A stretch of 30,163 nt of DNA from a virus. A program made the translations under genes and the position numbers. Shown here piece by piece: positions 1 to 30,163 of the stretch. Where the stretch lies: IMG/VR virus record IMGVR_UViG_3300031951_014867, positions 1-30,163 of that record; one strand, written 5' to 3'. The notes under the pieces were generated by a model. The model saw only the letters and a list, made by a program, of their open reading frames with translations, was not told the DNA's origin and searched no databases. Position 1 is the first letter of the stretch. Each line of letters starts with the position of its first letter.

Positions 1-870
1 TTCTTATATCAATACTGGAAAGAAATCCCAAAAACACTTAAATACTATTTGTCGGTTGCTGCGGTAATATTAATGGTTATTACGTCTGCTGGTATCTACG
101 GATACCTTTCATCTGCCTATGCAAAGGTGTCTGCAACTCCATTAGCGTTGAATGCAGACATCCAAACAGTTCAAGGAAGAGTGGGTAGTCTAGAACAAGA
201 TATTAAACGTAAAGAAGATCGTCTTAATCAATTAATAACATTACGATCTCAACAAGAAACCCGTTTGGATAATATGGTATCTAAGTCCACAACAGGAAAC
301 AGTTCGACTATTCGTACGGCACAAAACGCATTAAATCAAGCAGACAGAAATGTTACGGCATTACAAAAAGAAATCTCTAACCTTTCAGCACAGCGAGATA
401 GCCTCAATGGAATCAGTATTAGCAAACGTGTGGAAATTGAAACAAACGGTGATGTTGGCACTTTCATCTATATTGCAAAAGTACTGGGCACTGACCTTGA
501 TACGGTGGTCAAATGGTTCACGCTCGTCATTGTATTAGTTTTTGATCCGTTAGCGGTAGCATTAGTAATTGCAGTTAATTTTCTCATAAAAAATGCAACC
601 CTCGTGTCTAGTAAACCTTCATATAAAATACAAAATGATAATACCGAAGTGTTTACCGTAGAAGATACCGAGCCATATGAAATGTATTATAAAGAAAATA
701 ATATAGATGAAAATGTTATAGAAATGGAAAGTTTACATCTAGCCCAAGAGGCAGCAGATCCTCAATATTATGCTAGAGGTGATTTTGACTGGTCTAATGA
801 ACTTATGTGGAAATACAACCCAAAAGCAATAGAATATTATAACAGAGAAATTCTTCCAAGAAAACAGTAA
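1..870 (+). CDS. Membrane-anchored coiled-coil protein, 5' end outside window
   Basis: The reading frame is open from base 1, and the visible part encodes 289 residues, so the true start lies upstream. A TTG at 49 would be an internal start and is unlikely, because good coding sequence (FLYQYWKEIPKTLKYY) precedes it. Counting from base 1, a first hydrophobic segment lies at about residues 18-38. It is followed by a long Gln/Lys/Glu/Leu-rich coiled coil at about 50-140, and a second hydrophobic segment at about 171-196 (starting WFTLVIVLVFDPLAV). The tail after that is polar and acidic. This layout suggests a membrane protein with a coiled coil between two membrane passes. I do not recognise a named family and assign no function. 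It may be expressed with upstream genes that are not visible. A 61-base gap follows it. Confidence 0.75.
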   Translation, partial: FLYQYWKEIPKTLKYYLSVAAVILMVITSAGIYGYLSSAYAKVSATPLALNADIQTVQGRVGSLEQDIKRKEDRLNQLITLRSQQETRLDNMVSKSTTGNSSTIRTAQNALNQADRNVTALQKEISNLSAQRDSLNGISISKRVEIETNGDVGTFIYIAKVLGTDLDTVVKWFTLVIVLVFDPLAVALVIAVNFLIKNATLVSSKPSYKIQNDNTEVFTVEDTEPYEMYYKENNIDENVIEMESLHLAQEAADPQYYARGDFDWSNELMWKYNPKAIEYYNREILPRKQ

Positions 871-874
871 ACTA

Positions 875-903
875 TTGACAAACTATCAGTAATAGGTTAG
901 ATT
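875..903 (+). promoter_or_regulatory. Candidate sigma70-type promoter ahead of the uvdE cassette
   Basis: The gap between the membrane protein and the UV endonuclease holds a perfect TTGACA at 875-880. Seventeen bases later is TAGATT at 898-903, a 4-of-6 match to TATAAT. Spacing and position fit a host-polymerase promoter for the downstream genes, with a start near 910. This is a pattern match only. The sequence is AT-rich, so a chance hit is possible. Confidence 0.45.
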
Positions 904-931
904 TATTGTATCTCAACAAACGGTTATATAT

Positions 932-1831
932 ATGCCACATAATGTTGGTTATTGTTGTATTAACATGACGTTGAACAAACAAAAAATTACTACTGGGCGT
1001 GGTATGATTCAACGTACCTTCAAAGAAAAGGGGTTGAACTATGCGTCTGAACTTGCCCTTGCTAATGCACGTGATCTTGTAAAAATCTTACAATGGAATG
1101 CCGATAATAACATCACGGTATTCCGAATGGGGTCGGGTATTTTCCCGTGGGGTACGGAGTATGATCTGTACGACCTTCCGCACATCAACGAAATTGCACG
1201 AACACTGGCAAATGCCGGTATTCTTGCCACATCCACAAAGCAACGTGTCACGGCACACCCTGATCACTTTGTCAAATTGGGATCGGAAAAGGAATCCGTT
1301 GTACTTAATTCTATCAAAGATTTAGAACTACATTCTAAAGTTTTTGATATGATGGGACTGAGCAATACACCATACAACGCACTCAATATCCATGTCGGTA
1401 TGAATTTTTCTCAAGACACGGCGTACCGATGGATTGCAAATTATCATAGACTGTCTAAAAACTGTCAATCACGGTTGGTAGTAGAAAATGACGACAAAGA
1501 GAAGGCATTTTCTGTACGCCAACTCTATCATTATTTACACAACGTAATTAATATTCCAATTACATTTGATTATTTCCATCATCAATTTCATCCTGATGGA
1601 TGGGATTCAAAAGATGCTGCTAAAATAGCAGCAGGTACATGGCCAGAAGGAATTAAACCACTTTTCCATTACAGCGAGAGTAAAAATATCAATGAGAACG
1701 TATCGGGAAATCCTCGGGCACATGCTGATTATGTGTTTAATGTACTTGATGATTACGGTCTTGACATAGACGTTGATCTAGAAGCAAAAGCAAAAGAACT
1801 TGCCCTCTTCAAATACAGGAGTTTAACGTGA
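932..1831 (+). CDS. uvsE: UV damage endonuclease (UvdE/UvsE family)
   Basis: This 299-residue protein looks like a full-length UvdE, a TIM-barrel metal-dependent endonuclease that nicks DNA 5' of UV photoproducts and starts an alternative excision repair. Visible motifs in order are the N-terminal VGYCCIN (5-11), FRMGSGIFPWG (64-74, the R-S-S-x-x-F-P-like element), AHPDHFVKLGS (108-118), LNIHVGM (151-157), VVENDD (183-188), TFDYFHHQFHP (211-221), PLFHYSES (243-250) and HADYV (264-268). The many His, Asp and Glu residues in these motifs match the family's three-metal centre. The ATG at 932 is chosen because the conserved GYCC strand starts only five residues in; the ATG at 965 would remove it. 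No clear Shine-Dalgarno is visible. The stop overlaps the start of the glycosyltransferase gene, so the two are probably co-translated. In a phage it would repair the phage's own sunlight-damaged DNA (inference). Confidence 0.9.
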   Translation: MPHNVGYCCINMTLNKQKITTGRGMIQRTFKEKGLNYASELALANARDLVKILQWNADNNITVFRMGSGIFPWGTEYDLYDLPHINEIARTLANAGILATSTKQRVTAHPDHFVKLGSEKESVVLNSIKDLELHSKVFDMMGLSNTPYNALNIHVGMNFSQDTAYRWIANYHRLSKNCQSRLVVENDDKEKAFSVRQLYHYLHNVINIPITFDYFHHQFHPDGWDSKDAAKIAAGTWPEGIKPLFHYSESKNINENVSGNPRAHADYVFNVLDDYGLDIDVDLEAKAKELALFKYRSLT

Positions 1832-2457
1832 TGATTAGTTTCGCCGTAACTACACATAACGAAGGACAGTATATTCAAGATCTATTGGATCAACTGGTAC
1901 CATATTGTGAAAAAACAGGTGATGAAATTGTCGTAGTAGACGATAATTCTACAGATCCATTTACTGTAAATGTTTTAGAGGGATATGAACGTTCCAATTC
2001 TATTAAGTTGCACAACCATGCACTGAATAATAATTTTGCGGCACATAAAAACTTTTTGGCAGAACAATGTAAAGGTGATTATATTTTTCAAGTAGATGCT
2101 GACGAAACATTTCATCCCAACCTTTTAACCTATCTTCACGACATTGTTGACAACAATACCAATATTGATCTGTTTCTTATTCCTCGTGTTAATGTGGTCA
2201 ATGGACTAGTAGACGAAGATATCAAACGTTGGCGATGGCAGGTAAACGAACACGGGTGGGTCATGTTCCCAGATTATCAAACTCGTTTGTATAAGAGCCA
2301 CGTTGATATTCGTTGGGAAGGGGTAGTTCACGAACGTATTGTCGGGTTCAAAACAATGGCCCCGCTCCCAGCCGAAGAAGAATGGTCGTTATATCACATT
2401 AAAGATATTGATCGGCAACGTAAACAGAACGATTATTACGCAACTATTCAGAGGTAA
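1831..2457 (+). CDS. Family 2 (GT-A) glycosyltransferase
   Basis: The protein has about 208 residues and starts with the Rossmann-like strand typical of GT2 enzymes, ISFAVTTHNEGQYIQDLL. The nucleotide-binding EIVVVDDNSTD follows, and then a DxD-type metal/nucleotide-sugar motif in FQVDADETFHP. The C-terminal part, with QTRLYKSHVDIRWEGVVHE, resembles the acceptor side of small GT2 proteins. The family transfers a sugar from a nucleotide-sugar donor; the acceptor here is unknown (DNA base, capsid protein or host envelope). The ATG at 1831 overlaps the upstream TGA, and a GTG at 1828 is also possible. AGGAG at 1817-1821 could serve either. The downstream gene starts 2 bases after the stop. It has no membrane segment, so it should be cytoplasmic. 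Confidence 0.85.
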   Translation: MISFAVTTHNEGQYIQDLLDQLVPYCEKTGDEIVVVDDNSTDPFTVNVLEGYERSNSIKLHNHALNNNFAAHKNFLAEQCKGDYIFQVDADETFHPNLLTYLHDIVDNNTNIDLFLIPRVNVVNGLVDEDIKRWRWQVNEHGWVMFPDYQTRLYKSHVDIRWEGVVHERIVGFKTMAPLPAEEEWSLYHIKDIDRQRKQNDYYATIQR

Positions 2458-2459
2458 TC

Positions 2460-3488
2460 ATGAGAGGACAAGCATTAACATATGACGATATTACACTCAT
2501 ACCACGATATAGTGAAATTGAAAGCCGTCAAAAAATTGACCTTACAACTCAATTAACAACTAATTATAGTATTGGGGTTCCGTTGATTGCTTCTCCAATG
2601 GATACTGTGTGTGATTCCGAAATGGCTATTGCTATGGCAGAATTGGGTGGCGTGGGATGTATTCATCGTTTCAATACTATTACGGAACAGATGAATGAAG
2701 TTATGTTAGTGACGAAAAAACTACATACTTTTTTTCTGATGCAATCCCAAGTAATTCCCGTTATGGCGGCAATCGGAGCAAATGGTGATTATTTAGAACG
2801 GGCACACGCCCTTGTTTCTGCTGGAGCAAACGTTATATTAATTGACGTAGCACACGGACATCACAAATTTGTTAAAGAAGCAATCAACACGTTAAAATAT
2901 CAGTTACCGTCACACGTAGATATTATTGCTGGAAATGTTGCAACTGCCCACGCCGCAGCAGATCTTGTTGAGTGGGGGGCAGACGCAATTCGGGTGGGGA
3001 TTGGTGGAGGATCGCTGTGTACCACTCGGATCAAAACAGGGTTTGGTGTCCCAAATGTTATGTCATTAGAACGTTGCGCCAGTGAGGTTACGGTTCCAAT
3101 CATTGCGTGTGGTGGTATTCGGAACAGTGGAGACATTGCAAAGGCATTAGCAGTTGGCGCAAGTTCGGTTATTCTGGGATCACTTCTTGCAGGAACCAAA
3201 GAAGCGCCTGGAGCAATCATTGAGAAGTCAAATGGGTTATATAAGAGATATCGTGGGGCTGCTTCATTGGAGACGAAGACGGTTCACGGTCAAGCTACTC
3301 GAAATGTGGAAGGCGAGTCTACTATCGTTCCGTTCAAGGGTAGCGTGAAATTCGTTGTGGAGGGGTTGTTGGATGGCTTGCGGTCTGCATTATCCTATGC
3401 CGGAGCAAACAATCTAACGGAGTTCAATCCAGACTATGTACAAGTCACAAACGCCGGAATGAACGAGGCCCGTCCCCACCTTCTGTGA
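2460..3488 (+). CDS. IMP dehydrogenase/GMP reductase family enzyme lacking CBS domains
   Basis: This 342-residue TIM-barrel protein belongs to the IMPDH/GMPR family. It has the N-terminal LTYDDITLIPRYS (6-18), PLIASPMDTV (41-50), the nucleotide loop GIGGGSLCTTR (180-190) with the catalytic cysteine at 187, IIACGGIRNSGDIAKAL (214-230), and VEGLLDGLRSALSYAGA (300-316). Usual IMPDHs are near 490 residues with two CBS domains inserted after the early barrel strands; none are present here. The C-terminus VTNAGMNEARPH is IMPDH-like, while the overall length resembles GMP reductase. The flap region (about 268-293) is short and lacks an evident Arg-Tyr pair, so the reaction (IMP to XMP, or GMP to IMP) is not certain. 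AGAGG at 2448-2452 is a good ribosome site. The gene would act on guanine nucleotide supply during infection (inference). Confidence 0.85.
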   Translation: MRGQALTYDDITLIPRYSEIESRQKIDLTTQLTTNYSIGVPLIASPMDTVCDSEMAIAMAELGGVGCIHRFNTITEQMNEVMLVTKKLHTFFLMQSQVIPVMAAIGANGDYLERAHALVSAGANVILIDVAHGHHKFVKEAINTLKYQLPSHVDIIAGNVATAHAAADLVEWGADAIRVGIGGGSLCTTRIKTGFGVPNVMSLERCASEVTVPIIACGGIRNSGDIAKALAVGASSVILGSLLAGTKEAPGAIIEKSNGLYKRYRGAASLETKTVHGQATRNVEGESTIVPFKGSVKFVVEGLLDGLRSALSYAGANNLTEFNPDYVQVTNAGMNEARPHLL

Positions 3489-3495
3489 GGAATTT

Positions 3496-4020
3496 ATGAA
3501 AAAACTTATTTTGGTACTTGTAATTTTAATTACGTCTGTGTATATTGTTGATAGACTTCCAAATGTTACGGTTACACCGATTCCAAAGTCTAAACCTACG
3601 CCGGTTGAAATGTTTATGGATCGCATTGCGTCAATTGAGACACCGGGCGGAACCCATAGAACAGTCAATCAGTTCGGTATGATGGGACGTTATCAGTTTA
3701 GTCCATCTACCGTTCGGGTTTTAGGATTTCGAGTAACGCAACATCAGTTTTTAAACAACCGACAGATCCAAGATACCGTGATGTTACGATATATGAAGGT
3801 CAATCATCGTGAATTGTCATGGTATATTCGTCGGTATAGTGGAAAAGTAGTGAATGGGGTCAAAATTACCCGTGCAGGTATCCTTGCCGGAGCGCATTTT
3901 GCGGGAAGTGAGGGGGTAAAAGCATTTTTCCGTACCGGAAGTAACAGAACTGATGCAAATGGAACGTCGGTAGCAAAATATATGTCAAAATTTAGTAATT
4001 TCCACCTACCAGAGATCTAA
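3496..4020 (+). CDS. Membrane-anchored lysozyme/transglycosylase-like protein
   Basis: The protein has 174 residues. Residues 1-18 (MKKLILVLVILITSVYIV) form a signal anchor or uncleaved signal peptide, and a Pro/Thr-rich spacer follows. The rest resembles lytic-transglycosylase/lysozyme-like domains of phages: MDRIASIETPGG (41-52, Glu48 a candidate catalytic acid), MMGRYQFSPSTVRVLG (62-77), where YQFxPST is a family hallmark, and ILAGAHFAGSEGVKAFF (129-145) near the C-terminus. It would cut peptidoglycan from the periplasmic side, at lysis or at DNA entry. GAGGAA just upstream is the ribosome site. Its stop shares one base with the next start (TAATG). The specific reaction is inferred from family resemblance only. 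Confidence 0.7.
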   Translation: MKKLILVLVILITSVYIVDRLPNVTVTPIPKSKPTPVEMFMDRIASIETPGGTHRTVNQFGMMGRYQFSPSTVRVLGFRVTQHQFLNNRQIQDTVMLRYMKVNHRELSWYIRRYSGKVVNGVKITRAGILAGAHFAGSEGVKAFFRTGSNRTDANGTSVAKYMSKFSNFHLPEI

Positions 4021-4292
4021 TGATAATCGTTATTACAATTTTAGGTATACTAAACATAGGGTTAGGGTATGCAACCTATAATCTACTGAAAAAATTAGAA
4101 ATTTATGAAAAAAGTATAGAGGAATTCTATACTTCATTGTCTTTTGTACTCCATACGATGAGAACATTAGACGAAAAACAAATGTTTGAATCAGATGACG
4201 AAGTGGGGACGGTATTTAGGCAAATGTCCGACATACTGTTCACGCTTCGTCCAATAATTTATGGAAAGGAGCAAAATGAAGAAAAAGACTGA
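4020..4292 (+). CDS. Small membrane protein, unknown function
   Basis: The product has 90 residues, with one N-terminal transmembrane segment (IIVITILGILNIGLGYATYNLL) and a cytoplasmic-looking helical tail rich in charged residues that contains FESDDEVGTVFRQMSDI. The start ATG uses the last A of the upstream stop. Its 3' end overlaps the sigma-factor gene by 17 bases when that gene starts at 4276, so these genes are probably translationally linked. My recollection, not checked, is that similar short proteins with an E-S-D-D-E-V motif occur near late-gene regulators in marine T4-like phages. I do not assign a function. Confidence 0.7.
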   Translation: MIIVITILGILNIGLGYATYNLLKKLEIYEKSIEEFYTSLSFVLHTMRTLDEKQMFESDDEVGTVFRQMSDILFTLRPIIYGKEQNEEKD

Positions 4293-5040
4293 CCTAGAAA
4301 TTCGTCGTGCCAAGCTGGGTAAGGTATATTTCACCCAAGATACGGAACGAGCAATTGTAGAATACAATAAATCTTCCGATCAAGAGGAAAGAGATCAAAT
4401 ATTTAGAGAACGAATACACGCACCAATTGATAAATTAGCAGAAAATATAATTAATAGATTTAAATTTCCTTATATAGATGGAAATTTTGAAGATATTAAG
4501 AATCAGGTAGTATCATTTCTAGTACTTAATTTACACAAGTTTACGGAAGATAAAGGTAAGGCATTTTCATATTTTTCTGTGGTAGCAAAAAACTATTTAG
4601 TATTACACAACAATAATTCGTATCGTGATGAATTGCGATCAACTTACATAGTAGATTCGTCAACCGACGAGTCGTATTTATTGGAGGAAGTACTAACAAC
4701 AAAACCAGAAGTTGAATCTTCTCACAAAGATACTAGTGATTTTGTAGAATTGTTAATTCAATATTGGGATTTTAATTTAGATAGAATTTTTAGGAAAAAA
4801 AGAGACAAGGAAATAGCAAATGCTGTAATAGAATTAATGAAACGCGCAAACACAATAGAAAATTTCAATAAAAAAGCACTATACGTACTAATTCGTGAAA
4901 TGACCAACAATAAAACGGTTCATATCACGAAAGTTATTAATAAGATGAAAGTACATGTTTTGGAACAAATGAAAGAATATCGCCGGTCAGGATATTTATC
5001 AGATCCATCCATGCTTTTTGTCTATAATCAAGAAAAATAA
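4276..5040 (+). CDS. 55: Late-transcription sigma factor, T4 gp55-like
   Basis: The protein has about 254 residues. The central part, with ERIHAPIDKLAENIINRF followed by IKNQVVSFLVLNLHKFT and GKAFSYFSVVAKNYLVLHNN, matches the sigma region 2-like core of T4 gp55, the phage sigma factor that directs host RNA polymerase to late promoters. It is longer than T4 gp55 (185 residues); the extra length is a C-terminal basic helical region ending in PSMLFVYNQEK. The ATG at 4276 is preferred over the in-frame ATG at 4261 because AAGGAG lies at 4265-4270, between the two. It is AT-rich and overlaps the preceding gene. It sits next to the baseplate genes that it would be expected to switch on. A TATTTAT-type promoter candidate follows it directly. 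Confidence 0.75.
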   Translation: MKKKTDLEIRRAKLGKVYFTQDTERAIVEYNKSSDQEERDQIFRERIHAPIDKLAENIINRFKFPYIDGNFEDIKNQVVSFLVLNLHKFTEDKGKAFSYFSVVAKNYLVLHNNNSYRDELRSTYIVDSSTDESYLLEEVLTTKPEVESSHKDTSDFVELLIQYWDFNLDRIFRKKRDKEIANAVIELMKRANTIENFNKKALYVLIREMTNNKTVHITKVINKMKVHVLEQMKEYRRSGYLSDPSMLFVYNQEK

Positions 5041-5041
5041 C

Positions 5042-5058
5042 TATTTATGATATAGACC
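5042..5058 (+). promoter_or_regulatory. Candidate late promoter motif, copy A
   Basis: TATTTATGATATAGACC lies in the only gap between the sigma-factor gene and the baseplate operon, 38 bases before the ATG at 5080. It resembles motifs at 20882 and 22808 in sequence and in distance to the start codon. If the TATTTAT is a -10-like element, transcription would start near 5055. No -35 element is evident, as expected for gp55-type late promoters. Confidence 0.4.
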
Positions 5059-5079
5059 TTCACTCTATAGAAATTGCTT

Positions 5080-5466
5080 ATGGCATTTGATACGGAAATT
5101 TTTGACGGAAAAACATTGGCTGATCTGTTCTCGGATATCTACAAAAATACAGATAAAAAACGAGAACAGATCAATCAATTTGTGGCAAGTTTTGTTAAAC
5201 TAATCAAAACCCCAGAAGACGCAGCCGTCCTCGGACCAGTTATAAAAGATTTTTTGGATGTAAATGTTAAAAATGACGAACATTTGGTTAGACTTGCACA
5301 GATAGCACAACGATTGGTCATGGTATCCAGTAAAGGATCTTCGTCCGGCGACATGTTGAGCGAGGAAGAAAAAATGCAACTGTTAAAAAATATAAAAAGT
5401 GATTTTGAAACGGTTATTGCAGAACAAGACGACTTAGAAAATACGATTCATCGGATAAAACCGTAA
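5080..5466 (+). CDS. Conserved-looking phage protein, unknown function
   Basis: The product has 128 residues when started at the ATG at 5080; a TTG at 5074 is an alternative. It is predicted to be almost all helical, with charged and aliphatic heptads, for example REQINQFVASFVKLIKT and EHLVRLAQIAQRLV, and an acidic C-terminal helix (KSDFETVIAEQDDLENTI). It has no signal peptide or membrane segment. It is the first gene of the baseplate block, with a candidate late promoter upstream and the spike gene starting one base after its stop. That position suggests a tail or assembly role, but no motif supports a specific name. Confidence 0.65.
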   Translation: MAFDTEIFDGKTLADLFSDIYKNTDKKREQINQFVASFVKLIKTPEDAAVLGPVIKDFLDVNVKNDEHLVRLAQIAQRLVMVSSKGSSSGDMLSEEEKMQLLKNIKSDFETVIAEQDDLENTIHRIKP

Positions 5467-5467
5467 T

Positions 5468-7018
5468 ATGGCATCTGGAGACAAGTGGGTTTATAGAGGA
5501 AGGCCTGGTGGAATGCTGGCTACGTCAGGAACAACTGATTCAGCCAGACCTATAACAACACCCATACATGAAGCAATCGTTGAAGATGTAATATTAGATC
5601 ATCTTCATCCAAAATATTCGTCGGACGGGTATAACGTAGGGATGATAAAAATCAGAATATTTTCAGTAGATAATAGTAGAGATTCCGAGACACTGGATTG
5701 GGCTCAGCCGATTGATGCAACAATACAAGAACTTCCATTAATAGGTGAGTTGGTAATAGTACAACGAGTACTAGGAGACTATTTCTACAATAGAAAAGTT
5801 TATCTTGCACACAGAATACAAGAAAACGGTATGTTAAATCTATCAAAGCAATTAGATAACAGACCGGCTAAACTTGGCAGAAAAATAACTGCTACACAAA
5901 CTGAAATTCAAAAGGAAGACCACGAGTTTGGGCAGTATTTTAAGCCTGATAATAGAGTACGACCACTCAAACATTTTGAGGGAGACGTTCTCATTCAAGG
6001 ACGCATGGGACACTCAATCAGGTTTGGTTCAAGTCAGATGGATCCAAGTAGTAAAGGAATGGCACCCAACATAATATTACGGACTGGACAGGCAAAGGAT
6101 GCAGAAACTAAAAATTGTACGACGGATAAAGTCTTTGGATTAACGTTAGAGGATATTAATAGAGATGCATCATCTTTGTGGATGACTTCGGATCAAACAG
6201 TTCCTTTTGAACCCATCACGTTGAATGCGGGATCATTTTACAGATCTATTTTAAATCCACCACAAAAGTTTGATAAAGCACAGATTATATTGAATTCTGA
6301 TAGAATAATTTTGGATGCAAAGAAAACACATATCATGATGTTTTCAAATGAAGAAATATATTTGAATAGCTTTAAAAGAACGTCAATAGACGCGGATGAA
6401 AGCATCATATTAACAGCAAACTTAGACGTACAGATAAACACCAGTAGAAATATTGATAACGTTGCAGATGAAGATTTTACTGTAAAAGCCGGAAGTGATA
6501 TATCTATGTTGGCTGGTGAAAAAATTTCTCTAGTGGGTAAAAAAATTCATTTGGGTGGAATACAAAATGATGCAGAACCCGTGGTTGGTGGAACAAGTTT
6601 ATCTATATTTTTAGCCAGGTTAATACAAGCTATTATGGGACTAGGAATAACACCCCCGCAAATACCCACATACCAGTCGGCAGGATTATCTGGACCAACT
6701 ATAAATATTCCGTCAGCAATAACTCCTGGCACTTCTGCATTTTTTCATGTACAAACACCAACTGGACCAGGAGTATTGATGCCGCAGATAGTAACCGCGC
6801 TAACGGCACTACACACCGAGTTAGTGTCACCAAACCCAGGATCACAAAAATCTTCACCGTTTTCTGGAGCACCATTTAATAGCAATGATGTGTTTATTGC
6901 AATGTCAAATCAAGACGTAACAACTGCAATTGTTAAAAATGAATTTGAAAACGGAACACAAATTAAAACTGAAAACAATCAATGGCTGTTATCAGACAGC
7001 TACTATAAAGTAACCTAA
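5468..7018 (+). CDS. 5: Baseplate hub/central spike protein, gp5-like without lysozyme domain
   Basis: This 516-residue protein has three visible parts. The N-terminal region (about 30-125) looks like an OB-fold hub domain (VGMIKIRIFSVDNS, LPLIGELVIVQRVLGDYFY). A linking segment follows with the typical baseplate-spike sequence FEGDVLIQGRMGHSIRFGSS. A repetitive beta-rich part (about 260-370) has strands such as AQIILNSDRIILDAK, IDADESIILTANLDVQI and AGEKISLVGKKIHLGG, as in the triple-stranded beta-helix of T4 gp5 and VgrG. T4 gp5 carries a lysozyme domain between hub and helix; none is seen here. The C-terminal 130 residues are Pro/Gly/Ser/Thr-rich. It would form the membrane-piercing spike at the baseplate centre. 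It sits directly upstream of the other baseplate genes. Confidence 0.7.
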   Translation: MASGDKWVYRGRPGGMLATSGTTDSARPITTPIHEAIVEDVILDHLHPKYSSDGYNVGMIKIRIFSVDNSRDSETLDWAQPIDATIQELPLIGELVIVQRVLGDYFYNRKVYLAHRIQENGMLNLSKQLDNRPAKLGRKITATQTEIQKEDHEFGQYFKPDNRVRPLKHFEGDVLIQGRMGHSIRFGSSQMDPSSKGMAPNIILRTGQAKDAETKNCTTDKVFGLTLEDINRDASSLWMTSDQTVPFEPITLNAGSFYRSILNPPQKFDKAQIILNSDRIILDAKKTHIMMFSNEEIYLNSFKRTSIDADESIILTANLDVQINTSRNIDNVADEDFTVKAGSDISMLAGEKISLVGKKIHLGGIQNDAEPVVGGTSLSIFLARLIQAIMGLGITPPQIPTYQSAGLSGPTINIPSAITPGTSAFFHVQTPTGPGVLMPQIVTALTALHTELVSPNPGSQKSSPFSGAPFNSNDVFIAMSNQDVTTAIVKNEFENGTQIKTENNQWLLSDSYYKVT

Positions 7019-7019
7019 T

Positions 7020-7742
7020 ATGTCAGATCCAATAAAAGACGCAATTAATACCGTACAAGCAAAGAATTCTGATGGTAGAAAACTATTTGATTTGGCAACC
7101 AATAAAATTTCCAATAATAATGTGGAAAAATTAAAAAAATTACCGATTACTAAAGATCCCGTATTAATAAAAAAAGAAAAAGAGGCGGAAGTTTTAAAAA
7201 AGAAAACGGAGGCAGAAGAACTTAAACTAAATGCCAAACAAATTTTAATTAATGAAGGAAAAACAAAGTTAAAAGACTTCATAGTGGCATCTATTCCATT
7301 TCCGCCAAAATTACCATTTATTGATCCAAAAATAATTCAAGCGGTTGATATAGCCAAGCAATTAAAAAAATTGGCAGGTGAAAAAAAAGAAACAAGTAAA
7401 AATAATCTGGAAAAGGGGAAAGAGACATATACATACCCACTAACTCCAGTAAAAAAAACAGAACCCACACCAGAACCGCCAAAAATTCCAGAAGCATCTC
7501 CCCCACCCCCGACAATTTCTACTAAAATGAAATATTTTATAGAAATAAATTCTAAATCAAACAAAGGTTTGTGGGCAGTGCTGATATATGATAATACTGA
7601 TGGCAACCGAGATTTTCTGGATAGTAAATATTATTCAAAATCAAAATATTCAACGGAAAACGAAGTAAAAACAGAGGTAACTAACCTAATTAAATCTAAC
7701 GGCCTAATAGGATTCCCACCCCAGCCGGATTTCACTTTTTGA
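7020..7742 (+). CDS. Lys- and Pro-rich virion-associated protein, unknown function
   Basis: The product has 240 residues in three parts. The N-terminal half is a Lys/Glu-rich helical region (for example KKEKEAEVLKKKTEAEELKL). A proline-rich linker follows (TPEPPKIPEASPPPPT). A small C-terminal alpha/beta-looking domain (about 168-240) begins MKYFIEINSKSNKGLWAVL. It starts one base after the spike gene's stop, so translation may be coupled. The linker plus compact tail suggests a structural or tethering protein in the baseplate region. I do not recognise the family. Confidence 0.6.
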   Translation: MSDPIKDAINTVQAKNSDGRKLFDLATNKISNNNVEKLKKLPITKDPVLIKKEKEAEVLKKKTEAEELKLNAKQILINEGKTKLKDFIVASIPFPPKLPFIDPKIIQAVDIAKQLKKLAGEKKETSKNNLEKGKETYTYPLTPVKKTEPTPEPPKIPEASPPPPTISTKMKYFIEINSKSNKGLWAVLIYDNTDGNRDFLDSKYYSKSKYSTENEVKTEVTNLIKSNGLIGFPPQPDFTF

Positions 7743-7772
7743 TAATAATACTCATGGTTAAGGAGATTATAA

Positions 7773-8108
7773 ATGGATAAGCAATTATTAAAAGCATATA
7801 TTCGTACAATTGTTGAAGAAGAAGTTGAACGAATTTTACCGAAAATGTTAGCAGAAGCAGTTAACGAAGTAAAACAATTGACAGAAATAAAAACGTCCGT
7901 AGCAGCTCCGATAAAAAAACCTTCGCTTGATAGAAAACGGTTTGCAGAGCTCATGGATATATCTTATGACGGCAACACGTTACGTGCGGCCACCAATAAT
8001 ATGACAGTACCGCTCCCAGAAAATACTCCTCATGATGCTGACCCAGAAGTAATAAAAGCAGTTACAAAAGATTATTCTGCCATTATGAAAAAATTAGGGT
8101 TAAGTTGA
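7773..8108 (+). CDS. Small phage protein, unknown function
   Basis: The product has 111 residues and starts with a charged amphipathic helix (MDKQLLKAYIRTIVEEEVER). A Lys/Pro linker follows, then a polar C-terminus ending in ITKDYSAIMKKLGLS-like sequence (read here as VTKDYSAIMKKLGLS). AAGGAG lies about 8 bases before the ATG, the clearest ribosome site in this stretch. The gene lies just before gp25 in the baseplate block. No catalytic motif or membrane segment is visible, and the function is unknown. Confidence 0.65.
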   Translation: MDKQLLKAYIRTIVEEEVERILPKMLAEAVNEVKQLTEIKTSVAAPIKKPSLDRKRFAELMDISYDGNTLRAATNNMTVPLPENTPHDADPEVIKAVTKDYSAIMKKLGLS

Positions 8109-8116
8109 GATAATAC

Positions 8117-8497
8117 ATGACTCAAGCGCTTGGAATAACCCTACCCATCAGAATAGGAAATACTGGCTATTTTGAGCAAGGATTTGATACTTTAACACAA
8201 GTTAAATCAAACTTTATAAATTTGATACTTACTAGAAAGGGGGAACGTGTACATCAACCCGAATTTGGGTGTGGTATACACGATTATCTCTTTGAGCAAT
8301 TGACGCCAGAAAATATTGAAGGTGCTCGGTTATCGGTTATAGATGCAGTAGAACGTTGGATGCCTTTCTTAGAATTGGTACAATTTGAGTTAGGTGCGGG
8401 ACCAACTGAAATAGACAATAACACACTTCGTTTATATGTCGGGTACAGACTTAAAAAAAACCCAAACATCAGAGATACCATCATTCTGACGTTTTAG
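8117..8497 (+). CDS. 25: Baseplate wedge protein gp25
   Basis: This 126-residue protein is a clear member of the gpW/gp25 family. It has a central LTRKGERVHQPEFGCGIHDYLFE (about 36-58), the family hallmark, followed by an amphipathic helix and strands ending in RLYVGYRLKKNPNIRDTIILTF. Length matches T4 gp25 (132 residues). In T4, gp25 joins the inner baseplate to the sheath and helps trigger sheath contraction together with gp6 and gp53. It stands directly before gp6, a common pairing in T4-like phages. No gp53 candidate was recognised in this window. Confidence 0.93.
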   Translation: MTQALGITLPIRIGNTGYFEQGFDTLTQVKSNFINLILTRKGERVHQPEFGCGIHDYLFEQLTPENIEGARLSVIDAVERWMPFLELVQFELGAGPTEIDNNTLRLYVGYRLKKNPNIRDTIILTF

Positions 8498-8507
8498 GAG
8501 ATAATCA

Positions 8508-10493
8508 ATGGCGGTAAACCAATCAATTACACGAAAATTTACACCAAATTTTAAAGAAGTTAATTACTTAGCAAAAAATTTTTCTGAATTCCGTCAAAAT
8601 TTGATTGAGTTTGCTAAATCATACTACCCTAATACTTATACGGATTTTAATGAAGCATCTCCCGGCATGATGTTTATGGAAATGGCCGCATATGTAGGGG
8701 ATGTACTATCATTTTATATTGATAATCAATTTAAAGAAAACTTATTATTGGTGGCGACGGAAAAACAAAACGTAATTCAGATTGCTCAAGCATTAGGTTA
8801 TAAACCAAAATTAACTGCAGCTGCAACGGTTGAGGCGACTATTTTTCAAATGGTACCTGCATTAGGATCTTTACGGCAATATGAACCCGATAAGCGATTT
8901 TTCTTAAAAGTACTGACTAATTCAAAATTTTCTACAGATACACCGCCTATACAAAGTTTCCGATCCGTGGAAGATGTGGATTTTGCTGACCCAACGAATA
9001 GATCTATACGAATACTTTCTCGGGACATAAACAATGCACCCACCATGTATGTGGTTTCAAAAAAGATAAAATTGGTATCCGCTGATACAAAAGTTGCAAC
9101 GTTTTCTTTTGGTTCTGCACAAAAATTTTCAAAAATAGAATTGAATGAACCAAATATCATAGGAATACAATCGGTGGTTGATTCGGATGGGTATACTTGG
9201 CATGAAGTAGACTATTTGGGGCAAGATTTATTATTAGAAGAACGTACAATACAAGTTAGAGACGATGCGGGATATTTGTCTGAATCTACGTTAGAAACAG
9301 GCTCATTACCACCTGCTAAATTGGCAATTTTAAGAAGAAGACCACGTAGATTTGCAACAAGAATCAATTCTTCCATGAAAATGGAACTTTGGTTTGGTTC
9401 CGGAACAGGAGAAATGGATAGTGATCTTGTTACACTAAACTCTACACAAATTGCAAATTCAAAGTACAATCAAGTAATTGCAAATACTTCGTTGGATCCA
9501 TCTGACTTTATATCAAGTGATACATTTGGAATGGCTCCTGCAAATACTACGTTAACTGTCACGTATCTTATTGGCGGCGGCGTTCAATCAAACGTTTCAT
9601 CAAATACAATAAATAAAGTAGATTTACCGTTGGTGGCCAATACGATAACTGACTACCAACCTGCGGAGAGAAATTTATTTTCTCAAATAGTTGCAAGTCT
9701 AGCAATTTTAAATGACGAACCTGCACGTGGTGGTGGAAACGCAGAAGATGTTGAAGAAATTCGTCAAAACGCTCTAGCATTTTTCAATGCACAAAATCGT
9801 GTAGTCACTGATAAAGATTACATGGTTAGATCCCTTGCAATGCCATCTAAATTTGGACAAATCTCAAAAGTATTTGTTGTTCGTGACGAACAAATTAACG
9901 CAATCGGCGAACAAGACCCGTCCAATTTAGTAGTAAATAACGACCAAGACCCATACAATAATAGAATATATGTAAAAGATCCAGTGGCGCCAAATTCTAT
10001 AAACTTATATGTTCTTGGTTATGATTCAACCGGTAAGTTGGCAACATTAAATACACTGGTTAAGAAAAATCTTGTTAAGTATTTAGAACAATATAGAATA
10101 TTGACGGATGACGTGAACATTCTCGATGCGTTTGTTGTTAATATAGGAGTAGAGTTTAATATAGTAGTATATAGAACCTATAATATGAACGATGTTGTTG
10201 CACGTTGTATAGATGCAATAAAAGAATTTTTTGATATTAAAAAGTGGCAAATAAATCAACCCATAATAATGAATGATTTGCGATTGGTAATAGGTTCGGT
10301 GGACGGAGTACAAACAGTAGTTGATGTATTAATTACTAACAAGTATAAATTTAAAGACGGTCGTGATTATTTTGAATATAGGTATCCAATTGAAGAGGCA
10401 GTGGTCGATGATATTGTATACCCGTCATTAGACCCATGTATTTTTGAAGTCAGATACCCAGAAACAGATATTGTGGGTCACGCTCGTCAATAA
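8508..10493 (+). CDS. 6: Baseplate wedge protein gp6 (baseplate J-like)
   Basis: The length, 661 residues, is almost that of T4 gp6 (660). The N-terminus contains the typical FAKSYYPNTYTDFNEASPGMM-type segment (about 33-53) followed by EMAAYVGDVLSFYIDNQ and KENLLLVATEKQN, as in gp6 and baseplate J proteins. The middle holds the beta-rich J-like region, with EEIRQNALAFFNAQNRVVTDKDY at about 420-442. The C-terminal domain has IKEFFDIKKWQINQPIIMNDL. In T4, gp6 dimers form the inner ring that ties the wedges together. AGGAG at 8496-8500 is a strong ribosome site overlapping the end of gp25. Confidence 0.92.
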   Translation: MAVNQSITRKFTPNFKEVNYLAKNFSEFRQNLIEFAKSYYPNTYTDFNEASPGMMFMEMAAYVGDVLSFYIDNQFKENLLLVATEKQNVIQIAQALGYKPKLTAAATVEATIFQMVPALGSLRQYEPDKRFFLKVLTNSKFSTDTPPIQSFRSVEDVDFADPTNRSIRILSRDINNAPTMYVVSKKIKLVSADTKVATFSFGSAQKFSKIELNEPNIIGIQSVVDSDGYTWHEVDYLGQDLLLEERTIQVRDDAGYLSESTLETGSLPPAKLAILRRRPRRFATRINSSMKMELWFGSGTGEMDSDLVTLNSTQIANSKYNQVIANTSLDPSDFISSDTFGMAPANTTLTVTYLIGGGVQSNVSSNTINKVDLPLVANTITDYQPAERNLFSQIVASLAILNDEPARGGGNAEDVEEIRQNALAFFNAQNRVVTDKDYMVRSLAMPSKFGQISKVFVVRDEQINAIGEQDPSNLVVNNDQDPYNNRIYVKDPVAPNSINLYVLGYDSTGKLATLNTLVKKNLVKYLEQYRILTDDVNILDAFVVNIGVEFNIVVYRTYNMNDVVARCIDAIKEFFDIKKWQINQPIIMNDLRLVIGSVDGVQTVVDVLITNKYKFKDGRDYFEYRYPIEEAVVDDIVYPSLDPCIFEVRYPETDIVGHARQ

Positions 10494-10505
10494 ATGAGAT
10501 AAATT

Positions 10506-11546
10506 ATGAGAACTTTTTTACCTATATCTCAAGATGCAACAATATACCAGAGATATCCTGATAATAACACGGGTCTAGATGAAATTATAGAAGTCGGCAA
10601 AGTTATTAAACCATTGGACGGAGTGGGTAAGTATGCATCTGGCTCTGCACGGATAGTATTGAATATTGATATCCCCTCAGAAAACCAATATCCAACGAAT
10701 TCCGTATATTATTTGAATCTTAGAATAGCAAATGCCAAAAACGTAACACGGTATCAACAACTTAACGTCTACCCAGTATCGCGTAGTTGGACGGAAGGAA
10801 GTGGATATTTTTATCAAGATGTAAAAAATATGCAAGACGGTGTTACTTGGAACGTTGCATCTCCGATTGTTAGTTGGTCATTGTCTGGGAGTGATTATGT
10901 TACAACTCCATCTGCTTCATATACTTTTTCAAGGGTACCAATTGAAGATATAAAAATTGATGTTACACAAATAATACGTCCCGTTGTATCGGGATCAAAT
11001 GAATTTGCGTGGAACGGATTGATAGTAAAGTTCCCAGACACGGACGAACAACTTACTACAAATACAGGAAACATTAAATTTTTTTCCTCAAATACCCACA
11101 CGATATTTGCTCCCAAACTAGAAGTGTTATATAATAATCAAACATTTATTACAGGTAGTTTAAAACCGATCTCAACGGGAAATATTTCTATCATACCAAA
11201 AAATTTGAAAACTGCATACACGGTAGGTGAAATAGATAAAGTGTATCTTGTCGTTAGAGATAAATTTCCTGATAAACGGTTTGATGAAGCGCAACGATAC
11301 AAGACAAAATATTATTTACCATCATCATCACTTTACAGAATAAAAGATCAAGTATCTGGTATGACAATTCATGATTTTGATCAATATTCTACAATTAATT
11401 GTGATACGTCTGGATCGTACATACTATTGGATACTACGGGGTTTGACGTTGATAGATACTATACAATAGACTTAAAAATTTCTTCGGGACAACAAGTGTG
11501 GTTTCCAGAATTTGATTACTCATTTAAAGTAGATAGAAATGGCTAA
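10506..11546 (+). CDS. Virion structural protein with DNRLRE-like N-terminal domain
   Basis: The product has 346 residues. The first half resembles DNRLRE-type beta-sandwich domains: an early DATIYQRYPDNNTG motif, an alternating YYLNLRIANAK strand and the aromatic signature VSRSWTEGSGYF followed by MQDGVTWNV. The second half is beta-rich with no recognised fold. DNRLRE domains are common in secreted and surface proteins with carbohydrate contact. The gene lies between gp6 and several other baseplate candidates and overlaps the next start by 8 bases, so it is probably a baseplate or peripheral tail component. The assignment rests on motif resemblance. Confidence 0.6.
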   Translation: MRTFLPISQDATIYQRYPDNNTGLDEIIEVGKVIKPLDGVGKYASGSARIVLNIDIPSENQYPTNSVYYLNLRIANAKNVTRYQQLNVYPVSRSWTEGSGYFYQDVKNMQDGVTWNVASPIVSWSLSGSDYVTTPSASYTFSRVPIEDIKIDVTQIIRPVVSGSNEFAWNGLIVKFPDTDEQLTTNTGNIKFFSSNTHTIFAPKLEVLYNNQTFITGSLKPISTGNISIIPKNLKTAYTVGEIDKVYLVVRDKFPDKRFDEAQRYKTKYYLPSSSLYRIKDQVSGMTIHDFDQYSTINCDTSGSYILLDTTGFDVDRYYTIDLKISSGQQVWFPEFDYSFKVDRNG

Positions 11547-11949
11547 TAATATTTTAAATTCGTATATATCAAAAGTTTTAGTAGAACTAAATCGTAACAA
11601 TGATGATGTTATTAAAGTATCAACTAACTATCTGTCACCGGAAGGCGACGAATATGTGTTGGATAGACAAACTGTATCACCTATATTAATACAAACCACA
11701 CAATCGTTACAAGAACTGCAACCTGAAGTATCTAATGTATATCCATTTAAAATCGTCACTCCATTAGACTTTGATGGAAGTACTATAATTTTAAGTCCAA
11801 GCGTTGACACACAACCAACTGCATCACAAGGATATTACGTACCAATTTATTTTGAAAGGTACAATACAGAAGTAGTTCAGGCAATAAATACAGAATTCAC
11901 AGAACTAATCTTGGTAGAGGAAACTGGATTAGAAGTGTTGGGTGAATAA
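11539..11949 (+). CDS. Probable baseplate/tail protein, unknown function
   Basis: The product has 136 residues, acidic, with no cysteine and no membrane segment. It starts MANNILNSYISKVLVELN and is rich in Thr, Val and Glu, with predicted beta strands. It overlaps the upstream gene by 8 bases and the next ATG is 2 bases after its stop, so it is expressed as part of the baseplate operon. A structural role is inferred from position only. Confidence 0.6.
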   Translation: MANNILNSYISKVLVELNRNNDDVIKVSTNYLSPEGDEYVLDRQTVSPILIQTTQSLQELQPEVSNVYPFKIVTPLDFDGSTIILSPSVDTQPTASQGYYVPIYFERYNTEVVQAINTEFTELILVEETGLEVLGE

Positions 11950-11951
11950 TT

Positions 11952-12812
11952 ATGCCAAATCAAAATAATTTTAGAAGTGACGTAACAAATATACAGGATG
12001 TAAGATTTTCTGCTTCAAGAATTGTTAGAATTCCTGAAGAACTGATTTTATTTGAAGAAGTTCCTGCCAGCTTTGCATTTGACGCGGACGATAATATAGA
12101 AATTCATTTTTATACAATTCCCGAAAATCAGTTACTACTGAGCACTGTTATTAAAACGGCAGAAAATATAATAAAATCACACATTATATCGTATGCAGAT
12201 GGTACTTATAAAAATTATATAAGAATAGATTTCACAAAACTATTTATTGATAAAGAGTTAGTATTAATACCTGGTGATTATAAAATGACGTTGAACCTAT
12301 TTTCCGATGAAATAGGTAGTTATGACACCAAAAAGTTAAATATTGATATAATATCAGACTCACGTACAGAAGTACAGTTATCCTTTAATGACACTATAGA
12401 TGATGTATATTTTAAACAAAATTCTTACTTATTAAAAGAATTTTTAGAAAAAGCATTTAATAAAACCGATGCAGTGGGGTTTGCACAAAAAGTATTTATT
12501 TCGGGAGTTGAATTGAATGATCCAACCGAAGGGATAAATGCAACCAACATATTACAAAATCTTGAAGTGGGTGGGATACAAACTACGGAAGACACTGTAG
12601 ATAGAATTGAACGTATTAATTTACGAGAAATTTTTGAGACGCAATTGAACGATTTTGTACAAGATTTGTTTAAATATATTAGAGAAGAAATAGTTATTAA
12701 AGGAGATGATAGAATCCAGCAATATGAGTACCAAAAAGTTATAACTGATATAGTTGAACAAAAAATAAAAAATTTACGACAAACCGTAGATTCTAGAATC
12801 GTGGTTAGTTAA
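11952..12812 (+). CDS. Probable tail protein with C-terminal helical region
   Basis: The product has 286 residues. The N-terminal half (about 1-135) is predicted beta-rich, with strands such as DNIEIHFYTIP and GDYKMTLNLFSDE, like a beta-sandwich binding or connector domain. The C-terminal half is helical and charged (LREIFETQLNDFVQDLFKYI, then VITDIVEQKIKNLRQTV), which could oligomerise. It ends 21 bases before the Thr-Gly/Cys-repeat gene, so it may be an attachment adaptor for that protein (inference). I do not recognise a family. Confidence 0.6.
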   Translation: MPNQNNFRSDVTNIQDVRFSASRIVRIPEELILFEEVPASFAFDADDNIEIHFYTIPENQLLLSTVIKTAENIIKSHIISYADGTYKNYIRIDFTKLFIDKELVLIPGDYKMTLNLFSDEIGSYDTKKLNIDIISDSRTEVQLSFNDTIDDVYFKQNSYLLKEFLEKAFNKTDAVGFAQKVFISGVELNDPTEGINATNILQNLEVGGIQTTEDTVDRIERINLREIFETQLNDFVQDLFKYIREEIVIKGDDRIQQYEYQKVITDIVEQKIKNLRQTVDSRIVVS

Positions 12813-12833
12813 TTAACTGGACGGATATATAAC

Positions 12834-15647
12834 ATGGCAATTTTTCCATTTGGATTCAACGACGAACAATATATAAACTCACAAATTACGCCATCCGACG
12901 AGGACACACAGGTCGGTTCAGGAGCCGGTACTGGTATAGGTGGAGGAACGGGAATTCGTAGACCAATTCTTGACAATGAAGATACAACTAGTACTATAAC
13001 TGACAGTACAGGAACCGGAACTGGTACTGGAACTGGTACTGGAACAGAAACCGGAACTGGTACTGGAACAGGAACCGGCACTGGTACTGGAACAGGAACC
13101 GGAACCGGCACTGGTACTGGAACTGGTACTGGTACTGGAACAACCACGGTAAATAGAGGTTGTCAAGCAGATGATGAATGTCCACGGGGATTTTACTGTG
13201 ATTTTACAACAACTACCGTAATTGGTGATGATTTAACTAACCAATACGGATCATGTAAACAAACTCCGACTGAGGGTACTGGAACCGGCACTGGTACCGG
13301 AACCGGCACTGGTACCGGAACCGGCACTGGTACCGGAACCGGCACTGGCAGAACTGGTACTGGGGGAGAGGGAGAAAAAATTGCTTGTTGTGGCCCAATT
13401 ACGGAATACAAATGTGTGCGAGGGTTTGCTGGTCCAGATTGTCCTCGTGGAAGTGGTGAATGTACACCAGGTGAAGACTGCGGTGCTCCTCCCAAATGTG
13501 ATACCACAGTAAAAACAACAGCTTGTTCTAAAATATTAGGTGACGAATTTAGTGGAGTTGCGGTACAAACGATATCAATTGAAGGTAGTCCCGCAGGTTG
13601 CGTTGCAGCAGCAGCAAGTGATTGGAACACTGACGATTGTCAAAAAATAGATACAAATACACCATGTAATACGGTTACCGAAACCGTGTCGTGTACAACC
13701 CTTATAAATGATGGTAAAACGTATTCTGGAAGTGCATCTAGAATAATATTAAAAACTATAAACGGACAACCAACACCTTCCGGGTGTACTATACCTGATA
13801 CTTCCAGTGACTGGGACACTTCTGGCTGTAGAGTAGTGGCAACCGAGGAATGCGAAACCACAACACAAACTATAGCTTGTACAAATATCGGAGCCAACTA
13901 TGTTGCGGGAACGGCAACTAGAACCGTACTTAGGAAAATAGATGGAAACAATACGCCTCGTGGGTGTAGTGCACCAACTGGTTTATCAAGTGACTGGGAT
14001 GTTAGAAACTGTATAATAAAAGAAGATGACCCGCCCGACAATCGTCCACGAATATGTGGCAGTACAACCAGAGTACCTCTTGAATCGTTGGCATTATACA
14101 CCGAGTCAACGGACGCTGCGGGTGAGTGCCTGGTTAGACGACAATATAGACTGTGTGGAACTTCAGAAAGTTCATTAGGCATTCCACCTGCCAACTTAGT
14201 ACTTAGTAGTGATAATCTGGGTGCCTGTTACGGACCACCTCAACCACGATATAGAATTTGTGGCTCTACAAATGAAATTGAAGGGACGCCACCAAGTTCT
14301 CTTGAAGAGGGACAGGATCAACGGGGCGTTTGTTATAGAACACCCATAACCCATCGTATCTGCGGAAATCCAGACGCGCAGAGTGGATATGCACCAGAAG
14401 GATACAGACAATCAACCGATCAATATGCAGGAACTTGTTATAGAGCACCTGAGTTTTGGCGACTGTGCGGAACAACGGAACGTCGAGAAGACCAAGTTCC
14501 ATCTGGATATGAACAGTTCTCAGATAATTCTGGAGCTTGTTATGGTCCATATTTTACTTATTGTAATTCTCCCGATATTAAAAATTTAGGAACAAGACCA
14601 TCTGACGATAGATATGAGTTTGATACTCAACGATTCTGCTGGAAAGAAAAGGTTATAATTCCGCCACCAGAAGAAGTATGTGAATGTCATGTTGCATCTG
14701 GATATAACGGTACCGTAACGTATGTACCGTGTGGTGGAACGGTTCAACAATACACTACTATACAGCTTGTTGGTGTTGATGTTGGTTTTTGTGCAAGTGA
14801 TAAATATGCAGTTCTTTCCAATGGTGGAACAGTAGTTAAAAACCTAAATACAAATTGTAAAAATAAGCAATCAGTTTGTATAATAACACCGCCACCGGAC
14901 CCAGAATATCGTATATGTGAAACTCGTGCAATAGTAAAGGGAACTCCGCCTGCAGACTTTGTTCAATCTACTGATAGATTTGAGGGAGTATGCTATAGAC
15001 GTAACGTAATTGAAGAAAAAACATATCGTATATGTGGAGAACCTGCGTTATTAAAAGGAACACCGCCTGCAGAATTAATTGAATCGCGAGATCAATATCC
15101 TGGCGTTTGTTATAAACCACGAGAAATTCCAATAACACATCGTATTTGTGGCGATCCACAGTTACGTAGTGGTGATCCACCAGAAAATTATGTACAAGAT
15201 TCTGACCAATATGGCGTGTGTTTCAAGCCAGAACCAGAATGGCGTAGTTGTGTCGATGGTAAAGTATATAAGGGATTACCACCTGCTGAGTACAAGCAAC
15301 TAGTATACCCAGGACCAGTCGGTGGAGTATGTTGGGAACCTGCAAGTATAGTCGGCTTTGAACCAAGTTTAGCAAATGCATTTAACTTTTTATACAAACG
15401 TGGTAGTGGAGATTATCCAACTGCTGTCCGAGCAACGGCAACTAACCCATCATATGCAGCTTCATATAGGGTTACTATGAACACAAACAGTAAAATAAAA
15501 CTAAATAATGGTGACGGTACTCTACAATTTTTACTACAACCGCGAAGTTCGTACGAATTTACAGTAAATGTTACTCCTGAATTATATGAACAACTTGGTG
15601 ATGGATCTAGTAATCTATCACTTGACGTTGATATAACTGAATTATAA
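12834..15647 (+). CDS. Thr-Gly repeat, cysteine-repeat tail protein (candidate adhesin)
   Basis: This is a 937-residue mosaic. Residues 1-58 are a polar head, perhaps an attachment site. Residues 59-103 and about 148-176 are Thr-Gly dipeptide tracts. Between them is a small Cys module ([15 protein letters not shown] ... YGSC). After the second tract is a Cys-rich segment (about 183-222), then three repeats of about 55 residues with pattern T-x-x-x-A/S-C ... G-x-P-x-G-C ... SDWD/N ... C (about 222-396). About nine repeats of 30-40 residues follow, built on R-I-C-G ... G-x-P-P ... D-x-x-G-x-C-Y (about 405-606 and 690-836), then a beta-rich C-terminal domain (839-937). There is no signal peptide. 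The many paired cysteines and flexible linkers suggest a stable extracellular binding protein on the virion. Its place among baseplate genes supports a peripheral fibre or receptor-binding role (inference). Confidence 0.8.
13008..13142 (+). repeat. Degenerate Thr-Gly coding repeat, tract 1
   Basis: About 135 bases of ACNGGN hexamers encode alternating Thr and Gly, broken once by a Glu codon near 13047. Codons for the two residues vary (act, aca, acc; ggt, gga, ggc), so this tract is older or more diverged than tract 2. The minus-strand reading gives a false Pro-Val frame. Confidence 0.9.
13281..13352 (+). repeat. 18-bp minisatellite, Thr-Gly tract 2
   Basis: The unit GGAACCGGCACTGGTACC occurs at 13281-13298, 13299-13316 and 13317-13334 without change. 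A fourth copy at 13335-13352 differs only in its last bases. Exact identity suggests recent expansion by slippage or recombination. Unit length is a multiple of three, so copy-number change keeps the frame and alters only linker length. Confidence 0.92.
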
Positions 15648-15648
15648 C

Positions 15649-16158
15649 ATGCCAATACGAAATTATGTTACGGGTGATGTTCCCTACTTAACTTCATATG
15701 AACCGTTTACGTTACCGAATGGCATAACGCAAGTGGACTTCATAAGTCAAATGATTTCGTATAATTTACAACCGTTAAAAACTCCAACCGAAATAACATA
15801 TTTTATTGGTGCAGAAAATTCTTATGTTACAACGTTAGAAATAAAAAATTTGACGGATAATGTAACATTGACTGGAACTATAACGTTTAACAAAGACGTA
15901 TTTGTTATATACGACGAATTTAATAGATATATAGACGGAATAGATAGAGTAGAGTTTTCCTTAGAACCAGAAAAAATTGAATCATTTAAGATTGAAGTTA
16001 ATAAAAAAATATTGAACAGTGTAATTTTAAATACACCACTTAATACGTTGATTAATATCACTATCAAAAATGTTACGACAAACGGATTAACGCTCAAAAA
16101 AATAAATCAATCTTCTTTGGCAGAAAGCACGTTCCCACAAAATATAACCGTAAAATAA
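15649..16158 (+). CDS. Probable tail protein, beta-rich, unknown function
   Basis: The product has 169 residues. It starts one base after the repeat-protein stop. The C-terminal 110 residues look like an immunoglobulin-like beta sandwich, with alternating strands such as YVTTLEIKNLTDNVTLTGTI and VEFSLEPEKIESFKIEVNK. The pattern (a N-x-T segment, a strand, then a 'L-x-P-x-x-x-x-x-F-x-V' strand) resembles the last 95 residues of the upstream 937-residue protein, which may mean a shared domain. There are no cysteines. Position suggests a structural role. Confidence 0.6.
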   Translation: MPIRNYVTGDVPYLTSYEPFTLPNGITQVDFISQMISYNLQPLKTPTEITYFIGAENSYVTTLEIKNLTDNVTLTGTITFNKDVFVIYDEFNRYIDGIDRVEFSLEPEKIESFKIEVNKKILNSVILNTPLNTLINITIKNVTTNGLTLKKINQSSLAESTFPQNITVK

Positions 16159-16161
16159 ACA

Positions 16162-19100
16162 ATGTCAGAAAAGATAAATTTAAAAATTACATTTCCGATA
16201 AAAGTTCAAATTGTACCGATACAAAAACCCGTAGGATTGCGTGCTCCTATTAATGTACAAATAACTCCAACACCTACAGTAGAACAAATACTGGATGTTA
16301 ATTATAACTTTACCATTAACACCGTACCAATTGAAGTTAATATATCCGAGCCATTAATAGTAACTGCATTTGATTTCTTAAACACCGCATTAAATACATA
16401 CGTTGACGAAGATCGTACTCTAAAAACACTATTAAATTACGGCGAAGATCGTCAATCTGTGGTTTTAAATTATAGATATGGTCCGTTGGATATAGCGGGA
16501 CTAAGAACAATTCAGTTAAAATTACTACAACCTGTTCCCTCTGATATAGCACCTACAACGCCCGTATTTTTATCCAGAGAAGTTGCAAAGAGTACTATTG
16601 ATAAAGTTAGAGTAAGATTTGCTCCTCCTATTGATACCACACCATACCTTCGTCCAAAAAATACAGCAGTAAACACTGACGTGGAATTAGGAAAAACGGT
16701 GCGAAACGTTACATTAAATCGTCTCGCACTAAAAACAGGATCGGTGGGATCTGACGACGTTTATAAAAACAAAACGTTTGAAGACGAAATATTTAGACAG
16801 TGGTACTCATACGATTTTAATTCATCTGAATTAAACATAGACTTTACTAATTATAGTAATTTTATATTTTATGGATCTGCTGCAATGCGATTAGCGGCGT
16901 TCAGAGAAAAAATAATAAAGTTAGAAAGTATAGATAAAAATAGATTACAATTTTTATCATCATCAACGTATACAAATCTTACCGCATCTGTCGGATATAA
17001 TTTCGTTCAAGAAAAAACGGCAGAATACGCAAAGGAAAAAGAAAATGTAATAAGATCGTTTGATAGATACGAACAGTATTTGTATTTCACACCATCCGGT
17101 TCTAATAGTGCATATAGTGCTTCTTTTGTATATGCGGACACGGGCACAGAGTATAATAATATTGGATACTGGCCCAAGACGGTATCAGGAAGTATACACT
17201 CAGTTTACAGTACAGAGGCGGTAAACTGGTATTCTACACAGAGTTTAATTGCCCAAAGATTTGATGAGTTTAATGAAAACAATTTAATCAATACTATACC
17301 AACGCACATACGTGAAGATGATAGTAATTCTGCATACATTACCTTTGTGTCAATGGTCGGACACTTTTTTGATCTCATTAAACCATATATTGACCACATG
17401 TCAGATGTGTGGAGTCGTAATTTAAATCCAAACACGGAATTATCAAAAGATTTAATTAATGAAATTGTAGAATCCGTTGGATTTAAATTGCCTACGTTGT
17501 ATTCTACATTTGATCTGACAAATAATATTTTGGGAACAAATGATCAAACTCCTCGTAGAGATTTGGTGGCAGAAATTTACAAACGACTGTTACACAACTT
17601 ACCATTTTTTACCAAGGCGAAAGGAACAAAAACTGCATTACAAACATTCATAAAATCATTTGGAATAACACCACAAATTTTTGATGTTAAAGAGATAGGA
17701 GCTCCTGTAACTAGTTCATATTATGTGTTTGATGAATTTACGCAAGGATTGGATTTTGACGAAACTAAAATAGCCTACGTTATTTTACCGTTCTATCTAG
17801 GTTCTAAAACATTACAGTTTAATTGTAGTGTTGCAAAAAGTAAACAAATGACTGTTCTAGTGGGTGATAATAAATGGGCATTAAATGTCGTTCCGCATCC
17901 ATCAAATAAAACGTTGGGACGATTTGAATTAGCATCCGGTAGTGCTCATATACCAATTTTAAGTAGTAGTTATCAAGAAATCTTCGGAGATGAATTACTT
18001 AATGTAGCAATTAAAGTAAATGCTGGATATGCAAGTTTGTATGTAACGCAAGTAGAAGGAGAAGACATACTACATACATCGGCAATGTCGGAGAACAGTG
18101 CATTTGCTTCTTTATGGAATACTACTTCTATTCTGTATTTTGGAGGAGGTACATCAATCAGCGTTGGTAATTTTGATGGTACATTAGACGAAATGCGGTT
18201 ATGGAGTGACGCATTGTCCGATGAAACTATTTTGAACACAGCGTTTGACCCAGGATCAAATGCAGGTGATACGTACGATGCTGCGTCAGATAAATTGTTG
18301 ATACAACTTTCGTTTAACAAGTTAAATTCTGATCTACTTGTAGCATCTTCATCCCTTGTAAACGAAAGTCCATACAAAGATAAAACTTTAAATAACATAG
18401 ATACGGTTCTCACATATAACATATCCGAATCGGATTTTTCACGGTATAATCGTACGGTTAGACAGGAAATGATGAACGTAGGATCATCGGGTATATTGAC
18501 AAGTAAAATTAAAGTAGCGCCACCACCGGTGTTTATAGACGCATCACAGGGAAACAGATTATACAGAACAAAAAGTATAGTTAAACCTGAACAGAAAAAA
18601 CTACAACGTGGACGTAATAAGATTATACTAACTGCGTCCCCAACGGAAATAGTAAATCAAAATATTATTCGTAATTTTGGATTGGAAAATATTAATGCAG
18701 TATTGGGTTCTCCAACCACGTTGTACACTACATTCGAAAAATCATTACAGACATTAAAGCAACATTATCAACAATATTATTATGTGAGTGTGGATCCAAA
18801 TAAATTTATCAGAATTCTTTCCGAGTTTGGATCTATTTTGAATCAATCTATTGATTATTTTATTCCATCAAAGGCAACTATACTAAGTGGAATAACAATA
18901 GAACAAAATATTCTTGAACAAGTAAAAATTCCACCTTTGAAAAATATCAAAGTTTATGGAAAAGATACTAGACGTACATTGAACGCCGCGGCCTCTCTTA
19001 CGCAAAGTAGAGCAGACTATGGCGCTACATTTAATCTATCTCAGACCGTGGAGGCGACCAATGATGCTGATGCACTGGGTAATTTAAATTCAATAAATTC

Positions 19101-20862
19101 AAATATTCAAGATATCGGATTTATAGAAATTGGAGGTGGATACCTTAATAAATCTGGATCATTGGTGGTAGATACTTCACTAGAAGGTAAAAATGAAAGA
19201 CTGTCGGGAATATTAGACCCAAACAAACCAGTACCAGACGCACAGTATCTGCCGGCAAAGGGCGAGTTAAAAATTGTAAGTGATAATACCGGTAGTTTTG
19301 ATTACTATAAAACGGCGCTTCCAATAAGAATGGAATCCAGTGCAAGTTATCAAACTTGGGTAACCGAGCTAGTTCCTATTATAGAATCAACTGGAAGTTA
19401 TTCCACTGTTACCGCACAACTAGTTCCGAATTATGAAGTTGCCTCAAACGTGACTACGTACAATATAAAACATGAACAGTGGAACTCTAAACAATTCTGG
19501 CAAATTGAACAGTATGGCACGGGATCACCATTGCCTGCAAAACAATCAAGTGCAGAAACATATGTGGACAATTTAAATAAAATAAAATACGATGATACTA
19601 ATCTAGGAAATGAAGGAGCGGAACCGTATAATAGACTATATAGTAGAAAATTATTTGAGACAGAAATAAATAATAATAGAGATGGTGGACTTACAAGCAT
19701 GTACATTCCCGCATTGTATGACATACCACCCTCCGCAGATTTTACTGATTCTGGAGTATATACATATTTCAATAATTCTACTGGCGTTTATTATTTTGAA
19801 GAATTATTCAAAACACCTGCATATCAAAAACCATTAAATGCATCCTGGGATGTGACAAATCAAACATTTATAGGGGCAACTACGTGGTCGTATGAAGAAA
19901 AATATAATATATATGATGTAGTCTACCAACAAGTAACAAGTAATGATAATAATACGCTGGGAACTTCTATAGTTAAATCTGCTCGTGCAGGTAACAATCT
20001 ATACTATGCTTTCAAAACACGACCAGCATACAGAGCACCTACAAATAATACCGCATTTTATACAGGAAGTGTTCCTTCATATTTACCCCCGTCGTTGGAT
20101 AAAGAGAACTGGGAAATCATAAGATTTACTCCAAGTGTAAAACGTATTACTAAACGAGTAATATTTGATGTGTTTAAAACACCAAATCCAGACGATAATA
20201 ATTTTAGAACAACAACGGCGCCTGTAGAGACTAGAATTGATATTCCAGATAGATATGTTGATATTTATCCATTAACTGCAGTTGGTGCAGGATCATATGT
20301 AACTGGTGAAATCTTAGTACAAAATATTGCCACGTTATTGGCAATGCAATTAAATGTGGATAATATTCGGGTACGACTATACAGAACTTCTACGGATCGT
20401 GATGCGGATATATTAAGATCGGCAGAAACCAAACCTACGGGGTCACATGGCGTTCTTTTAGATACTACAATTAATGTAGCAAATGTTGCAACGTTAATTA
20501 ATCCCGTGATCAATTTAGTGGCAGGTTCAACACCTACTGCGGGTAAACTATTTTATACTATAAATAATTTAAACCCCGTATCAAAGTTGGGAATAACAAT
20601 GACGTTGTTATATTTTGCATTAGAAATTAATCCAAGAATTCCTTCCGGTTACTTACCGAAACATTATAAATTCTTTAGAAGTAATTCTACTGCTACAAAA
20701 CGTAGTAATTATGTTGGGTGTAAAAATACGAAAAGTACGACTATTGACGGACAAGAACCAATACAAATTTTCTTGAGCGAAGGCGTAGATCTACGAGTAG
20801 CACCATCAATAGTAAACGAAGAAATTATCACCGGCGGTGGCGGAATATTAGACGCAACGTAA
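16162..20862 (+). CDS. 7: Large baseplate wedge protein, gp7-like, with gpI-like and LamG-like regions
   Basis: The product has 1566 residues. Residues about 382-515 (DDSNSAYITFVSMVGHFFDLI, then AEIYKRLLHNLPFFTKAKGTK and ALQTFIKSFGITPQI) match the P2 gpI-type tail motif, in which a conserved K-G-T precedes a short helix. T4 gp7 carries a related element that nucleates the wedge. Residues about 530-700 look like a LamG/concanavalin-like sandwich, ending in the typical FDGTLDEMRLWSDALSDETI (671-690). The remaining 850 residues are beta-rich with Tyr, Asn and Ser and no recognised domain. Size, order after gp25 and gp6, and the gpI-like element support a gp7 role. The LamG-like insert suggests it also touches glycans or a fibre. 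T4 gp7 is 1032 residues, so this one is much larger. The gene symbol is tentative. Confidence 0.65.
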   Translation: MSEKINLKITFPIKVQIVPIQKPVGLRAPINVQITPTPTVEQILDVNYNFTINTVPIEVNISEPLIVTAFDFLNTALNTYVDEDRTLKTLLNYGEDRQSVVLNYRYGPLDIAGLRTIQLKLLQPVPSDIAPTTPVFLSREVAKSTIDKVRVRFAPPIDTTPYLRPKNTAVNTDVELGKTVRNVTLNRLALKTGSVGSDDVYKNKTFEDEIFRQWYSYDFNSSELNIDFTNYSNFIFYGSAAMRLAAFREKIIKLESIDKNRLQFLSSSTYTNLTASVGYNFVQEKTAEYAKEKENVIRSFDRYEQYLYFTPSGSNSAYSASFVYADTGTEYNNIGYWPKTVSGSIHSVYSTEAVNWYSTQSLIAQRFDEFNENNLINTIPTHIREDDSNSAYITFVSMVGHFFDLIKPYIDHMSDVWSRNLNPNTELSKDLINEIVESVGFKLPTLYSTFDLTNNILGTNDQTPRRDLVAEIYKRLLHNLPFFTKAKGTKTALQTFIKSFGITPQIFDVKEIGAPVTSSYYVFDEFTQGLDFDETKIAYVILPFYLGSKTLQFNCSVAKSKQMTVLVGDNKWALNVVPHPSNKTLGRFELASGSAHIPILSSSYQEIFGDELLNVAIKVNAGYASLYVTQVEGEDILHTSAMSENSAFASLWNTTSILYFGGGTSISVGNFDGTLDEMRLWSDALSDETILNTAFDPGSNAGDTYDAASDKLLIQLSFNKLNSDLLVASSSLVNESPYKDKTLNNIDTVLTYNISESDFSRYNRTVRQEMMNVGSSGILTSKIKVAPPPVFIDASQGNRLYRTKSIVKPEQKKLQRGRNKIILTASPTEIVNQNIIRNFGLENINAVLGSPTTLYTTFEKSLQTLKQHYQQYYYVSVDPNKFIRILSEFGSILNQSIDYFIPSKATILSGITIEQNILEQVKIPPLKNIKVYGKDTRRTLNAAASLTQSRADYGATFNLSQTVEATNDADALGNLNSINSNIQDIGFIEIGGGYLNKSGSLVVDTSLEGKNERLSGILDPNKPVPDAQYLPAKGELKIVSDNTGSFDYYKTALPIRMESSASYQTWVTELVPIIESTGSYSTVTAQLVPNYEVASNVTTYNIKHEQWNSKQFWQIEQYGTGSPLPAKQSSAETYVDNLNKIKYDDTNLGNEGAEPYNRLYSRKLFETEINNNRDGGLTSMYIPALYDIPPSADFTDSGVYTYFNNSTGVYYFEELFKTPAYQKPLNASWDVTNQTFIGATTWSYEEKYNIYDVVYQQVTSNDNNTLGTSIVKSARAGNNLYYAFKTRPAYRAPTNNTAFYTGSVPSYLPPSLDKENWEIIRFTPSVKRITKRVIFDVFKTPNPDDNNFRTTTAPVETRIDIPDRYVDIYPLTAVGAGSYVTGEILVQNIATLLAMQLNVDNIRVRLYRTSTDRDADILRSAETKPTGSHGVLLDTTINVANVATLINPVINLVAGSTPTAGKLFYTINNLNPVSKLGITMTLLYFALEINPRIPSGYLPKHYKFFRSNSTATKRSNYVGCKNTKSTTIDGQEPIQIFLSEGVDLRVAPSIVNEEIITGGGGILDAT

Positions 20863-20881
20863 TAAAACGTAGTAAACTATA

Positions 20882-20896
20882 TATTTATATTAGACC
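20882..20896 (+). promoter_or_regulatory. Candidate late promoter motif, copy B
   Basis: TATTTATATTAGACC lies in the 57-base gap after the gp7-like gene, 38 bases before the ATG at 20920. It shares TATTTAT and AGACCT with copy A at 5042. A GGAG ribosome site at 20907-20910 would remain in a transcript starting near 20895. On the minus strand the same bases include TATAAATA, but there is no gene on that strand. Confidence 0.4.
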
Positions 20897-20919
20897 TCTT
20901 CTATTTGGAGTAAAATTTT

Positions 20920-21558
20920 ATGGGATATTTAAATAAGGCAACGGTCACCGTTGACGCAATTTTGACAAAAAAGGGACGAGAATTGCTGGCGCGAGGACGT
21001 TCCGCGTTTAACATCACCCAATTTGCGGTCGCAGACGACGAAATTGATTATGGACTATACGATCCAGCACATCCATTGGGAACAGAATATTACGGTTCAG
21101 CAATTGAAAACATGCCAATCGTAGAAGCATCTACCGACGAAACACAAAATCTTCGGTATAAACTAGTAACATTGACGAGAGGAACCAACCTGATTCCGAC
21201 CATCCAAACAGGCATTTCTTCAATACAACTAACATTCAGCAATACACAAAATCCAGTAACTACTATTACTCCAACAACAAGTCAAGGACTAAATGCGCTT
21301 CCATTCGGCTATACAGCAATTTTATATGATCGTGAAGCGGCAATTTTAACAAGTAATGGACTACCGGGAACTGCTACCGTGCCAACATTCTTGGGAGACT
21401 CGGTATCACAAAACGCAATTGTCGTTCGTGGTACGATTTTTACGATTTCACCGAGAGATGTAAATTCAGTAACACAGACACAATTGGTAATTGTTGGAAA
21501 TCAAACTGGTGCATCGGTAACGATTCCGGTAACAATCAATCCAGCCACCATAATTTAA
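20920..21558 (+). CDS. Virion structural protein
   Basis: The product has 212 residues. The N-terminus MGYLNKATVTVDAILTKKGR, followed by ELLARGRSAFNITQFAVADDEIDYGL, is a pattern I associate with a structural protein common in marine T4-like phages. The rest is Thr/Ile/Val-rich beta sequence, consistent with a packed virion domain. It is preceded by a candidate late promoter and a clear GGAG site, so it may head a separate late transcript with the two paralogous genes that follow. Its exact place in the particle is not known. Confidence 0.7.
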   Translation: MGYLNKATVTVDAILTKKGRELLARGRSAFNITQFAVADDEIDYGLYDPAHPLGTEYYGSAIENMPIVEASTDETQNLRYKLVTLTRGTNLIPTIQTGISSIQLTFSNTQNPVTTITPTTSQGLNALPFGYTAILYDREAAILTSNGLPGTATVPTFLGDSVSQNAIVVRGTIFTISPRDVNSVTQTQLVIVGNQTGASVTIPVTINPATII

Positions 21559-21577
21559 TACATAGGAAGAATATATT

Positions 21578-22765
21578 ATGAGTATTTATAATCAATTTAC
21601 AGACGACGATCTAGTATCAGCAAATCCTACAGTAGTCACAACAGGATTATGGTCTGGAGATACAGGATCGTTAGCATCAACCCTATGGCTAGGTACGGCG
21701 GCTGGTCAACAAGTACCGATTAGCGGTGAATATTATTTAGACGTATTTGATAAACGTCCTGATACCGACCCAACTGCGGAAGTACAATTTTCTGTAACCT
21801 ATGGTCACATAAATGGCGGTGGTTCGCCGACGTTAGACGATAATGATCTGTCCACATTGTCAACGCAGGCAATTTATAGTCAATATAGAAATTTATTATT
21901 GGACCCATCGGATACAAAATTTACATTTAACAATGTAGAATCTGACCACATTTTTGTAATTAATTTTCAACGTTCTAGAATAAGAGAGCAACTGGATCCT
22001 GGTAACTGGGAACTCCCATTGTCAGGAACAAAGGGTATTAGTACATTCATCGATGATAGTGGTCAAACATTAGGTGCATTGACAGCAAACAGTAAGGCCG
22101 GTCGTGTGTTTAATGTTGTGTCTGGAGCACTGGACATATTAACGGGTTCAGTAGTACATAGTTCTGGTTCTACCAACGGTGGTGGATACGGATTGATATA
22201 TCCCGATCTCGGTATTATTGTATTAAACCCAAATGCAATTGGTCCTACGGTTGGATTTGTAGCAACGGGGTCATCAAACGAGGGTAGCGGTTCAGCGAAT
22301 ATTACGGTTACAACACCATTTTATTCAAGTACTGATTTTAATACCGGCACAACTAGCGTAACGGCAGTATATGCACCTGTAACACACTCTGCGGTCGTTT
22401 GGGGTACTAAAAAATCTGCGTATAACCATACAGCACTATTTAATTCAATAAAAGGCGCCACTGCAGCAACAGGTACTCCTTCGGGTTCTGCATTTAAAGC
22501 ACGTTCGGCAGAAACCATTTCTTCTACACACTATTTTGTACGTCTTAGAAATAAGGAATTCAATTATTCAAACAACCCCACGTTCTATAATCCAGATACG
22601 GGAGTACTAACCAATCCAGATTTCCGTAATGATCCGCGAGTATACGTCACTACAGTGGGATTGTATAATAGTCAGAACGAATTACTCGCCGTTGCAAAGT
22701 TGAGTAAGCCGGTGCGGAAGAGCTTCGATGAGGAAGTTTTGTTGAGGGTAAGATTAGATTTTTGA
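21578..22765 (+). CDS. Virion structural protein, paralogue 1
   Basis: The product has 395 residues, beta-rich with Gly/Ser/Thr loops. The C-terminus YVTTVGLYNSQNELLAVAKL ... RKSFDEEVLLRVRLDF closely matches the C-terminus of the protein at 23732 (YITTVGLYNEQYELLAVAKL ... QRSFDINQIFIIRFDT). The middle also aligns: LDPGNWEL with a following FIDDSG, and YPDLGIIVL, compare IKPGTFEI, VDDEVG and YDSGIAVV. The two are therefore related along most of their length. AGGAAGA precedes the ATG. It is probably a tail or capsid decoration protein; I do not know which. Confidence 0.7.
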   Translation: MSIYNQFTDDDLVSANPTVVTTGLWSGDTGSLASTLWLGTAAGQQVPISGEYYLDVFDKRPDTDPTAEVQFSVTYGHINGGGSPTLDDNDLSTLSTQAIYSQYRNLLLDPSDTKFTFNNVESDHIFVINFQRSRIREQLDPGNWELPLSGTKGISTFIDDSGQTLGALTANSKAGRVFNVVSGALDILTGSVVHSSGSTNGGGYGLIYPDLGIIVLNPNAIGPTVGFVATGSSNEGSGSANITVTTPFYSSTDFNTGTTSVTAVYAPVTHSAVVWGTKKSAYNHTALFNSIKGATAATGTPSGSAFKARSAETISSTHYFVRLRNKEFNYSNNPTFYNPDTGVLTNPDFRNDPRVYVTTVGLYNSQNELLAVAKLSKPVRKSFDEEVLLRVRLDF

Positions 22766-22766
22766 C

Positions 22767-22772
22767 GGAGAG
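22767..22772 (+). promoter_or_regulatory. Orphan ribosome binding site
   Basis: GGAGAG stands right after the stop of paralogue 1 with no reading frame of useful length behind it; the GTG at 22783 gives only five codons. It looks like the former ribosome site of paralogue 2, now separated from it by the homing endonuclease gene (inference). Confidence 0.4.
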
Positions 22773-22797
22773 TAAATAATAAGTGAACGTTTGGAAA

Positions 22798-22842
22798 TAA
22801 TGTCCCCTATTTATATATAGAACGTATAAATAGGGGACATTA
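22798..22842 (+). promoter_or_regulatory. Perfect 18-bp hairpin covering the endonuclease ribosome site
   Basis: The left arm (22798-22815) and right arm (22825-22842) are exact reverse complements, separated by a 9-base loop, TATAGAACG. The right arm contains AGGGGA (22832-22837), the only ribosome site for the ATG at 22845. RNA that includes both arms should therefore block translation of the endonuclease. No T-run follows the stem, so it is not a standard terminator. Both arms contain the TATAAATA palindromic pair, so promoter-like sequence is built into the stem. Confidence 0.85.
22808..22823 (+). promoter_or_regulatory. Candidate late promoter motif, copy C, inside the hairpin
   Basis: TATTTATATATAGAAC spans the end of the left arm and the loop, 37 bases before the endonuclease ATG. 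A transcript starting about 13 bases after the motif's first base would begin near 22821, without the left arm, and leave the ribosome site free. On the + strand a T4-type TATAAATA also occurs at 22825-22832, but a start 6 bases beyond it would remove the AGGGGA. Confidence 0.4.
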
Positions 22843-22844
22843 CT

Positions 22845-23735
22845 ATGACTACACCTGAGCAAAAAGAACGTTATAAACTAAAAGCACGAGAAAAAAGAGC
22901 AAAATTACGTAAACAAACCGATTCTGATATAACTTGTAGACTATGTAATTTATCAATAAATCCGAAAGGGATGTCTATACATGTGAAAAATGTACATACG
23001 TTAGAATTTACCGTATATTTAGATCAATATCTATCCGATTTTTCTGCGCTTGGTTGGATACAATGTTCCGTATGTAAAAAAATTACCAAAGGTACAACTT
23101 GTTCAAGAAAGTGCATGGGCGTATTATACAAAGAAACTTATAGTGGACGAGAACCGTGGAATAAAAATTTAACTAAAGAAACCAACGAAAGTTTACGACA
23201 AATGGGCCAATCCATAAGTAAACGCAACACAGGTAACCCAAAAATAATGGGAACAAACAATCCAGCCAAACGAACGGAAGTTCGTGAAAAAATTTCAAAA
23301 ACACGAATAGAACGTGGTGTTGCAAAAGGTCACAACAATCCCATGTTCGGAAAAGCGCACACCGAAGAAGCATTGAGAAAAATTTTTGATAAACGTTCCA
23401 TGACTAGACCGGAACAGCAACTCAAAGAAATTTTAGAAGAATTGCATATTACTTATAAATCACAATTTTTTATTAACACGGGTGACCGCACTTTTTCGTA
23501 CGACTTCTACCTACCAGATCATAATATTATCATTGAGGTTGATGGGGATTATTGGCATGGCGGACCAGGAGTATCAAAATATTGGCATGGCGTAGAAGTC
23601 ACCAAAGAAACGGATATTCTGAAAGATAGTGTTGCTCAAGAACGTGGATATACTATAATTCGTTTATGGGAAAGTCAACTAAATACTGACAAAAAACTAA
23701 TTATTGATATACTTCAATCCGTACTACACACATGA
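22845..23735 (+). CDS. Free-standing homing endonuclease (zinc fingers, NUMOD3, Vsr-like nuclease)
   Basis: The product has 296 residues. Domains in order: a basic N-terminus; a C2H2-like finger (C31, C34, H46, H51); a second Cys cluster (C74, C77, C86, C90); NUMOD3-like DNA-binding repeats (about 102-182), with GNPKIMGTNNPAKRTEVREK and GHNNPMFGKAHTEEALRKI; and a Vsr/EDxHD-type PD-(D/E)XK nuclease (about 186-290), with RPEQQLKEIL, FSYDFYLPDHNIIIEVDGDYW (D220, E231, D233) and AQERGYTIIRLWESQL. This is the architecture of selfish phage homing endonucleases, which cut alleles lacking the gene and spread by repair. It lies between two paralogous structural genes. Its TGA overlaps the next ATG (ATGA), so the downstream gene depends on it for translation. 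A strong hairpin upstream probably limits its expression. It is not inside an intron: the gene before it is complete. Confidence 0.88.
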   Translation: MTTPEQKERYKLKAREKRAKLRKQTDSDITCRLCNLSINPKGMSIHVKNVHTLEFTVYLDQYLSDFSALGWIQCSVCKKITKGTTCSRKCMGVLYKETYSGREPWNKNLTKETNESLRQMGQSISKRNTGNPKIMGTNNPAKRTEVREKISKTRIERGVAKGHNNPMFGKAHTEEALRKIFDKRSMTRPEQQLKEILEELHITYKSQFFINTGDRTFSYDFYLPDHNIIIEVDGDYWHGGPGVSKYWHGVEVTKETDILKDSVAQERGYTIIRLWESQLNTDKKLIIDILQSVLHT

Positions 23736-24664
23736 AAACATTTGGTACACTTGACGCAAAAGATTACAACGTAGAAGAAATGTATACATCTGCGCCTATG
23801 TCGTGGGAGTTAGTTTCTTCTTCAAACGGTGTTCAAGTAACTTCCCCCGCCGATTTGGTAGGAGCAGTAATGGTACAGCGGGCAAGTAATGATTACACAA
23901 ATTATTATTATACGAATAATCCTAAACTAAATACTGATTCTGGAACATACGAATATATTTTATATAGATCAATTAAACACGTATTTTATAATGGTCGGTA
24001 TTTTTATAGTGGATCCGTATTACAAACGTCTAGTTTAGCTGGATTACCCAACGATTTTTACGTAATAAGTGTTGGGCAAGACTTCTATGGCAATCGTATA
24101 AAGCCAGGAACATTTGAAATATCCACTGAAATTGCCAATAAAACTATTGTAGACGACGAAGTGGGTAATTTATATATTAGTCAGTCGGGCGTGGGTACGT
24201 ACGTCGGTAATGTATTTTATGATTCAGGGATAGCAGTTGTAAAAATGGACACTGGATCTGTAGTGACGGCAATGTCTAGCGGGGGATTAAAATTAGTACA
24301 AGATTCGGAACTTTATGTAGATTATAGTAGTGACGTTAAATATCATCGCCACGAAGTAAACATAAAAATAGATCGTTCTGAATTTAATTTTTCACCATTC
24401 AATCCTTCAATATTTTCCACATATACGGCAACCACCGGTAGTGTAACGCAGTCATGGAATGACTTAAATATTAGGTCGTCTGCAAGTAGTCCAGATACGT
24501 GGAATATGTATAATTTAATGGGAGCGGGTGTAGTTAACCCGTATATTACCACGGTTGGATTGTATAACGAACAGTATGAACTATTAGCAGTTGCCAAATT
24601 AGTACAACCGATTCAACGTTCTTTTGATATTAACCAGATATTTATTATTAGGTTTGATACCTAA
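23732..24664 (+). CDS. Virion structural protein, paralogue 2
   Basis: The product has 310 residues. It is related to the 395-residue product encoded at 21578, most clearly in the last 40 residues (ITTVGLYNEQYELLAVAKL), and is shorter mainly in the middle. It starts MKTFGTLDAKDYNVEEMY and is rich in Tyr, Ser and Val. No Shine-Dalgarno precedes its ATG, which overlaps the endonuclease stop, so it now seems to rely on translational coupling or on reinitiation. A structural role is inferred from the paralogue and the location. No frameshift is seen, so it should be functional. Confidence 0.7.
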   Translation: MKTFGTLDAKDYNVEEMYTSAPMSWELVSSSNGVQVTSPADLVGAVMVQRASNDYTNYYYTNNPKLNTDSGTYEYILYRSIKHVFYNGRYFYSGSVLQTSSLAGLPNDFYVISVGQDFYGNRIKPGTFEISTEIANKTIVDDEVGNLYISQSGVGTYVGNVFYDSGIAVVKMDTGSVVTAMSSGGLKLVQDSELYVDYSSDVKYHRHEVNIKIDRSEFNFSPFNPSIFSTYTATTGSVTQSWNDLNIRSSASSPDTWNMYNLMGAGVVNPYITTVGLYNEQYELLAVAKLVQPIQRSFDINQIFIIRFDT

Positions 24665-24678
24665 TTTTGGAGAATCGT

Positions 24679-25134
24679 ATGACCCTAGAAGAAAGATACA
24701 ATCAAGCAGCAGCAACAACATATGTCGGCAAAGTTCGTGCTATGCAAGCAGCAGATGCGGGTGCAATTGATGGAGTAAACTTAATGAATGGTGAAGGGTT
24801 TACAGGAAGACCACCCGCCCCCGATCAAGTACAAACAGAATTTAAACGAAATGCGGAAGGTGATTTTAAATATGGTGGCGGTAGTAAGGCACCTGCTACT
24901 ACAAACGATAAATCATATCCTTTAAGTCGTTGGTTAACAAAAGGGATAGACAAAGCCGATACGTATTTAATTGATAGGTACAAAAAATTAAATGATGTAC
25001 GTAATGGAAATAGAGAGATTAACCAATATGATTGGCGTACCGAAGCCAATTCTTTTGCAGGTAAGTTACCAACTGCAAAAACTAGAATTACTTCTTCACC
25101 TGCTGGTCCTGCTCCTGGTGGGATCAACGGATAA
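24679..25134 (+). CDS. Phage protein, unknown function, low complexity C-terminus
   Basis: The product has 151 residues from the ATG at 24679. A longer TTG-initiated form from 24667 is unlikely because TTGGAGA at 24667-24673 is the ribosome site. It is Ala/Gly/Asn-rich and hydrophilic, with an EERYNQAAATTYVGKVRAM start, a helical middle (WLTKGIDKADTYLIDRYKKL) and a Pro/Gly/Ala tail (SSPAGPAPGGING). There is no membrane segment or catalytic motif. It is the last gene before the replication block and may be virion-associated. Confidence 0.6.
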   Translation: MTLEERYNQAAATTYVGKVRAMQAADAGAIDGVNLMNGEGFTGRPPAPDQVQTEFKRNAEGDFKYGGGSKAPATTNDKSYPLSRWLTKGIDKADTYLIDRYKKLNDVRNGNREINQYDWRTEANSFAGKLPTAKTRITSSPAGPAPGGING

Positions 25135-25155
25135 TACAAACACTAAAGAGGTTAT

Positions 25156-25515
25156 ATGAAGCCACGAAGCGCAAAAGCAAAGGGGCGTAAATTACAAAAT
25201 AATGTTCGTGATCTAATACAGGAACACTTTCCGCAACTCCATCCAGATGACGTGGTATCTACGCAAATGGGAGGAGCTGGTGTAGACATTCAGTTGTCAC
25301 CAGCAGCACGGAAAGTGTTCCCGTATTCTATTGAGTGTAAGAACCAAGAAAAATTGAATATATGGGAAGCCCTTAAACAAGCAGAAACGAATATAAAAGA
25401 TGGTACACAACCTGTCCTATTTTTCAAACGTAATCATTCCAAGACTTACGTTGCAATCGACGCTGACCATTTTTTTGAACTAATAAACAAATTACGAAAG
25501 GTTGACAATCCATAG
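25156..25515 (+). CDS. PD-(D/E)XK family endonuclease
   Basis: The product has 119 residues, a compact nuclease. The motif elements are D44 in GGAGVDIQLSPAARK and E60-x-K62 in FPYSIECKNQEKLNIWEAL, the typical D ... E-x-K triad, followed by a helix and a late strand with PVLFFKRNHSKTYVAI. The Lys/Arg-rich N-terminus (MKPRSAKAKGRKLQNNVRDL) would bind DNA. Similar short phage proteins are often annotated simply as endonuclease, or as Holliday-junction-resolvase-like. The substrate is not evident. Its place ahead of primase and Mre11-Rad50 suggests a role in replication or recombination intermediates (inference). AGAGG precedes the ATG. Confidence 0.75.
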   Translation: MKPRSAKAKGRKLQNNVRDLIQEHFPQLHPDDVVSTQMGGAGVDIQLSPAARKVFPYSIECKNQEKLNIWEALKQAETNIKDGTQPVLFFKRNHSKTYVAIDADHFFELINKLRKVDNP

Positions 25516-25539
25516 ACAATCCGTTAGATTGTATCTATG
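25511..25539 (+). promoter_or_regulatory. Imperfect hairpin over the primase start codon
   Basis: CATAGA-CAATC (25511-25521) pairs with GATTG-TA-TCTATG (25527-25539): 5 bp, a 2-base bulge, then 6 bp, with a 5-base loop. It includes the nuclease stop codon (25513-25515) and the primase ATG (25537-25539). GACAATCC is also repeated directly at 25504 and 25515. There is no Shine-Dalgarno before this ATG, so RNA structure could set primase translation. Confidence 0.4.
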
Positions 25540-26442
25540 ACGATTCTATCCTTACTACAAGAAATTTTAGGTCCATATCAACAACAACGAGACGAATATC
25601 TTTTCTCGTGTCCTTTCTGCCATCATCATAAAAAGAAATTATCAATCAATATTGCCACCAACAAATGGAAATGTTGGATTTGTGGAAGCAAGGGTGGACA
25701 TATTATTTGGTTAGTAAAAAAACTTCAAGTATCAAAGGATTTATTAAATAAGTTTAAAGAAGTATTGGGAGACGCAGAGCTAAAACAATTTAAAGCAACA
25801 ACCTCTGAAACAGTTCTTAGACTCCCACCAGAGTACAAACCGTTGTGGAAACCAGAAAAGAATTATCAGTATTATCATGCTATCACCTATCTCAAGAATA
25901 GAGGAATTACAACAGATGACATCTTACGGTATCGTATCGGGTATTGCACTGAAGGTTCGTATGCTCATAGAATCATACTTCCTTCATATGATAGAAATAA
26001 TCACCTCAATTACTTCACCGCCCGACTCTTTTACGACGAAGGAATGAAGTACAAAAACCCACCAGTGTCAAAAAACGTGATCATTTTTGAAAATATGGTG
26101 GATTATAACGAACCAATAATTTTATGCGAGGGAATGTTTGATGCAATTGCGCTCCGCCGTAATGCTATTCCTCTTATGGGGAAGACGTTATCAAAGAATC
26201 TTGAACGGGCTCTTTTAGAACATAATGTAAAACAAGTAATTGTTTTTCTTGATATAGATGCTCGACAAGATGCAATACAATTAGAACAACATTTGAAACA
26301 GTATAATATTGAAACCAAATTAGTATTAACCGAAGGAAAAGATGCATCCGAAATGGGCTTTACAAAATCATGGGAATCCATTCAAAATGCACGAGAAACA
26401 AATTTTAAGCAGTTTATTGAACAGAGGTTATCTATTGCATGA
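25537..26442 (+). CDS. 61: DNA primase (DnaG/T4 gp61 type)
   Basis: The product has 301 residues, short for a bacterial primase but close to T4 gp61 (342). An N-terminal zinc ribbon (CPFC at 25-28, CWIC at 46-49) recognises template DNA. The Toprim-type catalytic core follows, with ILCEGMFDAIALR (E198) and VIVFLDIDARQDAIQLEQHL (D239, D241), then KDASEMG. It synthesises RNA primers on the lagging strand with the phage helicase, which is not in this window. The C-terminal helicase-contacting domain looks minimal. Its stop overlaps the next start (ATGA), linking it to the Mre11-Rad50 gene. No ribosome site is visible, and the start codon lies in a potential hairpin. The gene symbol follows T4 usage. 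Confidence 0.85.
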   Translation: MTILSLLQEILGPYQQQRDEYLFSCPFCHHHKKKLSINIATNKWKCWICGSKGGHIIWLVKKLQVSKDLLNKFKEVLGDAELKQFKATTSETVLRLPPEYKPLWKPEKNYQYYHAITYLKNRGITTDDILRYRIGYCTEGSYAHRIILPSYDRNNHLNYFTARLFYDEGMKYKNPPVSKNVIIFENMVDYNEPIILCEGMFDAIALRRNAIPLMGKTLSKNLERALLEHNVKQVIVFLDIDARQDAIQLEQHLKQYNIETKLVLTEGKDASEMGFTKSWESIQNARETNFKQFIEQRLSIA

Positions 26443-29400
26443 AAATACACGTTCCGTTTGAAAAATTAAAAGCCGTCGCACATCTGGCAGATATTCATAT
26501 TCGGTTGTTCCGTCGCCATGAGGAATATGAAGCTGCCTTTGAACGTTTATACGCAGACATTCGGTCTAAAAATTTACAAGACTTTGTAATCGTACTTGCG
26601 GGTGACATCGTACATGCCAAGACGGATATGTCGCCGGAAATGGTTGAGGTAACGTCAAAGTTTTTGAATGAGATGGCTGATATTGCACCTACCATTTTGA
26701 TTGCCGGTAATCACGATTGTAATCTTGCAAATACTAATCGGTTGGATGCACTTACTCCGATTGTTAATAATCTCAATCATCCCAATCTTCATTATGTCAA
26801 GGGAAGTGATGTGGTATATGTTGCCGATACTGCATTTGCTGTGTGTTCCATTTTTGACGAACAAGATCAGTGGCCTTCGGTAGTTGATATTGATAGTACG
26901 ACAAAAATTGCTTTATATCACGGACCTGTCTACGGATCTACAACGGACGCAAATTACACCATTACATCCCGCCACGTCAGTGTAGAAACGTTTAATGGAT
27001 ACGATGTGGTGATGTTAGGGGATATTCATAAGCATCAAGTACTTCAACAAGAAAATCCAATTATCGTCTATGCTTCATCGTTAATTCAGCAGAACCACGG
27101 CGAGTCGGTGGATGGGCATGGATGGTGTTTATGGGACATTCCAACTCGTTCGTTTGAGTTCGTCCCGTTACAGAACGACTATGGGTATGTAACACTTGAA
27201 GTACATGATGCACATATTACATACCCCGCTAACATGCCAAAGAACGTCCGTATGCGACTGTTTACGGAAGATTTGGACAACACGGAAGTCAAGAAGATTA
27301 TTACCACACTCCGAAATAATCATAATATTATTGAACTATCGGTAAACAAAAATCGGTTTAATAAGAATACTCCTCGTATTGCGAGTGCGGGTCACGATAC
27401 GTTTGATTTAACTCAAGTAAATGTACAAAATACGTTGATTACACAGTGGTTGAATCGGAATTATACTACGTTAGATCCCGAGGTATTGACGGCAATTGAA
27501 AAGATTAATAAAGATCTGAACAATAAAATTATTAATGACGATCAATCACGTAATATTCACTGGCGTCCATTGAAGTTTAAATTCTCCAATATGTTTTCGT
27601 ATGGAGAAGATAATGAAATAAACTTTACGAATATGAAAGGTGTGTATGGGGTCTTTGCTCCAAACGCATCGGGAAAGAGTTCAATTATGGACGCACTGAT
27701 GTTCTGTCTGTACGACAAGACGCCTCGTGCCTTCAAGGGTGACCACATCATCAACAATCGGAAAGATAATTTCGTCTGTGAATTGACGTTTGAAATTAAC
27801 AACGAAGTGTTTGGTATTAAGCGCGTCGGTACTCGTAAGAAGAATGGGGATGTCAAGGTTGATGCCTCATTCTGGAAGGTACTGGACAACGGTGATATTC
27901 TCAACCTCAATGGAGAAGATCGTCGTGACACCAATGCGAATATTCGGAGTTATGTGGGAACCTATGAAGACTTTGTGATGACCGCTCTGAGTAGTCAAAA
28001 CAGTAATGCGTTGTTTATTGATAAGTCCCATTCAGAGCGGAAAGACCTGCTCATTCAGTTTATGGGATTGAATATCTTTGATAAGTTGTTTGATGCCGCT
28101 CACGATGAAGCAAAGGAAATCACGGGCATCCTCAAACGGTTTAAGAAGAGTGATGTGACTGACCAGATTGCAGAAACGCATAATAAGTTACAGAAAGTTG
28201 AACAGAGTATTCATAGGTACGAACTGCAAAAGGATAACCACGAAGGGAACCTTGAAGATTTGGAAGAAGAATACCGTACCCATCAATCAACCAAGCGTCC
28301 CGTACCAGAAGTGTCGGGGAACTTGGACGACCTAGAAGGCGCTCTCAAGAAAACACACCAGCTCCTCAAAAAAGCACAAGAAAATTACGAGTATACCAAG
28401 GTCAATTACGAAAAGGCAGTGGAGGAACATACGCAATTTACCAGCGACTTTGAAGCATACGATATGGAGAAGTTGCAGGAGTCGGTTGCCAATTACAATA
28501 AGTTAAATGACCTATTGGTGAAGGGGAACGCTGCTCTTCGTGTCGTGAATACCAAGATTGAAGAGAAAGTCAAGTTTAAGAATAAGTTGTCGGGCTACAA
28601 GTATAATCCTAACTGTGATGTCTGTGTGGCAAACAATAAGTCCGTCGTGGATGACCTAGCAACAGTCAATACGGAACTAGACGAACTCAATACAAAGCGT
28701 CTCATTCAAGAGGACTCCATTACCAAGATTATTGAGGAACTGGAACCCTTGAAGTTGGAAAAGGAAACCTATGATGAAGCAATTACTGCTCAATCACTCA
28801 TCCAGAAAGTACATCAGACCCAACAACGGTTGACGGTGGAACTGGAATCTGCGGGTATGACCATTGAAAAACATCAGTCCAAGATTACCAGCATTCAAAC
28901 AGACATTGACAATTACAAGCTGAACGAAGAAAATATTTTGTATAATCAGCAGGTTGATGTGGAACTCAAAGACATTCAAACGAAGATTAATGAAGTGAAA
29001 CGGCACATTCAGCACGTGGATCGGGAACTTCGGTTGTTGCACGGCGATAGTTCGGTATTGACCGCAAAGAAAAAGGAATTGACGGATAAATTGAAGGAAG
29101 CCGAAGAATTGGAAACCACGTATGAAGCATACAACCATTACATGCTCGCAGTAGGTCGTGATGGGGTACCGTATGAATTGATGAGTAAGGCCATTCCAAA
29201 TATGGAAGCAGAAATTAACGGGATTCTTTCACAAATTGTGGACTTCACGGTGTCGTTGGAAGTGGACGGAAAGAATATCAATGGTAAGTTAAACTATGAT
29301 TTTGATAGAATCTGGCCTTTGGAAAATTCTTCTGGCATGGAACGATTTGTGAGTAGTTTGGCAATTCGTGTGGCACTTTTGAACGCCAGCAACCTTCCAA

Positions 29401-29600
29401 AATCCAACATGTTAATTATTGATGAAGGATTTGGGGTATTAGATGCAGAACACATGCATTCCATGCAAACACTGTTTAATTTACTTAAAACCCATTTCGA
29501 CTTTATACTTATAGTAAGTCACTTGGATACTGCCCGGGATATGGTGGATCACCTCATTGAAATCCGCAAGGAGGATGGGTATTCGCAAATATCGGTATAA
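26439..29600 (+). CDS. 47/46: Single-chain Mre11-Rad50 (T4 gp47-gp46) recombination nuclease/ATPase
   Basis: One 1053-residue frame encodes both subunits of the SbcCD/Mre11-Rad50 complex, which resects DNA ends for recombination-dependent replication. Mre11/gp47 part (about 1-370): LADIH (D18, H20), LAGDIVH (53-59), IAGNHD (88-93), YHGP (H161) and LGDIHKHQ (193-200), the complete phosphoesterase set. Rad50/gp46 part (about 380-1053): Walker A APNASGKSS (407-415), a long coiled coil (about 570-930) with a zinc hook C726-x-x-C729 at its tip, signature NSSGMERFVSSL (about 963-974), Walker B MLIIDEGF (991-998, D995 and E996) and a D-loop just after. In T4 and in bacteria these are two adjacent genes. 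No stop, frameshift or internal start signal is needed to join them here. The gene overlaps primase by 4 bases. The sequence uses more AAG/GC-ending codons than the structural genes. Confidence 0.93.
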   Translation: MKIHVPFEKLKAVAHLADIHIRLFRRHEEYEAAFERLYADIRSKNLQDFVIVLAGDIVHAKTDMSPEMVEVTSKFLNEMADIAPTILIAGNHDCNLANTNRLDALTPIVNNLNHPNLHYVKGSDVVYVADTAFAVCSIFDEQDQWPSVVDIDSTTKIALYHGPVYGSTTDANYTITSRHVSVETFNGYDVVMLGDIHKHQVLQQENPIIVYASSLIQQNHGESVDGHGWCLWDIPTRSFEFVPLQNDYGYVTLEVHDAHITYPANMPKNVRMRLFTEDLDNTEVKKIITTLRNNHNIIELSVNKNRFNKNTPRIASAGHDTFDLTQVNVQNTLITQWLNRNYTTLDPEVLTAIEKINKDLNNKIINDDQSRNIHWRPLKFKFSNMFSYGEDNEINFTNMKGVYGVFAPNASGKSSIMDALMFCLYDKTPRAFKGDHIINNRKDNFVCELTFEINNEVFGIKRVGTRKKNGDVKVDASFWKVLDNGDILNLNGEDRRDTNANIRSYVGTYEDFVMTALSSQNSNALFIDKSHSERKDLLIQFMGLNIFDKLFDAAHDEAKEITGILKRFKKSDVTDQIAETHNKLQKVEQSIHRYELQKDNHEGNLEDLEEEYRTHQSTKRPVPEVSGNLDDLEGALKKTHQLLKKAQENYEYTKVNYEKAVEEHTQFTSDFEAYDMEKLQESVANYNKLNDLLVKGNAALRVVNTKIEEKVKFKNKLSGYKYNPNCDVCVANNKSVVDDLATVNTELDELNTKRLIQEDSITKIIEELEPLKLEKETYDEAITAQSLIQKVHQTQQRLTVELESAGMTIEKHQSKITSIQTDIDNYKLNEENILYNQQVDVELKDIQTKINEVKRHIQHVDRELRLLHGDSSVLTAKKKELTDKLKEAEELETTYEAYNHYMLAVGRDGVPYELMSKAIPNMEAEINGILSQIVDFTVSLEVDGKNINGKLNYDFDRIWPLENSSGMERFVSSLAIRVALLNASNLPKSNMLIIDEGFGVLDAEHMHSMQTLFNLLKTHFDFILIVSHLDTARDMVDHLIEIRKEDGYSQISV

Positions 29601-29612
29601 TAGAGAGAATGG

Positions 29613-30163
29613 ATGGCAAGAACTAGAAAGTCGATACAACCGTTAAATTTATATAAGTACGATGTATTAATTGAGGATCAAGGTCCACGTTCCGACTACT
29701 TTAAGATTAGTCAATTTGATGGCTATTTTTATGGTGGTCGTAACGCATTTTTGTTAGCAGGAGCAGGTATACTGAAACCAAATACTAGTATTTTAGTAGA
29801 AATATTAAACGTGAATGGTAATACAGTATACAGTGTTCCAGTAACGAACTTTACGGAAGGTAACTCCAGATTAATTCAAACAGAAGTATATTCCGACACA
29901 CCTATTGGTCCAGGCAAATTAGTGATATTGGGATGTGCAGACACCTACATTGATGGTACGCCAGTTCCAGATATATGGAAAAATAAATACAATGTTCGTT
30001 GGATAACTGATATAATTATTTCTCCATTGGTTCGTAATAAAACGCCTATACGATTTGAAAAAGAACCGTCAATTGTCGTGGAAGAAAAATTTTACAAAGC
30101 GCCAGAATCAGCAACATTCACGGAAAAAATATATGTTCCCGTGGATGTGGAATTAACTCCTAA
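29613..30163 (+). CDS. Start of a virion structural protein, cut by window end
   Basis: An ATG at 29613, with GAGAG upstream at 29603-29607, opens a frame that runs to the last base without a stop (183 codons). It starts MARTRKSIQPLNLYKYDVLI and contains beta-rich, Gly/Asn/Pro-spaced sequence (YFKISQFDGYFYGGRNAFLL, ILVEILNVNGNTVYSV, GPGKLVILGCADTYIDG). This looks like the beta-sandwich head of a large phage structural protein; the end and size are unknown. It follows the Mre11-Rad50 gene by 12 bases and returns the region to structural content. Confidence 0.7.
   Translation, partial: MARTRKSIQPLNLYKYDVLIEDQGPRSDYFKISQFDGYFYGGRNAFLLAGAGILKPNTSILVEILNVNGNTVYSVPVTNFTEGNSRLIQTEVYSDTPIGPGKLVILGCADTYIDGTPVPDIWKNKYNVRWITDIIISPLVRNKTPIRFEKEPSIVVEEKFYKAPESATFTEKIYVPVDVELTP

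Follow-up and report, generated by a model that had tools for sequence, protein, structure and literature searches.

A conserved cassette of UV endonuclease, glycosyltransferase and probable GMP-reductase-like genes in a freshwater T4-like phage lineage

Described phage nucleotide enzymes and layout of the cassette

Phages are known to remodel the pyrimidine pool by means of dCMP deaminase and thymidylate synthase, and Z-phages do the same for purines with PurZ. In the PurZ/Z-genome pathway of S-2L and phiVC8, a phage-borne enzyme acts on a purine monophosphate and host enzymes take the next step. Human GMP reductase (GMPR) was reportedly the subject of work by Spector in 1979. Members of the IMP dehydrogenase (IMPDH)/GMPR family are also carried by phages: GMP reductase type 2 (PDB 1ypf) has copies on phages 42E and G, GMP reductase/dehydrogenase annotations exist for Cr30, XacN1 and RAS14, and a passage of PMC7029224 mentions GMP reductase in pelagimyophages. 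UvdE is on record as sporadic in jumbo phages, and the passage of PMC7824862 that says so describes no cassette with a glycosyltransferase or GMPR. In the literature searched, subscription papers excluded, no description of a phage GMPR-PurA branch was found.

The stretch of DNA analysed here (30,163 nt, the window) is part of the genome of a freshwater, T4-like phage. A near-neighbour DNA search of phage records gave a single weak match, and a tRNA scan of the window found none. Three intact ORFs, all on the + strand, form a cassette, with a membrane-protein gene on one side and the baseplate block on the other:

49-870, + strand: coiled-coil membrane protein, C-terminal part, upstream of UvdE; a border marker outside the function
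875-903, + strand: promoter candidate, TTGACA-17-TAGATT, 10/12 consensus positions
932-1831, + strand: UV damage endonuclease UvdE/UvsE, 299 aa (PF03851, 1.6e-52; TIGR00629; alignment to solved UV endonucleases)
1828-2457, + strand: GT-A family 2 glycosyltransferase (GT), 209 aa, or 208 from the ATG at 1831 (PF00535, 6.9e-18)
2460-3488, + strand: IMPDH/GMPR family member, probably of GMP-reductase type, 342 aa, without CBS domain (PF00478, 4.5e-104; flap comparison)
3496-4020, + strand: lysozyme/baseplate-hub-like protein, the downstream border (phrog_27932, 4.4e-10)

With the GTG at 1828 as its start, GT shares 4 bases with UvdE; with the ATG at 1831 it shares 1 base. A gap of 2 bases separates GT from the third gene. 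The ORFs, their spacing and the family matches confirmed the original prediction of three tightly packed accessory enzymes, which was also right in placing the trio outside the T4 core and in having one enzyme act on guanine nucleotides. A single promoter ahead of the trio had been proposed as well. The candidate at 875-903 does exist, but positions 700-4300 hold 19 promoter-like sites on both strands, compared with 11.1 (sd 3.4) in shuffles, so that it constitutes weak evidence.

UvdE scored 175.5 bits against TIGR00629 (cut-off 124.45), which places it in UvdE/UvsE, and its motifs AHP, NIHVG, VENDD, FDYFHH and FHYSE align with conserved His/Glu/Asp residues of solved UV endonucleases, which we take to be metal ligands. 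GT belongs to GT2 (PF00535, 65.6 bits; gathering score 23.3), carries a DXD-type VDADE motif recognized by eye, and matched solved GT2 enzymes weakly (best 1e-8). UvdE would nick UV lesions independently of its neighbours, and GT would transfer a sugar to an unspecified acceptor.

Catalytic type of the third enzyme

The third gene had been labelled as IMPDH-family. The residues that bear on this label are the following:

3018-3026, + strand: catalytic Cys187 and the CTT loop with Thr189, equivalents of T. foetus Cys319 and Thr321 (alignment)
3108-3110, + strand: Cys217 codon TGT, at the Asp of the family ADGG motif (protein comparison)
3171-3173, + strand: Ile238 codon; Met in relatives (protein comparison)
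3249-3314, + strand: flap Y264-G285, short and without the Arg-Tyr dyad (alignment)

According to a passage of PMC2525682, the dyad is missing from GMPRs and their flap is truncated, but Thr321 and Glu431 are conserved in them. The alignment revealed no Arg418-Tyr419 dyad in the window protein, whereas the E. coli GuaB row reads DRYF on its long flap. Counted on this alignment, the flap spans 22 residues in the window protein and 32, with DRY, in E. coli GuaB, compared with 25 in E. coli GuaC and 18 in the phage 42E GMP reductase. C187 and T189 were unchanged in 12/12 aligned sequences, and Glu284 (T. foetus Glu431) is kept; at the Asp of the ADGG/SDGG motif expected of a GMP reductase, the window protein has Cys217. 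The third enzyme is thus probably not an IMPDH, and should yield no XMP because its flap lacks the hydrolase dyad. It probably works like a GMP reductase, combining an IMPDH/GMPR barrel with a flap of the GMP-reductase kind, and a reading as IMPDH is not supported. By extension, 'IMPDH' labels on phage genes may give the direction of flux backwards.

The whole barrel is nearer IMPDH than GMPR, which counts against the GMPR reading. The top eleven PDB sequence matches were IMPDH (best 253.8 bits), with entries named GMP reductase close behind (6lk4, 239.5 bits; 6jig, 235 bits), and all 50 Foldseek matches listed were IMPDH/GuaB. The predicted structure had a pLDDT of 80 and a pTM of 0.82. Neither name reached its NCBIfam cut-off: the protein scored 285.8 bits against 481.5 for TIGR01302 (IMPDH), with the CBS part also missing, and its best GMP reductase equivalog was NF003966 (241.8 against 344 bits). 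We therefore describe the enzyme as GMPR-like in action but outside the named GMPR equivalogs.

A true IMP dehydrogenase would form XMP from IMP and raise GTP, with Thr-Glu water activation replacing the Arg-Tyr dyad. Its barrel, 38-44% identical to the catalytic domains of bacterial and other IMPDHs among the structural matches listed, and the best sequence matches fit this account, as does the route through Thr321 that a passage of PMC2525682 proposes to sustain some hydrolysis upon Arg418 loss. Nevertheless, such an enzyme appears quite improbable: all phage and Chitinophagaceae-type homologues for which the flap was read have a short one without the dyad, the Chitinophagaceae-type bacteria retain a separate dyad-bearing IMPDH, and the PurA that accompanies the gene competes for IMP.

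The window protein shares with GMP reductase type 2 a short flap with NVEG, the catalytic Cys, the KTG loop and the absence of CBS, but the identity is 35-38%, the barrel is nearer IMPDH, and Asp and Met are replaced by Cys and Ile. It shares the fold with bacterial GuaB but has no CBS domain, no dyad and a short flap. Dyad-less short homologues in Chitinophagaceae and other Bacteroidota (mostly MAGs) are 60-70% identical with the same flap type; however, all 26 motifs read among 27 carry Asp, and their surroundings are ordinary bacterial ones (e.g., pdhA-like and recF-like neighbours in L279, judged by eye). Of 11 Chitinophagaceae-type genomes searched, 10 hold both a dyad-bearing PF00478 protein and the short homologue that lacks the dyad, and in the remaining genome only the latter appeared. 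The Cr30, XacN1 and RAS14 genes are family members on phages, but with 30-32% identity, other neighbours, and Asp kept in the three aligned.

Conservation of the trio and substitutions at residues 217 and 238

The trio is conserved in one freshwater T4-like phage lineage, whose hosts are, conjecturally, freshwater Bacteroidota. Both UvdE and GT lie upstream in 42/42 contigs that have a Cys-type third gene and extend 2.5 kb or more upstream of it, indicating that the trio is no chance assembly. The lysozyme/baseplate-hub-like gene follows directly in 56/56 contigs typed Cys by pattern and with at least 800 b downstream, and the coiled-coil gene is UvdE's upstream neighbour in most Cys-type loci that extend that far. 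The viral relative scans covered the best 80 of 362 relatives and, in a later scan, the best 80 of at least 435. The original prediction would have suffered had the three genes occurred independently in relatives, and here the outcome was divided: the Cys-type trio is kept throughout, but UvdE-GT occurs without the third gene in 12/73 UvdE contigs, UvdE without either partner in 13/73, and an Asp-type third gene without either partner in 22 of the 28 contigs that reach 2.5 kb or more upstream of it. The GMPR gene is thus dispensable, being missing from those 12 contigs that retain UvdE-GT.

These counts bear on whether the genes are accessory cargo: each would bring a separate benefit, and they would be adjacent through a tolerated site, an insertion hot spot by the baseplate block. 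Each gene is found without the others, other DNA has entered the site as well (UvdE and GT are 1.8 kb apart in L005 and 2.6 kb apart in L124), and the coiled-coil gene, UvdE and PurA share the same region in several phages. We consider this unlikely, given that both partners are kept in all 42 Cys-type contigs with enough upstream sequence and that UvdE, PurA and GMPR are reunited in other phages with a different GMPR subfamily: PurA, UvdE and a GuaC-type GMPR cluster in 17/80 PurA loci (best 80 of at least 435). Counting against a GMPR-PurA branch, 48/80 of these loci have neither UvdE nor GMPR within the available stretch. The GMPR gene is interrupted in L069, L071 and L072; an intron was rejected, as Rfam (L069, L071) returned only tRNAs and the reading frames are split-intein halves. 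Dassa reportedly wrote on fractured genes in 2009.

Guanine-nucleotide metabolism and sugar transfer might instead serve a modified base or glycan, as had been suggested for the trio. The GuaB-like gene of Microcystis phage Mel-JY01 adjoins glycosyltransferase genes, and G003 has a GDP-mannose dehydratase family gene and glycosyltransferases around PurA, plus a Mom-family gene. However, a GMPR would use up guanine nucleotides rather than supply GDP-sugars, GT remains with UvdE where GMPR is absent, Mom-family proteins occur in just 3/13 Cys-type contigs (plus one weak match in an Asp-type contig), and these and the GDP-sugar genes of G003 lie far from the trio. PF00303 (thymidylate synthase/dCMP hydroxymethylase family) was absent from 13/13 Cys-type contigs searched, and T4-style hydroxymethylcytosine glucosylation was rejected on this ground. 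With nothing linking GT to DNA, the suggested modification role is unsupported and highly improbable.

We compared residues 217 and 238 across 89 distinct proteins, drawn from 205 ORF entries of which 186 had at least 300 aa and the start motif; L073 ends before residue 217 and L281 was left out of the motif reading. Position 217 was Cys in 45/45 distinct lineage proteins and Asp in 44/44 relatives, and position 238 was Ile in 45/45 and Met in 44/44, respectively. The tree was built with both trait columns included (347 columns). The Asp-to-Cys217 change and the conserved Met-to-Ile238 change are a new trait, fixed in the lineage and present in 0/44 relatives. Residues 214-217 and 236-239 form consecutive strands in the predicted structure. 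The third gene is under purifying selection (median dN/dS 0.14, n = 207 pairs).

A literature search linking Asp364 to ribose found nothing, so the ribose role of Asp at position 217 is taken from a figure legend of PMC6992785, in which T. brucei IMPDH Asp358, Gly360 and Gly381 bind the ribose and phosphate of IMP; the spacing from Asp358 to Gly381 is 23 residues, as is that from Cys217 to Gly240. The ribose-binding Asp is lost throughout the lineage although the gene is conserved and evolves under purifying selection, and this would bear on whether a virus has moved a central enzyme of purine metabolism from ribonucleotides to deoxynucleotides. Cys217/Ile238 may admit dGMP as substrate. A full conversion into a 2'-deoxy-GMP reductase, by which dGMP from degraded host DNA would become dIMP and then dAMP via PurA and host PurB, is a doubtful extension of these two substitutions. 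If true, it would be the purine counterpart of dCMP deaminase, with G:C host DNA remade directly as A:T phage DNA. The lineage PurA keeps Arg303, and this counts against the dGMP reading: in E. coli PurA, according to a passage of PMC8342488, this residue balances the O2' of the IMP ribose.

PurA and a guanine-to-adenine branch

PurA was encoded by 6/13 Cys-type contigs, compared with 0/10 Asp-type, 0/2 GMPR-less and 0/1 UvdE-only contigs, and three further Cys-type contigs brought the lineage to nine in all. PurA was not seen in the other 7/13 Cys-type contigs, which counts against the branch, although their records may be fragments; they include G010, the window's own type of phage (53.7 kb), as well as G006 (92.8 kb) and G001 (145.8 kb). 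The catalytic Asp13 is kept in the six aligned lineage PurAs, as are Arg303, Lys331 and Asp333, and position 13 was Asp in 8/8 aligned PurA homologues and in 80/80 PurA loci (best 80 of at least 435). According to a passage of PMC12884076, PurZ is marked by Ser or Gly where PurA has Asp13; PurZ of S-2L and phiVC8 has Ser13, whereas the lineage PurA has Asp13 and GTP-type residues, and PurZ was rejected as its identity.

We lean slightly towards a reading in which the GMP-reductase-like enzyme and, where present, PurA form a GMP-IMP-AMP branch for AT-rich genomes, with UvdE and GT acting separately. Cys187 would attack guanine C2, ammonia would be released, and NAD(P)H would reduce the intermediate to IMP. 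In PurA-bearing phages of the lineage, the Asp-type PurA would join IMP to aspartate using GTP, and host PurB would release AMP; PurB family members were found in 0/22 phage records. Guanine nucleotides would thereby be drained into adenine nucleotides during infection, which would fit the genome GC of about 39%. On the pyrimidine side, the longest relative encodes dCMP deaminase, ThyX and dUTPase. Paired with PurA, the GMPR would give a plain branch from guanine to adenine, and such pairs occur here with GMPRs of two subfamilies. Another IMPDH/GMPR family member lies 3.3 kb from PurA in a 317-kb phage.

Conservation of the UvdE, glycosyltransferase and GMPR genes

The window is an IMG/VR virus record of 30,163 bases. 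The three open reading frames agreed with the original prediction, as did their overlap and 2-base gap, and the family matches were strong. Promoter-like sites in the region exceeded the shuffled expectation only modestly. The genes lie as follows:

932-1831, + strand, UV endonuclease UvdE
1828-2457, + strand, glycosyltransferase (GT)
2460-3488, + strand, 342-residue IMPDH/GMPR-family protein (GMPR)

Viral contigs were searched with the third protein (73 loci) and with its alignment (best 80 of 362, 23 new), giving 96 contigs with the third gene. By the ADGG-motif residue (position 217), this set, including the best 80 of 362, comprised 64 Cys-type contigs (58 typed by pattern and six read afterwards), 31 Asp-type contigs and one (L073) too short. 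Within the same set, with its best 80 of 362, every Cys-type contig that extended 2.5 kb or more upstream (42/42; 38 typed by pattern and four from the later-read six) had UvdE no further than 4.5 kb and GT no further than 1.5 kb upstream, and a lysozyme/hub-like gene came next downstream in 56/56 pattern-typed Cys contigs with at least 800 bases downstream (of 58). The Asp-type contigs of this set (again including the best 80 of 362) with enough upstream sequence (n = 28) carried UvdE and GT in 3, UvdE only in 2, GT only in 1 and neither in 22. The 73 UvdE loci had both GT and GMPR in 44, GMPR without GT in 1, and neither partner in 13, and 3 were truncated; the other 12 carried GT and the lysozyme-like gene without GMPR. 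GMPR lay downstream of GT in 36 of 44 GT loci. The cassette is therefore real and conserved: one lineage keeps the trio in a fixed order, and GMPR is its variable member.

Single contigs carried inserts separating UvdE from GT or GT from GMPR (L005:3604-5372, ~1.8 kb; L124:6891-9526, ~2.6 kb; L041:5135-5980, ~0.8 kb). The GMPR frame was broken or shortened in L118:7498-8572 and L116:7323-8192, through either assembly error or decay, and intact in their near relatives L117 and L119.

Identity of the third enzyme and its two swapped residues

In IMPDH, an Arg-Tyr dyad on a long flap hydrolyses the covalent intermediate. In the alignment, the flap of the window protein (YRG to EG) is 22 residues long and lacks the dyad; E. 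coli GuaB has 32 residues including DRY, E. coli GuaC has 25, and the phage 42E reductase, which is closely related to the solved GMP reductase 1ypf (583.7 bits over residues 3-324), has 18. Passages of PMC2525682 describe GMP reductases as having no dyad, a truncated flap, and conserved Thr321 and Glu431. The barrel, in contrast, is closer to IMPDH: the top eleven PDB sequence matches were all IMPDH, with two entries named GMP reductase (6lk4 and 6jig) ranking shortly below, and Foldseek returned IMPDH throughout among the 50 matches listed. The window protein reached none of the NCBIfam equivalog cut-offs.

A genome-contig scan gave 70 loci, of which 27 (L255-L281) were Chitinophagaceae-type and 60-70% identical; the dyad was absent in the 26 whose flap was read. 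A dyad-bearing PF00478 protein stood beside the short homologue in 10 of 11 such genomes (G037 had the short one only), and this coexistence is most simply read as a division of labour in which the short protein would be the reductase. Although its barrel is nearer IMPDH, the protein earlier labelled IMPDH is better read, from its short dyad-less flap, as an enzyme of the GMP-reductase type whose active site is specific to the lineage.

We aligned 89 distinct proteins (45 Cys-type phage, 19 Asp-type phage and 25 bacterial). Only two columns were fixed for different residues between the lineage and its relatives, position 217 (Cys in 45/45 versus Asp in 44/44) and position 238 (Ile in 45/45 versus Met in 44/44). 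The Cys217 codon was TGT in 39 and TGC in 6, two base changes being needed from Asp to Cys. All 45 Cys-type proteins formed one branch (99/89) beside L044 and L049, Asp-type genes already accompanied by UvdE. Purifying selection acts on the Cys-type gene (median dN/dS 0.14; 207 pairs, dS 0.05-1.2, 45 sequences). In the predicted structure (mean pLDDT 80; <50 at residues 1-3, 188-196 and 267-286), residues 214-217 and 236-239 form successive strands. A figure legend in PMC6992785 has Asp358, Gly360 and Gly381 of T. brucei IMPDH binding the IMP ribose and phosphate, and the Asp358-Gly381 spacing (23) equals that of phage Cys217-Gly240. Loss of the carboxylate at 217 suggests a possible tolerance for 2'-deoxynucleotides.

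Some Asp-type phages had a fractured GMPR gene (L071:6001-7530, L072:4898-6427, L069:4906-6477) that looks like a split intein: in the first ORF, GIGGG is followed by a terminal intein N-half; the second ORF, ~90-110 bases on, begins with a C-half followed by SLCTTR, adjoining the catalytic Cys. A published IMPDH-1 split intein reportedly has an insertion site of the same kind. In Microcystis phage Mel-JY01 (L188:7974-15393), a GuaB-like gene directly precedes a gene run with several annotated glycosyltransferases.

PurA and modification genes in the lineage

PurA (PF00709) was present in 6/13 Cys-type, 0/10 Asp-type, 0/2 GMPR-less and 0/1 UvdE-only contigs, and a scan (best 80 of at least 435) added three Cys-type contigs (L026, L053, L119). 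PurA lay upstream of UvdE by 5.9 kb (L381), 6.8 kb (L384) and 7.8 kb (L380). None was found in G010 (53.7 kb) or G006 (92.8 kb). Records lacking PurA could be fragments; in G001, for example, contig ends flank the region that holds PurA in G003, the longest relative (166.6 kb, 39.5% GC). G010 gives a ~30 kb upstream view of the window's phage type, since 8/10 sampled window 60-mers matched it identically at a constant offset (window 1 to 21,001) and the remaining 2/10 fall past its end.

All six aligned lineage PurAs kept Asp13, Arg303, Lys331 and Asp333. Passages of PMC8342488 and PMC12884076 provide residue criteria separating PurA from PurZ, its Z-genome counterpart; the PurZ residues of S-2L and phiVC8 differ in this alignment, and a PurZ identity was rejected for the six. 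The PurB family was absent from all 22 phage records, so PurB would need to come from the host. The GMPR-type enzyme and PurA would most likely serve guanine-to-adenine conversion, and UvdE and GT have no apparent chemical link to the GMPR-type enzyme.

The trio had also been proposed to serve DNA or surface modification. G003 carries ThyX, dUTPase and dCMP deaminase (the last in 2/13 Cys-type contigs), and around its PurA lie glycosyltransferases, a GDP-mannose dehydratase family gene, a mannose-6-phosphate-isomerase-like cupin and a HAD/nucleotidyltransferase fusion. Mom-family genes occurred in 3/13 Cys-type contigs, with a weak match in Asp-type G021, and suggest that adenines in these phages' DNA may be modified. 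The sugar and Mom-family genes place modification chemistry in these phages, but outside the trio.

Mom-family (PF25680) genes in Cys-type contigs
G003, 105835-106461
G001, 15220-15837
G002, 146777-147430 and 138892-139473 (the second with stops)

Among the best 80 of at least 435 loci in the PurA-alignment scan (flanks up to 8 kb per side; at least 6.5 kb downstream in 61/80), the catalytic Asp was present in 80/80; UvdE and a GuaC-type GMP reductase lay nearby in 17, the reductase without UvdE in 2, UvdE alone in 11 (in seven, 91-92 bases downstream of PurA; L380 and L384 are Cys-type contigs with GMPR further off), UvdE with a window-type gene in 1, another family member in 1, and neither UvdE nor GMPR in 48, five of which (L376, L378, L386, L387, L390) sit on contigs with a Cys-type GMPR elsewhere. 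From the same best 80 of at least 435, UvdE with a GuaC-type gene occurred in 8 of 42 PurA clusters at 90% identity, and all 19 GuaC-type reductases kept Asp at the ADGG-motif position. These co-occurrence counts may be inflated by relatedness and a shared insertion region. Separately, 8/17 long PurA contigs had a PF00478 member. A search with the window third protein found no family member in three other PurA contigs; in a 317-kb phage, PurA lies 3.3 kb from a member 41% identical to that protein.

Several minor features were also observed. In the window, a large tail-region protein (12834-15647) has long Thr-Gly repeats, with Val-Pro repeats on the opposite strand. A possible endonuclease-like gene (22845-23735, by eye) lies between tail protein genes 21578-22765 and 23732-24664, whose products have similar C-termini. 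In a GuaC-type phage, PurA and UvdE flank an SGG-type PP-loop protein (L393:10954-11511) that has a C-x7-C-x2-C-x2-C motif and by eye resembles QueC.
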